Virus record (IMG/VR): IMGVR_UViG_3300027128_000001
Coordinates: 18,038 to 82,037 of that record
Direction: 5' to 3' (one strand)
DNA length: 64,000 nt
From: a virus
In this document: one piece after another, positions 1 to 64,000 of the stretch
Numbering within the stretch: position 1 is the first letter of the stretch
Layout of the letters: each line of letters opens with the position of its first letter
Notes under the pieces: generated by a model
What the model was told of the DNA's origin: nothing
The model's database searches: none
Seen by the model: only the letters and a program-made list of their open reading frames with translations
Made by a program: the position numbers and the translations under genes

Positions 1-3000
1 GTGATCTGAAAGTTTCCGGTATTTGATTCTAATGCAAGATTACATTCGCTTCTTTCTCTTCCGGCATTTAAGCAGTTATTTGCAAATACACTGTTGAACC
101 CTGGAGCTGTGATGTCACCTATGGTCAATGGATAATTAAAGTCTTCGACTAAGAATCCCGTCTTAAATCTATCAAGCCCTGTAGCAGCATCAACAACATT
201 ATAGGTTCTTAAATTATTTTCCACCGCAGTTAATGTTGAAAACTGCTCAAGTTTATATACACGATTCTCAAGCCGGCCGATATCCGACATTGTATATCTT
301 GTAGTGGCTCTCCGTCTTAGTGTTATCTTTTTAACATCCCAAGTGTAAGCAGGTACAAAAATTGATGCTAGAACATACAATCCTTGTTTAACAGGAGGAT
401 CAGAGGGTACATCAGACGGTGTTCCTTGAATTACACTTATCTCTCCCATCTTATCCACAACCACATGATCTCTTCTTGGCACGTAGTAATTGATGCCTGA
501 AGACTGAATAAAGTAGTCGTTAGCTAAGGTGCTAGCAATATGAGCTCCTGTCCCTGTGAAGGTGCCGTTTGTTCCTACTGATGGTCTAAAGTCCAGACAC
601 TTGAGTAAGTTGAAGGTTCGACCTGAAGCCGACGCCTTATAAGTGGTACCATACTTCTCCCCACTGACCCCGGCATAACTATTGATAGAGAAATAATCAC
701 CGGCACCGTGGGAATAATAATCATAAGTGATTGACAACGTGCCTTGAGGGGCTGGTTTACCTGGTTTGAGGTTTAGAATACCTCTCAAGTATGCGTAATC
801 TCGCTGCCCATTATCAAGTGTAAAATTATCTGTGATGTTAGTTGTTACACTGAGGTATGTTTGTGTGATGGATACAATTTTGATCACATCATTGTGGAGC
901 AATGTAATCCTAGATCCAATTACACCAGTGCCATTGTTAACTAGATTAATTGCATCACCGCCAGCAGTAGTTGCTAGTTGGAAGGTATCAAGTGTTGCAT
1001 TTTTTACGTAGTATACAGTACCGGCAGTTATCCCCGTAGTAGTCGTTATGCTACTGAACGTAATCGGAGATCCATTAACAAACTCATGCGACGCAAGAGT
1101 CACAAGATTAGTAGAATCTGTAAATGTAACGTTGCTTAACGTAGCAGATTCTGTAAAGTTAGCAACAAGAGTTTTTGTCGCAGGGTTTGCACTTACTTTA
1201 CTAAGTACGTAAATTGTAACTGTTTCACTTCCTGCTGTTGGATTGTACCCATTCATTTGAATCGTTGATGAGTTAACGCCCGAACTATATACCGTAAAGT
1301 ACGTGGTTGGAATGATACCTGTAGTTGCGTTGTTAGGTCCCGTCTTGTTGCTAACAGCGACCAATATACCGGGTTCAATAGCCGGAACTTCTCCATCGAC
1401 TGTAAAGCTACCATTCAGTCCTGTACCATACGTGATTGTAGCAGTAGTATTTTGCCATGCATAATATGTGATACCAGGAGCCGATTGCACTTCTGCTACA
1501 GGTAGAGGAAAAATATAGTTACTTCGACCTACGGATGATAATTGAACAACATCAGTTACTGTGCTTACAACCTTTCCTGCTTCATTAACGCTAGCGCCGT
1601 TTGTTACACTATCGTGTAATTGTAATGGGGCTAAGGATGCAGTAGATTTATGAGCATATACCTCATCCGTAGATATATTGTGGTATCCTACAGTAACTCT
1701 TCGAAGTGGAGTTGTTCCATCAGACCCATAGTGGGTCAAGTTGGTTCCATATGCAAACTGAAATCCATTAGATGCTATAGTATATTTGTATAACACCTTA
1801 GCTGCAAAGTTAGCTAACCCTGTTGTTGCTCTAATACCTCCAACATCATCAAATCCCTTACCAGCCTCAAACGTAACATCATACACCCAAAGTTTATAAA
1901 CAGCATGGGTTGTTTGATCGCCATCATGATAATCAAACGCCATCACTTTAGCTGAACCTACAAGAGTAGGTGATCCTACTGTGACATCACTTGTATTATA
2001 GAGATTAACTGTTGTTCTTTGTTTTGGATTGATGGTAGACCCAAACATATCGGTAACAAAGAAGTACTGACCATACTCTGGCTTGAATGATATCGCTTTA
2101 GTCTTTATGTGTGCTGCGGTTCTACCTTTAGGTACTTGTATCAATCTTTGGTATAAGTTATCAACTTCAAAGCCTTCAATATATGCTTTTCCAGGAGAGA
2201 CTTTAACCACAAAGTTATCTGCATTGCCAGTTGGCGCATCGTATACTCCGCCATTTTTACCAACACGTAGACTTTCTGTTACAGAGCATCGTAATCCATT
2301 AACCACGTAGTTACCAGACTCATCGTATGTTCTACGAGCAAGAGATTTTTCAAGTTCATTGTATTTTGCGTACCGAAGATGTTCTTCAAGGACACCTTCT
2401 CTATATCTCATCAGTTCAATATAGTCGTTGCTAATTGTACTTTCATATGGGAGTGTGGTAAGAGTCAGTTTAATTTTATATCGATCTGCACCTGGAGCAG
2501 CGTAGTTGAAGCTACCTTGGGCAGGATCCAGGAGAGTACCATCATCATCAACAGTAACAACACTCTCGGTGATTTGGAGTAAGACGTGACAATCTGGTGT
2601 TTGAGTATACTTTGATATTACAACCGATTGTTTATCGACCGTTACAAATGTTCCTCTTGTGTAAAATACACCTTCATTCACAAATGCTAGCGATCCTATT
2701 CCAGTTGCTGCGGTGGCAGCAACGGTGGCTGTGATAGAAGGAGAGTCTTCAATCTCAATTCCTTCTCCAGCTGTAAAACTCAGTGCACCTGAACTACTAC
2801 CACTAACGTAACTAACATAAAAAGTAATTGGATCGGCACCGCTTAAGTCTACAGTCTTCCTCACATAAGCTCTTACGCCTGATGTCACACCTTCGATAAT
2901 TTTACCTTCAAATGAACTAAGCGATACGCCTGATCCTAACGAAGCTATTTTTACATAAGGTGCATTTGTATCCCCGTAACAATTCCCCGGTATGACAACA

Positions 3001-3173
3001 GATCCCTCTTGAAATACGTGGTTGCCAAACTTTTCTATCTGGCCCCGTAGTATAGTTTGCATCTGAGTAAGTTCGCGTGCTTGAACAGCGTACCCAGGCT
3101 TAAACAATACCTGATGGAAATTCTTTTGTTCATCAAAGTCATCATAGTAAGGGGCAGTATTGAATGTTTTCAT
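1..3173 (-). CDS. DUF4815-type virion structural protein (C-terminus outside window)
   Basis: Open reading frame running off the left edge; about 1057 residues are visible. The N-terminus reads MKTFNTAPYYDDFDEQKNFH, followed by a stretch with FKPGYAVQARELTQMQTIL and a nearby GNHVFQEGSVV. This is the hallmark start of the DUF4815 proteins found in the baseplate and tail-fibre region of marine T4-like phages. The start ATG lies one base after the TAA of the upstream gene. Around residues 680-750 it has a roughly 70-residue unit (TNLVTLASHEFVNG ... GTVYYVKNATLDTFQL ... INLVNNGTG) that recurs in the next two giant genes. It is probably a peripheral baseplate or fibre-attachment protein; that role is inferred from position. 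Confidence 0.75.
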   Translation of the reverse strand, partial: MKTFNTAPYYDDFDEQKNFHQVLFKPGYAVQARELTQMQTILRGQIEKFGNHVFQEGSVVIPGNCYGDTNAPYVKIASLGSGVSLSSFEGKIIEGVTSGVRAYVRKTVDLSGADPITFYVSYVSGSSSGALSFTAGEGIEIEDSPSITATVAATAATGIGSLAFVNEGVFYTRGTFVTVDKQSVVISKYTQTPDCHVLLQITESVVTVDDDGTLLDPAQGSFNYAAPGADRYKIKLTLTTLPYESTISNDYIELMRYREGVLEEHLRYAKYNELEKSLARRTYDESGNYVVNGLRCSVTESLRVGKNGGVYDAPTGNADNFVVKVSPGKAYIEGFEVDNLYQRLIQVPKGRTAAHIKTKAISFKPEYGQYFFVTDMFGSTINPKQRTTVNLYNTSDVTVGSPTLVGSAKVMAFDYHDGDQTTHAVYKLWVYDVTFEAGKGFDDVGGIRATTGLANFAAKVLYKYTIASNGFQFAYGTNLTHYGSDGTTPLRRVTVGYHNISTDEVYAHKSTASLAPLQLHDSVTNGASVNEAGKVVSTVTDVVQLSSVGRSNYIFPLPVAEVQSAPGITYYAWQNTTATITYGTGLNGSFTVDGEVPAIEPGILVAVSNKTGPNNATTGIIPTTYFTVYSSGVNSSTIQMNGYNPTAGSETVTIYVLSKVSANPATKTLVANFTESATLSNVTFTDSTNLVTLASHEFVNGSPITFSSITTTTGITAGTVYYVKNATLDTFQLATTAGGDAINLVNNGTGVIGSRITLLHNDVIKIVSITQTYLSVTTNITDNFTLDNGQRDYAYLRGILNLKPGKPAPQGTLSITYDYYSHGAGDYFSINSYAGVSGEKYGTTYKASASGRTFNLLKCLDFRPSVGTNGTFTGTGAHIASTLANDYFIQSSGINYYVPRRDHVVVDKMGEISVIQGTPSDVPSDPPVKQGLYVLASIFVPAYTWDVKKITLRRRATTRYTMSDIGRLENRVYKLEQFSTLTAVENNLRTYNVVDAATGLDRFKTGFLVEDFNYPLTIGDITAPGFNSVFANNCLNAGRERSECNLALESNTGNFQI

Positions 3174-3174
3174 A

Positions 3175-5727
3175 TTAGAATGTTAAGTAGGTTCTAACAG
3201 CCAAAGCTGATGTTGATGAAGGAGTGAATGTAGTTCTGTTTGTGACATATAGTAGATTACCGGAATATTTATCCAGAGTCGGAACGAAAGTTACAGCAGA
3301 TACTGTGTATGTCTGAGACGGATTAGATTCACGAGATATCACGCTACCAGGAGGTGGCGTATATTCAATATTACCAAGCAATTGTAACTTTATTGTAGTT
3401 CCTGATTTAGATATTACTCTAAACCGATGGGTATTGCACACGACAATTTCATCAACCAGAAAGTTATTTGGTGCACTTGTCATCACAACATCATACGCCG
3501 CAATGATAGATTGAAAGGCAATCTTTTGAAATGTGTTGATGTCAGTTGGGTTTTCAATTAATCCAAATTGCCTATAATCTTGTGTGAGTGCATTAAGAGC
3601 AATATCATCATCTCTAATTAAGCTATATACTGCAACGGTATCAGCATATAGTTCCTTCATAGCATCAGCGCCATGTCCTCCAGGTGGCGGGAGTACGGCA
3701 TAAGCTTTGACATTTATATTAGGCACCCCAAGTCTTAGAGAGTCAGTAAAAGTCAAATTTGCGTATGTATATCCACTTCCTTTGTTTGTTACATCAATCC
3801 TTGTAATCTTACCATCAACGACTGTACATGTAGCGGTGGCCCCTACACCATCTCCAGTAATTGCTACTGTTGTACCATTACCAGTACTGTAGCCTGTACC
3901 ACCATTGACAATATTAAACCCGGTAACTAAACCACTAATATTAACGATTGGAGTAATGTCTGCGTTAAATCCATCACCCGTCACAGTTACCGTAGTTCCG
4001 GATGTTCCGTATCCCGATCCACTATTCACTAAAGTAACACCTGTGATAACTCCGCCTGTAATGATTGGCGTTGCCAATGCACCTGTTCCTGTTCCATTGA
4101 TGGTGAGAACAGTTTTAGCGTGATATCCCGTGCCACCTGCTGCAATTATTCCCGTTCCATTGTTAACTAGGTCAATTGTAGCTCCGCCGGCAGTTAGTGA
4201 CAATTCGAATGTATTTGCAGTAGCAGATTTGATGTAATATACTGTATTTGCAGTAATCCCAGTGGTAGTTGTTATTGAGCTAAACCTGATTGGGGAATCG
4301 TTAACAAATCCATGCGATTCGAGTGTCACTAGGTTTGTTGTTCCGTTAAAAGTAACATTTCCGCCTGGAGCAACTTTGATTGTGTATATCTCCCCTGGAA
4401 TGGCCGTTTGTTCTACATCAGATTGATTAGATGCATAGTCCGCTCCACTAATCACAGCTGAACAGAATGCAGGAGTAGTACTTACTCCAGTAACCACTAA
4501 ATTAATATATGAGTAGTCTTGACCGGTAGTACTAACAACAACGTCCACCAACTGGCCGTTATAGATTACAGGAGTGAAGGCAGCACCTTGACCATCACCA
4601 GTTGAGACTATAGCAGCTCCTGATGAATTTGTTGGATATCCAATACCTGGATCTTCAATATAGATATAGTCGATACGACCATCCTTTATCTTAGCCCACA
4701 CTTTTGCTGAGATATTACCTGGGTATTTGGCAGTTCCACCAGCAAGAGATGTTACAGATAGTGTCGGTGCTACGGTCCACCCTGTTCCTGCATCAATTAC
4801 CTTAATTTGTTGTATAGTGCCTGCGCTATCAACCCCAGGGATTAGTATTGGGTTAGCCCCAGCTTTAGCAGTACCTGTACCATCAGTGATTAAGTTTATA
4901 GCAGACCCAGTTGGTGTAGCAGCTAATTGAAAGTAATTGGGAGTTGAGTTGATGACGTAGTACCGCGTGTTGATCGATATACCAGTAGTTGACGTGATTG
5001 CGGAAAATTCTACTTGCATCCCATTAGAGTATCCATGGGATGTCCAATTCACTCTATTAGTCGAGTCTGTGAATGTGACAGAACCTCCAGGTAGTTTAGT
5101 ACCGCCTGAAATATCTATTGATGTCTGTATAGTTCCAGAATATCCTGAACCACTATCTGTAACGATAACTTCTTCAATTGCTCCCCTAGTATAGAAGGAG
5201 TCAGAAAGAGACTTTTGAACTGGCATCTTACCGCGCGACAAGAACTTCTGCCGCTTAAATGATGGTATGTTATACATATACTTCCACACATACCCATCAG
5301 TCAAGTATAGTAAAAAGTTAGTATTTCCTACACCAGTTGGCTTGATGGTGGAAGGAGCTCCATTATTGTTATACAGGCATTTGTATACGTTATACTCATC
5401 TTCTTCACCATCTGTCACACAATAGAAATTTACACCTTTCATTACCGCTGTGTGATCCCACTCCGCAAACACCGTACCAGATCCCCACGAATGGCTTTGC
5501 GTCACTGCTGAAATTTCTGATGGTATTACTTTTCTGAGGAATAACATACCATCACGCACATCATTATCATTAATCAAAGCATCATTAGCTTCCTCTGGAA
5601 TAGTGTCTGATACACTCCAGGGTTGTGTTCTACCGAGAAAGTAGTAGTAATTTGATCGCTGACGATAGATGTCATTCAACAGTCTAGTGCATAGACTCGT
5701 TTTAAATTCCGGACGAATGTTTGCCAT
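3175..5727 (-). CDS. 8: Baseplate wedge protein, gp8-like, with repeat insertions
   Basis: 850 residues, much longer than T4 gp8 (about 330). The N-terminal 180 residues (MANIRPEFKTSLCTRLLNDI, RSNYYYFLGRTQPW, YNVYKCLYNNNGAPS, DGYVWKYMY) match the gp8-like wedge protein of marine T4-like phages. The rest is built of glycine-rich units of the type GSGYSGT/GTGYHAKT and two copies of the roughly 70-residue TNLVTL...VYYIKSATANTF unit (around residues 220-290 and 455-525). The C-terminal region (YADTVAVYSLIRDDDIALNALTQDYRQFGLI) is gp8-like again, so the repeats look inserted into a wedge core. Assignment to gp8 is from motifs and location, not from a search. Confidence 0.65.
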   Translation of the reverse strand: MANIRPEFKTSLCTRLLNDIYRQRSNYYYFLGRTQPWSVSDTIPEEANDALINDNDVRDGMLFLRKVIPSEISAVTQSHSWGSGTVFAEWDHTAVMKGVNFYCVTDGEEDEYNVYKCLYNNNGAPSTIKPTGVGNTNFLLYLTDGYVWKYMYNIPSFKRQKFLSRGKMPVQKSLSDSFYTRGAIEEVIVTDSGSGYSGTIQTSIDISGGTKLPGGSVTFTDSTNRVNWTSHGYSNGMQVEFSAITSTTGISINTRYYVINSTPNYFQLAATPTGSAINLITDGTGTAKAGANPILIPGVDSAGTIQQIKVIDAGTGWTVAPTLSVTSLAGGTAKYPGNISAKVWAKIKDGRIDYIYIEDPGIGYPTNSSGAAIVSTGDGQGAAFTPVIYNGQLVDVVVSTTGQDYSYINLVVTGVSTTPAFCSAVISGADYASNQSDVEQTAIPGEIYTIKVAPGGNVTFNGTTNLVTLESHGFVNDSPIRFSSITTTTGITANTVYYIKSATANTFELSLTAGGATIDLVNNGTGIIAAGGTGYHAKTVLTINGTGTGALATPIITGGVITGVTLVNSGSGYGTSGTTVTVTGDGFNADITPIVNISGLVTGFNIVNGGTGYSTGNGTTVAITGDGVGATATCTVVDGKITRIDVTNKGSGYTYANLTFTDSLRLGVPNINVKAYAVLPPPGGHGADAMKELYADTVAVYSLIRDDDIALNALTQDYRQFGLIENPTDINTFQKIAFQSIIAAYDVVMTSAPNNFLVDEIVVCNTHRFRVISKSGTTIKLQLLGNIEYTPPPGSVISRESNPSQTYTVSAVTFVPTLDKYSGNLLYVTNRTTFTPSSTSALAVRTYLTF

Positions 5728-5736
5728 ATTCTGCTA

Positions 5737-6219
5737 TCAGTTGATTGTCACGTTCCAGTTAATCGTAAGAGTGTCGGCAGCTTCCTTGGCCACTGCACCA
5801 AATACTGTTCTACATAACATCGTACCACTGTTGATAGCACTGCTATTGAAGAGGCCGGCCTCTCTAAGAGCAGCATTGGTACCCTCACCAGGAGCAAAGA
5901 TTGCTTGGAATGAAGCTACGTTATTTGAACTTGATGTAGTGCTGAAAGCTTTACGTGTGCTGGCCACTGAACCGGAGGTAATTTCTGCTTCAAGTCCAGT
6001 ATTAGCGGCTGCCGGTGCTGTGCTACCAGTGCCTAGACCCATATGAGACATCGCATTATTAATAGTTGTTCCTTTAGCCAAATAGTTGGCCATCACATTT
6101 TTACCTGCTGTTACAATCAGGTTTGGAATATAGATATGTTGTTTAACATTCTGAGAAGGCCCTAGAAGGATGATTTCTAGCTCACCCTTCATTGTGAATA
6201 GTTCGTTAATGTTGGACAT
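5737..6219 (-). CDS. Virion structural protein of unknown function
   Basis: 160 residues with no Cys-rich or catalytic motif. Its features are a ThrSerAla-rich middle and an ending (TLTINWNVTIN) typical of beta-structured tail or fibre components. The segment GKNVMANYLAKG followed by MSHMGLGTGSTAPAA resembles a conserved family encoded between wedge and fibre genes in large myoviruses. It sits between the gp8-like gene (10 bases downstream) and the 737-residue wedge-region gene (12 bases upstream), which supports a virion role. I do not know its exact function. Confidence 0.6.
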   Translation of the reverse strand: MSNINELFTMKGELEIILLGPSQNVKQHIYIPNLIVTAGKNVMANYLAKGTTINNAMSHMGLGTGSTAPAAANTGLEAEITSGSVASTRKAFSTTSSSNNVASFQAIFAPGEGTNAALREAGLFNSSAINSGTMLCRTVFGAVAKEAADTLTINWNVTIN

Positions 6220-6230
6220 TGGTATGCTCC

Positions 6231-8444
6231 TTATCCGAGGGTTAGAGTCTTAACTGCTACGTTATAGTACTCCGAGAAGTATGCTTCTGAGTCGTATATA
6301 TCAACTGTTAGTGAGGATGTATCTGCAGAAACCATTGTTGCTGTTTCAAGTAACCCAGTAGGTTCTACTTGCTTAGTTAGGTCTTCGGTTGCTACTGCAC
6401 TATCAGATATTGGTTTAACTACTGATATACTATTTATCGCGTCTGTTGGTGCTGATAATGTATCACTTGCAGGTTTATCTAATAATTTAGCTGCACTATC
6501 ATTAGATGTGGCAGTATCAGATGCCGGCTTTGTAATCAATTTAGCTACATTGTTATCATCAGATGTAGCTGTATCATCAACAGGTTTAATTATTAACCTA
6601 CTTATTATTGAATCGGTTGGTTCTGCTAACGTCTCATCTCTAGGTTTATCGATGAGTTTTGCAACACTATCCTCTGGAGTAGAGGAGTCTGTTAACGGTT
6701 TTACTAACAGCTTACTAGTAATTTGTTCTGTTAGTGCAATAATTTCAGGAAGTGGTTTCTCAAGTATTTTGTTTGTTAACAAGTCTACTGGAACACTAAA
6801 TTGATCAAAGAAGTTCAGTACTGTGTCTTTTGATACAGTACTTGCTGTTATATTAAACGCAAGACTATCTCTTATATCAAATGTAGTGTATAATTTGGTA
6901 CCGGCTGGGTGTAGTGATTGTAACACTCGTTTGAAACTCTTAGTGTTAACTTCACTAAACACATCATAGGAAAACTGCTGATAATATAGGTTGTCTTGTG
7001 TGTGAACCGTTTGATCCGATACAATGCTATTATTGGTTAACCAACTTCCAGGAAGATTGACGATTGTGTCGTATCCAATCTTGACGATTGCATGAGCACC
7101 ATAATAATCTTCTTCATTTAGTAAGTTGATTGCTGAGTCGCCTACAATGTCCACAAATGGCCCACTAGGACCTTCCGTCGCTAGGGTAAAGGTATTTGTT
7201 GTAGCGTTTTGAACGTAATAAAAAGACCTTGGCGTAGTGTCGGTAATTAAGTTTGTGTAAATGGTCGACGTTTTCAGTTCAACGATGTCGCCGTTTGCTA
7301 GACCATGGTTGGCTAACGTAATTGCATTTGTTACTGTATCAATAGTACCAGTCCCAACTACAAGTCCTGTACAGACATAAGGTACAGGAACTAGTGCACT
7401 AGTGAAGTCTATTACAACACCACCTACAGTGTTTGTGAGTTTTATCTGTTTAGGAGAAAGTACTTCATGGACATAGTACGTTGTCCCTTCCACTATTTGT
7501 GTAACAGAGTCTTTCGTTATCTTTTGGAATACTATAGGACTATTAACACTAAGCCCATGATTATAAGAAAACTCAATGTAGTTATTTGTTGTGTCAATGA
7601 ACCCGCGATTGAACTCAGTCCCTGCAGCTCCGCCAATAAACAGTCCAGTGCCAGAAGTAATCGAATGATTATACCCATGCTTCGTAATTTCAGCATGTAT
7701 AATCCCGCCTGTTGGTGTCGTCGATATTACTTTGGCCAGAGATGGTAGAACTGTTCCTGGTATTGTAAACACTTGACCCTTTTGCCACTTTTCTCCGGGA
7801 TCAATAACATTGATTGATGCAGGTGATGGTATCAAAGAACCAATGTATATTACTGCGCCGTTACTATTCTTAATATTGACGAGTTGATTTACATAGGTAG
7901 GTATGCCGTACAAAGTATTGAAGAACAGTCTTACTTCATCATTACCTATATCTGTATATCGTATACATCTAACGCGAAGGTCTTCTCCAGTTGATTCGCG
8001 TACATAAAAGTATTCAAACGTTGATGGAAATTCGCCGTATATCTTACTAACAGTGATGAAGCTCTCTCTTTGCCACTTAGAGTTAGATGCTTTAAATACC
8101 TGATCGTAAGGATACTTTACCGAGGCCAAATCATCTTGATATACAATGCGAAGGAGATTTGTTAGAGCAGCTTCGGACCCTTTAGCACTGTAAATCTCTT
8201 TGATATTTTTAATGTACTTGAGATCAGGTGCGTCATTGAACAAACCATATACGTCTAAGCGATTCCTGAAGTACTGAACAAACTGTTCAGGCGTTTTATC
8301 GATGTCGTTAATTGTTTCGAGGTGGTCGCCGTGGTTCTCTGACAACCACTTATAGTATTGCTTTACGAATTCGACGAAAGCAGGATACTGTTCCCTGACA
8401 AATTCAGGGAACTGATTCTTAACGACAAGTGGTAGAATATCCAT
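6231..8444 (-). CDS. Large baseplate-region structural protein (gp7 position)
   Basis: 737 residues. The N-terminus (FPEFVREQYPAFVEFVKQYYKWL, residues about 13-35) and the following EIYSAKGSEAALTNLLRIVY are conserved in a structural protein of marine T4-like phages, in the place where T4 has gp7. Two units related to the 70-residue repeat of the neighbouring genes lie at about residues 285-350 and 370-440. The last 190 residues are a run of roughly 20-residue units of the form KLI-KP-x-D-x(4)-D (see separate entry). It overlaps gp6 by one base (stop and start share a base at 8444), so translation is likely coupled. A wedge role is inferred from position only. Confidence 0.55.
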   Translation of the reverse strand: MDILPLVVKNQFPEFVREQYPAFVEFVKQYYKWLSENHGDHLETINDIDKTPEQFVQYFRNRLDVYGLFNDAPDLKYIKNIKEIYSAKGSEAALTNLLRIVYQDDLASVKYPYDQVFKASNSKWQRESFITVSKIYGEFPSTFEYFYVRESTGEDLRVRCIRYTDIGNDEVRLFFNTLYGIPTYVNQLVNIKNSNGAVIYIGSLIPSPASINVIDPGEKWQKGQVFTIPGTVLPSLAKVISTTPTGGIIHAEITKHGYNHSITSGTGLFIGGAAGTEFNRGFIDTTNNYIEFSYNHGLSVNSPIVFQKITKDSVTQIVEGTTYYVHEVLSPKQIKLTNTVGGVVIDFTSALVPVPYVCTGLVVGTGTIDTVTNAITLANHGLANGDIVELKTSTIYTNLITDTTPRSFYYVQNATTNTFTLATEGPSGPFVDIVGDSAINLLNEEDYYGAHAIVKIGYDTIVNLPGSWLTNNSIVSDQTVHTQDNLYYQQFSYDVFSEVNTKSFKRVLQSLHPAGTKLYTTFDIRDSLAFNITASTVSKDTVLNFFDQFSVPVDLLTNKILEKPLPEIIALTEQITSKLLVKPLTDSSTPEDSVAKLIDKPRDETLAEPTDSIISRLIIKPVDDTATSDDNNVAKLITKPASDTATSNDSAAKLLDKPASDTLSAPTDAINSISVVKPISDSAVATEDLTKQVEPTGLLETATMVSADTSSLTVDIYDSEAYFSEYYNVAVKTLTLG
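6410..6800 (-). repeat. Degenerate 20-residue coding repeat, C-terminus of 737-residue protein
   Basis: The encoded protein shows successive units: SKLLVKPLTDSSTPEDSVAK, LIDKPRDETLAEPTDSI, RLIIKPVDDTATSDDNNVAK, LITKPASDTATSNDSAAK, LLDKPASDTLSAPTDAI, SVVKPISDSAVATEDL. Each has a (L/I)(L/I/V)xKP core followed by an acidic-ThrSer tail. At the DNA level this appears as repeated ggtttatc / gtatcag elements. Confidence 0.75.
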
Positions 8445-10258
8445 TAGCTTCTACTGGAGGTAAACTTGTATGGGTCTGTTGGTAGATCAACAATAGCCGA
8501 AACTGTTAGTAAGGCCTCATCAATATATGCAAACTGATGCTGGGTTGAAGCCACATCATTCGATTGAGGTTTGATAGTAAATGAGAAATTCTCATCATCA
8601 TGACTAATAATATTTAGTCCAGTTATATACATAGTGCCACTACCATAGTCAACTGTACCAACATTCTTTACAGCTATCTTTTCGCCTGTGTTGTTATAGT
8701 AAAACAATCGAAGGGTTCCTTTGAGAGTGTCGACAGGAACATCTTCAATATAACACGTCTCTGTTGTGTCGGCAGCAGTAAATGCTCCTGACAAGATAGA
8801 TTCTTCTGCTACCCCTGAGGAGTATATTGGATTTCCTAATGGGATTGTATATGATGATTCAATCCCATATATTGGTACAATCTCTTTATGTAGTTTGACG
8901 GTTGTAATGTTACCAGTGATTGATCTATCTGTACCATCTATGATACTGTTTAACTTTGAAAACTTAAGAACTGAATTGAAGTCATTCAGAACAGTATTGT
9001 TGTAGTTGACAATGTTTAGACGAGTGAGAGATTCGATATCCCCTGCCGTCTTTGTTGTATATTGAGGATTATAATATACGGAGGTGTGGAGTTCAATTTT
9101 TAGATACTCCGGGTCAACAATTTCTGCTGATATAGAGAGAACTTTCCTTGGTCCAACTATACTTTCAATTATGTATTTTTTCTCATCTACTGTCAACTGA
9201 TCATTTGTCTCCGGAACAACGGAAATGAACACCTTACCGTACTGAGGTGGACTCATAGTCTCCCCACCCCATACATTGACAGACTTAGAGTTAGAGAAGT
9301 TGTTCTTAATTATTGTCTTATAGTCATCAATAGTAACGCATCTATTCTGAGACGCAAACGCTCTTGGTGCTGCCCATCTAATTGATTCTATATCTTCTGC
9401 GAAACTACCATTAGAAGCAGATGTTATGGTACTCACTACAGCAGATCCGCTGTTTGGCACTTCTCCGGCAAACGTAAACGCATTAGCTCCATTCAATAAC
9501 GACCCATTACAAGTCATGTACGTTATTGTAATGTAGTTACCATTATCAAGAGATCGACCAACAACACCATTGCCAAACTGTATCTCATACAAGCCTTCAT
9601 CCGTTTCCTTGATAAAGTATGCATATGACGCAGAGTTGATGTTCATCACAGTCTCTGCCCGCGTGTAAGTGTCATACACATTGGATCCAGAGTTCTCTTG
9701 AACTCGTACTGTTAGTGTATTAAGATCGACGTTGGTGTTGGGGATGATGTATGTCTCACCTTCTGCTACCGTATAGGCATATGTCAGTTCATTGCCTTCT
9801 TTGATTACCACATTATTGAATATAAACTGCGACCCTGTACGGATCGATGTATATGCTTGTGTGGTATTGAATACGTATGGTACACCATCCACTTGTGTAG
9901 TGAACTTAGTTCCTTTACCAATCGTATATGTGTGGTCTGTATTTGTACCTGCATTAATTGTTAAGTTTACAACTGCAAGTGCCCCAGTAGCAGACCTCGG
10001 AATGTAACCAAGCTCCTTTGCTTTTGATACCACGCTTGCTCGTTTTGAAGCAGAATCAATGAACATCTCATTGATTGCAAGGTTTGTGTAGAGGGCGTTG
10101 TAGTGAGTGTTGTATGCTAACACATCAAGAAGCAAGGACAATCCAGATCCATCAAAGTTATAATCTGTATACTGAGCTTGACCGGATAGGTATTCTTTGA
10201 GAGAAGCCTTGATCTCATCAAACTCTAATGCGGTTGTTGTAATCTTTTGGTTAGCCAT
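8444..10258 (-). CDS. 6: Baseplate wedge protein gp6
   Basis: 604 residues, near the 660 of T4 gp6. The N-terminus (LKEYLSGQAQYTDYNFDGSG, LLDVLAYNTHYNALYTNLAINEMFIDSA, KRASVVSKAKELGYIPRSA) is the diagnostic start of the gp6/J-like wedge family. Later (RFASQNRCVTIDDYKTIIKNNF; SVVPETNDQLTVDEKKYI) it carries the baseplate J core. Gp6 forms the inner iris of the baseplate and contacts gp25 and gp53, which are encoded in this same module. Its ATG overlaps the stop of gp25 at 10258. Confidence 0.9.
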   Translation of the reverse strand: MANQKITTTALEFDEIKASLKEYLSGQAQYTDYNFDGSGLSLLLDVLAYNTHYNALYTNLAINEMFIDSASKRASVVSKAKELGYIPRSATGALAVVNLTINAGTNTDHTYTIGKGTKFTTQVDGVPYVFNTTQAYTSIRTGSQFIFNNVVIKEGNELTYAYTVAEGETYIIPNTNVDLNTLTVRVQENSGSNVYDTYTRAETVMNINSASYAYFIKETDEGLYEIQFGNGVVGRSLDNGNYITITYMTCNGSLLNGANAFTFAGEVPNSGSAVVSTITSASNGSFAEDIESIRWAAPRAFASQNRCVTIDDYKTIIKNNFSNSKSVNVWGGETMSPPQYGKVFISVVPETNDQLTVDEKKYIIESIVGPRKVLSISAEIVDPEYLKIELHTSVYYNPQYTTKTAGDIESLTRLNIVNYNNTVLNDFNSVLKFSKLNSIIDGTDRSITGNITTVKLHKEIVPIYGIESSYTIPLGNPIYSSGVAEESILSGAFTAADTTETCYIEDVPVDTLKGTLRLFYYNNTGEKIAVKNVGTVDYGSGTMYITGLNIISHDDENFSFTIKPQSNDVASTQHQFAYIDEALLTVSAIVDLPTDPYKFTSSRS

Positions 10259-10650
10259 TATCGAGTTCTCTGTAAAATCAGGTTAACTGTTATTGGTTCT
10301 GAGGTGTTTACAATCACAAATACTATCGACACGTATATGCTATTGTTATCTACGTTTGGCCGGACATCGACGTTAATTAAGTTTACTCTTGGCTCAAAAT
10401 TTTCAATAGTATTTCGTATTGAAGTAATGATCATTGCTTTTGTAAGCGGAGTGAACATTTCAAACAACAAACTATTCACCTCAGATCCTATCTCTGGATG
10501 GAATAGTCTCTCGTAGTGATTAGTCAACACTAGGTTCTTAACCGATTGTTTGATAGCATTATCGTCAAACTTTTTCGATATATCACCAGTATCGGGGTGA
10601 GCAATAAAGTTTAGATCGATATCGGCAAATGTTCTGGTATATCTTGACAT
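10258..10650 (-). CDS. 25: Baseplate wedge protein gp25 (lysozyme-fold)
   Basis: 130 residues, matching the usual length of T4 gp25 (132). Recognisable features are YTRTFADIDLNFIAHPDTGDI near the N-terminus, DNAIKQSVKNLVLTNHYERLFHPEIGS, then a C-terminal beta region ending LNLILQRTR-like. The gp25 core bundle with gp6 and gp53 controls sheath contraction and is conserved in all contractile injection systems. It lies three bases from the PAAR gene, in the order PAAR-gp25-gp6. Confidence 0.93.
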   Translation of the reverse strand: MSRYTRTFADIDLNFIAHPDTGDISKKFDDNAIKQSVKNLVLTNHYERLFHPEIGSEVNSLLFEMFTPLTKAMIITSIRNTIENFEPRVNLINVDVRPNVDNNSIYVSIVFVIVNTSEPITVNLILQRTR

Positions 10651-10653
10651 AAT

Positions 10654-10929
10654 TTAGCCGCCGATGAAGACGTTACTGGAACCTTGAGCTACTACAGATC
10701 CACAAGTGATTGGATCTCCAATTCTTCCTGCTGATTTACCGTTAACATAAACTGTCGATGATCCCATTGCTAAAGTGCCACTATGGCCAAAATGAATTGC
10801 CCAGCCATCATCTTCACGATGAACTCCAATGCCATTTACAAATACATTACTTGATCCTTGTATACTAGGTCTTGGAGCTGCCTTTGCGTGGCCACTGCAT
10901 AGATCACCAATACGAGTTGCTGCTGGCAT
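10654..10929 (-). CDS. PAAR-repeat spike tip protein
   Basis: 91 residues made of short beta units (RIGDLCSGH, GSSNVFVNGIGVHREDD, GSSTVYVNGKSAGRIGDPI, GSSNVFIGG) characteristic of PAAR proteins, which cap the membrane-piercing spike (T4 gp5.4). Four His and two Cys residues could bind the metal at the tip. It is preceded by the late promoter inside the end of the upstream fibre gene, so spike tip, gp25 and gp6 can be transcribed together at late times. Confidence 0.9.
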   Translation of the reverse strand: MPAATRIGDLCSGHAKAAPRPSIQGSSNVFVNGIGVHREDDGWAIHFGHSGTLAMGSSTVYVNGKSAGRIGDPITCGSVVAQGSSNVFIGG

Positions 10930-10952
10930 ACATTCTCCGTGTAGTTATTAGG

Positions 10953-10960
10953 TATTTATA
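10953..10960 (-). promoter_or_regulatory. T4-type late promoter (TATAAATA)
   Basis: Perfect TATAAATA on the minus strand about 24 bases before the ATG of the PAAR gene. It overlaps the stop region of the upstream fibre gene. This is the consensus recognised by gp55/gp33/gp45-modified polymerase in T4-like phages; gp33 is encoded in this window. Confidence 0.75.
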
Positions 10961-12704
10961 CTATCAATTTAGTAATAGCTGATTTATAATTTTGTAGTTC
11001 CTCAATTTGAGCTTGCTGCTCTTTGATAGCTTCTACTAATAGACCAACCATGTTGCCATAAGCTAGTGATAGATGATCTCCATGAACTACAGCCTCCGGT
11101 AACACCTTTTCAACATCTTGTGCTATCAAGCCTATCTGGCGATCGCCAGTGTCTGTTCGAGTATACGTGTATCCAGTCAACTGACGCACTTTGGAAAGTG
11201 CGTCAGGTATTTGTTGTAAATCTGTTTTCAAGCGAATATCAGAGTAAGCGGTGACGTTACCTTGAGCAATGAAGTTACCGCTAGTATCAGAAGTCCATCT
11301 ATAGGTGTTTGCTCCATTTGACCAACCTCCAAGTCTAAACACATTGTCTGTGTCTAGACCCATGTTAATAGCGTATGCACCAGTTCTGTGAAACGACATA
11401 AGGGTACCGCCCGTGCCGGCATTCTGGATCTGAAACTGATCAGATCCACCGTTGGTACCTACTGTTACAGATGTAGTTTTGCTAATAGTAACGGATGTGA
11501 ACTGTGGGTTAGCAGGAGCGGATCCTGTATAACCAATAATACCCTGGGATCCAGTATAACCGATTACGGTAGACGCAGATCCAGTATAACCAATAATACC
11601 CTGGGATCCAGTGTATCCAATAATACCCTGGGATCCAGTATAACCGATTACGGTAGATGCAGATCCAGTATAACCAATAATACCCTGGGATCCAGTATAA
11701 CCGATTACTGTGGACGCGGATCCAGTATAACCAATAATACCCTGGGATCCAGTATAACCGATTACTGTGGACGCGGATCCAGTATAACCAATAATACCCT
11801 GGGATCCAGTATAACCGATTACGGTAGATGCAGATCCAGTATAACCTTGGCTACCTGTATAGCCTTGTGATCCAGTATAGCCTCGGCTACCTGTATAGCC
11901 TTGTGATCCAGTATAACCTTGGCTACCAGTATAGCCAATTGGACCCTGTACCGTAGATGCTGATCCAGTATAACCTTGGCTACCTGTATAGCCTTGTGAT
12001 CCAGTATAACCTTGGCTACCAGTATAGCCTTGTGATCCAGTATAACCTTGGCTACCAGTATAGCCAATTGGACCCTGTACCGTAGATGCGGATCCAGTAT
12101 AGCCTTGGCTACCAGTGTATCCAAGAGGCCCTACTTGCCAAGACCCATCACCGCGTAACCATGTAGAGCTATTTGCTGTGCCAGACCCTAAACGAGCAGT
12201 TGATACTGTACCAGCGTTTAAATTACTAGCATTTTGATAATAGGATCCCTCTTGACCATCTAAAAGATCAGCGTTAAGGTTTGTGACGGCAGTCGTGGAC
12301 GCAACAGTAAGAGGAGCAGTTCCTGTTGTGACTGATGATTTAAGAACGGTTCCTCGAATAGACCCATTGACTTGTAGCTTGTCGGTTGCATTATCAGTTC
12401 CCGTACCTAGCAGTACGTTCCCGCCATACTGGCCAACCTTTACCAATCCTGTATCAAGAACCTCTATGCTTGGAATTCCCGAAACATCGTTGACTGAAAA
12501 TATAGTACCAGATAATGAATTGGTAACACTAAACAGCTGACCACTGGATCCTTCAAATGACAGGGTACCATTGTCTGTGGGATAGACATTTAAACTAATC
12601 GTCTGCGGCCCTGTCGACGCATCTGCACCCTTAAACTCAATCTTAGGATCAGCCGTCTGTCCTATGTTGGGTGTTATTACTATGTTTTTATCTGAAAGTG
12701 CCAT
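10956..12704 (-). CDS. Collagen-like tail fibre with C-terminal S74 self-cleaving chaperone
   Basis: 582 residues. Residues 1-190 form an N-terminal attachment region (NLNADLLDGQEGSYYQNASN is a motif of phage fibre N-domains). Residues about 193-395 are GYTGS/GYTGSQ repeats in collagen-like Gly-X-Y periodicity. The C-terminus (YSDIRLKTDLQQIPDALSKV, IGLIAQDVEKVLPEAV) is a peptidase S74 intramolecular chaperone, which trimerises the fibre and cleaves itself at the conserved Ser. A coiled coil (EAIKEQQAQIEELQ) follows. The fibre probably binds the host surface. A weak AATAAATA sequence upstream (about 12750) could be its late promoter. Confidence 0.88.
   Translation of the reverse strand: MALSDKNIVITPNIGQTADPKIEFKGADASTGPQTISLNVYPTDNGTLSFEGSSGQLFSVTNSLSGTIFSVNDVSGIPSIEVLDTGLVKVGQYGGNVLLGTGTDNATDKLQVNGSIRGTVLKSSVTTGTAPLTVASTTAVTNLNADLLDGQEGSYYQNASNLNAGTVSTARLGSGTANSSTWLRGDGSWQVGPLGYTGSQGYTGSASTVQGPIGYTGSQGYTGSQGYTGSQGYTGSQGYTGSQGYTGSASTVQGPIGYTGSQGYTGSQGYTGSRGYTGSQGYTGSQGYTGSASTVIGYTGSQGIIGYTGSASTVIGYTGSQGIIGYTGSASTVIGYTGSQGIIGYTGSASTVIGYTGSQGIIGYTGSQGIIGYTGSASTVIGYTGSQGIIGYTGSAPANPQFTSVTISKTTSVTVGTNGGSDQFQIQNAGTGGTLMSFHRTGAYAINMGLDTDNVFRLGGWSNGANTYRWTSDTSGNFIAQGNVTAYSDIRLKTDLQQIPDALSKVRQLTGYTYTRTDTGDRQIGLIAQDVEKVLPEAVVHGDHLSLAYGNMVGLLVEAIKEQQAQIEELQNYKSAITKLIV
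11530..12125 (-). repeat. GYTGS collagen-like coding repeat tract
   Basis: About 600 bases of near-identical 15-18 base units encoding GYTGSQ, with GYTGSASTV and GIIGYTGS variants. Several blocks of about 60-90 bases are almost exact copies, so the tract is prone to recombination and length change. The same tract occurs in the fibre at 16228-19014. Confidence 0.9.
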
Positions 12705-12735
12705 AGCGTTCTTTTCTTAGATGGTGTTGTATTTA

Positions 12736-14043
12736 TTAGATCCCGTACCGACCACGGAGAGCATTAAAATTGGCTTTAACCTCAGCAGCGGATAGCTTCC
12801 TGGTGTATAGTTTAACAGCATATATCCTTCCATAGTATCCACCTGCATATCCGCTACCAATTGTTATTGGTGTGCTGTGAGTTGTTAGTGTACCAAAGGA
12901 ATGAGCGTATGAATTATATTCAACTCCATTCTTATACCATATCGATTGAGTCGTATCTCTGGTAACACATATACATGCTGTTTCATTCTGTAATACAGTA
13001 AATGAAGATGTATGACCAATATATGGTTGTGCGTTACCTGCCCCATCACCATAATAGTAGTTTATGCTTCCATCAGGCTCATGTGTGAGTGTGCCATATC
13101 CACCGTATGCTTGATTGTAAGGATTTCTTCTATTGGCATCATTTTCTTCGGGTTTAAGCCATATCTCTATTGTTTGTTCTGATGGAAAATCAATAGATGG
13201 AATCGTAAACCCATTATTATTCAGGAAACTTATGGTGCCATCTGAATTGTAGCTTGCATCAGAGATGGTTGCAACTCGGTTAGATGTTAAATCTATTATT
13301 GATTCTGTATTTGAACGAGTAAAGCTTTTACTAAATGTGGAACCTACTCCTGTTTCAATCTGTACATCGGCAATCTTTACTGTTCCTCTATTTCCGTAAT
13401 GACCGTACATATAGCAGGCCCACCACGATGCTGTATCAATTACAGCATTAAGTGTAAACGTAGCATAAACTCGTTGCCACGTTCCTACTTTTGTATTGAA
13501 TGCAGTTCCCTGAGAGTTGCTTTGTCCATCCCAAAAGTTATATGTCGCATCCGATAATCTTTTAGAGTACATACCTGCGTTAGCACATTTTGTAATATCA
13601 CTGGTCCACGACAACCATGATATTGTGTATGTGCTACCTGCAGTCAATCCCATATCTGAAGGAAATGAGTTTCCTTGAAGGGCAAAACTTTTAGCTTTCC
13701 ATTGCCCATCAACATCTCTCATTGTCACTACTGGCCTTTGCAGATCTTGTTCATAGGTCCATATTGCATGATAAGTGTTAGTCCAGTCAGTTACTCCTGT
13801 ATTAACATAACCAGTAATTTCCGAACCTAAGTCGTTATAGACTCTAATTGCATCTGGATGTTTGGCGTTCCATGTTCCTGATGCTGTTGCACTATAGCTT
13901 GCATATGATGAATCTACTCTAGGATTTTGGAAGTATGCATGATTTGAGGTTGGCTTACCCTTCCATGACTTCACTGTATTTCCGACATCATAGTAAAATA
14001 CGAGTCCGGTCTCATCGAGCATTGGTCCTGCGCTCACACTCAT
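12736..14043 (-). CDS. LamG/concanavalin-fold virion adhesin A
   Basis: 435 residues. It starts with GLVFYYDVGNTVKSWKGKPTSN and ends with a LamG-like (laminin G / concanavalin A) domain at residues about 265-435: QTIEIWLKPEEN, ACICVTRDTTQSIWYKNGVE, GRIYAVKLYTRKLSAAEVK, then NALRGRYGI. Residues 100-250 look like a carbohydrate-binding beta-sandwich. The downstream neighbour (14040-15236) is a paralogue with the same first 25 and last 15 residues. Start and stop overlap as ATGA at 14040-14043. Likely a tail-tip or fibre adhesin. Confidence 0.75.
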   Translation of the reverse strand: MSVSAGPMLDETGLVFYYDVGNTVKSWKGKPTSNHAYFQNPRVDSSYASYSATASGTWNAKHPDAIRVYNDLGSEITGYVNTGVTDWTNTYHAIWTYEQDLQRPVVTMRDVDGQWKAKSFALQGNSFPSDMGLTAGSTYTISWLSWTSDITKCANAGMYSKRLSDATYNFWDGQSNSQGTAFNTKVGTWQRVYATFTLNAVIDTASWWACYMYGHYGNRGTVKIADVQIETGVGSTFSKSFTRSNTESIIDLTSNRVATISDASYNSDGTISFLNNNGFTIPSIDFPSEQTIEIWLKPEENDANRRNPYNQAYGGYGTLTHEPDGSINYYYGDGAGNAQPYIGHTSSFTVLQNETACICVTRDTTQSIWYKNGVEYNSYAHSFGTLTTHSTPITIGSGYAGGYYGRIYAVKLYTRKLSAAEVKANFNALRGRYGI

Positions 14044-15236
14044 ATGCCATACCTCCCACGTTGAGCATTAAAGTTTTGTCTGACTTCGGAAGGGGATAAG
14101 GATCGGTTATAGATTCGAACCGCCGGAATCTTTCCGCTGAAGTAGGTATTACCTATACCATTCCATGCTCCAACGTAGGCAGCCATAGTTCCATTTGTGG
14201 TAGAAGTTGCGCTCGATGCACTTATAACGGATGTTCCGTTGACGTACAGTGATACAGTTGACCCATTGTCAGTTGCTGCCACATGGTACCATGTATTCAG
14301 AGATAATCCTGTTGAGTAAGCTACATTATATGAAGTATCAGATGTATTGAAATTATGATGTCGAAGTTGTAGTTTAGAGTCTGGGCCCACTAACGAAAAG
14401 ATCCAACCATTATACCCACCATATGGTATTACTATTTGGTGTCCTATATTGGTATCGGGGCTATGGATGGTGTGGTATATCCATGACTCTACAGTAAAAT
14501 TATTTGGACTACTTTGTGTGTATGGAAAGTACAATACGTTAGACGTTCCGTCAAAACTAAAGCTACCATCTACATTATATGTTAGGCTAGTTGCTGTTAT
14601 TGTATTGTTGCCTAATAGATCAAGTAGTGCTTGGGTATTAGATCTAGTGCCACTGACATATGGTGATGTTAAGCCTTCTTCAAACATCTCATTATATACA
14701 TCAAAGGTGTTGCCAACATATGTTGTATCAGCTCCTGTCGATACACCGTATGTTAGTATAGCAAATCCGGTTGGAGATGCAGATGCTGTAAACTTATAGA
14801 CTAGATAGTACCAACCTTGGCCAATCAACGTTTGAGTTATAGAAGTAGCCGTTAGAGTATTTGATCCAGAAGCTTCTGGGTTACCTTTACTTGCATCGCA
14901 AACAAATGAGGGTGTAGTTGTATTAGATCCGTTGTATCTGATATAGCACGAGAAGCTGTAAGATTGTCCTACTGTTAGTGCTGGGACAATCATTGCACGA
15001 GCTACGTTGACGGCAGATGTTATAGTGTACCTGTTGACGTTAGCAGACTCTTGGTTTAGTCGAGTGGATGCTGTAACAACTGGTCCACTTGCATATGCAT
15101 AAGTTTGAAGAGATAGTGGAACGGTAGATATTAAGTTGGAAGTTGGCCGACCCTTCCACGACTTCTGAGTGTTTGCCATGTCATAGTAAAACACCAATCC
15201 ATTTGTAGCAATCTGCGGTGAATGGTCAAGAGCCAT
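14040..15236 (-). CDS. LamG/concanavalin-fold virion adhesin B
   Basis: 398 residues, paralogous to the next gene: N-terminal GLVFYYDMANTQKSWKGRPTSN and C-terminal SPSEVRQNFNAQRGRYGI. The LamG domain is at residues about 225-398 (FTVESWIYHTIHSPD, NTWYHVAATDNGSTVSLYVNG, SGKIPAVRIYNRSLSPSEV). The middle differs, as expected of host-range proteins under diversifying selection. It overlaps the 38-residue gene upstream by 11 bases. Confidence 0.75.
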   Translation of the reverse strand: MALDHSPQIATNGLVFYYDMANTQKSWKGRPTSNLISTVPLSLQTYAYASGPVVTASTRLNQESANVNRYTITSAVNVARAMIVPALTVGQSYSFSCYIRYNGSNTTTPSFVCDASKGNPEASGSNTLTATSITQTLIGQGWYYLVYKFTASASPTGFAILTYGVSTGADTTYVGNTFDVYNEMFEEGLTSPYVSGTRSNTQALLDLLGNNTITATSLTYNVDGSFSFDGTSNVLYFPYTQSSPNNFTVESWIYHTIHSPDTNIGHQIVIPYGGYNGWIFSLVGPDSKLQLRHHNFNTSDTSYNVAYSTGLSLNTWYHVAATDNGSTVSLYVNGTSVISASSATSTTNGTMAAYVGAWNGIGNTYFSGKIPAVRIYNRSLSPSEVRQNFNAQRGRYGI

Positions 15237-15342
15237 ATATAGCCTCGTACTGCTCTGGCGTCATTTCTATAAACATAGGCATCCCGTCTTGATCTTGTTC
15301 ATTCACAAGATAGTTGCCGTTTTCTAAGATGGTATATGTCAT
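15226..15342 (-). CDS. 38-residue protein between adhesin genes
   Basis: Short acidic ORF starting MTYTILENGNYLVNEQ and ending MTPEQYEAIYGS. Its ATG overlaps the TGA of the upstream gene as ATGA (15339-15342), and its stop overlaps the next start by 11 bases, which is the signature of coupled translation. Small ORFs in this position in other phages are often fibre assembly chaperones; that is inference, as I recognise no family. Confidence 0.6.
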   Translation of the reverse strand: MTYTILENGNYLVNEQDQDGMPMFIEMTPEQYEAIYGS

Positions 15343-16226
15343 ATGGAGTTTGTGTTAACAGGGGATGTATATAGCATAACATCGTCAATTAAATACTTCG
15401 CTGAAGTCGCCTCACTACGGGCATAGTTACCTAAGTTCATGTACTTTATAAACTTTGTACCATATCTAAATGGAAGTGAAGAGTTTCTGTTTTCTCCAGT
15501 AAACCACCCACTATCATATAATGTCCATGTTTCTGGTATCTCAGGTACCCAAATATAATTGAATGTACCGCCAGCCACTCCTCTGGCAACTGGGGTGCCT
15601 ATTGGTAATGAGTGTCCAATGTTAGGCATCGTTGTATCTGCTGCTCCATCAGAGGATAGTTTTAATCTATATTCTGTCCCATTTCCGGAGATATCTACAA
15701 TTTCATTGTAGTAAAGAGTGTAATCTCCAAACCCTATCCGTGTATACTGCCAGGCTGTTGAATATAGTGGGTGGGTGGCAGGGTAAAACAATACGTTCCG
15801 GAAATAATATAGAACGGTGACAGGGTCCCAACCGGAATTGGATGCAATGTATATGTATTGATCTCCTGGGTTACATGCTCTAGTGAGGGTAGTATTACCT
15901 ACACCACCACAATTCCGAAGGTCTACAAAATTATAGAATTGATCGTAGGTGGCAAATCCTAGGTGCCCGTACCCGAGGTAATTGTTTGGAGAACTTCTTG
16001 ATATCGTTTTAGCTCGTACTGTCATTCTATAATACTTGGAAGTATTCACTGAAATAAACTCACCGCCAAGTACATGTTGGTTGTTCTGTTGCATTAATAA
16101 GGAATATTTTCCACTATAACTGTCAGCGGAGTATATAGGACTGAAAGTAAAGTTTGCATTGGTTCCTGTCTCAAAGTCTCCATTTGTAAATAAACCGCGC
16201 TTTGACTTTCCATACACAACACCCAT
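15339..16226 (-). CDS. Carbohydrate-binding-like virion protein
   Basis: 295 residues from the ATG at 16226, chosen because GGAG lies nine bases upstream and the ATG sits one base after the TGA of the fibre gene. A longer start at 16271 would overlap the fibre. Residues 10-100 (GLFTNGDFETGTNANFTFSP, YSGKYSLLMQQNN, YYRMTVRAKT) look like a CBM4/9-type carbohydrate-binding domain. The remainder is rich in aromatic residues and has no recognised domain. Probably a receptor-binding accessory. Confidence 0.6.
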   Translation of the reverse strand: MGVVYGKSKRGLFTNGDFETGTNANFTFSPIYSADSYSGKYSLLMQQNNQHVLGGEFISVNTSKYYRMTVRAKTISRSSPNNYLGYGHLGFATYDQFYNFVDLRNCGGVGNTTLTRACNPGDQYIYIASNSGWDPVTVLYYFRNVLFYPATHPLYSTAWQYTRIGFGDYTLYYNEIVDISGNGTEYRLKLSSDGAADTTMPNIGHSLPIGTPVARGVAGGTFNYIWVPEIPETWTLYDSGWFTGENRNSSLPFRYGTKFIKYMNLGNYARSEATSAKYLIDDVMLYTSPVNTNSI

Positions 16227-16227
16227 A

Positions 16228-19014
16228 TCAAAACTCCACTTGCAATTTCTCAACATCAATCCGCTCAGCAAACACAGTATAGTAGCAATGGATCAATGAT
16301 GGCATAAGTTCTGTGTTAGCAAGAAACACCTTATTGTCTTCAACTGCCTTGACGTATATAGTTTGATGAGATCCAATTGACGTTATGTTTACAGTGATTG
16401 AGGTAGGATCGACTAGCTTTGTCCAGTAGTCTGGTAGCTCAATAACATTTGTTCCTTTCAGCTTACCTCTAACATACACTCCATTTTCTGGACCCTCAAG
16501 AGACCCATAACGAAGTTTCATTCCAGGATTAGATGGATGATCAATTACGAACGACTTAGTGGTTGCAGCAAATGATCCGTTAACTTCTAGTTTATATCCG
16601 GGAGTAGTTGTTCCAATACCAACATTGCCGTTTCCTCTAATCACCATTAAGGTATTAGAGTTGTATCCGCTGCTATACAGGCTTCCAAATACCATACTAA
16701 CCGTGCTACCGTCATATTCTGTGGCTATTCTACCCGTGATGTTAGTTGCATCGCTCCATCTAATTCCGCCGCGATCGCTTCTAGAGGTATCATATGTTAC
16801 GTGCAGTCTTAATAATTCTGTGCTACTGGAGCTGCTTCCTAGTTGTAACAATGCATTGGGTGACCCTGTACCAATTCCCAGTCTACCAGACGAGTCAATG
16901 GCCATCTGAGTAGTACCATTCTTAACAAATAAAGTACCACCTGTATGATCAGCATCGATACTTCCAATATATAAAGTATTTACTGCGTTCATACCGAATA
17001 ATCTAGTTGTCGTCCCGGCAGCTAGTTTGCCTTTTAGATAGGTTGCATTGTCTTGTTGTATATCACCACTAACATGCAATTTACTTGCTGGTGAACTCGT
17101 CCCAATCCCGACGTTGCCGGAGGAGTCGAGGCGCATATACTCATTACCACCAATCGACCAAGTTTGAGCGTTCGTAGTCCCGGTGGAGTAGGTCATTTGG
17201 TAGTTAGTAATACCCGCCGTTTGAGTAATCCGCAGGCGGTTGTTGTTGCCTGTCGATGTCTCAAGCAGTTGAATGCCTACGCCGGATGCGCCGTGGATAT
17301 CCAATTTATAAGCAGGCGAACTTATCCCAATGCCGAGATTTCCAGCAGAAGTGAGACGTATGCGCTCTGAGGCGTTACTGAACGTCAACGAACCGTCAAC
17401 ACGGTTGTTATCGATCGTCCATACGCCCCCCTGAGAGTCCAGCTTTAACCGCGCAACTGCCGAGGAGTCGGTTGAAAAGTTAGTTATCTGCGCTGCTACT
17501 ACCCCCGCAACCGTTCCAGACACATCCAACTTTGACGCCGGTGCCCCCGTCCCAATGCCTACATCACCAGTGGAATTAATACGCATGCGCTCGATACCGG
17601 CGGTGCCAAATATGAGGCCGTAGTATCCAAACATTCCGGTACCGGACCCGGCCATCCCAGTGTAGGTTCCCCACCCAATTCCATAACTAGGGACGGTTAC
17701 GCCAGCAATCGTGCCCGTATCTGTCTGTGCCAAATATCCAATGCGCCCCGTTGATGGGACATTAATGTTTCCATTGACCTGTAGGACATTGGTGCTATTA
17801 TCCCATGTGAGGTTTGCAGATCCTGCTGTAGTTCCACTATTGTTGTATAATACCTGTGTGTTGGACCCACCTATTGGGCCCGCAGATCCAGTGTAACCTT
17901 GGCTACCGGTATATCCTATAGCAGCAAATGCTCCAACTGATCCAGTGTATCCCTGCGATCCAGTATATCCTTGGCTACCTGTATAACCTTGTGATCCAGT
18001 ATAGCCTTGGGACCCAGTGTACCCCTGTGAGCCGGTATATCCAATAGATCCGGTATACCCTTGGCTACCTGTATAACCTTGGGATCCAGTATATCCAATA
18101 GGTCCTTGTACTGTCGATGCTGAACCAGTATATCCTTGACTGCCAGTATATCCTCGAGAACCAGTATAACCTTGGGATCCAGTATACCCTTGGCTACCAG
18201 TATAGCCTTGGGATCCAGTATATCCAATAGGTCCTTGTACTGTCGAGGCAGATCCAGTATAGCCCTGGCTACCTGTATATCCAATAGATCCAGTATACCC
18301 TATTGGACCTTGGATAGTCGATGCGGATCCTGTATACCCCTGGGACCCAGTATAACCTTGAGATCCCGTATACCCCCAGGACCCAGTATATCCCTGGCTT
18401 CCAGTATACCCTTGGCTACCAGTATAGCCTTGGGATCCAGTATATCCAATAGGTCCTTGTACTGTCGAGGCAGATCCAGTATAGCCCTGGCTACCTGTAT
18501 ATCCAATAGATCCGGTATATCCTTGACTGCCAGTATATCCTCGAGAACCAGTATAACCTTGGGATCCAGTATATCCTTGGGAGCCAGTATAACCTACTCC
18601 CGCGTACGCCCCACTAGATCCTGTATATCCAATCGATCCTGTATATCCAATTGACCCAGTATATCCTTGGCTACCTGTATATCCTTGACTACCGGTGTAT
18701 CCTCGGCTACCTGTATATCCATCAACACCAATGTACCCAGCAGACCCTGTATATCCAATAGCAGTGGAAGCGGATCCTGTATATCCCCGAGGTCCACCGG
18801 GCAAAATTGATTCCCATACGGTACCATTCCATATGTTGAGTAACGGTACAGTTGTATTATACCACAACGCTCCTAATTGAGGATCCTGTGGTGCTGTTGC
18901 AGATATTGTAACAGAACCACCATGCTCAGCTATCCATTGAAAGTTGATGTCTAGGTCGGATAGCTGAACTGTATCTTGCTTAGTAGCAAAGGTTACAGGA
19001 AGATTTATTGCCAT
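16228..19014 (-). CDS. Long collagen-like tail fibre
   Basis: 928 residues from the ATG at 19014 (GAGG about ten bases upstream); a longer start at 19035 is less likely. Residues 1-75 (VQLSDLDINFQWIAEHGG, DPQLGALWYNTTVPLLNIWN) form an attachment domain. Residues about 75-385 are GYTGSQ collagen-like repeats. Residues 400-800 contain fibre repeats of the type GNVGIGTSSPASKL(D/H)VSG, seen five or more times. The last 100 residues (SFVIDHPSNPGMKLRYGSLE, GPENGVYVRGKL) match the C-terminal domain of other phage fibres. It overlaps the 175-residue gene by ten bases. Confidence 0.85.
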   Translation of the reverse strand: MAINLPVTFATKQDTVQLSDLDINFQWIAEHGGSVTISATAPQDPQLGALWYNTTVPLLNIWNGTVWESILPGGPRGYTGSASTAIGYTGSAGYIGVDGYTGSRGYTGSQGYTGSQGYTGSIGYTGSIGYTGSSGAYAGVGYTGSQGYTGSQGYTGSRGYTGSQGYTGSIGYTGSQGYTGSASTVQGPIGYTGSQGYTGSQGYTGSQGYTGSWGYTGSQGYTGSQGYTGSASTIQGPIGYTGSIGYTGSQGYTGSASTVQGPIGYTGSQGYTGSQGYTGSQGYTGSRGYTGSQGYTGSASTVQGPIGYTGSQGYTGSQGYTGSIGYTGSQGYTGSQGYTGSQGYTGSQGYTGSQGYTGSVGAFAAIGYTGSQGYTGSAGPIGGSNTQVLYNNSGTTAGSANLTWDNSTNVLQVNGNINVPSTGRIGYLAQTDTGTIAGVTVPSYGIGWGTYTGMAGSGTGMFGYYGLIFGTAGIERMRINSTGDVGIGTGAPASKLDVSGTVAGVVAAQITNFSTDSSAVARLKLDSQGGVWTIDNNRVDGSLTFSNASERIRLTSAGNLGIGISSPAYKLDIHGASGVGIQLLETSTGNNNRLRITQTAGITNYQMTYSTGTTNAQTWSIGGNEYMRLDSSGNVGIGTSSPASKLHVSGDIQQDNATYLKGKLAAGTTTRLFGMNAVNTLYIGSIDADHTGGTLFVKNGTTQMAIDSSGRLGIGTGSPNALLQLGSSSSSTELLRLHVTYDTSRSDRGGIRWSDATNITGRIATEYDGSTVSMVFGSLYSSGYNSNTLMVIRGNGNVGIGTTTPGYKLEVNGSFAATTKSFVIDHPSNPGMKLRYGSLEGPENGVYVRGKLKGTNVIELPDYWTKLVDPTSITVNITSIGSHQTIYVKAVEDNKVFLANTELMPSLIHCYYTVFAERIDVEKLQVEF
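17880..18800 (-). repeat. GYTGS collagen-like coding repeat tract (second fibre)
   Basis: About 920 bases of units encoding GYTGSQ/GYTGSI/GYTGSR, interrupted by GYTGSASTVQGPI blocks. Two blocks near 18115-18290 and 18420-18560 are nearly identical for more than 100 bases. Shared with the tract at 11530-12125, so gene conversion between the two fibres is possible. Confidence 0.9.
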
Positions 19015-19532
19015 GGCCAAATATCCTCGTTCCAATCAGTGCGTTCGTTCCAACGATTGATCCACACGACAGAGTTGTTGTTATTATTCTTCCAAGTTGC
19101 TGTTATTTCTTTATATCCGCCAGTTTTCAAGAAGGACATTAGACGATTTCTATTAGATGATAAGTTATTGTTGACAATGATCTGATACAATTTTGTTTCG
19201 TTATTAGCGCTGGCAGTGTAATGGAAGGTTATTGTTTCTGCTGGGTCTGCTGTAAAGCTGAAAATTGATTGTCTATCAATTTCAGGTACACCTCGGAGAG
19301 TATCGGCTGATTGCACATCCAATCCAGATTTATATTGGACATCGTCATTGAAGGGATGCCTAAAGAACCCACTAATCTTATTGCCTAAGATTGTTACATA
19401 AGGGTTTGTTACAGATGGTGTTATAGTAACAGGATGTTCTGTTACACCATCTGTATATTTAATAGTATACTCAAACTCCGTACCTTCATACACAGTAGCA
19501 AGAACAGTTTGATCTGGCGTAAACATTCCCAT
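19005..19532 (-). CDS. Hypothetical virion protein upstream of fibre
   Basis: 175 residues, beta-rich and Asn/Thr-rich, with no recognised domain. It begins MGMFTPDQTVLATVYEGTEF and ends with an aromatic tail (VWINRWNERTDWNEDIWPWQ). It lies two bases from the hub gene and overlaps the fibre start by ten bases, so it belongs to the late tail operon and may connect hub and fibre. No function can be assigned. Confidence 0.55.
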   Translation of the reverse strand: MGMFTPDQTVLATVYEGTEFEYTIKYTDGVTEHPVTITPSVTNPYVTILGNKISGFFRHPFNDDVQYKSGLDVQSADTLRGVPEIDRQSIFSFTADPAETITFHYTASANNETKLYQIIVNNNLSSNRNRLMSFLKTGGYKEITATWKNNNNNSVVWINRWNERTDWNEDIWPWQ

Positions 19533-19533
19533 A

Positions 19534-22254
19534 TTAGATTAATACAAATGATGTTTTGTTAGTGACCTTATCATCAACCATGGTGAAGCACATCTTACGA
19601 TTTACGCCACCACCAGATGTGTCGCCGGCCTTCAATCCCCTATATCCAATGTGGATCCAGTTCCATCCCTTAGATGGAGCATATTCAAGAATTAGCTGGT
19701 CATATGGGATGGTTCTTTCGATTTGTTGAATTAACTCATATGTGTGTGGGTGACGAGCTGATCCACCTGGCTTAAGAAGGCCAATATCAACTGCACGTCC
19801 CATTCCATGATCGCTATTTCCACTACCCTGACGATATCCTGATGTGATTCTCCATAACTTACCATACCCAGCCATTCCTTCTGGAAGAACACTCAGTAGT
19901 GGTTCCATACAATTAGCAGCAACTTGAGCAAGGTTACATACAATCTGCTGTTCTGTTAGCCCCATTTGGGCAACTAATCTATGCTGACGGTTGAATCCAC
20001 CATCAAAGAACATACCTAAGGTAAAGTTGGGTGATAGTCTAAACGTCCCAGTAAATTCAGATACATTTTGAACAATCGCACATGGAACAACAGTATTCGT
20101 ATTTGCACCTCCGGATGGCTTAGCTTCTTCCTGTGGTGTAACGGTTTCTGTCTTACCGTGGTCAGCTTCTGTCTTTGTTTTAAACTCTTGTCCGTCTTTT
20201 GTAGCCCACTGATCTGGAGTTTCAAACTGATACGGCTTCTCTCCTTCTAGTGGAGGTGGTGAAAGGAAGTCCATTCTAACATTGAGAGCTTCTTTGGCAC
20301 CAGGTGTAGTTAGAGAATACGATGTAGCATCAGACGCAACCCCACTATTCAACCACACATTGGATCCATCAACGCCAATATCACCACCGGCCTTAATACT
20401 TGCAGAGGCACCTGATGAGAGGTTAGCAGCTCCCCCTGATTTCATTTCAAGGTTACCGCCTGCTTGTAAACTAGACAGACCAGTCGAGTACATCTTGAAG
20501 TCACCGCCAACAGCAATAGACATATTGCCTGTGACGCCAATGTCATAGTCACCACCAACTTCCATCTTTGCTGAGCCAGCGACTTCAATATTAGCATCTG
20601 ATCTACAGTATATGTTAATGTTTCCGTTTACAGTAAGGTTAGCAGAACCTTGAATGTATATCACACCATTACGATCAACAATCTGGTAGTCATCTCCAAT
20701 TATTCTTGTAACACGAGTTCCATTTACGTCAATCTCTTCAAATGTACCAGCTCGATGGTACCGGTGGGTACGCTCATATCCAGGAGTGTCATCAAACTCT
20801 TGAATGTGGCCTGATTCCGTCTCATAAGTGTGATTGAACGGATACTTAGCACCATATGGAATTGTTGGTTGATCAACTGTACCTTGACCAAGAGCTAAAG
20901 GAATACTTCGGACTCTCTTTGAATTCTTGAGAGGAACAATTGTCCCATCAAACATACCACGAGCTAGACGGTGCGTATCTGGCTCTTTTAGTAGCGCCTT
21001 GAGAGGATACTTTTTGTTTGGGTCCTTGAATCCCGACTCACCATCTGTTGGAGGACTTGGAACAAAGGTTTCGTTAGGCCCTAAAACAACTGTAGTGGGT
21101 GGTGGATCACCGGCCGTCTTCTCAACTGCTTCTATAGCTGTTGTCTCAGTCTTAGTTCCATAGAAGTACTCATAGTATTTTAATCGCTTTGCTAGTGCTG
21201 TATCATTTGCAGCAGCTCCAACAGCAGTCTTAGCAGCATAGAAGTACCCGGGATTAGCGTTGGCTGGAGTAGATGCAGGTGTTCTTCTTTTAATGTAGTG
21301 AGCAGCACATAGTGCGCTAACATCGACGTCAGTAATCAACAGATCTGGATTAGAAAGAATGTCTACACCCATGACTTGTGAATACACTTTGTAGTTGGAT
21401 CTACCAGTAATCTGGAGCATTCCTCTACCATAATACTTACCACCATCACCTGCTTGGGTATTTCCTAACCCTCTTCCGTTATTTTCTGGAGCATATACAA
21501 AGTCAAAGAACGACTCTCGTGTACCTTTCCAGTAAGCATACTTCTCAGCAAGTTCTGGTTTTCCGTTAAACGTATAGCCAAAAGTTCGCATTAGATTAGG
21601 AGCTGGATACACGTATCCTTCAGGAACAGCTTGCCATCCCGATTCTCCTCCACATAATGCAAGGAGAGTACACTTTTGCTCTCTAGTTGTTAACCCAACT
21701 TTATCAGCAGCAGCGATTAGAGCTTTAATTCCAGCGGCCGCTGCAATGCGATTTCCTTTGTACCAGGGAGGAGGTTCTGTTGGAATGTCAGTCGTTACTG
21801 TAGTTGTAGCTGGTTTTGTAGCAGCGTCAGCTTGGTCTTTAGCTTGAGGTTGTGATGCTGGTACTGGTGCTGTTTGAGCTGGAGCAGACTCAGTAGCCGG
21901 TTGTGTTACTACTTCCGGTGGATCGTCAAATAGCTTTCCAATCGTAACACTTTCTGCTTGAGGAATTCCACCAAGCGTACCCATCATAATTGGTTGCTGA
22001 TTGTATGGAGGATCTCGGAAAATGATTAGGATTGATGTCCCTTCCACTGGACCTAGAGGTGAATGTCCAATACCATTCATTGATGCGGAAGTTAGTGGTC
22101 CTACTGGATAAGCCCAGGGTAGATCGTTGGTAGGAAGAATCGACTTATCATGGGTGTGAAGACCAACTATTCGAACTTGGCACCGACCAAGTTTCAAGGG
22201 GTCCATTCGGTTTTCTACAACCCCGATATAGAACATATTACTTTCGGTAGACAT
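19534..22254 (-). CDS. 5: Baseplate hub/spike protein, gp5-type, with GH19 and M15 hydrolase domains
   Basis: 906 residues. In order: a gp5/VgrG OB-fold (residues about 5-110; RMDPLKLGRCQVRIVGLHTH, GTSILIIFRDPPYNQQPIMMGT); an Ala/Pro/Thr linker; a GH19 chitinase/lysozyme-like domain (about 170-350; LLALCGGESGWQAV, GGKYYGRGMLQITGRSNYKV); a second OB/spike stretch leading to a beta-helix (about 530-640; GSANLTVNGNINIYCRSDAN, VGGDYDIGVTGNM); then a C-terminal D-Ala-D-Ala peptidase M15 domain (about 735-890; SDHGMGRAVDI and WIHIGYRG supply His, Asp and His zinc ligands). It would puncture the outer membrane and cut both glycan and peptide bonds. It overlaps gp27 by 17 bases. Confidence 0.85.
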   Translation of the reverse strand: MSTESNMFYIGVVENRMDPLKLGRCQVRIVGLHTHDKSILPTNDLPWAYPVGPLTSASMNGIGHSPLGPVEGTSILIIFRDPPYNQQPIMMGTLGGIPQAESVTIGKLFDDPPEVVTQPATESAPAQTAPVPASQPQAKDQADAATKPATTTVTTDIPTEPPPWYKGNRIAAAAGIKALIAAADKVGLTTREQKCTLLALCGGESGWQAVPEGYVYPAPNLMRTFGYTFNGKPELAEKYAYWKGTRESFFDFVYAPENNGRGLGNTQAGDGGKYYGRGMLQITGRSNYKVYSQVMGVDILSNPDLLITDVDVSALCAAHYIKRRTPASTPANANPGYFYAAKTAVGAAANDTALAKRLKYYEYFYGTKTETTAIEAVEKTAGDPPPTTVVLGPNETFVPSPPTDGESGFKDPNKKYPLKALLKEPDTHRLARGMFDGTIVPLKNSKRVRSIPLALGQGTVDQPTIPYGAKYPFNHTYETESGHIQEFDDTPGYERTHRYHRAGTFEEIDVNGTRVTRIIGDDYQIVDRNGVIYIQGSANLTVNGNINIYCRSDANIEVAGSAKMEVGGDYDIGVTGNMSIAVGGDFKMYSTGLSSLQAGGNLEMKSGGAANLSSGASASIKAGGDIGVDGSNVWLNSGVASDATSYSLTTPGAKEALNVRMDFLSPPPLEGEKPYQFETPDQWATKDGQEFKTKTEADHGKTETVTPQEEAKPSGGANTNTVVPCAIVQNVSEFTGTFRLSPNFTLGMFFDGGFNRQHRLVAQMGLTEQQIVCNLAQVAANCMEPLLSVLPEGMAGYGKLWRITSGYRQGSGNSDHGMGRAVDIGLLKPGGSARHPHTYELIQQIERTIPYDQLILEYAPSKGWNWIHIGYRGLKAGDTSGGGVNRKMCFTMVDDKVTNKTSFVLI

Positions 22255-23536
22255 TATCTAAATCCTGAATAAAGGAGTCTTTGATTAGTTGCATTGTGCA
22301 CTCGTGCTTTTCTCTACTAATCTTGTGGCAAATCGTTGCAACTAAGTAGTTACCAGATAATAATTTATCCATTGAGTCTTCAGGTGAATCCTTGCCTGCG
22401 ATTGATCCTCTGATAGGAATCTGAACTGTTACCTTTTGCCCAGCAGTATATTTACTTCTACCGGGTACCGTGATCTCTAATTTTGAAGCTTCTGCAGCGC
22501 TAATTAGATGATTACGTCGTTGCATGAATGATATATTGCTTACATCCTGATATCCTTCAAAGTTGTTGAAGTATCCGGGTTCGTTGAATATACGAGAGCT
22601 ACCTTGAAAGACTAAGTTGTTAGAGTGTAAAGAAAATTTGTTGAGGTGCTTGTCTTTTTCGGTTGTAAACGTAGGCTTAAATCCTACATGAGAATATCTC
22701 TTCGTAGTGATATCGTATGATATCAGTTGCGACCCATACATCCCCAATTGAATTCGATCAACATAATTAAAGTTTTCGGGGATGTTATAGTTTAAAATCT
22801 TTGAGAAGTCTGCTTCTACATCATGTGTAGATGAGCCTCCATTGATGTTGCTCTTTGAAACTAAATCTGTGTAGTTGTCGGCAACAAACTTAGATTGGAT
22901 TGGATTGTCATATAATGTCTCAAGCGACTGGAAGATAAATCCGCCTCTATTTTCAAAAAATACATAGTCGGGAGTTCCTGCCGAGCTTTGTGCTTGTGAT
23001 GTCAAATACATTATATTCTGTACAGGTGACCAGAAGTTTGAAACATATTTCGTTGAGTTTGAAGTCTCCTCAATTGCGTAGTCTTTCACACTCTCTAATG
23101 CAGTGCTATCCTTTAATATCTTTTCAACAAGCGTAGATACTTTACCGGAAAACGTCTTCGAGAGCTTCTTGTTAAGGTCAACAATTCCCTCGATTGACAT
23201 CAAATGTAAAATATAAACCTGCTCTCGTTCAGCTGACTTCTCTGCGCCATCCATCTTATAGATATAAAAGATGTTGGTGAATACATCTTTATCATTAGAT
23301 CCTGGAGTTCTAAACTGAAGGTCTACGCGCTCTTCTCCAACTAAAGGAATCTTATTTGGCAGGTCAATTGGATCTTTCAGAACCATTCTAGCTGTAATGA
23401 ATGGTGCAAATATGTCCTCAAACACTTCAACGTACGCTAGTTGATTGGTGATGTCGACAGAGGTGCCGTTTAGAGATACAATATTACATGCAAGTATCTC
23501 TACATCACCAGCAAATGTATTCTTGAAGTATGACAT
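22238..23536 (-). CDS. 27: Baseplate hub protein gp27-like
   Basis: 432 residues (T4 gp27 is 391). Motifs: VEVFEDIFAPFITARMVLKD, ERVDLQFRTPGSND, EREQVYILHLMSIEGIVD, and a C-terminal VTVQIPIRGS...LLSGNYLVATICHKI typical of the gp27/gpD hub family. Gp27 forms the trimeric ring above the gp5 spike; here it is encoded immediately upstream of gp5 and one base after gp53, the arrangement of marine T4-like phages. Confidence 0.85.
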   Translation of the reverse strand: MSYFKNTFAGDVEILACNIVSLNGTSVDITNQLAYVEVFEDIFAPFITARMVLKDPIDLPNKIPLVGEERVDLQFRTPGSNDKDVFTNIFYIYKMDGAEKSAEREQVYILHLMSIEGIVDLNKKLSKTFSGKVSTLVEKILKDSTALESVKDYAIEETSNSTKYVSNFWSPVQNIMYLTSQAQSSAGTPDYVFFENRGGFIFQSLETLYDNPIQSKFVADNYTDLVSKSNINGGSSTHDVEADFSKILNYNIPENFNYVDRIQLGMYGSQLISYDITTKRYSHVGFKPTFTTEKDKHLNKFSLHSNNLVFQGSSRIFNEPGYFNNFEGYQDVSNISFMQRRNHLISAAEASKLEITVPGRSKYTAGQKVTVQIPIRGSIAGKDSPEDSMDKLLSGNYLVATICHKISREKHECTMQLIKDSFIQDLDNVYRK

Positions 23537-24030
23537 TACTTAATGAACTGTTCTAATTGATTTACTAACTGCGGAACTGCATCAGGGTGTATGATCTTTA
23601 TCCTACGCTTGGATTCATTGACACTTTGTTCATAATCCCAGTTTGTCACTGCCGTTGCACCAAATGTACCAGGCAAAACAATACTCCCATCAGCTAGCTG
23701 GTAATGTTTTATACTGTATAAATTTGCCCCGTATTTTTCTGTGGCATACTCAAGAAGGTCACGGTCACTGAGAGGAAAGTCGTTGATGTAATCAAAAGTT
23801 TCGTTCGTTAACATTACCACCCAATGGTATAGAGGAGATCCGTATACCTTTGCTGCAATGATTTCTGGTGTATCTCCATCTTGTATATCGTACGAATCAT
23901 ATAATGTGATGGAGCTAAGCACGTCTCTACGAATCCGTACGTTAAGGGTAACGTCCCTCACAGCACGAACAACAGTTTCCCCATTTATTATGAATTCATA
24001 AGGGATAATAGGAAATTTTTTGAAATACAT
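23536..24030 (-). CDS. 53: Baseplate wedge protein gp53
   Basis: 164 residues. Motifs IRRDVLSSITLYDSYDIQDGDTPE, AAKVYGSPLYHWVVMLTNET, and the later DFPLSDRDLLEYATEKYG are diagnostic for gp53, which combines a LysM-like fold with wedge contacts and joins wedges to each other. Start and stop are shared with neighbours (gp27 at 23536, tube cap at 24030), showing tight coupling. Confidence 0.9.
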   Translation of the reverse strand: MYFKKFPIIPYEFIINGETVVRAVRDVTLNVRIRRDVLSSITLYDSYDIQDGDTPEIIAAKVYGSPLYHWVVMLTNETFDYINDFPLSDRDLLEYATEKYGANLYSIKHYQLADGSIVLPGTFGATAVTNWDYEQSVNESKRRIKIIHPDAVPQLVNQLEQFIK

Positions 24031-25202
24031 CAGTATCCGTCCTGAATATTTTCTTTTGTGAGGAGTGCCAACTCTTTGAATGTCAGGGTTACATTAATTT
24101 GGGTCGGATGTCCATCCGGAAACATGGCTACTACCCCCTGTGGCATGTAGGAGATATTCATATCAGTCAATACACAAGAAGTGTGTCGGTGGAGGCTTTT
24201 ATTTTCCTCACCGTTGTGGTAGTATGCAATATCAAACTCTGAAGGAACTAGATACAAAAACTCGGATTCACTTTTAAACTCCGGGTGCATGTGCAACTTG
24301 AACATCTTAATGATTGCCTGTACGTTCCGTGCCTCTGTGAAGCTCTTCGGGTGGAATTGATATGAAAATGTAAATGTCCTGAAATCTACATTCTTAAACA
24401 GCTGTTCTGATTTGGGATTTGCAGCAACCCCTGCACCCTTTGCGAGGAATTTGCCGATCCCTGGTGTACTTAACGCTACAGATGCAGCATAGTCAGTCGC
24501 AGCACCACCTCTTCCTTCAGCAGATACTAATGCCTTAGCAATATCAGCAACAGATCCTCCTAGATTACCAGCTATTGAGTTTAGGACCTGTGAACCGGCC
24601 ATTGTCTCTTCTTCGTAATTTACACCATACTTGATAGAAAGGTCTGTTGGAATGTGAAGAGCAATACACGTTTTTAATCGCTTAAACTTCTTCTGAGTAG
24701 CTAATCTTCCAATTGTATTTCCTATTACCGCTCCACCAGCAGTATCAGCTACCTTGGCCGCCACTGCACCTCTTCCTGTTAGTTCAATTCCTGCACTACC
24801 TAAAATCTTCTTGGTTAATCCACTTGAAGCTCCGGCTATTGCTCCTGCTGTTGTTGCAAGAGTTTTACTATTAACGTCGGTTCTACTGACGTTGCCACTA
24901 AACCTTTCTGGCTGCTCTGATGATACTATAGATGGGTCAGCTCGTATGATCTTAGAATCTTCATGTACATTTAGGTAAAATATTACGTAATTGCCTCCAT
25001 ACTCTGACGTATTTAAGAGGTCTTCGGGATATGAGTGTTGATTCGCGGAATAGTTAGTCGGATTCCATTGTATGCTATTACCGCGTCTAACAGAATCAGA
25101 AGCTTTTGGTTGTCCCGCTACAGAAGGCTGTGAGCTAGATGACCCCACCTGAGCCATCAATAAAGCATCATCGGTGCCAGTAGCCATTCCATCGTTTGCC
25201 AT
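24030..25202 (-). CDS. Baseplate tail-tube cap protein (gp48/gp54 type)
   Basis: 390 residues. The C-terminal 130 residues (FRTFTFSYQFHPKSFTEARN, IIKMFKLHMHPEF, LVPSEFDIAYYHNG, VLTDMNISYMPQGVVAMFPD, INVTLTFKELALL) match the tube-initiator family annotated gp48/gp54 in marine T4-like phages. The middle 120-270 is an Ala/Gly-rich stretch. It is the first gene of the minus-strand tail operon, 45 bases from the divergent gp4 gene. Whether it corresponds to gp48 or gp54 cannot be decided from sequence alone. Confidence 0.75.
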   Translation of the reverse strand: MANDGMATGTDDALLMAQVGSSSSQPSVAGQPKASDSVRRGNSIQWNPTNYSANQHSYPEDLLNTSEYGGNYVIFYLNVHEDSKIIRADPSIVSSEQPERFSGNVSRTDVNSKTLATTAGAIAGASSGLTKKILGSAGIELTGRGAVAAKVADTAGGAVIGNTIGRLATQKKFKRLKTCIALHIPTDLSIKYGVNYEEETMAGSQVLNSIAGNLGGSVADIAKALVSAEGRGGAATDYAASVALSTPGIGKFLAKGAGVAANPKSEQLFKNVDFRTFTFSYQFHPKSFTEARNVQAIIKMFKLHMHPEFKSESEFLYLVPSEFDIAYYHNGEENKSLHRHTSCVLTDMNISYMPQGVVAMFPDGHPTQINVTLTFKELALLTKENIQDGY

Positions 25203-25241
25203 ATCGTGTACCCTAAATAAAATGTAAGCGCTTAACCTATT

Positions 25242-25249
25242 TATTTATG
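25242..25249 (-). promoter_or_regulatory. Probable late promoter (CATAAATA) of the tail operon
   Basis: CATAAATA followed by a second AATAAATA on the minus strand, about 40 bases before the tube-cap ATG. It differs from the consensus TATAAATA by one base. A ten-base palindrome (taagcgctta, 25225-25234) lies between it and the gene. Confidence 0.45.
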
Positions 25250-25702
25250 CCACACTATCATAAAAGAAAATACATTCCCATCCACCCAGAAAAGTATGAA
25301 GGGGATCCCACAGACATCATTATGAGGTCTTCATGGGAGACCAAGTTTGCCCTATGGTGTGATAATAATCCTAATGTACTAAAGTGGTCATCGGAAACAA
25401 CAGTGATCCCATATGTATGTCCTACCGATAATAGACCTCACCGCTACTTTGTAGACTTTAAGATTAGAGTGAAGACCAAGACAGGATCGTTAAAGACCTA
25501 CCTTGTTGAAATCAAGCCAGAAAAGCAGACAAGACCACCAGATACACCCAAAAGGAAAACCAGGCAGTACATTGCAGAAGTAATGACGTGGGGAAAGAAC
25601 GAAGCTAAGTGGAAGGCAGCAACAAATTACTGTAAGGATAGAGGATATGAATTCATCATCCTTACAGAACGGGATTTATTCAACACCTCAGGGCGGACAT
25701 AG
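25247..25702 (+). CDS. 4: Head completion protein gp4
   Basis: 151 residues, like T4 gp4 (150). MRSSWETKFALWCDNNPNVLKWSSE and HRYFVDFKIRVKTKTGSLKTYLVEIKP are the diagnostic motifs; the fold is PD-(D/E)XK-like, with Asp in YFVDF and Glu-x-Lys in VEIKP in the nuclease motif positions. Gp4 is needed to finish filled heads before tail joining. It is divergent from the tail operon and starts the plus-strand block. Confidence 0.9.
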   Translation: MPHYHKRKYIPIHPEKYEGDPTDIIMRSSWETKFALWCDNNPNVLKWSSETTVIPYVCPTDNRPHRYFVDFKIRVKTKTGSLKTYLVEIKPEKQTRPPDTPKRKTRQYIAEVMTWGKNEAKWKAATNYCKDRGYEFIILTERDLFNTSGRT

Positions 25703-25741
25703 TGATTATAGCGGCCGAAAAAAATAATGTCAAATTTTTCT

Positions 25742-25749
25742 TATAAATA
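25742..25749 (+). promoter_or_regulatory. T4-type late promoter TATAAATA, leaderless geometry
   Basis: Perfect TATAAATA whose last base is only five bases before the ATG at 25755. In T4 late promoters the element covers about -13 to -6, so the predicted start of transcription is at or next to the A of the ATG. See findings. Confidence 0.75.
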
Positions 25750-25754
25750 ACAGT

Positions 25755-26333
25755 ATGGGAATATACACCACAATCTTTCAGAAGAACCAATACGACTTGC
25801 AACAGATGGCAAAGAAGTCGCAGAGTTGGTTCCAGCAGCAGGCTCAAATGCTGGGCGGGCAGCGTATCGCTCCAATGACCTTGATTAGGTCCGACTCATC
25901 GAAGAATGTCACCAAGATCATTCCGGGTGAGATGTATTTGTTTGCTTATGATCCAAAATTAAAAGACACTTTACCATACTGGGATATGTATCCTTTGGTC
26001 TTTCCATTCAGACGGCTTCCAGATGGATTTATTGGTCTAAACATGCACTATCTACCTTACATGCTTAGGGCTAGGATTCTAGATAGGTTGATGAGTTACG
26101 CTACAAATAAGACGATGGATCAGACCACGAGATTGAAGTTCTCATGGGCCACAATCCAGAGTGCATCTAAGTTGCAGCTTGCAGAGTCTTGTGTTCATAG
26201 ATATCTGCTCAGCAATGTTAAATCTCCCTTCAAACGAATTGAATCTGCTCACTGGGCAACAGCTCTCATGCTCCCAGTAGAGAAGTTCGTAGGGTCCTCA
26301 AAACAACGTGTATGGACTGAATCGCTAAGATGA
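25755..26333 (+). CDS. gp2-like protein (DNA end protector, tentative)
   Basis: 192 residues. MYLFAYDPKLKDTLPYWDMYPLVFPF, followed by PDGFIGLNMHYLPYMLRARILDRL, belongs to a conserved T4-like family that I associate with gene 2, whose product protects packaged DNA ends. Position next to gp4 agrees with the T4 order 2-4. It is shorter than T4 gp2 (274), and the assignment is tentative. There is no clear Shine-Dalgarno sequence; the ATG sits five bases after a late promoter. Confidence 0.5.
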   Translation: MGIYTTIFQKNQYDLQQMAKKSQSWFQQQAQMLGGQRIAPMTLIRSDSSKNVTKIIPGEMYLFAYDPKLKDTLPYWDMYPLVFPFRRLPDGFIGLNMHYLPYMLRARILDRLMSYATNKTMDQTTRLKFSWATIQSASKLQLAESCVHRYLLSNVKSPFKRIESAHWATALMLPVEKFVGSSKQRVWTESLR

Positions 26334-27067
26334 GTACAATCAAAGACTTCATTGCTCAAGTAAAAACGAGAGGAGCGGCTCGGGTCAACAGATATATTGT
26401 GCAATTGCCCATGGTATCGAAAGATCACATCACGGCATCCGCACTATATTGTGAGAGTGTAACATTACCTGGAATGTCTGTGAATACGAACCCATATATG
26501 ATAACCAGTGAAGCTATAGACTTCCCCTCCAATAGGATTTTTGAACCCGTAAACATGACATTCTATGTTGACTCAAATTTATCTCTTAAGACGTGGTTTG
26601 ATGCCTGGGTACGATATTCAATAGATGATAGGACAGGAGCAGTGAACTACTATCAATACTATGCCAAAGATAGTGATATTAGTATTACAGTACTAGATGT
26701 AAATGATACCCCCGTATACAAATGTACACTATACGAGGCTTGGCCAAAGACTGTCGGAGATGTAGTTCTTTCAGCTGTAGATAATAATGTGATGAGGTTA
26801 AACGTGACGTTTAACTATCGTAAATGGTCTTACGAAGTATTGAATTCATCTAACCCAGAAGGAACTATCCGTAGCAGATCAAGTCGACCAATAGAAGCTA
26901 ATGGTCCTAATGAAGGTGATGTTCAGGGAATCATCACTGGAACTCCAGATGAGCTTACTACTAATGTATCAATGATTGCTCCAATAGGTCCTGTCTCTTC
27001 TGGATCACTATATAATATGAGTATGCCAGCATATGAAGATGATGGCACCCCTACTTTTGTGACGTAA
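26330..27067 (+). CDS. Tail-tube-fold protein (gp19/gp54-like)
   Basis: 245 residues. The pattern NRYIVQLPM...ASALYCESVTLPGMS...PVNMTFYVDSNLSLKTWFDAWV...YKCTLYEAWPKTVGDVVLSA...VMRLNVTFNYRKW is that of the gp19 tail-tube fold, shared by tube, tube-initiator and tube-cap proteins. It overlaps the preceding gene by four bases (ATGA). It may be the tube-initiator gp54 or a minor tube protein; the position outside the sheath/tube gene cluster argues against the major tube protein. Confidence 0.6.
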   Translation: MSTIKDFIAQVKTRGAARVNRYIVQLPMVSKDHITASALYCESVTLPGMSVNTNPYMITSEAIDFPSNRIFEPVNMTFYVDSNLSLKTWFDAWVRYSIDDRTGAVNYYQYYAKDSDISITVLDVNDTPVYKCTLYEAWPKTVGDVVLSAVDNNVMRLNVTFNYRKWSYEVLNSSNPEGTIRSRSSRPIEANGPNEGDVQGIITGTPDELTTNVSMIAPIGPVSSGSLYNMSMPAYEDDGTPTFVT

Positions 27068-27068
27068 T

Positions 27069-27473
27069 ATGAATACACTCAATGATAAGTTTGGTATAGA
27101 AACACTGCCAGTAGAAGTTGTAACCAAGACTGGTGAGGTTATTGTACCTGCACCTAATAGCGATGAAGAAGCTATTGAGTATGATTATGAAAAGACGAGG
27201 AACAATCTACATTCTCTTCTAGAGCAAGGTCAAGATGCGCTAATTCATGCACTTGAAGTAGCAAAGCAATCAGAACATCCGAGGGCATTTGAGGTAGTTG
27301 GTGGCTTAATGAAGCAACTTGCTGACGTTAATCATCAACTACTCGATCTAACAGAAAAGAAACAGAAACTCAAGGGCAAACCAACAACAACACCAGACAA
27401 GCAAGTGACAAATAACAACGCTTTCTTTGTAGGTTCTACAGCTGAATTGAACAAATTATTAAAAGGTGAATAA
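27069..27473 (+). CDS. 16: Terminase small subunit gp16
   Basis: 134 residues. YDYEKTRNNLHSLLEQGQDALIHAL, HPRAFEVVGGLMKQLADVNHQLLDL and the C-terminal NNAFFVGSTAELNKLL align with T4 gp16 (NATVFMGSPTELMDE at the same place). Gp16 assembles as a ring on DNA and stimulates the gp17 motor. The large subunit gp17 is not in the window, so the terminase genes are separated, unlike in T4. Confidence 0.9.
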   Translation: MNTLNDKFGIETLPVEVVTKTGEVIVPAPNSDEEAIEYDYEKTRNNLHSLLEQGQDALIHALEVAKQSEHPRAFEVVGGLMKQLADVNHQLLDLTEKKQKLKGKPTTTPDKQVTNNNAFFVGSTAELNKLLKGE

Positions 27474-27475
27474 TT

Positions 27476-28189
27476 ATGGCTTTACCAATCAACACAATGC
27501 CCGTGTACACACTGACTATTCCTTCGACAAAGAAGGAGATGAAATATAGGCCGTTTCTTGTTAAGGAAGAAAAATCTCTATTAGTAGCTCAACAATCCGA
27601 AGATAGTATGGTGATGTTGGATACAGTAAAAGCTGTAATTGCATCATGCGCTAAGACGCCAATTGATGTCGACAAGTTGGCAACATTCGATGTAGAGTAC
27701 ATATTCTTGCAACTTCGGGCAATGTCAATTGGAGAGGTTGTTGATCTAACTTTTAAGTGCGATACGTGCGAGGATGAAAAGGCTAGAGCTAAGGTATCAT
27801 TGAATCTTCAGGAAGCTAAGGTAGTGTTTCTGGATGAACACACCACCAAGATTCCTCTATTCAACGACGTTGGTATGGTAATGAAGTATCCTACATTGGA
27901 TATTATTAAGAAAATTGAAAACTACAATTCAACAGACATCGAAGATAAGATTAACAACACAATTGAGTGCATTGATTACATCTACACAGGGGATGAGATG
28001 TTTCCTGCTGCTGATCAGACACAAGAAGAGTTACGAGAGTTTGTGGAAAACCTAACAGCAGACCAATTTGATAAAGTTCAACAATTCTTCAATACAATGC
28101 CATCTCTACGACAGTATGTCAAATATAACTGTCCTGTATGCAATAAGCCACATGACAAATATGTTGAAGGACTAGCAAGTTTTTTTTGA
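27476..28189 (+). CDS. 26: Baseplate hub subunit gp26 (frameshift donor)
   Basis: 237 residues of the T4 gp26 baseplate family (MKYRPFLVKEEKSLLVAQQS, LRAMSIGEVVDLTFKCDTC). Two Cys pairs (CDTC at about 97-100; CPVC at about 219-222) may form a zinc site. The ORF ends GLASFF-stop exactly at a run of eight T, and the continuation in the -1 frame is gp51, so both gp26 and a gp26-gp51 fusion of about 299 residues may be made, as in lambda G/GT-type tail chaperones. Confidence 0.85.
   Translation: MALPINTMPVYTLTIPSTKKEMKYRPFLVKEEKSLLVAQQSEDSMVMLDTVKAVIASCAKTPIDVDKLATFDVEYIFLQLRAMSIGEVVDLTFKCDTCEDEKARAKVSLNLQEAKVVFLDEHTTKIPLFNDVGMVMKYPTLDIIKKIENYNSTDIEDKINNTIECIDYIYTGDEMFPAADQTQEELREFVENLTADQFDKVQQFFNTMPSLRQYVKYNCPVCNKPHDKYVEGLASFF
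28180..28187 (+). promoter_or_regulatory. Candidate -1 ribosomal frameshift site (T8)
   Basis: The last codons of gp26 are AGT TTT TTT TGA. The heptamer T TTT TTT fits the X XXY YYZ slippery pattern; both Phe tRNAs can re-pair fully after slipping one base back. The next codon in the new frame is TTG ATA TGC, and the frame stays open for 62 codons. Confidence 0.65.
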
Positions 28190-28374
28190 TATGCCTAGCG
28201 CACGATGACTTATATAACTACTACAAGACAAATTTTTCATTGATGCAGTACCACAAGTATACGCTAGGCGACATTGAAAATATGGTACCGTTTGAACGTG
28301 AGATTTACGTTAACATGTTGATACAATATCTTGAGGAAGAAAAACAAAGGTTGCAGCAAAAAAAACAAGGGTAA
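28186..28374 (+). CDS. 51: Baseplate hub assembly protein gp51-like (shifted frame)
   Basis: 62 codons in the -1 frame from gp26. LAHDDLYNYYKTNFSLMQYHKY, then TLGDIENMVPFEREIYVNMLIQYLEEE, is the short hub-assembly chaperone that follows gp26 in T4-like phages. There is no ATG and no Shine-Dalgarno at its start; the first in-frame start would be TTG at 28186, inside the T-run and overlapping the gp26 stop. Expression by -1 frameshifting is therefore the simpler reading; a TTG re-initiation is the alternative. Confidence 0.7.
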   Translation: MICLAHDDLYNYYKTNFSLMQYHKYTLGDIENMVPFEREIYVNMLIQYLEEEKQRLQQKKQG

Positions 28375-28377
28375 ACC

Positions 28378-29895
28378 ATGGCTCAAGTTATTAAGTTTTC
28401 GGATATTGTAGCAGCACAGAAAAATCAGCAGATGGCAGTGAATGCTGAACAGCTACAAGAACTGACCCGTGCTGTCATTCACCAAAGCGAAACTCAATCT
28501 GCGAACCAAGAAAGTTTTATTCAGAACCTTAACGACACCCTTAAGAAAGGGTTTGATAAGGTCACAAACGAATTAAAATCAATTGGCGAACTCCAATCTA
28601 AATTGGGAGTCATTGCAGCCCAAGGATCCAAATATACACCTCAATCAGCCTTGCAGCAGATTAAAGGTGGAATACAGCAGATGGGTACAATTGAAGGCTT
28701 CATTGACGTTGAAAAATCAACAGGATTAATTGGAAATGCTCTGAAGCGCCGGCAGGCAAGAAAAGAATTCATCCAAGAACAGATGGAAATGGATACTACT
28801 CTCACAGGAACAAATGAAGAAAAGAAAGTATTACTGACGGAACGATTTAAAGAGGTAGAGAAGTTAAGATCACAAGCCAATGTAACTAACAACAAGGTAG
28901 ATCGTTTACGAGAAAAAGGATACAGCGATACTCAGATAGAGAGAACATCCATCTACCAAGAAATGAAACAGATTAACGAGCGACTACAACAAGTAGATGC
29001 TTTATATAAAGAGAGACTTGAAATAGAGAATCAAAGTCAGAGGGATACTACTCTGCCACTGGGTCAATCGAGAATCAAAGTTAATGATATGATTGCAGCA
29101 AATGATCCTCTAATCACATCAGAAGAGAAGCAACAAGATGCACTAAAGATCCAGCAAGATGTTGCTGGAGAAACTATAAGGAATCAGATAGACACCATAA
29201 TAATACTCAGACAACAAGAAGATATTCTTAAAAAGGTTGAAGAAAATACTAGAGCCTTTTTGACGAAAGAGATTTCTACAAGTAGTGGAGATGGAATCGA
29301 ACTTAGTGGAAAGGCAGTATTAGGTGGAGGTAAAGCTATAGCCACTGGAGCTAGAGCAGCGTTATCAGGAGGAGCTCGATTAGCTTCAGTAGCATTACCT
29401 TATGCTGCTCCTGCTGCCATTGCTTATGGTGCCGCTAACGTCGTTGATTATGGAGTAGGTAAACTGGGTATTGGAAAAGATGCAGAAGGCAATGACATTG
29501 CTGTCAACGCAGAACAAGATGATAAGAATTGGGAGAAAATGACCACATTCCAGAAGCTTCAATCTGGTTTTGCCCGTGGCATTGAAAAGACTGGATCGTT
29601 TGTTGGATTGAGTAATATAGCAAGAGAGGCTCAGGCGAAGAGAATTGAAAGTGAAACAAAGTACCTCCAAAAACTAGAGCCAGCGCAGGCGCCTTCAATG
29701 GCCAATATAGTAGAAGGCCAATCAATTGAAGTTGGAACATCCAAACAATCAATATCATCTGCTCCAGTAGTAATCAATGCACCCCAGAGTACCAACATCG
29801 ATAATAGTACCTCAAACTTCGGCGGTAAGCCAGTTACGAGGAATACTGATTCCACAATGTCAGATCTCAATCGATCACGATACAGGTTCGCATAA
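28378..29895 (+). CDS. Probable tape-measure/hub protein (gp29 position)
   Basis: 505 residues, mostly helical: coiled coil from about 20 to 300 (Glu/Gln/Lys-rich with heptads such as LKKGFDKVTNELKSIGELQSKL). A hydrophobic Ala/Gly stretch at about 310-365 (KAIATGARAALSGGARLASV, ALPYAAPAAIAYGAANVVDY) could cross a membrane, and a low-complexity C-terminus follows. Its place right after the G/GT-like gp26-gp51 pair is where tape-measure genes lie in tailed phages; T4 gp29 has 590 residues. Function is inferred from position and architecture. Confidence 0.6.
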   Translation: MAQVIKFSDIVAAQKNQQMAVNAEQLQELTRAVIHQSETQSANQESFIQNLNDTLKKGFDKVTNELKSIGELQSKLGVIAAQGSKYTPQSALQQIKGGIQQMGTIEGFIDVEKSTGLIGNALKRRQARKEFIQEQMEMDTTLTGTNEEKKVLLTERFKEVEKLRSQANVTNNKVDRLREKGYSDTQIERTSIYQEMKQINERLQQVDALYKERLEIENQSQRDTTLPLGQSRIKVNDMIAANDPLITSEEKQQDALKIQQDVAGETIRNQIDTIIILRQQEDILKKVEENTRAFLTKEISTSSGDGIELSGKAVLGGGKAIATGARAALSGGARLASVALPYAAPAAIAYGAANVVDYGVGKLGIGKDAEGNDIAVNAEQDDKNWEKMTTFQKLQSGFARGIEKTGSFVGLSNIAREAQAKRIESETKYLQKLEPAQAPSMANIVEGQSIEVGTSKQSISSAPVVINAPQSTNIDNSTSNFGGKPVTRNTDSTMSDLNRSRYRFA

Positions 29896-29898
29896 ACA

Positions 29899-29921
29899 AA
29901 AAGGGGCCAATGGCCCCTTTT
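29899..29921. terminator. Bidirectional rho-independent terminator
   Basis: AAAAGGGGCC - aat - GGCCCCTTTT: a ten-base perfect stem including flanking A and T runs, which acts on both strands. It sits in the 43-base gap between convergent gp29-like and gp32 genes. Confidence 0.9.
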
Positions 29922-29938
29922 CTTTAGATCAGTTGATC

Positions 29939-30883
29939 TTACTCTTCAGCGATTGATTTGAAGTAGGACATCATATCCTCGTCATCATCTTCATCTAGAC
30001 CAGCTGCTACAGCCTTGCGTGGCTGAGGAGCAGGTTTGGATGGCCGAGCAGGTTTGGCAGCAATAGTTTCAACTTCTTCGTCTTCGGCAGTTGCAGCCTG
30101 ATATGCCGTCTCTGCCATTGAAGTACCAGAAAGTACTGCATCGAGCTTAGCCTTCAGCTCATCGTATGTCTTGAAGTTCTTAGGATCAAGAAACTCGTTC
30201 AGGTCGTACTGCTGCTTAGCAACATCAAGGATCTCTTGATCGTCGTCGGCTACAGCAGATACAGACTCAAACTCTGATGAGTCGTAGTTTGGATACTTGT
30301 CAACTACTTTCATCCGAAGCTTGAAGTTAGCACCTTCCCAGTAATCGAACACATTTACAGGATCCTCGTCCTCGAATGTTGGTCGAGCTTTCGCCATGAT
30401 CTTGTCGAAAATCTTCTTACCAAACTTATAGAGGAACACCTTACCGTTGTTCTCTGGATGCTTTGGATCATTGACAACAAGAATGTTAGCAATGTAGTTC
30501 AGCTTACGCTTTTGGTTGCGTGCCTGCTTCCGCTCAGGTGAGTTATCATCACCAGAAGCATTCCACAACTTCATATTCAGCTCGCCAACAGGATCAGGCT
30601 TGCCGATTGTCGTCAGTGAATTCTCAATATACCACCGACCAGTCGGGCCCTTGAAACCATGAGACCATACCTTGACCCAAGGTAGCTGATCTTGATTTGT
30701 GTTGGGGAGAAAGCGGATCGTTGCTGTTGCGTTGCCCGCCTTGTCGCGCTCTGGTTTCCAGAAACGAGTGTCTTCATAAGACTTAGTGCTGGATTCTGGA
30801 TTAGTGCTCTTCTCAAACTCCTGAGACATCTTGCTGAAGCTTGAGTTCCGTGATGCGCGTAGTGATTTTAGATTTAGTTCCAT
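29939..30883 (-). CDS. 32: Single-stranded DNA-binding protein gp32
   Basis: 314 residues (T4: 301). The N-terminal cooperative-binding motif SLRASRNSSFSK, core IRFLPNTNQDQLPWVKVWSH, KLNYIANILVVNDPKHPENNG, VFLYKFGKKIFDKIM and the acidic C-terminal tail (LDEDDDEDMMSYFKS) identify gp32, which coats ssDNA in replication and recruits gp59. There is no cysteine in the protein, so the HC3 zinc site of T4 gp32 is absent, as in cyanophage-type gp32. A perfect late promoter lies 75 bases upstream. Confidence 0.93.
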   Translation of the reverse strand: MELNLKSLRASRNSSFSKMSQEFEKSTNPESSTKSYEDTRFWKPERDKAGNATATIRFLPNTNQDQLPWVKVWSHGFKGPTGRWYIENSLTTIGKPDPVGELNMKLWNASGDDNSPERKQARNQKRKLNYIANILVVNDPKHPENNGKVFLYKFGKKIFDKIMAKARPTFEDEDPVNVFDYWEGANFKLRMKVVDKYPNYDSSEFESVSAVADDDQEILDVAKQQYDLNEFLDPKNFKTYDELKAKLDAVLSGTSMAETAYQAATAEDEEVETIAAKPARPSKPAPQPRKAVAAGLDEDDDEDMMSYFKSIAEE

Positions 30884-30940
30884 TTTGTATTTCCTTTAAA
30901 CGTAGTATTGACGTAGTATTGCGTATGATTCATTACAAAC

Positions 30941-31144
30941 TTACTCTTCACGTGTCTTATTTATAATGATCTCATCCTCAATTGAAACTCCATCGTCAAA
31001 AATATCATCTTCGTCTTCTTCATAGACATTGATGTACTTCATGCCACCAGTCTTTCGATTATTTGCATGGCGATGGTGTTTGCCTCGACGGCTGCCTTGA
31101 TGTTCATCATCGAATGATGGTTGATGCCGAACTGTCTTACCCAT
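30941..31144 (-). CDS. Hypothetical acidic-tailed protein between gp32 and gp59
   Basis: 67 residues: a basic, His/Arg/Asn-rich first half (GSRRGKHHRHANNRKTGG) and a strongly acidic second half (EEDEDDIFDD). Its start overlaps the end of gp59 by eight bases and the late promoter of gp32 lies inside its last codons. I do not recognise the family. Confidence 0.5.
   Translation of the reverse strand: MGKTVRHQPSFDDEHQGSRRGKHHRHANNRKTGGMKYINVYEEDEDDIFDDGVSIEDEIIINKTREE
30958..30965 (-). promoter_or_regulatory. Late promoter TATAAATA of gp32
   Basis: Perfect TATAAATA on the minus strand, 75 bases before the gp32 ATG, within the 3' end of the 67-residue ORF. It allows gp32 to be made late independently of gp59/gp33, as happens in T4. 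Confidence 0.7.
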
Positions 31145-31736
31145 GATACGTGCCTTGTTGCTCCTCTTTAAATTGCATATAGGCGTCTGCTACCTTCTGC
31201 TTATCAAACTTAACGAACCCAGCAGACTTTTCAATCTTTGAGAGCTCGCTATCTAACAGCAAAGCCACGTGAGGACTCTGCTTAAACTTCGAAACAACTC
31301 CGTCCAACTTATTAAGGATGACCATTGTCTCTAACGTGATTTGTTTAGCCATGTATAATTGTAACACATCGGGGATTTTATTTCCACTAAATTCATACTG
31401 AGCTCCAGACTCAGCAATTGTACTGAGGTCGTCACGGAAAATCTTAGTCATTGATTGACGACGTCGAAGATACTCTTTGTAGTTGGTCATCCCAGAGTTC
31501 GGATCATACACAACATCAGGATTGTCGTACATGAAGTTTGATGCAATGTACTGAATGTACTCTTTCTCGAGTTTAAACTGACGAGCCAACTTCTCGAAGA
31601 TCATCCGATCGTTCCTACCAACAAACTTCTCCATGGAACTTTTTACACGGCCATTGGTAACGAACACATCGTACTTCTGGGAAGTGAAATGAAGCTTCAC
31701 TGCCGTGTAGTATTTGAATGCTCTAAACCCGTCCAT
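31137..31736 (-). CDS. 59: Replicative helicase loader gp59
   Basis: 199 residues (T4: 217). DGFRAFKYYTAVKLHFTSQKYD, NGRVKSSMEKFVGRNDRMIFEKLARQF and YMAKQITLETMVILNKLDGVV follow T4 gp59. It loads the gp41 helicase on gp32-coated forks. The genes order 32-59-33 as in T4, and its ATG abuts the gp33 stop (31736). Confidence 0.9.
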   Translation of the reverse strand: MDGFRAFKYYTAVKLHFTSQKYDVFVTNGRVKSSMEKFVGRNDRMIFEKLARQFKLEKEYIQYIASNFMYDNPDVVYDPNSGMTNYKEYLRRRQSMTKIFRDDLSTIAESGAQYEFSGNKIPDVLQLYMAKQITLETMVILNKLDGVVSKFKQSPHVALLLDSELSKIEKSAGFVKFDKQKVADAYMQFKEEQQGTYHG

Positions 31737-31960
31737 TATACATCCAGCTGTGCTTGTTCAGGGAGGTAGTTGAGATTGCGAAAGTCTTGTTCAAGTTTCT
31801 CACGAAGAGACTTGTTGATCTTCGATGCGATATCTTCTGGTTCAAGACTATGCTCATTGCAGTACTCGAGTGTTGCCTCGAGATAAGTTACCTTATGATC
31901 GACTGCATACTTCTCAATATAAAGAGAAAGTTCGTTTGCAGTCCTAAAAACATTTTCCAT
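31736..31960 (-). CDS. 33: Late transcription co-activator gp33
   Basis: 74 residues; LYIEKYAVDHKVTYLEATLEYCNEHSLEPEDIA followed by LREKLEQDFRNLNYLP is the gp33 pattern. Gp33 binds the beta flap of host RNA polymerase and couples late promoters to the sliding clamp. Its presence agrees with the TATAAATA promoters in this window. It is shorter than T4 gp33 (112), with a reduced N-terminus. Confidence 0.85.
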   Translation of the reverse strand: MENVFRTANELSLYIEKYAVDHKVTYLEATLEYCNEHSLEPEDIASKINKSLREKLEQDFRNLNYLPEQAQLDV

Positions 31961-32215
31961 TTATACCCCTGCTTTGTTGATGTAAAAGTTAGTCACGCGG
32001 ATCAAGTCATTCAACGTGGAGTACTCAGATAGCATCATCTTGTATGTCTTCCACTCATCTGTGTCAGTATCTCGCTCATCCATATTCGAGTTCGATAGGA
32101 ACACGCTAAAGAACTTGTCCATTTTCATCTTAGCCACAACGAGTTTATTGTAGGTGTTGTTTAGTTCGGTTGCGGATTCATCTTTCAGAGATTCACGGAT
32201 CAGTTTATAGTTCAT
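31961..32215 (-). CDS. Hypothetical protein next to gp33
   Basis: 84 residues from the ATG at 32215 (MNYKLIRESLKDESATELNN). A longer start at 32314 would overlap the upstream gene by about 100 bases and is rejected. Helical and charged, without a known domain. One base separates it from both neighbours' stop/start signals, placing it in the gp59-gp33 operon. Confidence 0.6.
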   Translation of the reverse strand: MNYKLIRESLKDESATELNNTYNKLVVAKMKMDKFFSVFLSNSNMDERDTDTDEWKTYKMMLSEYSTLNDLIRVTNFYINKAGV

Positions 32216-32216
32216 G

Positions 32217-32522
32217 TTATCGTCGCATGGAAGCCAAGTCTTTGGCCTCTTCTTGTTTGAAAATAGGAATGGCATTCGACTTGTGGAGAGTCCCAATACC
32301 AAGTAACTTATCACCAGTATACATCAGAACATCTTTTTTGACACCGTTGCCAATTCCATCGCCGAGACTAGGAATCGGTTTCGTTTCGCGAATGTAAGGT
32401 CCCGTTGATGTCACAGTTACACCACGAAGACTTCGTTTGAGAGCTCGCTGCTCTTTCAGCATTGCCTTACGAGCCTCGAGTTGTTTCTTGGACAGGTTTG
32501 ATCGTTGATTAGTATATATCAT
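32217..32522 (-). CDS. Conserved hypothetical protein (HKSNAIP motif)
   Basis: 101 residues. A basic N-terminal helix (SKKQLEARKAMLKEQRALKRSL) is followed by a conserved tail GTLHKSNAIPIFKQEEAKDLASMRR that I recall from many large marine phages. Function unknown. Confidence 0.65.
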   Translation of the reverse strand: MIYTNQRSNLSKKQLEARKAMLKEQRALKRSLRGVTVTSTGPYIRETKPIPSLGDGIGNGVKKDVLMYTGDKLLGIGTLHKSNAIPIFKQEEAKDLASMRR

Positions 32523-32549
32523 TTTACAATTGTCTCACACAATTGAATA

Positions 32550-32783
32550 TTATTCAACGATCGACTCAAGCCAATTCTGATGAGACTGAACAACCTTTGC
32601 CTTAGCAGCAGGAGACCAGACAATCTCATCACAGCGACCATTGACGTAGGTCAAGACACGGTACTCAGCTCCTAGCGATTCGAGATCGTTAACGAGCTCA
32701 GACATTTCATGTTGATCTTCGACAGTCATACTGAAGATGAAACTTTGGTTGTTGAATTGAACTTCTTTGTAGTCTTTCATCAT
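32550..32783 (-). CDS. Small hypothetical protein
   Basis: 77 residues, acidic, mixed alpha/beta, starting MMKDYKEVQFNNQSFIFSMT. No recognised domain. Separated by 27 bases from the previous gene; no own promoter seen. Confidence 0.55.
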   Translation of the reverse strand: MMKDYKEVQFNNQSFIFSMTVEDQHEMSELVNDLESLGAEYRVLTYVNGRCDEIVWSPAAKAKVVQSHQNWLESIVE

Positions 32784-32798
32784 TTTCTCTCTTTGAAT

Positions 32799-33281
32799 TT
32801 AAGCAGGAATCCCAAGACCAGCGAGACAATCTCGCGTGGTGTAGAATGAATCGCGGCCATCGCGAGTAGCTGCAATTTCGACGGTCGCGCCGATCTCACT
32901 GATCAGGTGCATCTTACGATTGTTGTACTCCACCGTAACATCGTTGATTTCGAAATAGTCGCCAAAGTCTTCACGAAGCAGTTGACGAGCTATATAAAGC
33001 GACTCTGCAAACAACATCACATTGAGTTGTTTTTCTTCGCCCTCAATACTGAGGTTGTACATCACTAGGGAATTCATAACCTTGCTTTCACTTTTCATCA
33101 TAAGTACATTATCCGACAAATCGGAATTAATGTCAACGGCCATCTCATCCGCTGCAATCTGCAGCTCGCTGTTGATGTCCCAGAACTGACCCTCTTGTCG
33201 AACGGTATCCGTCCACCGTGCGAACTCAAACTCGAATTCCATAACATCTGCAGCATTCCAGTTCTCAGGATACATAATCAT
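32799..33281 (-). CDS. Hypothetical protein with embedded internal promoter and start
   Basis: 160 residues as read from the ATG at 33281 (MIMYPENWNAADVMEFEFEF). A near-consensus host promoter (33108-33136) lies within the ORF and encodes residues VDINSDLSDNVL; an ATGATG lies exactly at the predicted transcription start (33101). The gene may therefore produce a 160-residue protein and, from the internal promoter, a protein of about 100 residues starting MMKSESKVMNSL. Two originally separate genes fused through a promoter is an alternative. No known domain. Confidence 0.55.
   Translation of the reverse strand: MIMYPENWNAADVMEFEFEFARWTDTVRQEGQFWDINSELQIAADEMAVDINSDLSDNVLMMKSESKVMNSLVMYNLSIEGEEKQLNVMLFAESLYIARQLLREDFGDYFEINDVTVEYNNRKMHLISEIGATVEIAATRDGRDSFYTTRDCLAGLGIPA
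33108..33136 (-). promoter_or_regulatory. Sigma70-type early promoter inside ORF
   Basis: TTGACA (33131-33136), 17-base spacer, GATAAT (33108-33113). Shares the extended TTGACATTAATTCC core with the other early promoters. Predicted start at 33101, the A of an ATGATG. Confidence 0.8.
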
Positions 33282-33508
33282 TTACCTTGTTGATGGAGTT
33301 TGTTGGCGTTCAGCTTGACCATAGATTCGACATGCTTCAGAAACCGCTTCTGCGAAGCTTTGCTTTCGCGTCGCAGGAAGCTCGTGATCGTACCATGAAG
33401 ATACCCTTGAGCGTAGTGGCGATCTTCGCTGTCGAGCAGTCGATTGAGAGTATTCATCTGCTTGTCAATCTGATCTACGAGGGTGATTTCGATCGCTGGC
33501 TGTTTCAT
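33278..33508 (-). CDS. Small hypothetical early protein
   Basis: 76 residues from the ATG at 33508 (GGAGAG about seven bases upstream), preferred to the upstream in-frame GTG at 33529. Helical, with HYAQGYLHGTITSFLRRESKASQ in the middle. Overlaps the next start by four bases. Function unknown. Confidence 0.6.
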   Translation of the reverse strand: MKQPAIEITLVDQIDKQMNTLNRLLDSEDRHYAQGYLHGTITSFLRRESKASQKRFLKHVESMVKLNANKLHQQGK

Positions 33509-33538
33509 TTCATCTCTCCGTTCTTTCACTGTAGGGAC

Positions 33539-33567
33539 ATTATCACATAATTCGGAATTAATGTCAA
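33539..33567 (-). promoter_or_regulatory. Sigma70-type early promoter
   Basis: TTGACA (33562-33567), 17-base spacer, GATAAT (33539-33544). The leader (CTACAGTGAAAGAACGGAG) is the same as behind the promoter at 35236. Confidence 0.85.
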
Positions 33568-33585
33568 CAGCGGGGAAATGCCCGA

Positions 33586-33846
33586 CTATTTTGGTAGGGT
33601 ATTTTGATCAACCCCGAAAGATGCCTTGATGGATTCGATGCAGTAGCTACGGAATGCGTCTTCGATCTGATTCCGGTAATCTTGGTAGCCAGGAGGAACA
33701 CCTTCTACGATCTTAACACACTCCCGAACAATCAACTCGGCGAACTTATTCCTATCGAATTCCCAATGTGGTGATCGCTCACTATACAACGGCTCGTTGG
33801 TATGAGTCCAACACTGTTCAGCAAGTTCACGAATTCGTTCGTTCAT
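33586..33846 (-). CDS. MNERI-family protein 1
   Basis: 86 residues. N-terminal MNERIRELAEQCW, central KFAELIVRECVKI and C-terminal FGVDQ define a small paralogous family with four clear members in this window. The central motif is encoded by an identical 18-base string in all four (here 33728-33745). Function unknown; families of this type are frequent in large aquatic phages. Overlaps the next member by four bases. Confidence 0.65.
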   Translation of the reverse strand: MNERIRELAEQCWTHTNEPLYSERSPHWEFDRNKFAELIVRECVKIVEGVPPGYQDYRNQIEDAFRSYCIESIKASFGVDQNTLPK

Positions 33847-34052
33847 TCTTCAACACCGAAACTATCCAATATTGCGGCACCAATATTCTTCCTACCTTGA
33901 TGCTCCATAAGACCAGCAGTAATCGCACATTCCCTGACAATCAACTCGGCGAACTTTTCTTCCCATAAGAGATCGTACAAATCATCTCCAGCAAAATGCT
34001 GGTCACACCACACATCGGTCTGTTGGGCCAATTTAAGAAATCGTTCGTTCAT
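33843..34052 (-). CDS. MNERI-family protein 2
   Basis: 69 residues; MNERFLKLAQQTDVWCDQHF, EKFAELIVRECA, ILDSFGVEE. Tandem paralogue of the gene at 33586 (ATGA overlap). The family 18-base string is at 33937-33954. Function unknown. Confidence 0.65.
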   Translation of the reverse strand: MNERFLKLAQQTDVWCDQHFAGDDLYDLLWEEKFAELIVRECAITAGLMEHQGRKNIGAAILDSFGVEE

Positions 34053-34064
34053 ACTACACCTTAG

Positions 34065-34448
34065 TTACTGAGCATAATCAATTTTTGACCAATCACAATC
34101 ATCCATGATATCTACTTGAATGTTAGGATGATCTTCAGCTTGTTTTAAGATACCAGCCAACACCGAATACCCATATCCAGTTGTTCGGTAGTTGTTCTTG
34201 TGGCATCGGTATATCGACCCTGAGTATCCTTTGAATAAGTAACAGTTGCCATCCTCTTCAACACTAACGATACCGCTATTGATCTTCCACGATTCGCCTT
34301 GAGTGTATCCACCGTACCACTGGGCAAATACTTTGTATGTGATCATATTCAAAGTATCTTCAACGAACCTAACGATCACCCAAGCATCGGGTGTATACTC
34401 TGTAGAATTCATATAGTCGCCTGCAGTGGTAAATTTTAGGTCGTTCAT
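34065..34448 (-). CDS. Conserved hypothetical protein (VFAQWYGGY)
   Basis: 127 residues. DAWVIVRF followed by YKVFAQWYGGYTQGESWKINSG and an ending in SVLAGIL is a conserved pattern of small phage proteins I have seen next to similar gene clusters. No catalytic motif is visible. One base overlap with the next gene upstream (34448). Confidence 0.6.
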   Translation of the reverse strand: MNDLKFTTAGDYMNSTEYTPDAWVIVRFVEDTLNMITYKVFAQWYGGYTQGESWKINSGIVSVEEDGNCYLFKGYSGSIYRCHKNNYRTTGYGYSVLAGILKQAEDHPNIQVDIMDDCDWSKIDYAQ

Positions 34449-34639
34449 TATTCAATACCAAAATGCTCAAACATCTGCCTAACCGCTTGGCTATTTTCAT
34501 CACCAACAAATGGTGCGCATTCCAGAACAATCAACTCGGCGAACAGTTTCTTATCAAAAATCTCCTGCCTGTAATCAGGATCATCGGGTTCAATCACCCG
34601 GGTTGCTTGCTGGATCAGTTCTTGAATTCGTTCGTTCAT
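34448..34639 (-). CDS. MNERI-family protein 3
   Basis: 63 residues from the ATG at 34639 (MNERIQELIQQATRV), chosen because the family start is MNERI. A longer in-frame start at 34735 would cover the 29-codon gene upstream. LFAELIVLECA and FEHFGIE complete the family pattern; the 18-base string is at 34527-34544. Confidence 0.65.
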   Translation of the reverse strand: MNERIQELIQQATRVIEPDDPDYRQEIFDKKLFAELIVLECAPFVGDENSQAVRQMFEHFGIE

Positions 34640-34728
34640 TATTTCCGCCCCCACGCTTGATCTTGACACTTCTTCCAAGTCTTTGCGACCCACTCGCTCA
34701 TCTCTTGGGGTGTGATTGGCTTGTTCAT
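34639..34728 (-). CDS. 29-residue peptide
   Basis: MNKPITPQEMSEWVAKTW, then KKCQDQAWGRK and TAA. The stop overlaps the next ATG as TAATG. Trp/Lys-rich helix. Below the usual length cut-off, but the coupling on its downstream side and the lack of any gap argue for a real gene. Confidence 0.5.
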   Translation of the reverse strand: MNKPITPQEMSEWVAKTWKKCQDQAWGRK

Positions 34729-34731
34729 AGT

Positions 34732-34932
34732 TCACCCCTTGAAGTAGTCTACCACACGACCACGACCTGCGTCAATAACTCTAGCCAGAATGTGCTCTCC
34801 GCCTAGTTGAGCCTTGGCGAACATTCGGGCTTCATCGAGGTCATCAAAGTAAAGAACCTCGTCAGTCCAGGGATCGGTGGTACCATAGTAGGTACCGTCA
34901 ACATCTTGGAGTTCAACATAGAATTCAGTCAT
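34732..34932 (-). CDS. Small hypothetical protein
   Basis: 66 residues from the ATG at 34932 (MTEFYVELQDVDGTYYGTTD), with GGGAGG about eight bases upstream and a TGATG overlap with the upstream gene. An in-frame ATG at 34950 lies inside that Shine-Dalgarno and is rejected. The middle reads LDEARMFAKAQLGGEHILAR. Unknown function. Confidence 0.6.
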   Translation of the reverse strand: MTEFYVELQDVDGTYYGTTDPWTDEVLYFDDLDEARMFAKAQLGGEHILARVIDAGRGRVVDYFKG

Positions 34933-35075
34933 CACATAACCTCCCACCAAATATCAGGATTCTTTTTCTTACGATCAGTCCAGTACTTGATAGCCCATTC
35001 AATGTCGGTCTCAATCGCAATCGGAACCCGATTGCCAGTAACCGGATGCTTCCACGTGCCGATGTAGACTTTCAT
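34932..35075 (-). CDS. 47-residue hypothetical protein
   Basis: MKVYIGTWKHPVTGNRVPIA, then IETDIEWAIKYWTDRKKKN and PDIWWEVM. The stop TGA shares its last base with the ATG of the next gene. ATGATG at the start leaves the first residue uncertain (35078 or 35075). Function unknown. Confidence 0.6.
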   Translation of the reverse strand: MKVYIGTWKHPVTGNRVPIAIETDIEWAIKYWTDRKKKNPDIWWEVM

Positions 35076-35080
35076 CATAA

Positions 35081-35206
35081 TCACAGCACTTCCTGTTCGA
35101 GGATCTCAGTAGAGTAGCGGTCACCATACTCAGAGCAGACCGCCTTCTCATAGGAATCATATACGCCGCGAACGACACCAGCAAACATTACAATGTAAAC
35201 CTTCAT
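35081..35206 (-). CDS. 41-residue hypothetical protein
   Basis: MKVYIVMFAGVVRGVYDSYE, then KAVCSEYGDRYSTEILEQEV-L. GGAG lies ten bases before the ATG. First gene behind the promoter at 35236. A family of short proteins starting MKVYIVM is common in large phages; function unknown. Confidence 0.6.
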   Translation of the reverse strand: MKVYIVMFAGVVRGVYDSYEKAVCSEYGDRYSTEILEQEVL

Positions 35207-35235
35207 TTCTTGCTCCGTTCTTTCACTGTAGAGAC

Positions 35236-35264
35236 ATTATCTGATAATTAGGATTTAATGTCAA
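35236..35264 (-). promoter_or_regulatory. Sigma70-type early promoter
   Basis: TTGACA (35259-35264), 17-base spacer, GATAAT (35236-35241). The stop codon of the upstream gene (35248) lies in the spacer. Drives the run of small genes from 35206 downward. Confidence 0.85.
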
Positions 35265-35436
35265 CACAGAGCTCACGTGTGTTTTCTGCAGGAGAAGCGA
35301 GTGATTTAGGAGGTCGAAGGGGTTGTTGCGGAGTTTCTGTGATCTCCCCTCCGTGCGATTGCTGGTACATTTCTGCCATTGACTTGATGTAAAATTTCAT
35401 TACTTTACCTCGTTTCGTAACCAGCGTGTATCGCAT
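35248..35436 (-). CDS. Small hypothetical protein
   Basis: 62 residues from the ATG at 35436 (MRYTLVTKRGKVMKFYIKSM; AGGAG seven bases upstream). A second possible start at 35400 has GAGG upstream. Pro/Thr-rich middle (GGEITETPQQPLRPPKSL). No recognised domain. Confidence 0.55.
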   Translation of the reverse strand: MRYTLVTKRGKVMKFYIKSMAEMYQQSHGGEITETPQQPLRPPKSLASPAENTRELCVDIKS

Positions 35437-35457
35437 CACATTACTCCTTTACCTAAG

Positions 35458-35486
35458 ATATTAGATGATTATGGATTTAATGTCAA
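35458..35486 (-). promoter_or_regulatory. Sigma70-type early promoter overlapping a stop codon
   Basis: TTGACA (35481-35486), 17-base spacer, TAATAT (35458-35463). The TGA inside TTGACA is the stop codon of the ClpP-like gene. Confidence 0.8.
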
Positions 35487-36154
35487 CTCGCCTTCTTTTT
35501 CGCAGCAGGGCGCGTTGTCGCTTTCTTCTTCGCTTTGGCTGCAGCGTTGTCTTTCCTCTCTGCAGCCTTTTGCTTCGCTTCGAAGAACTGAACTCGCTTA
35601 GTCATTCGCTGTTTAATATCTTCTGCATCGAACCAAAGTTCAACACCAGCTTTGACTTGAGCCATTTCCTCCTTTGTGAGGAACCCTTCATATGTTTCGG
35701 CGAGGATCTTTTCTACTTGACGAACGGTAAATTCCGTATGGAGTTTTACGTTGCCAGCTGTTCCAACAGATCCGAAAGATGCTGTGTGGACCATTGAGTA
35801 TGCACTATCCAATACAATCACCTCATCGCAATACATCGAAATAATTGATGCTGCTGAATGACATGCACCAACAAGGACGGCTGTCACTTTTGCTGGTGTG
35901 TTCTTCAGGCCTTCGATGATCGCCATAGCAGTATCAAGCTGACCACCTTCTGAATTGATGATTAGGTTGAATACATCGTCATCCCCTGCATTAAACAGGA
36001 GGGAAATCAACTCACGATATTCAGAAGGATCTCCAATGCTACCGTCAAGGAAAACATCGTGATGTTGGTAGCTATGGACTACCGAGTTGATATACTGGTC
36101 ACCCTTAAGAAGAGCTGCCAGAGACATTGGACTGCCTAGATTTTGTTCTTTCAT
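35483..36154 (-). CDS. ClpP-like serine protease
   Basis: 223 residues from the ATG at 36154 (GGAG upstream). VFNLIINSEGGQLDTAMAII followed by VTAVLVGACHSAASIISMYCDEV and AYSMVHTAS is the ClpP fold: probable nucleophile Ser100 in GACHS and base His123, 23 residues later (25 in ClpP). A basic Lys/Ala-rich tail (residues 190-223) is not part of ClpP. Phage ClpP-like proteins act as prohead proteases in some phages; here the surrounding genes are early, so a host-directed or regulatory role is equally possible. No Clp ATPase is seen in the window. Confidence 0.75.
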   Translation of the reverse strand: MKEQNLGSPMSLAALLKGDQYINSVVHSYQHHDVFLDGSIGDPSEYRELISLLFNAGDDDVFNLIINSEGGQLDTAMAIIEGLKNTPAKVTAVLVGACHSAASIISMYCDEVIVLDSAYSMVHTASFGSVGTAGNVKLHTEFTVRQVEKILAETYEGFLTKEEMAQVKAGVELWFDAEDIKQRMTKRVQFFEAKQKAAERKDNAAAKAKKKATTRPAAKKKAS

Positions 36155-36722
36155 TATCCACTCCATAAAAAATGTGCTGGCCGATTCTGGCTGTGACCCT
36201 CAAGTTTGTCATTCCTAGTTCGCTTTTGTGTACATAATCAGCATGGTAAAATAGTGCACCACGGGTGATATCAGGAAGGGTACGATAATTTATAAAAACA
36301 TCATGCGCGATCTTCCAAATTTCTTGATATGTTTCGCGATTGAAGGCTCTTCTTACAGCAGTCATTCGCGACCTCTCATCACACCACCAGGAGAATTGGC
36401 AAACAGGGCCAACTTGTTGTTTAACCACTTCACAAACGGTCTTTGGAAATCTGCGTGAAGTAGCCCGGTTCATTGTGACAAACGCTACTGCACGTTTGCC
36501 TTCTTTACTCTCTGAACGCGCTTCGAAATAGATGTTGGCAGCCAGACAATCAATCTGCGCTTTCATATGTTCATCGATGTGCGTCTGTTTATATGTATGG
36601 GTAGTAGGCTCCTTGTTAACAGAAACAATTTCAGCTTTCACAGGCTTACTATCCTGCGTGGATCCAATGGTCAATAAAGTCGTCAGGAATGCGGCAATGC
36701 AAGCAGATAGATTTGGTTGCAT
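36105..36722 (-). CDS. SleB-type cell wall hydrolase with signal peptide
   Basis: 205 residues. The hydrophobic N-terminus (ACIAAFLTTLLTIGS) suggests export or membrane anchoring. CLAANIYFEARSESKEGKRAVAFVTMNR is the catalytic Glu region of hydrolase_2 (SleB/CwlJ); VCQFSWWCD and RTLPDITRGALFYHADYV complete the domain. It likely cleaves the glycan backbone in the periplasm during lysis. It overlaps the ClpP-like gene by 50 bases in another frame, which is long for this genome. Confidence 0.85.
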   Translation of the reverse strand: MQPNLSACIAAFLTTLLTIGSTQDSKPVKAEIVSVNKEPTTHTYKQTHIDEHMKAQIDCLAANIYFEARSESKEGKRAVAFVTMNRATSRRFPKTVCEVVKQQVGPVCQFSWWCDERSRMTAVRRAFNRETYQEIWKIAHDVFINYRTLPDITRGALFYHADYVHKSELGMTNLRVTARIGQHIFYGVDNERTKSRQSNVSGSSS

Positions 36723-36753
36723 GATCTTCCTTATGTTGTAGGGTAATATTGTA

Positions 36754-36782
36754 ATAATACCCGGTTAGTGAAGTACAGTCAA
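36754..36782 (-). promoter_or_regulatory. Sigma70-type promoter for hydrolase/ClpP operon
   Basis: TTGACT (36777-36782), 17-base spacer, TATTAT (36754-36759), minus strand, upstream of the SleB-type gene. Its -35 box is one base from the plus-strand late promoter. Confidence 0.7.
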
Positions 36783-36783
36783 A

Positions 36784-36791
36784 TATAAATA
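36784..36791 (+). promoter_or_regulatory. T4-type late promoter for isolated plus-strand gene
   Basis: Perfect TATAAATA on the plus strand, 30 bases before the ATG at 36822. Back-to-back with the minus-strand promoter at 36754-36782. Confidence 0.8.
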
Positions 36792-36821
36792 TTCAACAAC
36801 AAAAATGGACTGTACACGAAA

Positions 36822-37229
36822 ATGAAACAGTACGATATCGACAGAGATGGCATTGTGACATCCCAGGATATTGATAATGCAGATCACATCAGTGAAATAG
36901 TTCTACGAGAAGAGAAAGCTGCCACGCAAAAAAGAATGGCGTGGGTTGCCTTCGCTTTAATGGCAGTGTTTACTGCAGTTCTCTTTTCACCGATTGTAAC
37001 AGACGCGCGAGTCCACGCTTTAGCAGACTTGTTGGGTCTATTTTACATTGCCCAGGCAGGTATTGTGGGCGCATACATGGGCGTCACAGCTTGGATGTCT
37101 AATACTGCATCCAGAAGTTCAAGTTACGGTTATGGTGGGCCAATTGCCCCTAAACCAGCAGATCCTAAAGACACTTCTCGATTCAGGGCTCCAGACCCCG
37201 ATGATGTTCCGCCACCTAAAGGGCGCTGA
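36822..37229 (+). CDS. Two-helix membrane protein with EF-hand-like N-terminus
   Basis: 135 residues. Residues 5-16 (DIDRDGIVTSQD) form a dockerin/EF-hand type calcium loop with Asp at 5, 7 and 9. Two membrane helices follow (MAWVAFALMAVFTAVLFSPI; LADLLGLFYIAQAGIVGAYM), and the tail is Pro/Asp-rich. It is the only plus-strand gene in this part of the genome, has its own late promoter, and converges with the RecB-like nuclease gene with a 14-base overlap. Conserved in large marine phages as far as I recall, function unknown; a holin-like or virion membrane role is possible. Confidence 0.7.
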   Translation: MKQYDIDRDGIVTSQDIDNADHISEIVLREEKAATQKRMAWVAFALMAVFTAVLFSPIVTDARVHALADLLGLFYIAQAGIVGAYMGVTAWMSNTASRSSSYGYGGPIAPKPADPKDTSRFRAPDPDDVPPPKGR

Positions 37230-37857
37230 ACTGATCTCTTAGTTCTCGGAACTTAAAGATCCAATCATTCCTCTTTTCTTGGAATATCAACGGGTCATGG
37301 TCATCAACGCCCATGATAATCAGAAGTCTTCCAACAGGAATTCCTGTTAACTCCTCAAACATAACTGCATATGCCGAAGTCTGCATAAAGTAGTCATGAA
37401 TCCAATCTCTTTGCTTAGGCTTTGATGCAGTCTTAAAATCAATCACATGCAGCTTGCCTTCATACTCAGCAATACAATCAACTGTTCCAGCCACCTTAAG
37501 ATGATGTGAATATAGTTGTGTCTCAAGGCAGTGAATATTATTTATCTTATCCAGAAATGGCTTGATAGAATTGAACACCTCAACATCCGGCAGCGATGGC
37601 TTAGCATAGCCAGTCTTCAGATAATCCTCACAAAGAGTGTGTACAGCAGTACCACGCTTTGATGCCTTTTTGCTGATCTGGTTAGCCTGCTCATGTCCTA
37701 CCCTATTCCGCCACTCCTGTATGTGCTTAGCTTTGTGTTGGCCAACAACAGTAGTGACAGAGGGATATGCGTTCCCGTCGGGAGTCTGATAGAGTCTGCC
37801 TCCATCAGAATCCACACGCACTAATTTTGGAATGTCATGGTGAATAAAAGTCTTCAT
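37216..37857 (-). CDS. PD-(D/E)XK exonuclease (RecB/Cas4-like)
   Basis: 213 residues. KRGTAVHTLCEDYL, VAGTVDCIAEYEGKLHVIDFKTA (Asp, then Asp-x-Lys) and the QxxxY motif in YFMQTSAYAVMFEE are the catalytic motifs of the PD-(D/E)XK exonuclease family, seen in RecB, AddB and Cas4 and in T4-like marine phages. Likely acts in recombination or host DNA degradation. It overlaps the endolysin gene by four bases. Confidence 0.85.
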   Translation of the reverse strand: MKTFIHHDIPKLVRVDSDGGRLYQTPDGNAYPSVTTVVGQHKAKHIQEWRNRVGHEQANQISKKASKRGTAVHTLCEDYLKTGYAKPSLPDVEVFNSIKPFLDKINNIHCLETQLYSHHLKVAGTVDCIAEYEGKLHVIDFKTASKPKQRDWIHDYFMQTSAYAVMFEELTGIPVGRLLIIMGVDDHDPLIFQEKRNDWIFKFRELRDQFSAL

Positions 37858-38477
37858 GCAAAATAGTTCATAATTTTATCGTAGTATGCTTGCCGATGAT
37901 CAAGACCATTGTAGCCTCCGTTGACGGCCTTGGTCATTCTCCGAACATCTCTATCATCAGCATACACATTAATGTTATTAATTGTCCAGTACCATGTTGC
38001 AGTCGCAATCGACACACTCTTATCATTAATCAAGACGTCAGGATCTTCCATAATGAAATCTTCATTTCCTGGATAGACATCACGAGCAAAATGTAGGTAG
38101 TTGTTTCTGCCCGTCAGATGGATAGGTCCTCGTCCACGAAACTTCCAACCATCCTCTGTCTCAGCAGGACCATTACCCATCCGATTGCCATATGCATAGC
38201 TGGCAACTAGAACTGGTTTGTAGTGGCATTTGTTGGCTAGTTCTCGATTAAAGATTCGTGGCCACACTTGCATCATACGATCGGCAGAGTAGTTCATGTT
38301 CTCTTCGAACCATCGCCAGCCACCTGTCTCAGCACCACATTGAGACAGAAATCCAGCTACACGATCAAGCGTATCGATGTCAAATGTTGGGAGAGTTACG
38401 TTTAGCGCATCAACCCATTCATCAGCTTCAATTGCAGTGGGAAATACACTCTTAAAAAATTCAGATGTTATTTGCAT
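37854..38477 (-). CDS. GH19 endolysin (chitinase-like)
   Basis: 207 residues. FLSQCGAETGGWRWFEENMNYSA supplies the catalytic Glu (Glu50) and a second acid (Glu58/59); KFRGRGPIHLTGRNNYLHFA is the substrate-binding signature. No signal peptide is visible, so a holin is needed. It is the third peptidoglycan hydrolase in the window besides the hub and SleB genes. Confidence 0.88.
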   Translation of the reverse strand: MQITSEFFKSVFPTAIEADEWVDALNVTLPTFDIDTLDRVAGFLSQCGAETGGWRWFEENMNYSADRMMQVWPRIFNRELANKCHYKPVLVASYAYGNRMGNGPAETEDGWKFRGRGPIHLTGRNNYLHFARDVYPGNEDFIMEDPDVLINDKSVSIATATWYWTINNINVYADDRDVRRMTKAVNGGYNGLDHRQAYYDKIMNYFA

Positions 38478-38481
38478 TTTC

Positions 38482-39243
38482 CTATCCTTGAGAGTCCATT
38501 ATATCTTCGTATTTAAGTTTAGCTAAGATGTAATCACGAACTAATGAAGAACGAACGATATCATCTACCGTGAATTCAATCCTCGTGAATGCTTCCATGT
38601 GATATGCAATATCGAAGAACTTTAAGATACCACTAACATCATTCTTTTTCTTGTTTAAGTCTGTCTGGCGATAATCTCCACACCAGATGATTTTCGATCG
38701 ATACCCAACTCGAGTCATAACAGTATCGATCTCTTCGTAAGTCAAGTTCTGCATCTCATCAACAATAATGATTGCATCATCAAACGACATCCCGCGAATG
38801 AACGACGTGGAGATGAATTCGATGTGATGTTGCTCTTCGAGTCTATCCCATGCATCTTTCCTACCAAAAAGAGTTTCGCAGATTTGTCTGTATGGTTGTT
38901 GATAGATCTCCATCTTTTCATTCACGTCACCAGGAAGATGACCAATCTCTCTTCCCTGCACTGCTGAGCGAACAACAATAATTTTATTGAAAGGGTTGGA
39001 TTTGTCTAGGACTTCTTCAATCGCCTTATACATGGCACAGAAAGTTTTACCAGTACCGGCAACACCATGTAGAGCTATAAAGTAGTCTCCTGTCTTGTAT
39101 GCTTCGAAGAACTTCTTTTGATTTTCCGTAAGAGGGTCGAAAGTCTTTAGGTCGTCTATCCTTAATTTAAGGTGATTGTTTGGTTTGATTGGTTTTACAT
39201 TATCTTCTTCTTGTTCAGATACTTTTACAGCACGACGAGCCAT
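38482..39243 (-). CDS. phoH: PhoH-like ATPase
   Basis: 253 residues. Walker A GVAGTGKT at 60-67, NKIIVVRSAVQGREIGHLPGD, and Walker B IIIVDEMQNLT define PhoH. PhoH genes are widespread in marine phages and are used as a signature gene; the biochemical role in phages is unsettled (RNA helicase/ribonuclease-linked activity is reported for bacterial relatives). Directly downstream is the GH19 endolysin. Confidence 0.92.
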   Translation of the reverse strand: MARRAVKVSEQEEDNVKPIKPNNHLKLRIDDLKTFDPLTENQKKFFEAYKTGDYFIALHGVAGTGKTFCAMYKAIEEVLDKSNPFNKIIVVRSAVQGREIGHLPGDVNEKMEIYQQPYRQICETLFGRKDAWDRLEEQHHIEFISTSFIRGMSFDDAIIIVDEMQNLTYEEIDTVMTRVGYRSKIIWCGDYRQTDLNKKKNDVSGILKFFDIAYHMEAFTRIEFTVDDIVRSSLVRDYILAKLKYEDIMDSQG

Positions 39244-39253
39244 CTGATTCCTT

Positions 39254-39496
39254 TCAAATGTTGGTTGTCCTATTTAGAACACTCCCGGGAGTTGTTGCGT
39301 GAATTTTTTGAAGCACCTCTTTGAACCCACCACTATTTTTAACACCTATCCGAATAGGGTCTGCGGCAACTGGTGCGGCCAATATAACTTGCTCGAGATG
39401 TGGATTGTCTTTGAGGAATTGTTCCCTACCTGACATTGACATCACCATCTCAGTTACTTCACCTGACCGCTTGTCTCTAAAATTATATGTTGGCAT
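39254..39496 (-). CDS. Conserved hypothetical protein (MPTYNFRD)
   Basis: 80 residues from the ATG at 39496. The start MPTYNFRDKRSGEVTEMVMS resembles the FmdB-type start but has no zinc-binding cysteines. A later segment FLKDNPHLEQ and C-terminal GGFKEVLQKIHATTPGS are conserved in large-phage homologues I recall. Function unknown. Confidence 0.65.
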   Translation of the reverse strand: MPTYNFRDKRSGEVTEMVMSMSGREQFLKDNPHLEQVILAAPVAADPIRIGVKNSGGFKEVLQKIHATTPGSVLNRTTNI

Positions 39497-39504
39497 AAAA
39501 TCCC

Positions 39505-39837
39505 TTAACAATGATTATCCGTGGGGTCAAAAATATCCAGGAGATTACCGCATATCCAGTTGGCAAACTTACCACGCCAGCTGTTTGGATCAGTTTCTAT
39601 GTAACGCTTCAAGCGAGCCGTAACAAGCCACTCTCTCGGAATATCTAAAAACACTACAGATGCAATTGTAATATTACTCAATGCATCTACTAACAGACCA
39701 AGGAACAACCAAGGCCCGCCAAGTATATATGTTGTTGTGGATAGCTTCTTGTGTAGATGAGCTCTATACAACCCCATCACCAACACATACAAAGACCAAA
39801 ACGCCCACAAGTATACAATTAAGTAAAGTACAATCAT
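39505..39837 (-). CDS. Membrane protein of unknown function
   Basis: 110 residues with two or three hydrophobic helices (MIVLYLIVYLWAFWSLYVLV; YILGGPWLFLGLLVDAL; ITIASVVFL), then a soluble tail with WLVTARLKRYIETDPNSWRG. Four bases overlap the upstream gene. The motif VTARLKRY is shared with other phage membrane proteins; role unknown. Confidence 0.65.
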   Translation of the reverse strand: MIVLYLIVYLWAFWSLYVLVMGLYRAHLHKKLSTTTYILGGPWLFLGLLVDALSNITIASVVFLDIPREWLVTARLKRYIETDPNSWRGKFANWICGNLLDIFDPTDNHC

Positions 39838-40022
39838 GTCCCCTCTTCCTCTTTTTTGTTTACAAGAATGGCATCGTGCTTAAGCACGATGTTACTATAA
39901 CCCGATGGCGTTCGCGATAGAAACTCCGTCTCGTACTCACACAGCAATGGTACATCTTGTCCTACCATACCAGCATACCACATGCGAGAATCGCTACATT
40001 TTAAAATACGGATTACTTTCAT
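39834..40022 (-). CDS. Small conserved protein (KCSDSRMWYAGMVGQ)
   Basis: 62 residues. KCSDSRMWYAGMVGQDVPLL and the later SRTPSGYSNIVLKHDAI are conserved in many phage and some bacterial small proteins (beta-barrel, SH3-like by appearance). Located upstream of the membrane protein. Function unknown. Confidence 0.65.
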   Translation of the reverse strand: MKVIRILKCSDSRMWYAGMVGQDVPLLCEYETEFLSRTPSGYSNIVLKHDAILVNKKEEEGT

Positions 40023-40038
40023 ATATATCTTCCCGTAA

Positions 40039-40062
40039 ACAAAAAAGGGAGCCGAAGCTCCC
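40039..40062 (-). terminator. Rho-independent terminator with UUCG tetraloop
   Basis: On the minus strand GGGAGC-TTCG-GCTCCC followed by TTTTTT. It closes the operon ending with the basic protein gene at 40087 and separates it from the 62-residue gene. Confidence 0.88.
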
Positions 40063-40086
40063 TAAGAAACTCTAAACTACTCTATG

Positions 40087-40515
40087 TTACTTCTGGACGT
40101 TGTAGTAGTAAGTAGTCGCTCCAGCTTTCTGCATCTCGAGCTCAGTCATAAACGCGTTGATGATCTCACCACGCGACTTACCTTGCTTAGTAAGATTGAT
40201 GAACAACTCACGAGCTCGAGCGAGCTTAGAGTTTGCACGAGCATTGCGCTCGACTTTCACCTTAGCAGGCTTAGGTGCTTTGACAGCTTTCGCCTTAGCA
40301 GGCTTAGCTACCTTCTCCTTCACTGCTTTGACGAGCTTCGTCTGCTCAACAGCAGGTTCGTCTTCCGGAATCTCAGGCAGAGACATTCCAGTCATAAGAG
40401 AGATGTCACCCTCCGCTTCCGGATACTTCTGGATGAGAATCTCACGAGCCTCTTCGGTCGTATAGGACTGAACGAGGTGGTTAAACATCGCTTGCATCAC
40501 TTGTTCGCTAACCAT
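40087..40515 (-). CDS. Basic Lys/Ala-rich protein, histone-H1-like middle
   Basis: 142 residues from the ATG at 40515 (AAGGAG upstream). Residues about 62-95 are a Lys/Ala/Pro-rich stretch (KAVKEKVAKPAKAKAVKAPK) like bacterial H1-type DNA-binding tails. The C-terminal 50 residues (ARARELFINLTKQGKSRGEI, ending ATTYYYNVQK) form a small helical domain found in other phage proteins. It probably binds DNA; a nucleoid or transcription role is inferred from composition. Confidence 0.65.
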   Translation of the reverse strand: MVSEQVMQAMFNHLVQSYTTEEAREILIQKYPEAEGDISLMTGMSLPEIPEDEPAVEQTKLVKAVKEKVAKPAKAKAVKAPKPAKVKVERNARANSKLARARELFINLTKQGKSRGEIINAFMTELEMQKAGATTYYYNVQK

Positions 40516-40540
40516 AGTATAACTCCTTAGGATCAAAAAA

Positions 40541-40849
40541 TTACTGCACGTTCGGCTTGGTCACAACCACAGGGCTCGGCTTGCGAGCTTTCTTCTTAGC
40601 AGCGAGACCAACGGTTCCTACTTCCTTCGACAAGTTCTTCTTATACAGTCGATCGAGGCGGTCCTCGAGTCGCTGGATCGCAGCCTTACGCTTCACCTCA
40701 CGAGCTTCACGCTTCGCTTGGACAGCAGCAGCCTTAGCAGCCTTCAGTCGAGCAACTTCATCGTTGATCATCTGATCAACACGGTCGCGTTCTTGTTTGA
40801 GGTTCGAAATGGTTTCGGCAATCGCCATCAGTTGTTCAGTCGTCATCAT
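40541..40849 (-). CDS. Basic coiled-coil protein
   Basis: 102 residues: a heptad-like region (LKQERDRVDQMINDEVARLK, AAKAAAVQAKREAREVKRK, IQRLEDRLDRLYKKNL) and a basic tail. Adjacent to and upstream of the H1-like gene, with the promoter at 40896. AAGGAAC lies nine bases before the ATG. Resembles phage H-NS/histone-like accessory proteins in composition only. Confidence 0.6.
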   Translation of the reverse strand: MMTTEQLMAIAETISNLKQERDRVDQMINDEVARLKAAKAAAVQAKREAREVKRKAAIQRLEDRLDRLYKKNLSKEVGTVGLAAKKKARKPSPVVVTKPNVQ

Positions 40850-40895
40850 AATATAGTTCCTTTCAGGTTAGGTGCAGATCACTTACTACAAGACC

Positions 40896-40924
40896 ATTAT
40901 AGGTCAAATTGGAATTAATGTCAA
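40896..40924 (-). promoter_or_regulatory. Sigma70-type early promoter overlapping a stop codon
   Basis: TTGACA (40919-40924), 17-base spacer, TATAAT (40896-40901). The TGA inside the -35 box is the stop of the gene at 40921. Very close to consensus. Confidence 0.9.
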
Positions 40925-41127
40925 CAGCGGACACTCGTCACACACTCGTGCTCGAGGAGCACACGGCACACCGGTTCGCTGCGCCAGCGAAGCGAAATCG
41001 GCTCCTCGAGCACAACGGTGTGTTGAACTTTGCCGCCGTACTTGACGCGCGACAGTTCGACACGACCCTTGACAGGGTATTCACCCATGTACTTGCCTTC
41101 AACAATCATTCCTTCAAAATTCCACAT
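40921..41127 (-). CDS. Small conserved early protein (MWNFEGM)
   Basis: 68 residues starting MWNFEGMIVEGKYMGEYPVK, then GRVELSRVKYGGKVQHTVVL. All-beta by appearance; the pattern is conserved in several large phages as I recall. The stop TGA lies within the next promoter's -35 box. Function unknown. Confidence 0.65.
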   Translation of the reverse strand: MWNFEGMIVEGKYMGEYPVKGRVELSRVKYGGKVQHTVVLEEPISLRWRSEPVCRVLLEHECVTSVRC

Positions 41128-41151
41128 CACGTTTCCTTATTCAGTATGATC

Positions 41152-41180
41152 ATTATAGGTCAAATTGGAATTAATGTCAA
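41152..41180 (-). promoter_or_regulatory. Sigma70-type early promoter overlapping a stop codon
   Basis: TTGACA (41175-41180), 17-base spacer, TATAAT (41152-41157). Spacer identical to the 40896 promoter. The stop of the 34-residue membrane peptide is in its -35 box. Confidence 0.9.
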
Positions 41181-41281
41181 CGGTCGTTATCGCGGGGATT
41201 TACAGCGAAAAGTGCCAGCACAGCCGCGATAATAACAACATACAACCCAAACCAGATGCAGAATGCAGCAAATACACTCAC
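41177..41281 (-). CDS. 34-residue membrane peptide, GTG start
   Basis: Reads VSVFAAFCIWFGLYVVIIAA, then VLALFAVNPRDNDR. AAGGAG stands six bases before the GTG. One transmembrane helix, charged C-terminus. Its TGA is part of the next promoter. Small inner-membrane peptide of unknown role. Confidence 0.6.
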   Translation of the reverse strand: MSVFAAFCIWFGLYVVIIAAVLALFAVNPRDNDR

Positions 41282-41282
41282 A

Positions 41283-41456
41283 TTATTCTCCTTTACTGCA
41301 GATGTACACTACGATACATCCAGCGATAGTCAGCGACAGAACCAACGTCCAGTCGAGAAGCGTTGCAGAAGCAGGAAGCTCGGTGATCCCACCAGCACCG
41401 CCAACAGCCATCAACAAGCCAGCAACAAATCCAATCTTTTTCATAAAATCATCCAT
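41283..41456 (-). CDS. Small membrane protein
   Basis: 57 residues from the ATG at 41456 (MDDFMKKIGFVAGLLMAVGG). An alternative start is MKKIGF at 41444. Two hydrophobic segments (IGFVAGLLMAVGGAGGI; LLDWTLVLSLTIAGCIVVYI). The longer in-frame start at 41534 would include the promoter and is rejected. Possibly holin-like; no evidence beyond topology. Confidence 0.6.
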   Translation of the reverse strand: MDDFMKKIGFVAGLLMAVGGAGGITELPASATLLDWTLVLSLTIAGCIVVYICSKGE

Positions 41457-41478
41457 AGCGTGTTTCTTCAGTATGATC

Positions 41479-41507
41479 ATTATAGGATAAATCAGAATTA
41501 ATGTCAA
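41479..41507 (-). promoter_or_regulatory. Sigma70-type early promoter overlapping a stop codon
   Basis: TTGACA (41502-41507), 17-base spacer, TATAAT (41479-41484). The TGA of the SWIM-type gene is in the -35 box. Confidence 0.9.
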
Positions 41508-41830
41508 CCGGTGAATTTTGCGGTGTGTTTGCACGATCCACGAAAGCGTCCTGCAGGGCAGGAACAGGTGTAGTTTCCGTCTCTCAGAGCAACAGTGTAC
41601 ACTGCACCCCTCGATCCCTTCACATACCAGGTATCCGTCTTATCCCTTGTCCGGACAAGGACCTTGTATGTTCGACCTCTCCAGCTCATCTCGAGCGGCT
41701 TCGTGAACAATTGAGGAAACTTCTCACCAACCTTGATGTAGCCATACGCATACCTCATATCATCCGACATGATGTACTTGTGGTTGGGAAAGTCTTCTGC
41801 CCAAACAGTGGTTTCTTGTACTGTAATCAT
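41504..41830 (-). CDS. SWIM-type zinc finger protein
   Basis: 108 residues from the ATG at 41830, which coincides with the predicted transcription start of its promoter; the upstream in-frame ATG at 41848 is inside that promoter and is rejected. The C-terminus YTCSCPAGRFRGSCKHTAKF is a CxCx(8)CxH SWIM zinc finger, usually a DNA or protein-binding module. The N-terminal 80 residues are beta-rich. No Shine-Dalgarno is possible if the mRNA is leaderless. Confidence 0.75.
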   Translation of the reverse strand: MITVQETTVWAEDFPNHKYIMSDDMRYAYGYIKVGEKFPQLFTKPLEMSWRGRTYKVLVRTRDKTDTWYVKGSRGAVYTVALRDGNYTCSCPAGRFRGSCKHTAKFTG

Positions 41831-41836
41831 AAGTAC

Positions 41837-41865
41837 ATTGTAGGGCATTTGGGAATTAAAGTCAA
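41837..41865 (-). promoter_or_regulatory. Sigma70-type early promoter, leaderless geometry
   Basis: TTGACT (41860-41865), 17-base spacer, TACAAT (41837-41842). Counting seven bases from the -10 box puts the start on the A of the ATG at 41830. Confidence 0.8.
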
Positions 41866-41875
41866 CAAGCGGATT

Positions 41876-42451
41876 TTACGTCAGTTTTGCGCGTAATCTT
41901 GAGTGTGATGGTAGAGCAGACTTCAGAAACTCCATCTGATCAGCAAGGATCTTCCTGTTGCACATAATCAACCCCTCTTCACGACATGGAATGTATGGAA
42001 GATAGAGAAGAGACATTCCACACTCTTCAAGAAGGCGATCATCCTTCTTGTTGTTGCAGCGTCTACATGAGGTAACACAATTCATCCAGGTATGACCACC
42101 TCCACGTGACTTTGGAGTGATGTGGTCATTAGTAAGATCACGGTACTCACACTCTTCACCACAGTAAGCACAAATGTTCAGATCTCGGCCGAACAATGTA
42201 CGGTTGGTCAGCATCAGGGGCTTTCGTTTTGGATGGTGGGTCCCTCTAACAGCTATGATCGATGAGAATGAAACTCGAGATCTGTTTCCAGATAGTTTGT
42301 TCTCACCGCCGTGCTTGGTCCACGACCAGTCCCCTGTTTCCCATGCTACAACGTCTTTGACTTTATATGTTACAGCATCCTGCCAGGTCGACCAGTGTGT
42401 CGGCGTTCCGTGTTCGTTTAGTGTAAGTATCAATGGGGTCATTTGAATCAC
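41876..42451 (-). CDS. HNH endonuclease
   Basis: 191 residues; start ATG or GTG within 42442-42451. CAYCGEEC, LTNDHITPKSRGGGHTWMNC and CRRCNNKKDDR form a complete HNH motif with two CxxC zinc pairs. The N-terminal half (TPTHWSTWQDAVTYKVKDVV) is the conserved part of a phage/bacterial HNH family found as free-standing genes. It could be a homing endonuclease, but no intron or interrupted gene is seen beside it; it directly follows the tmRNA gene. Confidence 0.85.
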   Translation of the reverse strand: MIQMTPLILTLNEHGTPTHWSTWQDAVTYKVKDVVAWETGDWSWTKHGGENKLSGNRSRVSFSSIIAVRGTHHPKRKPLMLTNRTLFGRDLNICAYCGEECEYRDLTNDHITPKSRGGGHTWMNCVTSCRRCNNKKDDRLLEECGMSLLYLPYIPCREEGLIMCNRKILADQMEFLKSALPSHSRLRAKLT

Positions 42452-42465
42452 TAACTCATGTTTGT

Positions 42466-42790
42466 GGGGGTATTGGATAACAAGGAACCCCCGAAACCCC
42501 GCTTAGCCGATCAAGCAGCTAAGGCAAATACCTCATCGTTGGCATTTGTGGTTATTGCTTCTACGACCGGGTAATCCCAATCCTAACGACTTTCGCATTG
42601 CCGAACTGTCCACTCTGTTACTCATTGCCCTGTCGAACCTATTTCGCCCCCATCAAAAGTAATCTAGTTTGGATTCGAACCTTGTCCATGTATTGTCTAC
42701 CTGCACGTCCCACCGTACTGGCCAGATTACTTTTGGTGGAGGCGGCGAGGCACTGCCCCCCGCGTCCAGAACACTTTTCTCTTTGCTTCA
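42466..42790 (-). ncRNA. ssrA: Circularly permuted two-piece tmRNA (ssrA)
   Basis: On the minus strand the order is acceptor piece first: ...CGCCTCC-A-CCA (42744 to 42734), then an 82-base intervening loop, then GGGGGCG (42651-42645) starting the coding piece. CGCCUCC pairs perfectly (one G-U) with GGGGGCG as the seven-base acceptor stem, although the 3' end precedes the 5' end in the gene. The coding piece carries GGTTCGAC near its start and a tag ORF whose end reads ANDEVFALAA-stop (stop 42511-42513), possibly starting five codons earlier at GCA (AITTN...). An 11-base inverted repeat (AAAAGTAATCT) in the intervening loop extends the acceptor stem. A GGGGGT/ACCCCC stem closes the 3' end (42466-42492). 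Exact ends are estimates. tmRNA rescues stalled ribosomes and tags proteins for degradation. Confidence 0.88.
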
Positions 42791-42801
42791 TACAGTCATT
42801 C

Positions 42802-43272
42802 TTATAATATCTCAAACCTCAAATTAGCGTGGTCTGGATATTGTACTGCCACTTCTCCTTCAGGACATTTATAATTGATATGCCCCAAAAGAGTTGCTGT
42901 TCCTTTTGCTATCATACTACGGTGATCTTTATCAATAGTAAAAGTGTATGCAAAGGTGTCAACTCTATGATTAGCTGGCCCAGAAAACTTCGTGACACTG
43001 GGTGTAGCTGGGTGAGCGTGATACTTGCTATCTTTTACTTCAATCGCGAATCCTGTCACATCACAATCATTTCTTAGTTTTTCTCGAGCTACTACTACAT
43101 CAAACGTACCATCAACTGGTCCACTTGATATACGAAAATGTTCAGGGTGCCACTTTAAAATTTCTTTCGATGCTATCTGCTTCCATACTTCAAAACCGCC
43201 ACCTAACATTGCAAATGTCGCTGCGATAACACCCAAGACTTTCTTCAAGCCTTCGATGTCTAGGGAAAGCAT
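42802..43272 (-). CDS. Single-helix membrane-anchored hypothetical protein
   Basis: 156 residues with an N-terminal membrane helix (VLGVIAATFAMLGGGFEVWK) and a soluble beta-rich domain. GGAGG precedes the ATG. The soluble part (residues 40-156) has no known motif; YAFTFTIDKDHRS lies mid-domain. Unknown function. Confidence 0.55.
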   Translation of the reverse strand: MLSLDIEGLKKVLGVIAATFAMLGGGFEVWKQIASKEILKWHPEHFRISSGPVDGTFDVVVAREKLRNDCDVTGFAIEVKDSKYHAHPATPSVTKFSGPANHRVDTFAYTFTIDKDHRSMIAKGTATLLGHINYKCPEGEVAVQYPDHANLRFEIL

Positions 43273-43302
43273 TGATCCTCCTTTGATGAAAGTTAATCGT
43301 AT

Positions 43303-44025
43303 TCACGTAACCATGTAATTATTTAGTATGACCTTTATGGTCACTAGATTCTTGTAGTGTAAAATATTATCACTCATTGAATTGATGCTGTCAACAATCC
43401 TTTGACGGACCTCGAGGTCACTGAACACAAGATCCAATGGCTTAACATCTACTCGAACGAAGAACAGACTGCTATCCTGATCTAGTGGAATTGATGTCTG
43501 CCTTTCTGTTCTGAAATATAGATCACTGATAGTTTTAGGAACACTTTGAGGTTTTGACTTTGGATGCTGACTTAGTGAAGCACTGTTTGTGATAGTCCAT
43601 ACAGATCTCTCGAATGGTTGCCTGCACATCGCTTCTGCGATTCGACTCGATGCATTGACTAACTTCTCCCCATCAGCAACGGCCTCATGTATAGATGTAA
43701 GAGACATTCCTAACCGTTCTCGAGGAACCCAACTACTTGGAAAACAGAAACAAATTGCCGTCAGTATCCCTTTATGAAGAATAGCAACATCTTCTTCGAA
43801 GTTTAATGCAAAACTCGCAATATTGCTGGTACGATTAACTTTACACAATTCACTTGCTTTTAACACCAGGTCGCCACCACCTTCTAACGAACCATACAGA
43901 TCAGTACCCCACATGATCATCTCACATACTTTGTTGTACCCTAGTCGAGGTGATACTGTAAACAAAGGCCCACTAGCCTTCTGCATATGTGGGTTGGTTG
44001 TGTAGGGTACCTTGATCTCAACCAT
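43303..44025 (-). CDS. DUF3445 / heme-dependent oxidative N-demethylase-like protein
   Basis: 240 residues. AICFCFPSSWVPRERLGMSL, then IHEAVADGEKLVN and RSVWTITNSASLSQHPKS, then DLYFRTERQTSIPLDQDSSLFF fits the DUF3445 (HODM) pattern, whose characterised relatives are heme-dependent oxidative demethylases. Only the family resemblance is visible; substrate and role in a phage are unknown. Eight-base overlap with the upstream gene. Confidence 0.65.
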   Translation of the reverse strand: MVEIKVPYTTNPHMQKASGPLFTVSPRLGYNKVCEMIMWGTDLYGSLEGGGDLVLKASELCKVNRTSNIASFALNFEEDVAILHKGILTAICFCFPSSWVPRERLGMSLTSIHEAVADGEKLVNASSRIAEAMCRQPFERSVWTITNSASLSQHPKSKPQSVPKTISDLYFRTERQTSIPLDQDSSLFFVRVDVKPLDLVFSDLEVRQRIVDSINSMSDNILHYKNLVTIKVILNNYMVT

Positions 44026-44566
44026 CGATCAGACCTTGAATAAACCAGATCGGTACTTGTCTGTTCGTCCATCTTGCAAATCGTGCTTTCTTCTCTACAT
44101 AGAACTTCTTGTACGAGGATAGAGAATCACCCAACACTTTACATTCGTCAGGCATTGCCGGAGTTGGAGATGTAAATGGTTTGCCGCTAATTGTAGAGGG
44201 ACAACGATATAATACCTCCCTGTACTGCTCACATGCATGCCTTCTACCGTAACGATGCGTATACTCTTCCAAGAGACATATCCACATATCGTAGAGCCAT
44301 CTATAGTTCTCTTTACTCGCGCGAGTCCAGATAGCAGAGGGATGGTTAACATGAGAGGCCTTCATTAGGCTAGATTCTAATAAAGGGTGTTGCCATCTTC
44401 GAATCTTGCGGCCGCTCGACGTCAAGCTAACATATTCTTGACCATCAAGAATTCTGTGTGCTGTTGACATCAACTGAGCATATTCGATAATCATCTTCAC
44501 GACATGCTTATCGCAATGCATCTCAGCACAAGTCTTAGGATCAGAGTCTAAGTAGAAGATGTTCAT
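44018..44566 (-). CDS. Conserved phage protein (CDKHVVKMIIEYAQLMSTAH)
   Basis: 182 residues. FYLDSDPKTCAEMHCDKHVV, KMIIEYAQLMSTAHRIL, HVNHPSAIWTRASKENYRWL and KKARFARWTNRQVPIWF form a family widely present in large phages and sometimes annotated as pyrimidine-dimer DNA glycosylase-related. It shows no similarity I can see to T4 endonuclease V, so I give no function. The invariant His, Cys and Asp residues near the start suggest an active site. Confidence 0.65.
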   Translation of the reverse strand: MNIFYLDSDPKTCAEMHCDKHVVKMIIEYAQLMSTAHRILDGQEYVSLTSSGRKIRRWQHPLLESSLMKASHVNHPSAIWTRASKENYRWLYDMWICLLEEYTHRYGRRHACEQYREVLYRCPSTISGKPFTSPTPAMPDECKVLGDSLSSYKKFYVEKKARFARWTNRQVPIWFIQGLIDG

Positions 44567-44577
44567 GATATAAGTGG

Positions 44578-44650
44578 CCTGCCCGGCAGGAATCGAACCT
44601 GCGACCCACAGCTTAGAAGGCTGTTGTTCTATCCCCTGAACTACGGGCAG
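44578..44650 (-). tRNA. tRNA-Arg (TCT)
   Basis: Acceptor CTGCCCG/CGGGCAG, D-arm, anticodon loop CTTCTAA (TCT), T-arm GCAGG-TTCGATT-CCTGC. CCA is not encoded. Reads AGA codons, which are common in this AT-rich genome. Confidence 0.93.
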
Positions 44651-44656
44651 AATAAA

Positions 44657-44860
44657 TTAGCAGCCTTCGTCTCTGGCAATATCAGCTAGAATCTCTTTAG
44701 TGAGAACATCAACAGCAGAGAGTACACATTCTTCTGTACTCAGGATGTCTTGATAGTCGTTTGACTTTCGTTTGAAGATCAGATCGTAGTTGTCACGATA
44801 CGATTGAGTAGTACCTTTTGTTTGAATACTATCACCTGTAATATCGTTCTTTGCTACCAT
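44657..44860 (-). CDS. Small conserved protein (AKNDITGDSI)
   Basis: 67 residues beginning MVAKNDITGDSIQTKGTTQS; the later DNYDLIFKRK is conserved in short proteins of many large phages. Acidic C-terminus. Sits between two tRNA genes. Unknown function. Confidence 0.65.
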   Translation of the reverse strand: MVAKNDITGDSIQTKGTTQSYRDNYDLIFKRKSNDYQDILSTEECVLSAVDVLTKEILADIARDEGC

Positions 44861-44876
44861 AATAAACTCCTAATGG

Positions 44877-44955
44877 TGGTCTCCGAGGTGGGATTCGAAC
44901 TCACGTTATTCCTCATCCCAAATGAGGTGCCATAACCGGACTAGGCGACTCGGAG
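44877..44955 (-). tRNA. tRNA-Pro (TGG), CCA encoded
   Basis: C1-G72 acceptor CTCCGAG/CTCGGAG with A73 and encoded CCA; anticodon arm CCTCA-TTTGGGA-TGAGG (TGG); T-arm GTGAG-TTCGAAT-CCCAC. Confidence 0.93.
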
Positions 44956-44964
44956 ATTTTAATC

Positions 44965-45288
44965 TTACTGAACTACGATTTGGACAGTGCGCACACAATT
45001 GCACTCGGGAATAAACACGTTAACATTTCGATAGTTCACTACCGGCTGTGGCATGACATAATGAGGTTGCTGGTAATAAACTGGAGCAGGAGGAACATAA
45101 GCAGGAGCCGTGTACACAGGCGCTGCATAGACAGGAGTCGTAGCAGCCCCAATGGCAGCTCCAACAATGAAACCTCCAACCAACGGTGCTACCCAACCAT
45201 GATTGTGGTGACGATGACCGTGAGGGCCCGCAACAGCCACAGTGGCAGCAGAAGCAATCACGACACCAATAAGAAGTTTCTTAAACAT
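44965..45288 (-). CDS. Secreted/membrane small protein with glycine zipper
   Basis: 107 residues. Signal peptide MFKKLLIGVVIASAATVAVA with cleavage likely after AVA; His-rich start of the mature part (GPHGHRHHNHG); glycine-zipper membrane segment (VGGFIVGAAIGAATTP); Pro/Tyr-rich region; Cys pair CNC near the end. Resembles host periplasmic YMGG/glycine-zipper proteins. Role unknown. Confidence 0.65.
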   Translation of the reverse strand: MFKKLLIGVVIASAATVAVAGPHGHRHHNHGWVAPLVGGFIVGAAIGAATTPVYAAPVYTAPAYVPPAPVYYQQPHYVMPQPVVNYRNVNVFIPECNCVRTVQIVVQ

Positions 45289-45317
45289 AGTTTTACATCC
45301 TTGTGTAGTATATGTAC

Positions 45318-45346
45318 ATTATAACACAAGACATATTTATTGTCAA
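45318..45346 (-). promoter_or_regulatory. Sigma70-type promoter
   Basis: TTGACA (45341-45346), 17-base spacer, TATAAT (45318-45323), 30 bases before the secreted-protein gene at 45288. Lacks the TTAATTC extension found in other early promoters. Confidence 0.88.
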
Positions 45347-45355
45347 CAGGTGAAT

Positions 45356-45682
45356 TTACAGTGTTTTTGTGCCGCCTTCGTATGGTTTTGCTAAGTTAGA
45401 CTCTAACATCAATCCCGATACATCTTTACCCTCAACTTCAATCTCAGCAAGATAATACCCCCACTTAGTTGCTTTCTGAGTACATACGACAACACTTTTA
45501 TTGAGAGCAATACTCTGTAAAAGTTTTTTGGCTTCTTCAAAGCCTGGTGTACCACGTTCTGGGGTATCGATGTGAGCAATACGAAGTCTCTGTACTGTTG
45601 TGAGCTTAAATCCAAGATCAATCACTGCATCGACAGTATCTCCGTCAACCACATTTGTAATCTTTGCATTATACTTGTACAT
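45356..45682 (-). CDS. Staphylococcal nuclease-like protein (SNase fold)
   Basis: 108 residues. ITNVVDGDTVDAVIDLGF, RLRIAHIDTPERGTPG (catalytic Asp/Arg/Glu region) and KWGYYLAEIEVEGKDVSGLM, then LAKPYEGG follow the SNase fold. It is shorter than full thermonuclease (about 150), and the active-site Arg87 equivalent should be checked. No signal peptide. May degrade nucleic acid or act as a binding domain. Confidence 0.75.
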   Translation of the reverse strand: MYKYNAKITNVVDGDTVDAVIDLGFKLTTVQRLRIAHIDTPERGTPGFEEAKKLLQSIALNKSVVVCTQKATKWGYYLAEIEVEGKDVSGLMLESNLAKPYEGGTKTL

Positions 45683-45683
45683 C

Positions 45684-45857
45684 TTACTTCTCCGTAACTT
45701 TCTGGGCTACATTGCCAGTGATATATGCTGCAACTGTGGCAATCACTACTGCAGAGTATACACCATCTGCAATCAATCCAAACTGGACCAAGAAGTGGCT
45801 AGAGGCCAAACTTAGTAGTGCAAGGATAAATTTTCTACTGATGATTTTATCTACCAT
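45684..45857 (-). CDS. Two-helix membrane protein, holin-like
   Basis: 57 residues from the ATG at 45857 (GAGG upstream; MVDKIISRKFILALLSLASS). Two membrane helices flanked by charged ends (ILALLSLASSHFLVQFGL; YSAVVIATVAAYITGNVAQK). The pattern RKF...ANVAQK-like is found in small holin-type phage proteins. The longer start at 45911 would overlap the secreted protein upstream and is rejected. Confidence 0.6.
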   Translation of the reverse strand: MVDKIISRKFILALLSLASSHFLVQFGLIADGVYSAVVIATVAAYITGNVAQKVTEK

Positions 45858-45864
45858 AACATCC

Positions 45865-46170
45865 TCATGAAGTTCTATTACCGCTGTTATAACCAATGAT
45901 GCATGAAGCAACAGCGTCTTTTGTTGTTTTGATTAGTGTAAATGATTTAGTTTCTTCATTTGACCACAATGAAAGGATGGTGCCGTTATCTTCAATGATA
46001 GTCCACTTCATCTTCTCTTTGTACTTATCAATTTCCTTTAAGACGTCGGAAGTAGGACCACAAACAACCTCTAGATCATACTTAAAGAAATTTTTAAGAC
46101 TATCGTTAGGTCGTGCACTAGCAATAGTTGGGAGTACTACAAGTGCAGCTAAGATGTATTTTAACATCAT
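45865..46170 (-). CDS. Secreted hypothetical protein
   Basis: 101 residues with a signal peptide (MMLKYILAALVVLPTIASA) and a mature domain of about 80 residues with two Cys (VVCGP; ASCIIG) that could form a disulfide in the periplasm. It lies after the long hairpin at 46186-46239. Function unknown. Confidence 0.6.
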   Translation of the reverse strand: MMLKYILAALVVLPTIASARPNDSLKNFFKYDLEVVCGPTSDVLKEIDKYKEKMKWTIIEDNGTILSLWSNEETKSFTLIKTTKDAVASCIIGYNSGNRTS

Positions 46171-46185
46171 GTGATCCTTGATGTG

Positions 46186-46239
46186 ATGCTTCAGTAAAAG
46201 TTATATATGGGTGCAGAGATATAACTTTTACTGAAGCAT
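46186..46239 (-). repeat. Perfect 21-base inverted repeat hairpin after tRNA
   Basis: Arms 46186-46206 and 46219-46239 are perfectly complementary, with a 12-base loop. It begins four bases after the encoded CCA of the odd tRNA gene on the minus strand. No T-run, so not a classical terminator; an RNase III processing stem or mRNA-protecting hairpin is likely. Confidence 0.9.
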
Positions 46240-46243
46240 GGGG

Positions 46244-46336
46244 TGGTGCCCCTGGTTGGAATCGAACCAACGACCTGCCGCTTATCTGGCGCTGACGGGG
46301 TATAAATCCGCTGCTCTACCGCTGAGCTACAGGGGC
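46244..46336 (-). tRNA. Atypical tRNA, long variable region, apparent anticodon TAT
   Basis: Good acceptor (GCCCCTG/CAGGGGC, A73, encoded CCA), D-arm (GCTC/GAGC) and T-arm (GTTGG-TTCGATT-CCAAC). The anticodon stem GCGGA/CCCGT has only four pairs (one G-U) and an A-C mismatch; the loop TTTATAC gives TAT (Ile, AUA). The region between anticodon stem and T-stem is 23 bases, the length of a class II tRNA, which does not fit Ile. It may be a degenerate or re-purposed gene. Confidence 0.7.
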
Positions 46337-46339
46337 ATG

Positions 46340-46361
46340 AAGAGGAGATTTCTCTCCTCTT
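46340..46361. repeat. GAAA-capped hairpin between HTH gene and tRNA
   Basis: Nine-base stem AAGAGGAGA/TCTCCTCTT, with a GAAA loop when read on the minus strand. Lies between the HTH gene stop and the tRNA 5' end, so it may separate mRNA from tRNA during processing. On the plus strand it is followed by TTTTC but no plus-strand gene needs it. Confidence 0.65.
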
Positions 46362-46376
46362 TTCTAACCCTAGAGC

Positions 46377-46640
46377 TTAGCCAAAGACCTTCTGCATGAA
46401 GCGGCCTGCCGTTACAACACTACGAGTTGGTGTACCAAAGCGATAGAACACCTTGACACGACCCTTTGTATCCTTACGCTTGTTGGCGTAGATTGAATAG
46501 CCCTCATCGCGAATTTCACTGATTCGTGCAGCAACAGTAGCCCGGGTAGTTTTGTACTGAGCAGCAAGTTGAGCTGCAGTCTTCTGCTTACCCTCGATAA
46601 CTAGTTGCACAAAAATCTTATCTTTCATTGACAGTTCCAT
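46377..46640 (-). CDS. Small helix-turn-helix DNA-binding protein
   Basis: 87 residues. Residues 20-50 (TAAQLAAQYKTTRATVAARI, SEIRDEGYSIY) form a helix-turn-helix/winged-helix, followed by a beta hairpin (RVKVFYRFGTPTRSVV). A conserved transcription-regulator-like family of large phages. Preceded by a strong promoter at 46688; may regulate early or middle genes. Confidence 0.75.
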   Translation of the reverse strand: MELSMKDKIFVQLVIEGKQKTAAQLAAQYKTTRATVAARISEIRDEGYSIYANKRKDTKGRVKVFYRFGTPTRSVVTAGRFMQKVFG

Positions 46641-46687
46641 ACTATTCTCCTTGAGATTATAAAAAGTACTCTTTCAAGTACATGACC

Positions 46688-46716
46688 ATTATAACACAGA
46701 ACACAACTTCATTCAA
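46688..46716 (-). promoter_or_regulatory. Sigma70-type promoter for HTH gene
   Basis: TTGAAT (46711-46716), 17-base spacer, TATAAT (46688-46693), with AAGGAG before the ATG further downstream. Confidence 0.75.
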
Positions 46717-46733
46717 ATTTATTTTGTGTTCTT

Positions 46734-47039
46734 CTATGTGTGCACGATCTCTTTGATGTTGGTGAACGAGATTGCGTGCTCACATATCCTACACGGTTTT
46801 GCCAAAAGAGGCTGGCCGCTTTTACCATAACGCATGATAACAATCTTATGCGCTTTATTCAGATCCCTGCATCTTGCGATCGCGTGGATCTCTGCATGAA
46901 CAAACACTTTATAGTCTTCTCCGACATCCTTAGCATACTTAGCCTGTAATGGGTGGGTCTTCACGTATGAATTCCTACCCATGCTCAACAAGTTGCCACG
47001 CTTGTCGTAAATCAAAGCTGTAATATCATGTTTACTCAT
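46734..47039 (-). CDS. Small cytidine/deoxycytidylate deaminase-like protein
   Basis: 101 residues. The zinc-binding motif HAE (48-50) and PCRIC (82-86), correctly spaced, mark the CDA superfamily; RGNLLSMGRNSYVKTHPLQ upstream fits the substrate side. It is shorter than the T4-type dCMP deaminase also encoded at 59323. Substrate unknown; could act on free (deoxy)nucleotides or RNA. Its ATG lies two bases after the predicted transcription start. Confidence 0.75.
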   Translation of the reverse strand: MSKHDITALIYDKRGNLLSMGRNSYVKTHPLQAKYAKDVGEDYKVFVHAEIHAIARCRDLNKAHKIVIMRYGKSGQPLLAKPCRICEHAISFTNIKEIVHT

Positions 47040-47047
47040 ATCCGTAC

Positions 47048-47076
47048 ATAATACAGTGTACAGGATTAAATGTCAA
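47048..47076 (-). promoter_or_regulatory. Sigma70-type promoter with near-leaderless geometry
   Basis: TTGACA (47071-47076), 17-base spacer, TATTAT (47048-47053). The predicted start is at 47041, two bases before the ATG of the deaminase gene. The stop of the 45-residue gene lies in its spacer. Confidence 0.75.
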
Positions 47077-47203
47077 GTTTATTTTCGTTTAACTGCTCGA
47101 CTAGGTCTTCAACATCAAGGTCCTCAACGATGTCGTAATACTCATCCTTAGCGATTACTTCTTTCATCCACTCGAGTACTTCCGGGTCTACTTTGGTCTG
47201 CAT
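47066..47203 (-). CDS. 45-residue acidic protein
   Basis: MQTKVDPEVLEWMKEVIAKD, then EYYDIVEDLDVEDLVEQLNE and NKLDI. AAGGAAC precedes the ATG, 13 bases after the kinase stop. Strongly acidic helix pair; possible partner or inhibitor protein, unknown. Confidence 0.6.
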   Translation of the reverse strand: MQTKVDPEVLEWMKEVIAKDEYYDIVEDLDVEDLVEQLNENKLDI

Positions 47204-47215
47204 GTTGTGTTCCTT

Positions 47216-47923
47216 TTACTTCTTTAGTTGACTATCAATCCACTTTTGGGCTTCGGGTGTGTGATCTTTCGATGATACAACCTTGCCGAAATGCTTGTGA
47301 ATCTTATCCAAGCGGTCGAGATGTTTCTTTCTCTCTTCAGGTGTTGCCTTTTGCATGTCGATTGAGTTGTCCACACTGTGGAAGTGGCTCCCGAACATAT
47401 CCTTATAATGATCCTTTGATTTGTGAACATTTGTCCACTTTTCTTGTCTGACCTCTTCTGGCACCTCGCGGCCGCCTAACTGGCCACGCATTACGTTTCG
47501 TTTTTTTGATGTCTCATTATCGGTGTGAACGAAGACCATGTGAGTCTGGTATCCCATCGACTCGAGGTGGTCTTTCATTGCTTTGATCTTGTGATGGTCG
47601 TCGCCGGTACCGTTAATGATTATACCATTCCTACCATGCTCCGAAAGCTTCTTTTTGAGCTCCGCAGTATGCTTTGCTTTAACGCGAATTACATCTCTCT
47701 TAGATTGTTCATGCTCTGGCATCTTAGGATCTAGGCCGTGCTTCTTCATTAGATGTTCAAGAGGAACATCAGAGTTGATTTCCCGTAGACCATGTCCTGC
47801 TAATGTCTTATGCATTACATAATCTTTGCCTGAACCAGGTGATCCGGCCATGAATACGGCTCGGAAGATCCCTTTGTCGTGAACTCCCTCTTGAATAACT
47901 AAGTACTGTTTAAAGTTTAACAT
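47216..47923 (-). CDS. P-loop kinase (zeta toxin/AAA_33-like)
   Basis: 235 residues from the ATG at 47923 (MLNFKQYLVIQEGVHDKGIF). Walker A GSPGSGKD at 27-34, INSDVPLEHLMKKHGLDP, GIIINGTGDDHHKI, and HMVFVHTDNETSKKRN with the arginine-rich lid are typical of the phage polynucleotide-kinase-like/zeta family. The start MLNFKQYL is seen at the N-terminus of several T4-like scaffold proteins. A longer in-frame start through the tRNAs (to 48274) is rejected. Substrate unknown. Confidence 0.75.
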   Translation of the reverse strand: MLNFKQYLVIQEGVHDKGIFRAVFMAGSPGSGKDYVMHKTLAGHGLREINSDVPLEHLMKKHGLDPKMPEHEQSKRDVIRVKAKHTAELKKKLSEHGRNGIIINGTGDDHHKIKAMKDHLESMGYQTHMVFVHTDNETSKKRNVMRGQLGGREVPEEVRQEKWTNVHKSKDHYKDMFGSHFHSVDNSIDMQKATPEERKKHLDRLDKIHKHFGKVVSSKDHTPEAQKWIDSQLKK

Positions 47924-47961
47924 GGTTGTATCCCATACAGACAATGTAATGAGACTATTTA

Positions 47962-48037
47962 TGGCTCCCCGACGTGGACTTGAACCACGGACCCAAGCAT
48001 TAACAGTGCTTTGCTCTACCGACTGAGCTATCGAGGA
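47962..48037 (-). tRNA. tRNA-Asn (GTT), CCA encoded
   Basis: TCCTCGA/TCGGGGA acceptor, G73, CCA encoded; anticodon loop CTGTTAA (GTT); T-arm CGTGG-TTCAAGT-CCACG. Confidence 0.93.
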
Positions 48038-48043
48038 ATTGTA

Positions 48044-48118
48044 TGGTGGACCGGCGGAGGATCGAACTCCGACTAAAGGCTTGCAAAGCCCCTGTGCTCC
48101 CATTATCACTACCAGCCC
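48044..48118 (-). tRNA. tRNA-Ala (TGC), G3-U70, CCA encoded
   Basis: GGGCTGG/CCGGTCC acceptor with the alanine identity pair G3-U70; anticodon loop TTTGCAA (TGC); T-arm CGGAG-TTCGATC-CTCCG; A73 CCA. The D-stem has only three pairs. Its 5' end abuts the hairpin spacer. Confidence 0.88.
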
Positions 48119-48209
48119 ATATTGAAACACACTGGTACTTCCCTTCTCAGGGGCAGGAAGTTTATGGCTGTTGCCCCACTCCAATACCAACCAATGTGTT
48201 TTAAAATGG
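48117..48209 (-). repeat. Hairpin spacer IR-D between tRNA-Gly and tRNA-Ala
   Basis: Arms 48117-48132 (CCATATTGAAACACAC) and 48195-48209 (plus strand TGTGTTTTAAAATGG) pair over about 13 positions. The first arm in transcription begins with the CCA of tRNA-Gly; the second ends at the first G of tRNA-Ala. The 60-base interior is partly self-complementary. Confidence 0.8.
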
Positions 48210-48280
48210 AGCGGGATAGGAGAATCGAACTCCTTTAGCCAGCTTGGAAGGCTGGAACTCAACCAATGAGCCAATCCCGC
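48207..48280 (-). tRNA. tRNA-Gly (TCC), CCA encoded
   Basis: GCGGGAT/ATCCCGC acceptor, T73, CCA; anticodon arm CCAGC-CTTCCAA-GCTGG; T-arm AGGAG-TTCGATT-CTCCT. Confidence 0.95.
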
Positions 48281-48305
48281 AAGGTGCTTCCTCTCTGCGG
48301 CGGTA

Positions 48306-48335
48306 ATTATAGTGCATCGAACCTTTGGGATTCAA
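48306..48335 (-). promoter_or_regulatory. Promoter of tRNA-Gly/Ala/Asn operon
   Basis: TTGAAT (48330-48335), 18-base spacer, TATAAT (48306-48311), with start about 48299, 19 bases before tRNA-Gly. Confidence 0.6.
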
Positions 48336-48477
48336 GAGATACACCCTCCACCCGCTTCCCGACCAGAAAGGATTATCGCATTGCCAGCGCTAGTTCGGTT
48401 AGACTAGAACCACCCGTGCCTATCACAGCACTTCTCATCTTGCGGGTCACAATAGCAGTTGATTAGACTGCACGTTC
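48336..48477 (-). ncRNA. Unassigned structured RNA segment after tRNA-Tyr
   Basis: 142 bases with no ORF. On the minus strand: hairpin GCAGT-CTAATCA-ACTGC, then ACCCGC ... GCGGGT enclosing about 90 bases, which contain GTGC/GCAC and CTAGT/ACTAG hairpins. It follows directly on the CCA of tRNA-Tyr. No canonical tRNA or known RNA family is visible; may be processing spacer or a novel small RNA. Confidence 0.35.
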
Positions 48478-48565
48478 TGGTGGGTGTGGATGGATTTGAA
48501 CCACCAGCGTTTCTTATGTCACGGATTTACAGTCCGCTGCCTTCAACCGTTCGGCACACACACCC
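48478..48565 (-). tRNA. tRNA-Tyr (GTA), CCA encoded
   Basis: GGGTGTG/CACACCC acceptor, A73, CCA; anticodon arm GCGGA-CTGTAAA-TCCGT (GTA); long variable arm as expected for Tyr; T-arm GGTGG-TTCAAAT-CCATC. Confidence 0.92.
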
Positions 48566-48575
48566 TAAAACTTAA

Positions 48576-48710
48576 TTATACAAGTTCGTAGTCCTCTTTG
48601 CCTACACCACATTCCGGACAACTAAAGTAGTCGGGGAGTTCCTCCCACTTACCTTCAGTTTCCTCATCATGTACATGACCACAAACAATACAAACATGAT
48701 CTTGTTTCAT
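48576..48710 (-). CDS. Rubredoxin
   Basis: 44 residues: CIVCG at 7-11 and CPECG at 31-35 with ELPDYFS between are the iron-binding hallmarks of rubredoxin (normally about 50-55 residues). The ATG overlaps the TGA of the rubrerythrin gene as ATGA, so both proteins are made together. It would carry electrons to rubrerythrin. Too short for usual gene-length cut-offs. Confidence 0.85.
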   Translation of the reverse strand: MKQDHVCIVCGHVHDEETEGKWEELPDYFSCPECGVGKEDYELV

Positions 48711-49156
48711 AGACCCTCCAACACTTGCTTATATGCATTTGCATGACGCTCTTCAACTTTCTTCAAAGCATTGAAACGCTTCTCAGCTTTATTCAAGACA
48801 TCCATAAACTGCGCTGCGTGTTCCTTGCTTTCTTGAATCTGTTCTTTTGCAATTTGTGCTGCATGATGAATACCTTCAGTTTGAGCGATTGCTAGGAACT
48901 GAGGATACATTTCAGTATACTCGTATGTTTCACCTGCAATTGCCTTTTCCAAGCATTCCTTTGTTGAAGGTTTGCCAATCAGCAATTCTAGGTGACCCCA
49001 TGCATGCTTGATCTCTTGATCAGCAGTGTGCTCAAAATGTTTAGCAACATCTTCGTATCCCTCTTCCCTTGCAATCTGCGCAAAGTATCGATACTTAATA
49101 TGTGCCATACTTTCGCCCGCGAGGGCGCTTTCCAAATTCTTAAGTGTAACAGACAT
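48707..49156 (-). CDS. Rubrerythrin-like diiron peroxidase
   Basis: 149 residues from the ATG at 49156 (AAAGGA upstream; MSVTLKNLESALAGESMAHI). A four-helix ferritin-like domain with ligands Glu14 (AGES), Glu48/His51 (DQEIKHA) and Glu in AIAGETYEYTEMYP. The second ExxH motif reads ESKEHA, so the last ligand is shifted by one residue and should be checked. No C-terminal rubredoxin domain; this is supplied by the next gene. Reduces hydrogen peroxide in low-oxygen bacteria. Confidence 0.85.
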   Translation of the reverse strand: MSVTLKNLESALAGESMAHIKYRYFAQIAREEGYEDVAKHFEHTADQEIKHAWGHLELLIGKPSTKECLEKAIAGETYEYTEMYPQFLAIAQTEGIHHAAQIAKEQIQESKEHAAQFMDVLNKAEKRFNALKKVEERHANAYKQVLEGL

Positions 49157-49177
49157 ATCTTTCCTTTTATTAAACAA

Positions 49178-49240
49178 CCATATTGAAGCACACTAAGCCA
49201 CGCTCTGAACCTGGACTCTTAGTAATGTGCTTCAATATGG
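49178..49240 (-). repeat. Hairpin IR-C upstream of rubrerythrin
   Basis: Arms 49178-49193 and 49226-49240 (CCATATTGAAGCACA and complement) with an added CTAAG/CTTAG stem give about 20 pairs around a 20-base loop, ending about 22 bases before the rubrerythrin start codon. Confidence 0.9.
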
Positions 49241-49491
49241 TTATCCACTCCCTACTGTGGACTCCCATAGTCTTTCTGCTCCCGGACGACGATCCGATCC
49301 CGCCTTTGAGTGACCAGTCTACTGCCTCCGAGTTTGACAGTAGAGCATTTAGCGCCGCAGTGTGCTGCTGGGTCCTAGGGAATTGGACTAACAAGCAGGG
49401 CGGGTCAATTTCTTAAAAATAAGGGGCACCTCACATGGTTGTTTAAGAGTAGGCGCATCCTTTCGGCACTCGCACACTCCCCCATCTAAAA
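49241..49491 (-). ncRNA. Unassigned structured region without ORFs
   Basis: 250 bases between hairpins IR-B and IR-C with no credible gene. CCCGCC and GGCGGG enclose about 100 bases containing TACTG/CAGTA and GTCC/GGAC hairpins; a TCCAC/GTGGA hairpin and a GCC-GAAA-GGA tetraloop hairpin lie outside. The short ORFs here on either strand have no Shine-Dalgarno. Could be an unprocessed leader or a novel structured RNA. No known RNA family recognised. Confidence 0.35.
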
Positions 49492-49611
49492 CCATATTGA
49501 AACACACTGTACTATCTAGATGGGTCAGTAGCTGTATCGGCCGATTATCTACTATCACCACCCTACGCTCCCTTGGGCCTTCGGGAATGGCTTACAATGT
49601 GCTTCAATATG
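49492..49611 (-). repeat. Hairpin IR-B in leader transcript
   Basis: Arms 49492-49507 (CCATATTGAAACACAC) and 49598-49611 (TGTGCTTCAATATG on the plus strand), extended by GTA/TAC. The 90-base interior is unassigned. Confidence 0.85.
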
Positions 49612-49640
49612 AGAACAAAATGTTGTTCAAATATTGCTAG

Positions 49641-49652
49641 TTTTTAAAGAGC
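49641..49652 (-). promoter_or_regulatory. boxA-like antitermination motif
   Basis: GCTCTTTAAAAA on the minus strand, about 20 bases into the transcript from the promoter at 49679, matches bacterial rrn boxA (TGCTCTTTAACAA) at nearly all positions. Suggests Nus-dependent antitermination through the following RNA-rich leader. Confidence 0.5.
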
Positions 49653-49678
49653 GTTGCTGATCTCTCAGCGTTGAGAAC

Positions 49679-49707
49679 ATTATACCAGAGGTCTGATTTA
49701 ATGTCAA
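49679..49707 (-). promoter_or_regulatory. Sigma70-type promoter of RNA-rich/rubrerythrin transcript
   Basis: TTGACA (49702-49707), 17-base spacer, TATAAT (49679-49684). Expected transcript carries a boxA-like site, hairpins IR-B and IR-C, rubrerythrin, rubredoxin and tRNA-Tyr. Confidence 0.88.
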
Positions 49708-49813
49708 CCATATTGAAGCACACTGACGCGGCTCTACACAGCAAACTAGGGGGCGCTCCTAGTCACCGTCCCTGCAACCGCTGAAACAGGTGGGACAATG
49801 TGCTTCAATATGG
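49708..49813 (-). repeat. Hairpin IR-A after tRNA-Thr
   Basis: Arms 49708-49723 and 49799-49813 are complementary copies of CCATATTGAAGCACA. The first arm in transcription starts with the CCA of tRNA-Thr. The interior holds a six-base stem ACTAGG/CCTAGT with a seven-base loop. Confidence 0.9.
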
Positions 49814-49886
49814 TGCCCCTGGACGGACTCGAACCGCCAACCTACTGATTACAAATCAGTTGCGCTACCAATTGCGCTACAGGGGC
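49811..49886 (-). tRNA. tRNA-Thr (TGT), CCA encoded
   Basis: GCCCCTG/CAGGGGC acceptor, A73, CCA; anticodon arm ACTGA-TTTGTAA-TCAGT (TGT); T-arm GGCGG-TTCGAGT-CCGTC. Confidence 0.95.
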
Positions 49887-49905
49887 ATTTCTCAACAACA
49901 AGATA

Positions 49906-49934
49906 ATTATATATCAGTACAGTTTTATAGTCAA
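49906..49934 (-). promoter_or_regulatory. Sigma70-type promoter of tRNA-Thr
   Basis: TTGACT (49929-49934), 17-base spacer, TATAAT (49906-49911), 20 bases before the tRNA. Confidence 0.85.
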
Positions 49935-49946
49935 CAGTTGTTTCTG

Positions 49947-50573
49947 TCAATCCCACAGGCAACGATAGTACTTCCCGAACAACCTTAGACCATTGTGGAT
50001 TCGGTCTGCATGCACTCTCATTCCCTTATCATCATACTTAATTGTGTGAACCATATCAGCAATGGGCTTTGAATAGTCAACACCAGAGTGATCAAAGAAC
50101 TGGCTCTCCCAGTCTGTGTTTAGTTGTTCGAATGCCCATATGATTTCGTTGAGAACCCAATCCCAACGGTCATGAATAATCTCATACTCATCGTGTTCAT
50201 CCTCTGTGTAGAAAGGGAACAGGTATTGAGTGAACTCTTCATGGGTTGTAATCTTAAGATGATCAGGAACATCCTCTTGATCTACATTGGGAGATCCATG
50301 CTTTACATCGCGCAACTTGTACAGCATTGGCAGGATAATGTACGCAAGCGTCGAATCCATTGACCATACATCATAACCATCGATCCGCACCTTAATGTTA
50401 CGTTTTCGAAGTTTGTGGATCTTATTGCACAGTTTATCAAGACCAGGAACTGAGGCTAAGCGATCGCCAAGTTTTTCAACTTCAGCGCTATCCGGATCTT
50501 TCCAAAACAGGACCTTTTCTGCAATCTGAAAAGGTCCAATATAGTTAATGTATGGGCCAATGTAGACTTTCAT
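49947..50573 (-). CDS. Conserved phage protein (MKVYIGPYINYIGPFQIAE)
   Basis: 208 residues from the ATG at 50573. The N-terminal MKVYIGPYINYIGPFQIAEK, a central KVRIDGYDVWSMDSTLAYII, RDVKHGSPNVDQEDVPDHLK and DRWDWVLNEIIWAFEQLNTD are strongly conserved in large phages; the conserved acidic and aromatic residues suggest an enzyme. Function unknown. It overlaps the upstream 35-residue gene's stop region closely. Confidence 0.75.
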   Translation of the reverse strand: MKVYIGPYINYIGPFQIAEKVLFWKDPDSAEVEKLGDRLASVPGLDKLCNKIHKLRKRNIKVRIDGYDVWSMDSTLAYIILPMLYKLRDVKHGSPNVDQEDVPDHLKITTHEEFTQYLFPFYTEDEHDEYEIIHDRWDWVLNEIIWAFEQLNTDWESQFFDHSGVDYSKPIADMVHTIKYDDKGMRVHADRIHNGLRLFGKYYRCLWD

Positions 50574-50574
50574 A

Positions 50575-50682
50575 TCAATCCTTCTTGTCTTTACGATCGC
50601 GCACTTTCCACCCAATTACATACGCAACACCAAACGATACACAAAATGCGATCCAAAAGGACAAAATAACTTCAAGAGTCAT
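50575..50682 (-). CDS. 35-residue single-helix membrane protein
   Basis: MTLEVILSFWIAFCVSFGVA, then YVIGWKVRDRKDKKD: one membrane helix and a basic tail. ATGA overlap with the upstream gene (50679-50682) shows coupled translation. Role unknown. Confidence 0.65.
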   Translation of the reverse strand: MTLEVILSFWIAFCVSFGVAYVIGWKVRDRKDKKD

Positions 50683-51137
50683 TTCGTCTTCTCGATTGTA
50701 GTTACGAATGTTTCAATCTTCTTCTCGTCGGTCCATGACTTCAGATAATCATTGTCTTGATCGCATAGGGCAATCACTTCATCCCTACTAACTTCTCGCG
50801 AGCTAACAATAGTTTCACCAAGATGCTTTTGAGAGAACTCTTTTCCTTCTTCCATGCAGACAGTATCTTCAGCCCATGTAGTGGCGCTGCATGGATATTG
50901 GCGAGAATTGTGGTCAGCAGGAACTTCAATCACATACCTCATACGATATTGAGACAGAGTTTCAACAAGCACATACTTATTCATAGCTTTCTTCCTAATA
51001 GTCCAAGTTCCATCTTCATTATCAATCCACTCTAGAGTATCACCAACACTCCACCCACACTCCTCCATCAGCTCATCGCCTAAAGGAAGGATCAAGTCAC
51101 CAGTATCTGGATCTGTTTCAAGCGTCACGATCATCAT
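50679..51137 (-). CDS. AbrB/MazE-like domain fused to a conserved phage domain
   Basis: 152 residues. Residues 1-50 (DTGDLILPLGDELMEECGWS, VGDTLEWIDNEDGTWTIRKK) form an AbrB/SpoVT swapped-hairpin domain like MazE antitoxins. Residues 52-150 start MNKYVLVETLSQYRMRYVIE and continue EEGKEFSQKHLGETIVSSRE, LKSWTDEKK, a separate small protein in other phages as I recall. An internal ATG at residue 52 could still give the second part alone. Confidence 0.65.
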   Translation of the reverse strand: MMIVTLETDPDTGDLILPLGDELMEECGWSVGDTLEWIDNEDGTWTIRKKAMNKYVLVETLSQYRMRYVIEVPADHNSRQYPCSATTWAEDTVCMEEGKEFSQKHLGETIVSSREVSRDEVIALCDQDNDYLKSWTDEKKIETFVTTIEKTK

Positions 51138-51309
51138 GGTCCTCCATTGTAAGGGTAGTCATGTAAAATCCACATCCTTTAAGGAACAGCTCGAGATTCT
51201 CAAACACTTCGGGGAGTGTTACACCTCGGAACGTCCTAGTACAAACATCTCCATTGATGTCAGTATACTTTAGCTCAAACACATGGCGTTTGTCAACATT
51301 ATCTTCCAT
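51118..51309 (-). CDS. Small conserved protein
   Basis: 63 residues from the ATG at 51309 (MEDNVDKRHVFELKYTDING). The later TFRGVTLPEVFENLELFLKG is conserved in other large phages. Overlaps both neighbours. Function unknown. Confidence 0.65.
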   Translation of the reverse strand: MEDNVDKRHVFELKYTDINGDVCTRTFRGVTLPEVFENLELFLKGCGFYMTTLTMEDHDDRDA

Positions 51310-51527
51310 CATTCACTTCTCCATGCCCAATTAACACAGATCCAGTCCATCAAGCAGTCCTCGAAACAGTAGTTAGCATCAACATGATCTTGACCAAACT
51401 TATCACACATCTTCCCATACCAATATGGGTAATATTCCTTTCGGATTTCTTCCTCAGACATCGTTGTTATCTTATGTCCAATTGATGGGTCGTCGCCATC
51501 ATAGTCATTGAAAGAGTAGTATCTCAT
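51309..51527 (-). CDS. Small conserved protein (MRYYSFNDY)
   Basis: 72 residues: MRYYSFNDYDGDDPS, SEEEIRKEYYPYWYGKMCDK, CFEDCLMDWICVNWAW. A frequent short protein of large phages, with conserved Cys/Trp near the C-terminus. Function unknown. Confidence 0.7.
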   Translation of the reverse strand: MRYYSFNDYDGDDPSIGHKITTMSEEEIRKEYYPYWYGKMCDKFGQDHVDANYCFEDCLMDWICVNWAWRSE

Positions 51528-51533
51528 GTGGTC

Positions 51534-51695
51534 CTATTGTGGTGGTATCGGTCTGAACAATGACACGATATACTTAAATGGGTGCGACAGCAATGCTACC
51601 GTCACTAGTGTGAAGAAACTAATGAACAGGAATGTCCATGCTAACATGAACATCTTGACTATCAAATCAATCAACCTATTGAGAAGATTGAACAT
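51534..51695 (-). CDS. 53-residue membrane protein
   Basis: MFNLLNRLIDLIVKMFMLAW, then TFLFISFFTLVTVALLSHPF and KYIVSLFRPIPPQ: one long or two short membrane helices. Directly follows the gene ending at 51700. An opposite-strand ORF here is not supported. Role unknown. Confidence 0.6.
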   Translation of the reverse strand: MFNLLNRLIDLIVKMFMLAWTFLFISFFTLVTVALLSHPFKYIVSLFRPIPPQ

Positions 51696-51699
51696 AATT

Positions 51700-51909
51700 T
51701 TACTCAAGTCCAAAATGTTCTTTTAGTCGCCTTGGATACTCGCTAGCAGGAATTCTCTGATCAACAAAATCTTGAATCAACTGTGAGCATTTAGTAACAA
51801 GTGCAATTGACAACTCTCCGGCCACATCATAGTTCGTAGTCTGAAATCTCCACTTCTTACCTGCTGCTTCCCGAGCATTGAAATAGAACTCTTCAAAAAT
51901 ATTGTTCAT
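51700..51909 (-). CDS. Small hypothetical protein, distantly MNERI-like
   Basis: 69 residues: MNNIFEEFYFNAREAAGKKW, with C-terminal LIQDFVDQRIPASEYPRRLK and FGLE. The ending (x-HFG-hydrophobic-E) and size are like the MNERI family but the central motif is absent. Four-base overlap upstream. Unknown. Confidence 0.55.
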   Translation of the reverse strand: MNNIFEEFYFNAREAAGKKWRFQTTNYDVAGELSIALVTKCSQLIQDFVDQRIPASEYPRRLKEHFGLE

Positions 51910-52289
51910 GAAAACTCCCTGGAAGAGAAAGAGTATCCGTCCTCATCATCCCAATCATATTCAGGGTTGAACCAAGAATACTTGTCATTACGACCAGCAT
52001 CATTATGCACCTGATTCTTGCGGCCAGTTGATGGATTGACATAGTTAGGAGATTTCCAGTTCTCAACAAGATCAACGAACGATTCATAATCCATACGTTC
52101 TCCATATTCGTTCATAATGATTTGGTCTTTCAGAAACTCTTTCCATCGTTTCCAAGAAGTAAGATGATCGTACTTGTATCCCTGGAAAGTAAAAGCCCAC
52201 CCATAAGAATCTTTACCAATATGATACTCTTCATCATATCGATTGCAGCATTCACAAAAATTCTTAGCAACGTAGTAGTTTGTACCCAT
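51906..52289 (-). CDS. Conserved phage protein (MGTNYYVAKN)
   Basis: 127 residues. MGTNYYVAKNFCECCNRYDE (Cys-rich start, possibly zinc binding), HIGKDSYGWAFTFQG, then MNEYGERMDYESFVDLVENW. This family is frequent in large phages and resembles small host-takeover type proteins only in size. Function unknown. Confidence 0.7.
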   Translation of the reverse strand: MGTNYYVAKNFCECCNRYDEEYHIGKDSYGWAFTFQGYKYDHLTSWKRWKEFLKDQIIMNEYGERMDYESFVDLVENWKSPNYVNPSTGRKNQVHNDAGRNDKYSWFNPEYDWDDEDGYSFSSREFS

Positions 52290-52299
52290 GACTATTTCC

Positions 52300-52656
52300 T
52301 CAATAACCGTGACTCATAAGATAATTGTACACTTCACTAGGATTTTTGTCAAATCTTTCTTTTGGTGTTTGCCCATCGAACGCTTTGTTAGGTCTATTCC
52401 ACCAATCATCAGCAAGATCCTTACCGACTAAAGCAATGACCAGAGCCTCCGATCTTTGCCGGAGTACATTAGTAGCTTTAGGTCGTATGTAAACCTTCCA
52501 CGCTTCCTTACATTGATCCTCTTCACTGAAGTACACTGGTTCCCAAGACTCGCCATAGAGTTTTTCCCAATCTAGTCCATTGGTTGTGCGGTAATAACTA
52601 CCATCATCTGATTCCACTTGCCAAATTTTAAATACCACATCACTTACAAATTTCAT
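52300..52656 (-). CDS. Protein with MbcA/ParS/Xre toxin-binding-like C-terminus
   Basis: 118 residues. The C-terminal half (ALVIALVGKDLADDWWNRPN, KAFDGQTPKERFDKNPSEVY, NYLMSHGY) has the NxAFxGxxP pattern of DUF2384, the toxin-binding domain of Xre/MbcA antitoxins. The N-terminal half is unrelated. If correct it could neutralise a host toxin such as Res/MbcT; no toxin is adjacent. Inference from one motif. Confidence 0.5.
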   Translation of the reverse strand: MKFVSDVVFKIWQVESDDGSYYRTTNGLDWEKLYGESWEPVYFSEEDQCKEAWKVYIRPKATNVLRQRSEALVIALVGKDLADDWWNRPNKAFDGQTPKERFDKNPSEVYNYLMSHGY

Positions 52657-52658
52657 GA

Positions 52659-53480
52659 CTATTCAACCTCGACGTTTGTAAATCCTCTGTTCTTCTTTCC
52701 ATACTCTTTGTAACTGTCAACTGATGAGCCATATCGCTTAAAGGCTTCTAGAGGATCTTCTCCATATGCTATTTCAACAGAGTGCCCCATAGTACCACCT
52801 TTCCAACTTCCTTTATTATAACCTGTTTCCTTGGAGAATTCAAGGTCTAGTGTATACTTGATTAGTGGCTTTCTGATATAGCCTAGCCACTTGAACCAAC
52901 CAATTCCATGCCGCCACATTCTCTTGCTGATGTAGCAGGTGGCGATGATCTCTTCACCATCATAGTCGTTGAATCGAAACTTGATCTTGGGTACATCTTT
53001 TTTGATTTTATGATGTTCTTTCCAATCAGTTATGCCATTCTTATCGGCAAGGATAGTATATGATGACCACTCAGGTGTGAAGAACTCTTCATGTTGGAAA
53101 GTCATGTTCTTCCAAGGAATGGAAAACACTTTGGTGTGATCGGAGTTCTTCTTATCATTCGATGACCAACTGCCAGGTTGAATACCGTAGGACAGATGAA
53201 TAGAATTTTCTGTTACAGAAATTCCATATTGGCGTTGGATATATTCCCAATAACCACCTGTAGGGCTTTTTGACCATTCATACTTGGATGTATCTACCCA
53301 CTTCTTACGCGGCTTGAAGAATTCAGGAACACGAAACCACCAAGAGTGGCCAAAGAGTGCAAAGTGAAGATTGCAATAATTAGTCATCGAGTGACCACTT
53401 TCATAGTATTCGTGAGGGTTGGATACAGTGAGTGCGAATGTCCAAAAGTCACTCTTTGCATATTCTTTTAGTTTAATCAT
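52659..53480 (-). CDS. Hypothetical protein, large
   Basis: 273 residues from the ATG at 53480 (MIKLKEYAKSDFWTFALTVS). The longer start at 53567 would overlap the upstream gene by 77 bases. Trp/Tyr/Lys-rich. Segments FALFGHSWWFRVPEFFKPRK and TGGYWEYIQRQYGISVTENS suggest a conserved beta fold. No known domain; probably a conserved phage family. Confidence 0.6.
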   Translation of the reverse strand: MIKLKEYAKSDFWTFALTVSNPHEYYESGHSMTNYCNLHFALFGHSWWFRVPEFFKPRKKWVDTSKYEWSKSPTGGYWEYIQRQYGISVTENSIHLSYGIQPGSWSSNDKKNSDHTKVFSIPWKNMTFQHEEFFTPEWSSYTILADKNGITDWKEHHKIKKDVPKIKFRFNDYDGEEIIATCYISKRMWRHGIGWFKWLGYIRKPLIKYTLDLEFSKETGYNKGSWKGGTMGHSVEIAYGEDPLEAFKRYGSSVDSYKEYGKKNRGFTNVEVE

Positions 53481-53490
53481 GAATCTTCTC

Positions 53491-53877
53491 TTATTCAACA
53501 CCATTAGTGAACATTTGTTCTTCAAGTTGAGCAAGCAGTGTTCTTGCCCTTTGTGTATCTTCGTCATACAGCGCCACTCTCATTTCAATAATGAGAGGTC
53601 TAAACTCTCCAAACATTTCTTCAATCATTCCTCTCTTAACAGTCTGTAACATCTCCTGAAATGCATCATGCTGAGCAGTTTTTGAGATTTCATCTTCAAG
53701 CCACGCAACAGCCGTAAACCTGGCCTGAATTCTATACTCTTTTGCTAACTTATGAGGATAAAAAGAAGAGCCTACGTCAGACACTGATTTAGTTACCTCT
53801 AGGTACCTTAGCTTGTCGCGCATCGCTCGAACATTACCAGTGGTAGTTGCGGTGATTGCTTTTGCTAGCTTACTCAT
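53491..53877 (-). CDS. Hypothetical helical protein
   Basis: 128 residues starting MSKLAKAITATTTGNVRAMR. Helical, with RIQARFTAVAWLEDEISKTA. The stop lies eleven bases before the next start. Unknown. Confidence 0.55.
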   Translation of the reverse strand: MSKLAKAITATTTGNVRAMRDKLRYLEVTKSVSDVGSSFYPHKLAKEYRIQARFTAVAWLEDEISKTAQHDAFQEMLQTVKRGMIEEMFGEFRPLIIEMRVALYDEDTQRARTLLAQLEEQMFTNGVE

Positions 53878-54392
53878 TATAGTACCTCATTTGGAAACTG
53901 TTCCGTTGGCAAGAACCGATACTTGGTTTCAGGAGTATATGGAAATTGGATAGGCTCCATAGACTCACGGCTTGTGAAATATGATTTGAATGGTTTGCCA
54001 TCATCAATGTCAGGATTAGACACCCATTCCCAGAACACAACAGCATCTAGGTAATATGGATCACCGTTAAAGCGGTCTGATTGCTTAAAGACTGCACCAC
54101 AACGGTTGTTTTGATATACTGATACATTGTTAGTACGATCATCATTGATATGATTCCATTCCCAATCCTCTCCTGTCAATGGTGTAAGGGGGTTGAACTT
54201 AGCCAATTTAGAGAATAGTTCAATCGCATATGGTGCAGAAGAACCGGAATGTCCTTCATCAGAAAATACTTCAAGAAGTTTCAAGACATGATTGCAAATA
54301 GCTTCCTGCATCTCATCAATGTATGAACCGTCATCTTTGATCCACCCTGCTGCACGAAATTCTCTTTGTGCGTGTGAAATTAAATTACTCAT
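53877..54392 (-). CDS. Hypothetical protein
   Basis: 171 residues. PLTGEDWEWNHINDDRTNNV and QNNRCGAVFKQSDRFNGDPY are conserved segments of a phage family I recall; the central Trp-rich loop could bind nucleotide or metal. Start and stop overlap both neighbours. Confidence 0.6.
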   Translation of the reverse strand: MSNLISHAQREFRAAGWIKDDGSYIDEMQEAICNHVLKLLEVFSDEGHSGSSAPYAIELFSKLAKFNPLTPLTGEDWEWNHINDDRTNNVSVYQNNRCGAVFKQSDRFNGDPYYLDAVVFWEWVSNPDIDDGKPFKSYFTSRESMEPIQFPYTPETKYRFLPTEQFPNEVL

Positions 54393-54607
54393 TCTTGAAC
54401 TCCTAAATGTTTCATAACTAATTCTTTCACAGGTTGATATACTTCAAACCTTTCATCCTCAATCTTAGCAAACACTTCTCTGACAATCAACTCGGCGAAC
54501 TTTTCCAACTCTGCTTGACTAAATTTCCAAGGATGTTCAAGTGGTTCTGCAATACAAGATAACCCACCACCAGCCCGTAGAGCAAGTTCACGAATTCGTT
54601 CGTTCAT
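54389..54607 (-). CDS. MNERI-family protein 4
   Basis: 72 residues: MNERIRELALRAGGGLSCIA, EKFAELIVREVFAKI, MKHLGVQE. Same family and same 18-base string (54483-54500) as the three genes 20 kb away, so the family has spread within the genome. Function unknown. Confidence 0.65.
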   Translation of the reverse strand: MNERIRELALRAGGGLSCIAEPLEHPWKFSQAELEKFAELIVREVFAKIEDERFEVYQPVKELVMKHLGVQE

Positions 54608-54975
54608 CGCGGGTCCATCCCACCATCGCTGACGATATCACTATATTTGCCGCCAGCACCTTGTTTAATTTTCTTCTTTAATTGATTAAGTTCTGCTTTC
54701 AGTCTACGGTTCTCTGAATCGGCCCAGCCTGCTCGTTCCTGCATATCACGCATCTGCTTGTCAAAATCACGATCACTGGGGGTAAGTGGTTCTTCTGGAG
54801 TCAGAATGAATTTACCTGCATCCCAATCAAATCCCTTTTGAACAGATTTTACCCCAACAGAAGGTCGCGCTCCAACTGTACTGTATGGTAGTTTAATCTG
54901 AATCACCACATCTGGGTCATCGCGTTCATATTCAAGAGCCCTATCCACAAATCGTTTTAGTTCACTCAGTTTCAT
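54604..54975 (-). CDS. Hypothetical protein with C-terminal coiled coil
   Basis: 123 residues from the ATG at 54975 (MKLSELKRFVDRALEYERDD). The N-terminal 60 residues are a small domain found in many phage proteins (PDVVIQIKLP). A coiled coil (FDKQMRDMQERAGWADSENR, RLKAELNQLKKKI) follows. Unknown. Confidence 0.6.
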   Translation of the reverse strand: MKLSELKRFVDRALEYERDDPDVVIQIKLPYSTVGARPSVGVKSVQKGFDWDAGKFILTPEEPLTPSDRDFDKQMRDMQERAGWADSENRRLKAELNQLKKKIKQGAGGKYSDIVSDGGMDPR

Positions 54976-55156
54976 CTTCAATCCATTCATGTCTATGTTG
55001 CTTCCAACAAAGCATAGCCTTTTTCAATTGATCCATTTGTTCAAGTCGGATGTGGTCCATAATTCCCCACTCCTCTTTGCGCTCTGACATTCTCCACAAA
55101 TCATCATGATGATCTTGTAGGGCTTTGATTACAACATCAAACTTCTCTTCACTCAT
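54962..55156 (-). CDS. Small hypothetical protein
   Basis: 64 residues, helical: MSEEKFDVVIKALQDHHDDL, then WRMSERKEEWGIMDHIRLEQ. Overlaps the next gene by 14 bases. Unknown. Confidence 0.55.
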   Translation of the reverse strand: MSEEKFDVVIKALQDHHDDLWRMSERKEEWGIMDHIRLEQMDQLKKAMLCWKQHRHEWIEDETE

Positions 55157-55160
55157 TATA

Positions 55161-55646
55161 TTAGATTCCCAGGGACCTTTTCAGAACCATTTCAACGTAT
55201 TCATTTAACGTAACATCAGCTTCGTGTGCGAGCTTGAACAACAACATCATTTCCTTTTCCTCTAGCTCCAAAGGAATCTTCACTCTTGTATCATACTCGA
55301 TTCCTGATTTAATGGCAACAGCCTTTTCGATCCAATCTTCAGGAAGATCCAAATCGATAAACTTAACCCCATCCCAGGCTTCCAGTTCTTTGGGCTTATC
55401 GACAAACTCGGGATTGATCAATCGATATGATCGGTTGTTCTTATAATCGTGTGCTGCTACTTCATATACAAGATGTTCTTCGTCGGTAGATTTACCCATC
55501 TGGAACACAATCTCCAACGCGTATCCATCGTGGCAGCCATTCCAAGAACTAAAAGAATAAGCATCAGGGTAGTTTGAATTGAAGTAGTTGCTACCTTCAG
55601 TGATCATATACCCTGCAACTTCCATCCATTGTTTTAATGTAATCAT
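55161..55646 (-). CDS. Hypothetical protein with ribbon-helix-helix-like C-terminus
   Basis: 161 residues. The last 50 (RVKIPLELEEKEMMLLFKLA, HEADVTLNEYVEMVLKRSLG) look like a ribbon-helix-helix DNA-binding segment (beta strand, helix, turn, helix ending in L). The N-terminal part is acidic/aromatic (YNFNSNYPDAYS-like). Possible regulator; weak evidence. Confidence 0.5.
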   Translation of the reverse strand: MITLKQWMEVAGYMITEGSNYFNSNYPDAYSFSSWNGCHDGYALEIVFQMGKSTDEEHLVYEVAAHDYKNNRSYRLINPEFVDKPKELEAWDGVKFIDLDLPEDWIEKAVAIKSGIEYDTRVKIPLELEEKEMMLLFKLAHEADVTLNEYVEMVLKRSLGI

Positions 55647-56020
55647 TTCATGCTCCTGATTGCTGCTGCAACAATATTGGGGTTAGTAGTGTCGAATGTC
55701 TCGACCAACTGAGCGCACTGCTCACGCTCGGCAGTAGTGACAAGGGCGGCGAACCGTTGCAGATACGGAGTGATCTCCCACTCGGCTACCCAGATCATCC
55801 TTCGGTTCGTCTTGAACCCGGCTTGCTCAGCCATGCGGATGATATCATCCAGATTCATTTGACTGCTTGTTGATTGTTCACGTTTATCCAGCGCGTCTGC
55901 GGCTTCCAACAACAGTTCCACAAGCCGATCCGGTTTGTTCTCTTGAACACTTTTGCGTGTTGATATTTGCAAACGAATCTCAGCGCGCTTACGCAAGCGA
56001 AAAACCAAATCTTGATTCAT
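55643..56020 (-). CDS. Hypothetical helical protein
   Basis: 125 residues. VELLLEAADALDKREQ then DIIRMAEQAGFKT and LQRFAALVTTAEREQCAQLV are repeated features of small phage accessory proteins of unknown role. ATG overlaps the stop of the 58-residue gene as TAATG. Confidence 0.6.
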   Translation of the reverse strand: MNQDLVFRLRKRAEIRLQISTRKSVQENKPDRLVELLLEAADALDKREQSTSSQMNLDDIIRMAEQAGFKTNRRMIWVAEWEITPYLQRFAALVTTAEREQCAQLVETFDTTNPNIVAAAIRSMK

Positions 56021-56196
56021 TACGAAATCTCTTTCACCACTTCATTCATATACCCACGAAGCCATTGTTCTGCTCCTTCAACCGTACAATGAGTATTACA
56101 GAATCCACATGAGATCCAAAACGGCCAGTACCAAGTCCTCTTTTGAACTTCGTAACCACAATACTGATCTCGAACAATACGATATCTTGTTTTCAT
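56020..56196 (-). CDS. 58-residue Cys/Trp-rich protein
   Basis: MKTRYRIVRDQYCGYEVQKR, then TWYWPFWISCGFCNTHCTVE and GAEQWLRGYMNEVVKEIS. Four Cys and several Trp suggest a small metal-binding or disulfide fold. ATGA overlap with the upstream gene and TAATG overlap downstream. Unknown. Confidence 0.65.
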   Translation of the reverse strand: MKTRYRIVRDQYCGYEVQKRTWYWPFWISCGFCNTHCTVEGAEQWLRGYMNEVVKEIS

Positions 56197-56360
56197 CGAC
56201 TTCTCCTACAAAGGTCTTTTTGATGTTCCGTAGCATCAGGTCTGATCTCTATATCAGCGCATGAGTTCTTTTGCGGGCTGTATGAAATTGAACTGACAAT
56301 AAGTGTCACTACAATTACGACCGCTGATACCAGCATTACTACTTTATCCATCGTAGTCAT
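56193..56360 (-). CDS. 55-residue membrane-anchored protein
   Basis: Starts MTTMDKVVMLVSAVVIVVTL (alternative start at the second Met, 56351), one N-terminal membrane helix, then a soluble tail with two Cys. ATGA overlap with the upstream gene at 56357-56360. Could be an entry- or lysis-related membrane protein; no evidence beyond topology. Confidence 0.6.
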   Translation of the reverse strand: MTTMDKVVMLVSAVVIVVTLIVSSISYSPQKNSCADIEIRPDATEHQKDLCRRSR

Positions 56361-56731
56361 GGCCTATCCCAAAATGAGTTAATCTTCTGTTCTGCATCCT
56401 CTACACCAAACTTCTTACAGAAAGCCATCAACAGTTTGTCCTCATAATCCTGTCCATATATTGAATTATGAATAGCTAGATATCCTGCATCTTGGGCTGG
56501 TGCATAAGCCTCAGGCCCAAACCCAAACACCTGGTAAAGTACATACCGATAAGATCCCTTCTGCTTGATCTCCCCGTCAAAGATTCGACGAGCAACAGCA
56601 CAGAATGCTTTTAGTTGGTCTTCTTTTGAAAGTGAGGTCCAAAACAACTCCTGATCTGCTTCAATCTCTTTCATCGCTTTGGTGAAGGCGTCACCAACTT
56701 CATTTAGGACAGAATGTAAGTTGTCGTTCAT
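56357..56731 (-). CDS. Conserved phage protein (MNDNLHSVLNEVG)
   Basis: 124 residues from the ATG at 56731 (AGGA upstream). MNDNLHSVLNEVGDAFTKAM, QLKAFCAVARRIFDGEIKQK and YQVFGFGPEAYAPAQDAGYL, then IHNSIY are highly conserved in large phages. Function unknown. Confidence 0.7.
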   Translation of the reverse strand: MNDNLHSVLNEVGDAFTKAMKEIEADQELFWTSLSKEDQLKAFCAVARRIFDGEIKQKGSYRYVLYQVFGFGPEAYAPAQDAGYLAIHNSIYGQDYEDKLLMAFCKKFGVEDAEQKINSFWDRP

Positions 56732-56733
56732 AA

Positions 56734-56916
56734 TTATCCTAAAGGATCCCAATAGTAGTTTGTTTGATCACTTTGCAGGTCTGCCTCAAATGCCGACCTT
56801 AGCCATTCAACTAGAACTTCAGGCTTCTTCCTCGCGAAGACATCGATGTCTTCATAGAATCGTTCAGCTTTGATGCAGAACCCTTCAGGTTCATAAAACC
56901 AATCTTCAAATTTCAC
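56734..56916 (-). CDS. Small hypothetical protein
   Basis: 60 residues starting MKFEDWFYEPEGFCIKAERF; acidic and aromatic, a pattern (EGF-x-IKAERF-x-EDI) also seen in other phages. Overlaps the upstream gene by 11 bases. Unknown. Confidence 0.6.
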   Translation of the reverse strand: MKFEDWFYEPEGFCIKAERFYEDIDVFARKKPEVLVEWLRSAFEADLQSDQTNYYWDPLG

Positions 56917-57106
56917 GTTCTTCCTCCCAATACCTACAATAGAAGTAATCTCCCATGTCGGTAATCATCTTACGAGGATATCCCTCTGACACCAACCAAT
57001 CGTGGAATTCTTCTCTGGAAAGAATATCTCTTGGTTGAGGTTTTGGAAACCCATACTTCCAGCCCGAAGGTGGATCACACATCACCACTTTCTTTTTCTT
57101 TTTCAT
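56906..57106 (-). CDS. Small conserved protein (CDPPSGWKYGFPKP)
   Basis: 66 residues: Lys run at the start, then MCDPPSGWKYGFPKPQPRDI, SREEFHDWLVSEGYPRKMIT and aromatic end. The CDPPSGWKYGFPKP core is conserved in large phages. One base from the upstream gene. Unknown. Confidence 0.7.
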   Translation of the reverse strand: MKKKKKVVMCDPPSGWKYGFPKPQPRDILSREEFHDWLVSEGYPRKMITDMGDYFYCRYWEEEREI

Positions 57107-57107
57107 T

Positions 57108-57482
57108 TTAAATTGCTTTCTTGAAATAGTTGAAGTTCAAGCCATTAATCCAACAAAGGTGCTCAAGGTCCAGTGCATTATCTGCGTCCATGATCCATCG
57201 AATAGCTGTATCGCGATCTCCAGCACCAGCCACGATCGTATCTTCCACTCGTTTCTCAAACGTCTCAGCAGCTTCAGCTTCCCTCATGCGGTCGAGCTCA
57301 ATTGAGCGCTCCATTACAACAATAAGACGGTCCCATTCTCGCTGCCGCTCATCATCGGAATAAGAATTCCAGCGTTCCCAAAACATAGAGCTGGGACGCA
57401 TGCCAAATGCGTCTTTGTGCAGATCGCTAACAATGTTGTTGTCGAAAGTATAGGCCATTTCATTAATCATCTCATTCATCAT
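57108..57482 (-). CDS. Hypothetical protein behind a leaderless-type promoter
   Basis: 124 residues starting MMNEMINEMAYTFDNNIVSD. FWERWNSYSDDERQREWDRL and the later WIMDADNALDLEHLCWINGL are helical. The first ATG of ATGATG coincides with the predicted transcription start of the promoter at 57489; the next in-frame ATG codons are a few residues further in. Function unknown. Confidence 0.6.
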   Translation of the reverse strand: MMNEMINEMAYTFDNNIVSDLHKDAFGMRPSSMFWERWNSYSDDERQREWDRLIVVMERSIELDRMREAEAAETFEKRVEDTIVAGAGDRDTAIRWIMDADNALDLEHLCWINGLNFNYFKKAI

Positions 57483-57488
57483 ACCAAT

Positions 57489-57517
57489 ATTATATGATAA
57501 AACGGAATTAATGTCAA
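57489..57517 (-). promoter_or_regulatory. Sigma70-type early promoter, leaderless geometry
   Basis: TTGACA (57512-57517), 17-base spacer, TATAAT (57489-57494). Seven bases after the -10 box is the A of the ATG at 57482. Confidence 0.85.
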
Positions 57518-57526
57518 CCCTGTATT

Positions 57527-57943
57527 TTACCGGGTGGATTCGCGGGCCATCCTACGGTAATCGGCGTTGGATGGGTGGACACCATCACCTGCTACACTTG
57601 TTTGAGATCGCATGATGATGGTGTCGCCGAACTCGCTTGCTACCATATCGATTGCTTTCTGTGCTTGTGGTCTCCTCCACATCCCAGCTCCAATCCAAAA
57701 CACTTGTTTGGCTTGGATTGCATGTCTCATCTTTCGTAGTTCATCTTCTGTCTTAATCCGCCCATGATCATTAGAACCTAGGCTGATGATCACAGTATCG
57801 TATATAGCGGAGGCAGCTTGAATCATGTAGCGCTCATTCCAATCCTTGCTCGTAATGCCAACTTTAACATACCGTACACATTCTTTACGGTGAGCTGCAA
57901 TACCAGCTGCTGTACTGTCACCAAGGATCATGCAGTAATCCAC
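57527..57943 (-). CDS. SGNH/GDSL hydrolase
   Basis: 138 residues from a GTG at 57943 (AGAGG seven bases upstream). MILGDSTAAGIA has the catalytic Ser block, ISLGSNDHG the Gly-x-Asn block, and GDGVHPSNADYRRMA the Asp-x-x-His block of SGNH esterases. Compact but complete. Such enzymes deacylate lipids or deacetylate glycans; a role on host surface glycans or peptidoglycan is possible. No signal peptide. Confidence 0.8.
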   Translation of the reverse strand: MDYCMILGDSTAAGIAAHRKECVRYVKVGITSKDWNERYMIQAASAIYDTVIISLGSNDHGRIKTEDELRKMRHAIQAKQVFWIGAGMWRRPQAQKAIDMVASEFGDTIIMRSQTSVAGDGVHPSNADYRRMARESTR

Positions 57944-58242
57944 GGAATGTCCTCTTTAGTGACTACAGTCTCTCTCCCATCATATTCTCTAATCCAGAAA
58001 TCAACTCCCTGAGGAATCCATGTGACTCCAAGGTAAGGCACTGCAAGCACGCATGATGAATTCTGGCCATCGTACACATACTCCACATACGACATCAGTT
58101 CTTCAAAATTACGATCCTCAATCAGCTCAACGATCTTAGGATCGAAAAGCATCTCTTCATTGCCCCACCATGAGAACCACCCTGCGCCATGTGCAATTGT
58201 ATGCACTACAGCGACTTTACCATCACGGATCAGTTTTTTCAT
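57928..58242 (-). CDS. Conserved phage protein (MKKLIRDGKVAVVH)
   Basis: 104 residues from the ATG at 58242 (MKKLIRDGKVAVVHTIAHGA), followed by GWFSWWGNEEMLFDPKIVEL and VPYLGVTWIPQGVDFWIREY. A small well-conserved family of large phages and some bacteria. Function unknown. The longer in-frame start at 58275 is less likely. Confidence 0.7.
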   Translation of the reverse strand: MKKLIRDGKVAVVHTIAHGAGWFSWWGNEEMLFDPKIVELIEDRNFEELMSYVEYVYDGQNSSCVLAVPYLGVTWIPQGVDFWIREYDGRETVVTKEDIPWITA

Positions 58243-58384
58243 TTTGCTTTTCAAATCCAAGGAAAAGGATACCATACTGAAGATAGAGCCATTTGATGAA
58301 TTCTTCCACTTCTTGAGATTGTGGTTGGTAAACAGAATAAGCCACGCGAACTTTGTTCAGCCACTCTTTATCGTTTCCGCTCAT
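58223..58384 (-). CDS. 53-residue hypothetical protein
   Basis: From the ATG at 58384 (MSGNDKEWLNKVRVAYSVYQ; AGGAGG upstream). A longer in-frame start at 58432 lies inside tRNA-CAT and is rejected. Helical with an aromatic tail. Unknown. Confidence 0.6.
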   Translation of the reverse strand: MSGNDKEWLNKVRVAYSVYQPQSQEVEEFIKWLYLQYGILFLGFEKQNEKTDP

Positions 58385-58405
58385 CTCTCCTCCTACAAAT
58401 TGGTT

Positions 58406-58482
58406 TGGTGGGCCCACTTGGGTTCGAACCAAGGACCAATGGATTATGAGTCCACTGCTCTAACCGTCTGAGCTATAGGCCC
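58406..58482 (-). tRNA. tRNA with CAT anticodon (Ile2 or Met), CCA encoded
   Basis: GGGCCTA/TGGGCCC acceptor, A73, CCA; anticodon arm GTGGA-CTCATAA-TCCAT; T-arm CTTGG-TTCGAAC-CCAAG. G1-C72 excludes initiator Met. The body resembles tRNA-Ile2 (lysidine CAT, reads AUA), but Met cannot be excluded by eye. Confidence 0.9.
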
Positions 58483-58484
58483 GA

Positions 58485-58569
58485 TGGTACCTGAGACCGG
58501 AATCGAACCGGTACGCCTTGCGGCTGCGGATTTTAAGTCCGCTACGTCTACCTATTCCGTCACTCAGGC
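58485..58569 (-). tRNA. tRNA-Leu (TAA), CCA encoded
   Basis: GCCTGAG/CTCAGGT acceptor (G-U at pair one), A73, CCA; anticodon arm GCGGA-CTTAAAA-TCCGC (TAA); long variable arm; T-arm ACCGG-TTCGATT-CCGGT. Two bases from the next tRNA. Confidence 0.93.
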
Positions 58570-58578
58570 ATTACTAGT

Positions 58579-58607
58579 ATTGTACTGATGTACAATTTTA
58601 AAGTCAA
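58579..58607 (-). promoter_or_regulatory. Sigma70-type promoter of the tRNA-Leu/tRNA-CAT operon
   Basis: TTGACT (58602-58607), 17-base spacer, TACAAT (58579-58584). The TGA of the glycosyltransferase gene is inside the -35 box. Confidence 0.82.
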
Positions 58608-59326
58608 CTATTTACAAAGTAAAATTGTTGGTAGTGATCTACCTTTGTATCTATCAAGTGATGTACTCTTGGGGTTCCTGTCCAGACCCAGTCTTCAAAA
58701 GAGTACCGGTAATCAGGGCCACCAGGATAAAATCGCGGTCTTCCTGTTTGGTACACTTGTGACTGTAAGGGTTCAGGAAGTCTACGAATGTATTCAGACT
58801 TAGACCACCAAAAATTCCCACTAACCATATGGTCCTTGCATACTGCATCTCTTACCCCAACAAGATCGATGTCCTGTCGTTGAATAGCTCTCACTGCCGT
58901 AGTCCACTGGCCAATGCAGTAATGGTTAAGGACATCCCTCCAACTAGTCACTTGGGGTTGATTGCTTGCTGCCCCTTTACTATGGAAGTAGAGTACAATG
59001 GAATCATTATCAATGCAGTGACGATACAACCTTTCGATAGTCTGTCCTTCATATATGTTGATATGGTGTCCTGTATCTCTTATATCTAAGATTTTAACAA
59101 ACGGATACTTAGTTGAGACATAGTAGTTGAATGTTTGGTACAATGGCTCATTAGTAACCGAATGGCACCAATGCATTGGCATTGTTGCGCATAGATTGAC
59201 ATTTGCAATCTTATGTAAAGAACTATCACGTATCAACGACAATTGTTGGTCAACATACCAAGTCCATCTCATAGATCCTTGATGATCTGGAGGAATATAG
59301 ACATGATAGAATACTTCTATGTTCAT
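58604..59326 (-). CDS. Glycosyltransferase-like protein
   Basis: 240 residues. FYHVYIPPDHQGSMRWTWYV, DSIVLYFHSKGAASNQPQVT, SWRDVLNHYCIGQW and HMVSGNFWWSKSEYIRRLPE are the conserved blocks of a phage/bacterial glycosyltransferase family (YxHxKG and SGNFWW motifs). It may modify phage DNA bases or surface glycans; no DNA-base hydroxymethylase is seen in the window. Overlaps the deaminase gene by four bases. Confidence 0.7.
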   Translation of the reverse strand: MNIEVFYHVYIPPDHQGSMRWTWYVDQQLSLIRDSSLHKIANVNLCATMPMHWCHSVTNEPLYQTFNYYVSTKYPFVKILDIRDTGHHINIYEGQTIERLYRHCIDNDSIVLYFHSKGAASNQPQVTSWRDVLNHYCIGQWTTAVRAIQRQDIDLVGVRDAVCKDHMVSGNFWWSKSEYIRRLPEPLQSQVYQTGRPRFYPGGPDYRYSFEDWVWTGTPRVHHLIDTKVDHYQQFYFVNS

Positions 59327-59754
59327 TGCTGTTTGAAAGTATTAACACCAGCTCGGCCAAGAAAATACAATCCTTGATCAGTCTTGTAAGTGTCTCGCCA
59401 GTATAGATTAGTGATACCAGCTCCATGAATCATCTTTGCACATTCAATACATGGGGCATGGGTGCAAAACATAGTGGCATTCTTACCAGACTCACCATCG
59501 CGTGCTAGCTTTAGGATTGCATTTGCTTCAGCATGAATGACTTCTGGTTTGGTGACTGTTGTTGGCGGAAGTTCGCCTGTGTCAATTACTACTTCGCATT
59601 CATTACTCCATCCAGCAGGAGTGCCGTTGTATCCAATCGAAATGATTCGATGGTCTTTCACAACAACAGCTCCTACTTTCAAACGTGTAGCTGTTGAGAG
59701 TTGTGCAAACCTCTCAGCCACATCCATGTATGCACTAATCCACTTTGGTTTCAT
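59323..59754 (-). CDS. cd: dCMP deaminase (T4 cd type)
   Basis: 143 residues. Zinc motif HAEAN (His74, Glu76) and CTHAPCIECAK (Cys102, Cys105); NGTPAGWSNECE is the substrate and allosteric region of the ComEB/dCMP deaminase family. Converts dCMP to dUMP to feed dTMP synthesis. It lacks the N-terminal extra zinc site of T4 cd. Confidence 0.92.
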   Translation of the reverse strand: MKPKWISAYMDVAERFAQLSTATRLKVGAVVVKDHRIISIGYNGTPAGWSNECEVVIDTGELPPTTVTKPEVIHAEANAILKLARDGESGKNATMFCTHAPCIECAKMIHGAGITNLYWRDTYKTDQGLYFLGRAGVNTFKQQ

Positions 59755-59809
59755 ATTTTAGCTATCCACTCTACAAGTCGGTCAAATAGAGTAGGTTTAG
59801 GAGGAATGT

Positions 59810-60319
59810 TTACAGGACCACTTGGGGGCTCGCCGACTTGCGAGGTCTTCCCCTGGGCCTTACGGATTTTTTTGTTGCTACTTCCTCCTTCTTAACTTCT
59901 TGAGGAGGTAGCTGTGGGATGAATCCAGCTGCAGCTACTGCTTCACGAGTGATGTTTGGGTATAGATTAGTAAGAGTTTGATCTTTGACGGCAATCAAGA
60001 TTTTAGCTTCTTCTAGATGAACTGACTCCAGCATCTGAATAAACAACTGCTCGCGTTTAGTGTTGGATAGATCTTTGCGAGTGAACAAATAGAACCTACG
60101 AATCTCTTGAATGAACCGTGCTGGCGTCATTCCAATAGGTTCAGGACTCGGTTTGTATGGGGGCTCGCCATCTGGTAGTAGAAACTTACCCTGCGCGGTG
60201 AAGGCATGCATAAACAGCACACCAAGAGGACCACCATTACCTACTTTACGATACGTGGTTTGGAATAGCGACGGATCCTTGTTAAGGTCGCGAAGTACTT
60301 CCGTAATATACTGTGCCAT
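59810..60319 (-). CDS. DUF6433-type phage protein
   Basis: 169 residues from the ATG at 60319 (GAGGAG upstream; MAQYITEVLRDLNKDPSLFQ). LPDGEPPYKPSPEPIGMTPA, RRFYLFTRKDLSNTKREQLF and LESVHLEEAKILIAVKDQTL match the DUF6433 family of T4-like phages. A basic C-terminal tail (RPRGRPRKSASP) has an AT-hook. Role unknown; position next to RNase H suggests replication. Confidence 0.8.
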   Translation of the reverse strand: MAQYITEVLRDLNKDPSLFQTTYRKVGNGGPLGVLFMHAFTAQGKFLLPDGEPPYKPSPEPIGMTPARFIQEIRRFYLFTRKDLSNTKREQLFIQMLESVHLEEAKILIAVKDQTLTNLYPNITREAVAAAGFIPQLPPQEVKKEEVATKKSVRPRGRPRKSASPQVVL

Positions 60320-60320
60320 A

Positions 60321-61217
60321 TTAAAACTCCTCAATGCTGTCAAGCAGTAGACGACAGCGATGCTTGATGAAATAATTATATATGCTCATCTTACTGCCTT
60401 TTGGCTTCTGTGTCAAAAACGATTCGAGAATCGATAGTTCAATGTCAGGTGGAATCATATCGAGATTAATTAGTTGATTATTCCTGTCCCAATTACGACG
60501 CTGCTCGTCATTCTCACATGCATCGCGGCCAAGAGTAATGAATCTTTCCAGCTTGGCTGATGTCATCTTATTCTGGCGAGTACCTTCTGTAACAAACACG
60601 TCATCAGGAGATAGTACATTAGGAATACCATCATCTCCAGCCTTTGCAATATGTTCGGCAAGATAGGTCTTGGGATTAGGGCAATGAACTGCTTTCTTCT
60701 GGATAGGGCTCCATTGACTGACGTTATCATACTTATGGAGTTGCTTGAAGTCACCATCAGACGATACGATCATCACAGGCTGTTTCTCTTCAAACATACC
60801 ACGATCAACCATACCACCGGTCTGAGTCCACTTACATAGAGTTCCAATAATATCATCAGCCTCTGCTGTATCGATATGAATCACTTTGTACGGGAAGTGC
60901 TCTACTAGATCATCCCGAATGCTTGAGATCGTATCGAAAATCAACTTCCAGTCGAGGTCGGATTTCTCACGTGTCTTCGATCGCCCAGCCTTGTAGTATG
61001 GAAACAACTGTTTCCTCCAATACTTCTTTCCATCGCAGGCTAGAACCATCTCGCCATACTTGTCGCTATACTTGGTTTTGTAATACTTCAATCCAGTTAG
61101 GATAGCATGACGGATAATGTTCACTGCTTCCGCTTTGTTCTCAGAGGTCTTCTTGAGATCAGATTGGAATGCAAAGATATTCGCGATAGCCACTTGGCTG
61201 TAGTCAATAATAATCAT
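60321..61217 (-). CDS. rnh: RNase H / 5'-3' flap exonuclease (T4 rnh)
   Basis: 298 residues (T4: 305). IIIDYSQVAIANIFA, LACDGKKYWRKQLFPYYKAG, IDTAEADDIIGTLC and IVSSDGDFKQLH are the acidic metal-binding blocks of the FEN-1/T4 RNase H family. Removes RNA primers from lagging strands with gp32. It ends two bases before the DUF6433 gene. Confidence 0.93.
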   Translation of the reverse strand: MIIIDYSQVAIANIFAFQSDLKKTSENKAEAVNIIRHAILTGLKYYKTKYSDKYGEMVLACDGKKYWRKQLFPYYKAGRSKTREKSDLDWKLIFDTISSIRDDLVEHFPYKVIHIDTAEADDIIGTLCKWTQTGGMVDRGMFEEKQPVMIVSSDGDFKQLHKYDNVSQWSPIQKKAVHCPNPKTYLAEHIAKAGDDGIPNVLSPDDVFVTEGTRQNKMTSAKLERFITLGRDACENDEQRRNWDRNNQLINLDMIPPDIELSILESFLTQKPKGSKMSIYNYFIKHRCRLLLDSIEEF

Positions 61218-61229
61218 ATCGAACCTTTA

Positions 61230-62339
61230 TTAGTTTGCTGCCAGAAGGATCATGTCCTCGTTGATTCGAGCTCGAGGGCTAGAAGCCTTAGCCTTGACAG
61301 CTTTCCAAGCATTAGCCATAGCACGCTTACCTGTAGATGCAAGTCCCTTAAAGAACTTCTCCGGATCACGAAGAGTCTTAACAGACGACTTCTCGACATC
61401 GTAATTTGTGACTGACATCCCACTGACGCCAAGATAACCATTATCGGCACCATAGTATACAATCAACTTACGATTAGCTGTATTGTACACCCACAGCTCG
61501 GATGCCCCAATGATCTTATCAGCAGTAATTGACTTCAATTTCAACTCAGGAAACTCTTTCATGTAAACCATATTCTTAGCAACTACTGAAGCAGGTTTAG
61601 CTTTGCGAGCGCGCGGCTTGCGTTGAGCTTTAGCAGATACAGCTTGCTGGTTACAATCAGCAACAATCTGTCGCATGAATTCAGCATACGCTTTCAATCC
61701 ACGCTTAGTATATTGGCCGTACCCTTCTTTCAGTTGAACGTCTTTACCAGCAATCGCTTCATCGAGCTCAGCAAGAACTCCTTCAAACATCGCACCAATC
61801 TTCTTGGCAACGACACCGGACACCTGCTTAGATAGCAGGAACGACTTCATAGAGAACTCGGTTCCGTTAATTAAGTAATCGTCAATCGCTCCTTCAACTT
61901 CACCCGCTGCAACTCGAGCAGACTCGTTAATACGATCTTGGACAGAGATCGTCTGTCCAGTTGATTGAATCGTAACGGCAGCAGGTTTTGGCCTTGCATA
62001 CTTAACTTGAAGTTTCTCGATAGAGACGAGAAGAGATTCAAGAGTATTCAGATCGACGTATTGGTCTCGCATCACGAGACGGCCAATCACACCAATCGGT
62101 CGAATATCCGAGAATGAAGCCTTGCTAAGGAGATAGGTTGTGTCTTTAACCTTAGCAACCTTAGTCATATACTTCTCTGCTGAAGAACGATAATCCTTTT
62201 CTTCCCAGTTAGCATTATACCAATTCAATGCTTTGATTAGGTCAGCCTTGAAAGACTCTTTGGTGGTGATCGGCTCGATGCCACGAATGATAGCCATCGA
62301 AGTCTCGATGGACTGCTTGCGACGTTTAGTTACAGCCAT
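61230..62339 (-). CDS. Large conserved phage protein near RNase H
   Basis: 369 residues. N-terminal TKRRKQSIETSMAIIRGIEP, a helical middle with Lys/Arg/Ala-rich linker (KAQRKPRARKAKPASV), and C-terminal LWVYNTANRKLIVYYGADNG followed by YLGVSGMSVTNYD. Conserved in T4-like marine phages as I recall. It has its own early-type promoter (62366) and GGAG before the ATG. Function unknown; DNA- or RNA-binding is suggested by the basic linker. Confidence 0.65.
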   Translation of the reverse strand: MAVTKRRKQSIETSMAIIRGIEPITTKESFKADLIKALNWYNANWEEKDYRSSAEKYMTKVAKVKDTTYLLSKASFSDIRPIGVIGRLVMRDQYVDLNTLESLLVSIEKLQVKYARPKPAAVTIQSTGQTISVQDRINESARVAAGEVEGAIDDYLINGTEFSMKSFLLSKQVSGVVAKKIGAMFEGVLAELDEAIAGKDVQLKEGYGQYTKRGLKAYAEFMRQIVADCNQQAVSAKAQRKPRARKAKPASVVAKNMVYMKEFPELKLKSITADKIIGASELWVYNTANRKLIVYYGADNGYLGVSGMSVTNYDVEKSSVKTLRDPEKFFKGLASTGKRAMANAWKAVKAKASSPRARINEDMILLAAN

Positions 62340-62365
62340 AATGGTTCTCCATTCAACAAGACATC

Positions 62366-62394
62366 ATTATAGTCTGCTTGCGAATTAATGTCAA
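62366..62394 (-). promoter_or_regulatory. Sigma70-type early promoter
   Basis: TTGACA (62389-62394), 17-base spacer, TATAAT (62366-62371), TTAATTC extension present. Confidence 0.9.
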
Positions 62395-62412
62395 CAGCCA
62401 AAAACAACCGGG

Positions 62413-62679
62413 TTATTGCGCTTCGTTTTTGATGTTGACAACCATTTCGTAGAGCTGTTCGAACTCATCTTGAATGGCAACCTCTTCACTAAAGCTCTGT
62501 TTGTGGTAGACACGGATCATCTTGTTTACTTGCTTCTTTGGAATCTGATATGTATCAGAGATATCCTTGGCAATATCTTTAATCAGGTCACGCTCGGCAC
62601 CAATCCGAGTCATTGAGTTGGATGCTTCTTGAAGAGCATCGCGAATTTTCTTTCGATCATATGTAGAACTAATAGTCAT
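62413..62679 (-). CDS. dsbA: DsbA-type dsDNA-binding protein
   Basis: 88 residues from the ATG at 62679 (GAGAGG upstream). GAERDLIKDIAKDISDTYQI, then PKKQVNKMIRVYHKQSF aligns with T4 DsbA (NELIKDIRIRAKDELGV, MFNRLLALYHK). T4 DsbA binds late promoter DNA; consistent with gp33 and TATAAATA promoters here. Confidence 0.8.
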   Translation of the reverse strand: MTISSTYDRKKIRDALQEASNSMTRIGAERDLIKDIAKDISDTYQIPKKQVNKMIRVYHKQSFSEEVAIQDEFEQLYEMVVNIKNEAQ

Positions 62680-62688
62680 AATCACCTC

Positions 62689-62958
62689 TCAATTATAAGA
62701 TAAAACTTCTGTCACAGATTCCCACTTAAAGCTTCGCCACTCCCCTTTATCGAGATCGAATACTCGTTGCGTGGTTTCAGAAGAGCTGCTACCTGAACCT
62801 TTCGGCCGTTTGTCGACGGGGATGAGAGATTCTGCGAGGGTGCAGCGCATAGTTCGCGTTGTACCATCGGATTTTTCAAAAGTAATGCGCAGATCTTGTT
62901 TTGATTCGTCATGCAGTAGGCCCTTTACCTTTTGTTTAGTTTCTTCGTCAATGAACAT
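62689..62958 (-). CDS. DUF2693-type protein
   Basis: 89 residues from the ATG at 62958 (GGAG upstream). ITFEKSDGTTRTMRCTLAES, then LIPVDKRPKGS and VFDLDKGEWRSFKWESV follow the DUF2693 pattern, a small beta domain found in phages. Function unknown. Confidence 0.75.
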   Translation of the reverse strand: MFIDEETKQKVKGLLHDESKQDLRITFEKSDGTTRTMRCTLAESLIPVDKRPKGSGSSSSETTQRVFDLDKGEWRSFKWESVTEVLSYN

Positions 62959-62983
62959 CACGTTTCTCCATAACTAAAGCACT

Positions 62984-63012
62984 ATATTATCTCATTATGT
63001 ACTTAACGTCAA
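62984..63012 (-). promoter_or_regulatory. Sigma70-type promoter
   Basis: TTGACG (63007-63012), 17-base spacer, TAATAT (62984-62989). Weaker match than the others. Confidence 0.6.
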
Positions 63013-63014
63013 CT

Positions 63015-63992
63015 TTATTTCCAGTACTTACTTTCTGGGTTGAATACTGGATGTTCTGTCGCTCCGATCGCTGTAGCAACATCATCTGACATCTTCACGT
63101 TTGTTTGTATAGTGATTGACTTGTGGTTGGTAGGGACCTCTTCTTTAGGCTCAGGTGCGATTACATCAGGTACAGGTTCCACTAACGGCTCGGGATCAGG
63201 TACTGGAGGTTGGACTGCTGGTATATCTACAGGTTTGCGAGTATGTAGTAGAGACCAATTCGCTGCAATTAGCATGATCACAGCTAAGGGATCGAACACC
63301 GACACAATGAGGATGATTACCCACCGTACAGACTTCTCGAGAAGATTCTGGTCAATGGAGTCGCCGTAGATCAGAGATGCGATGTACTTTATAGGCCCAA
63401 CTTCTGCCTCGACTTTTCGGATCTCGGCGGCTTTGGGCGATCGCTCTTCTCTAAGTCGCCCAATCTCTTTAGAGCTCTCTGCAATCTGGTTACTGAGGGC
63501 AGATCGCTCCTTAGCTTGTTGACGCCTGATTGTAATTGATCGGTCGACTGCTCTTGTGTCCGTGTCCTTACTCGATCTCGTAATAGTCTCATTAACTTGA
63601 GCATCCAATTGTGTAAGAGATTTACGAGCTTCATTTATCTTTTCCTGTTCTGTTTTTATCTTCTCGTCAATTAGATCTACCTGAGCTTGTATATCGGCTG
63701 TTGGAACGCCTTGATCAAGATGAGCCTTTGACAGATATCCAAAGATTCCCATCGAAGTAAGAAACATCAGAATGATAAGAGCCAGTGTCAGATAGCTCTT
63801 CATAAGAATTGGAATTTCCTTCCAATTCCTGTACAACCATGAAGCAACAATTAACTTAGATGCCTCTAGTGCAGATCCCATCACTGCAATAGAAATAGGG
63901 GCTGATGCAAAGATAGCCATCAACCCAACAATGGAGTAAAACGCTGCAATCCCTGATAGTGCTAGGGCATTTGCAAATAAAAGCCAAACCAT
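63015..63992 (-). CDS. Membrane protein with periplasmic coiled coil (DUF4407-like)
   Basis: 325 residues. Four membrane helices: LALSGIAAFYSIVGLMAIFA, ASAPISIAVMGSALEASKLI, LTLALIILMFLTSMGIFGYL, then a coiled coil (QVDLIDEKIKTEQEKINEAR, SALSNQIAESSKEIGRLREE) and a last helix (WVIILIVSVFDPLAVIMLIA). A Pro-rich cytoplasmic tail follows. Similar proteins are common in large phages; role unknown. The start lies eight bases from the window edge, so a longer N-terminus cannot be excluded. Confidence 0.65.
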   Translation of the reverse strand: MVWLLFANALALSGIAAFYSIVGLMAIFASAPISIAVMGSALEASKLIVASWLYRNWKEIPILMKSYLTLALIILMFLTSMGIFGYLSKAHLDQGVPTADIQAQVDLIDEKIKTEQEKINEARKSLTQLDAQVNETITRSSKDTDTRAVDRSITIRRQQAKERSALSNQIAESSKEIGRLREERSPKAAEIRKVEAEVGPIKYIASLIYGDSIDQNLLEKSVRWVIILIVSVFDPLAVIMLIAANWSLLHTRKPVDIPAVQPPVPDPEPLVEPVPDVIAPEPKEEVPTNHKSITIQTNVKMSDDVATAIGATEHPVFNPESKYWK

Positions 63993-64000
63993 GTTAATTG

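Follow-up and report, generated by a model that had tools for sequence, protein, structure and literature searches.

The window analysed here is a stretch of 64,000 nucleotides (positions 18,038 to 82,037) from IMG/VR record IMGVR_UViG_3300027128_000001, a viral contig of 82,037 bp. On its minus strand, at 42797-42463, Rfam covariance models place a circularly permuted tmRNA gene of the alphaproteobacterial type. The initial annotation had proposed a phage-encoded, permuted two-piece tmRNA at this site and had named a search with the permuted Rfam models as its check, an empty result counting against it. That search, run here, returns two full-length matches above the gathering cut-offs: RF04321 (tmRNA_permuted) at 42797-42511, with 114.2 bits and E=1.6e-21 (gathering 47; model 1-213/213), and RF01849 (alpha_tmRNA) at 42855-42463, with 71.9 bits and E=1.3e-17 (gathering 50; model 1-355/355). 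ARAGORN, as run here, makes no call on a permuted tmRNA at 42797-42463. In the gene, the 3' acceptor half is followed by the intervening sequence (IVS) and then by the 5' half, which is the permuted order of the alpha type. The features are as follows, the outer ends of both mature pieces being approximate:

42463-42797, minus strand: permuted tmRNA gene, both pieces and the IVS (RF04321, RF01849)
42734-42797, minus strand: acceptor piece, the 3' half of the tRNA-like domain, with an encoded CCA at its end (Rfam match, sequence)
42792-42797, minus strand: 5' strand GACUGU of the inter-piece helix, with its partner ACAGUU at 42609-42604 (pairing across 42 sequences)
42745-42763, minus strand: T-arm of 19 nt, a 6-bp stem GCGGGG/CCUCGC with the 7-nt loop GGCAGUG (folding, comparison)
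42734-42744, minus strand: acceptor 3' strand CGCCUCC (42744-42738), discriminator A (42737) and CCA (42736-42734)
42652-42733, minus strand: IVS of 82 nt, non-coding in the window
42722-42733, minus strand: 5' arm of the 12-bp IVS closing helix, AAAGUAAUCUGG
42656-42667, minus strand: 3' arm of the 12-bp IVS closing helix, CUAGAUUACUUU
42652-42655, minus strand: conserved UGAU leader, pairing with ACCA save for one C x A mismatch
42463-42651, minus strand: coding piece with the acceptor 5' strand, D-loop region, tag frame and 3' structures (Rfam match)
42645-42651, minus strand: acceptor 5' strand GGGGGCG, containing G3 of G3-U70
42511-42543, minus strand: tag frame ANDEVFALAA, from the resume codon GCC to UGA (GCC...GCT TGA)
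42466-42492, minus strand: 3'-terminal hairpin GGGGGU/ACCCCC (folding; inside the alpha_tmRNA match, towards its 3' end)

All of the anatomy that had been read from the letters stands. The acceptor 3' strand (CGCCUCC-A-CCA) does lie ahead of the 5' strand (GGGGGCG), exactly as described, on the minus strand. The two strands form the seven-base stem with a single G-U that had been noted; this is the G3-U70 alanine pair, and the CCA is present. The loop of 82 bases between the strands corresponds to the IVS at 42733-42652, and the tag ANDEVFALAA was correctly read at 42543-42511; it is followed by UGA and ends in the usual -ALAA proteolysis signal. As judged from its sequence, the window carries a genuine, functional-looking tmRNA of the two-piece type, the transcript of which would be cut into two pieces. 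The prerequisites for alanine charging, SmpB binding and tagging are there in the sequence.

One part of the anatomy is rare. The T-arm counts 19 nt instead of the normal 17 nt and its stem 6 bp instead of the standard 5 bp, so that the acceptor/T helix measures 13 bp instead of 12. Such a T-arm is found in three of the 207 viral permuted tmRNAs that were parsed (the others being L233 and L260) and in none of the 100 cellular ones. The same sequence is present in a second contig (L075/L127), and an assembly error is therefore unlikely. Folding of the precursor reproduces the 6-bp T-stem alongside a 22-bp helix. A T-stem of 5 bp is usual in the family, not defining, and 6 bp is a variation that gives no ground for exclusion. 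Bacterial tRNA-Sec also has a 13-bp acceptor/T helix. A helix of this length might weaken the use of EF-Tu.

The baseplate and tail genes of the record are T4-like, and its gp6 homologue is nearest to those of the Pelagibacter phages HTVC008M and Mosig and of the Methylophilales phage Melnitz (36-38% identity). The tmRNA gene lies 1.2 kb downstream of a phrog_624 DNA-binding gene, with a 156-aa frame on one side and an HNH endonuclease gene on the other. The latter (41876-42451), a possible homing endonuclease, starts about 12 nt past the tmRNA 3' end. ARAGORN finds ten tRNA genes in the window. One of these, a tRNA-Met at 58405-58483, is 87-91% identical to the tRNA-Met of Acinetobacter T4-like phages, the remainder of the searched stretch being dissimilar. 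Nucleotide searches of isolated phages with the gene and the surrounding DNA matched only a tRNA and one short stretch. No SmpB gene was found in the record, which is an 82-kb fragment, so that the absence is not absolute. As to a promoter for the tmRNA gene, there are consensus matches only, and these were set aside.

The gene is widespread among relatives of this phage. Among the 14 relatives first tested with Rfam, 13 have a permuted tmRNA above the cut-off, including Melnitz, Mosig and HTVC008M; Caulobacter phage Cr30 has none. Of 80 contigs carrying the neighbouring DNA-binding gene, 55 have it. Where at least 5 kb of sequence is available downstream of that gene, it is present in 44 of 48 loci (42 located by script, and L131 and L155 matched by Infernal), and in the remaining four it was not found in the available sequence. 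Its distance downstream of the DNA-binding gene is mostly 1.1-4.2 kb, with one case at 9.1 kb. In this T4-like lineage, the permuted tmRNA gene is nearly fixed and keeps its neighbourhood. Viral tmRNAs of the permuted alpha type are common, since two pattern scans of viral contigs gave at least 119 and at least 120 loci. The viral sample was picked by two exact 20-mers and by one neighbouring gene, and the frequencies given here apply to sequences picked in this way only.

Pairing within the tmRNA is conserved as well. In a set of 42 distinct sequences that includes the window, pairing of the acceptor stem reaches 100%, against 81% (maximum 87%) with shuffled partners. The full pairing is partly due to selection, as the parser admitted only fully paired acceptor stems, but neither the kinds of base pair nor the constancy of G3-U70 comes from that selection. 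Three acceptor-stem positions change their pair type in a compensatory manner. G3-U70 is kept not only throughout this set but in all 207 viral permuted tmRNAs recovered by regular-expression parsing, a procedure that favours conserved acceptor stems. The inter-piece helix, for which the parser did not select, is 78.8% paired, compared with 60.2% (maximum 66.5%) for shuffled partners. Most relatives also keep the -ALAA ending of the tag. The tmRNA of the window is thus not degenerate.

The 11-base inverted repeat that had been seen to extend the stem (42734-42724 / 42665-42655) is real and conserved, and folding lengthens it. In the folded precursor, the acceptor stem runs on into a helix of about 22 bp with one C x A mismatch, and the CCA end is hidden. 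A closing helix of at least 7 bp is found in 86% of 143 non-redundant viral IVS (of at least 29 nt), compared with 15% when ends are swapped between loci, and TGAT stands at the IVS end in 118 of the 143. In the set of 42 sequences, the closing helix is 90% paired, as against 68% with shuffled partners. Cellular alphaproteobacterial IVS are mostly short (median 38 nt, from a sample favouring long ones); of 90 loci, three of them misparsed, 19 have a closing helix and four have TGAT. A Rhizomicrobium MAG contains, on an 8.5-kb contig, an additional permuted tmRNA whose IVS resembles those of phages (L358 / G081:C67; closing helix and TTGAT); it probably stems from phage DNA within the MAG or from a prophage.

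Several possible contents of the window IVS were considered. At 42671-42681 it has GGTTCGAATCC, identical to the core of a tRNA T-arm, possibly by chance. A nested tRNA, which this motif had suggested, is recognized neither by ARAGORN nor by Rfam. In a comparison with the phage tRNA-Met, the IVS scores above all 300 shuffles, and its similarity to the tRNAs of this phage is weak. Reading frames span only 5-24 codons and none was flagged as led by a Shine-Dalgarno sequence; the window IVS is thus non-coding. Used alone as a search query, it gives chance-level matches only, and miRNA-like Rfam matches are sub-threshold and merely reflect the long hairpin.

In relatives, the IVS frequently contains a small gene. 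A reading frame that is led by a Shine-Dalgarno sequence and takes up no less than 70% of the IVS occurs in 31 of 57 non-redundant viral IVS of at least 105 nt, compared with 0.5 in composition-matched shuffles and 2 on reverse strands. For three families of nested frames (17, 4 and 5 sequences), the in-frame pN/pS is 0.34, 0.18 and 0.27, respectively; the other two frames give 1.4-1.8 for the first and third families, while for the second family this control gives no information. In a fourth family the signal is weaker (0.68). These values indicate that the main families are under purifying selection. In most of the loci noted for a nested gene (L003, L022, L040, L053, L211 from Melnitz, L240, L242, L259, L267, L281, L302, L386, L400 and L525-L527), the Shine-Dalgarno sequence lies just past the CCA or the closing helix. 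In a 38-aa family (MKNPLV...WSICADI...IIYLVFF), the stop codon is the TGA of the TGAT leader, and in the frame MDEVILWEFRK...RHARLIIMGAK it falls within the tmRNA 5' end (GGGGGCGAAATAG). The 142-nt IVS of Melnitz holds a nested frame beginning MFKWLSKTRLVVITRDYF, which is unannotated in the Melnitz record. Some IVS in the lineage of the window (L219, L368, L370) code for very small hydrophobic peptides. Some nested-frame contigs are viral by IMG/VR classification and have few recognizable phage genes, while there is no such doubt about Melnitz and the T4-like contigs. Among the few cellular IVS that reach 105 nt, inspection by eye shows no comparable frame, and a literature search found no description of protein genes nested in phage tmRNA IVS. 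There is little doubt, in our opinion, that the nested frames in relatives are real genes.

A family of 78 aa is found at 26 viral loci: 16 copies lie between the tmRNA halves, 3 directly before the tmRNA 5' half, and 7 have no detected tmRNA. This distribution suggests that an IVS can acquire a gene which is also present elsewhere. Homologues without a detected tmRNA around them include L510-L512 and L521-L524; in the latter group, the next frame has MIQITESAQQYLTDVL or a similar sequence and is possibly an A-type iron-sulphur carrier. Another family is nested in L525-L527, with tags ANDE(K/R)FALAA as in the window lineage, and has a copy without detected tmRNA in L528. Tentatively, and with rather more doubt than belief, it could be imagined that the phage IVS is a cargo slot. 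A single precursor would give rise to the two-piece tmRNA, and in many of the relatives the excised part would serve as a mini-mRNA encoding a small protein that often spans the membrane; the 82-nt hairpin of the window would be the empty state. With the Shine-Dalgarno sequence of the mini-mRNA within or next to the closing helix, tmRNA maturation and translation of the small protein could be coupled; such a coupling is conjecture.

Phage two-piece tmRNAs are already known, and the surprise is smaller than the initial annotation implied. That of Melnitz was described by Buchholz et al. 2022 (PMC9004378), and among 133 unique phage tmRNA structures 53 are two-piece, 50 of which belong to aquatic phages (PMC9004378). 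Like the window, Melnitz, Mosig and HTVC008M are T4-like; their alpha-type permuted tmRNA likewise follows downstream of this DNA-binding gene, and PhoH is close by. Melnitz differs in its tag, ANDNYVPVDYALAA instead of ANDEVFALAA, and in having an IVS of 142 nt with a reading frame, whereas that of the window has 82 nt and is non-coding. Alphaproteobacterial tmRNAs (RF01849 / RF04321) share with the window the half order, the tRNA-like domain, G3-U70 and the tag region; unlike the window, with its 6-bp T-stem, they mostly have a short IVS, usually without a closing helix. Unusual IVS contents on record are one tRNA-Ala gene and one repetitive element (PMC11915505). Mycobacteriophages and Bacillus phage G also carry ssrA, as does the window, in a non-permuted form (PMC4131195); according to the literature, these tmRNAs are one-piece. 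The idea that the tmRNA type points to the host group is not supported: it does not show the host, because Melnitz has an alpha-type tmRNA and infects an OM43 methylotroph (PMC9004378). An exact GGGGGCGAAATAGGTTCGACA core occurs in Holosporales and in rumen/gut Alphaproteobacteria, but IVS and tags differ there, and it was rejected as an indication of the host.

Since the anatomy is complete and conserved and the tag ends in -ALAA, this T4-like phage very probably encodes its own working permuted alpha-type tmRNA, most likely maintaining ribosome rescue in infection. Anatomy, conservation, covariation and synteny are observed here, and no SmpB gene was found in the record; the course of processing, charging, tagging and benefit given below is what we infer. 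The gene would be transcribed as a single precursor, in which the acceptor stem and the IVS ends fold into the helix of about 22 bp. Excision of the 82-nt IVS by host RNases would produce two RNAs, the acceptor piece and the coding piece; permuted transcripts are cut by tRNA-processing enzymes according to the tmRNA database paper (PMC11915505). A helix so long and near-perfect is a natural target for RNase III, which may act first, followed by RNase P and 3' trimming in what we infer to be the order. The two pieces would stay joined via the acceptor stem and the inter-piece helix. The host alanyl-tRNA synthetase would charge the RNA with alanine through G3-U70, and host SmpB would deliver it to stalled ribosomes with the use of host EF-Tu. 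These ribosomes would add (A)ANDEVFALAA, and host proteases would degrade the tagged product. The most likely use is sustained ribosome rescue amid degraded mRNA, the tmRNA being one more translation gene beside the ten tRNAs. There is no need to suppose that host tagging is replaced by a phage tag, as the tag keeps the usual -ALAA, like that of most relatives.

Other roles can be considered. The RNA might bind host SmpB or alanyl-tRNA synthetase and so block host trans-translation, in the manner proposed for the tag-less, tRNA-like decoy RNA of mycobacteriophage DS6A (PMC4131195). A TLD-only phage tmRNA is indeed reported to inhibit host tmRNA (PMC4131195, PMC11915505), and the odd T-stem could impair function. 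However, a full tag frame with its ALAA end and compensatory acceptor changes are conserved across the lineage; because the tag frame is conserved, a decoy role is less likely, and we regard it as improbable. It is still harder to see the gene as a functionless passenger, gained from a host by an integrating phage. Such an origin would be in keeping with the frequent use of tmRNA genes as integration sites (PMC11915505) and with the exchange with a temperate phage that Buchholz et al. suggested for the ssrA of Melnitz (PMC9004378). Yet the gene is complete, syntenic in 44 of 48 relatives, with G3-U70 in 207 of 207 viral copies and covariation in the acceptor stem, and a mere passenger is very improbable.

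Least probable of all, with hardly any chance in our estimation, is that the IVS hairpin is the selected element instead of the tmRNA, for example as an RNA-level regulator or as a tRNA relic holding GGTTCGAATCC. The conserved closing helix and the score against tRNA-Met above all shuffles would fit this, but most relatives have unrelated IVS interiors between conserved halves of the tmRNA, and no tRNA in the IVS is recognized by ARAGORN or by Rfam.

With a working phage tmRNA as the preferred reading, the phage two-piece tmRNA, so far described in isolated cases, becomes a nearly fixed gene with conserved synteny in a T4-like lineage, and these phages would evidently benefit from having their own ribosome-rescue RNA. 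Caution is called for in naming a host from the tmRNA type. The spacer is not junk: a base-paired closing helix is kept and, in many viral copies, it holds a protein gene that annotation has missed. How and why two-piece tmRNAs are processed is now directly testable in a cultured phage, Melnitz.
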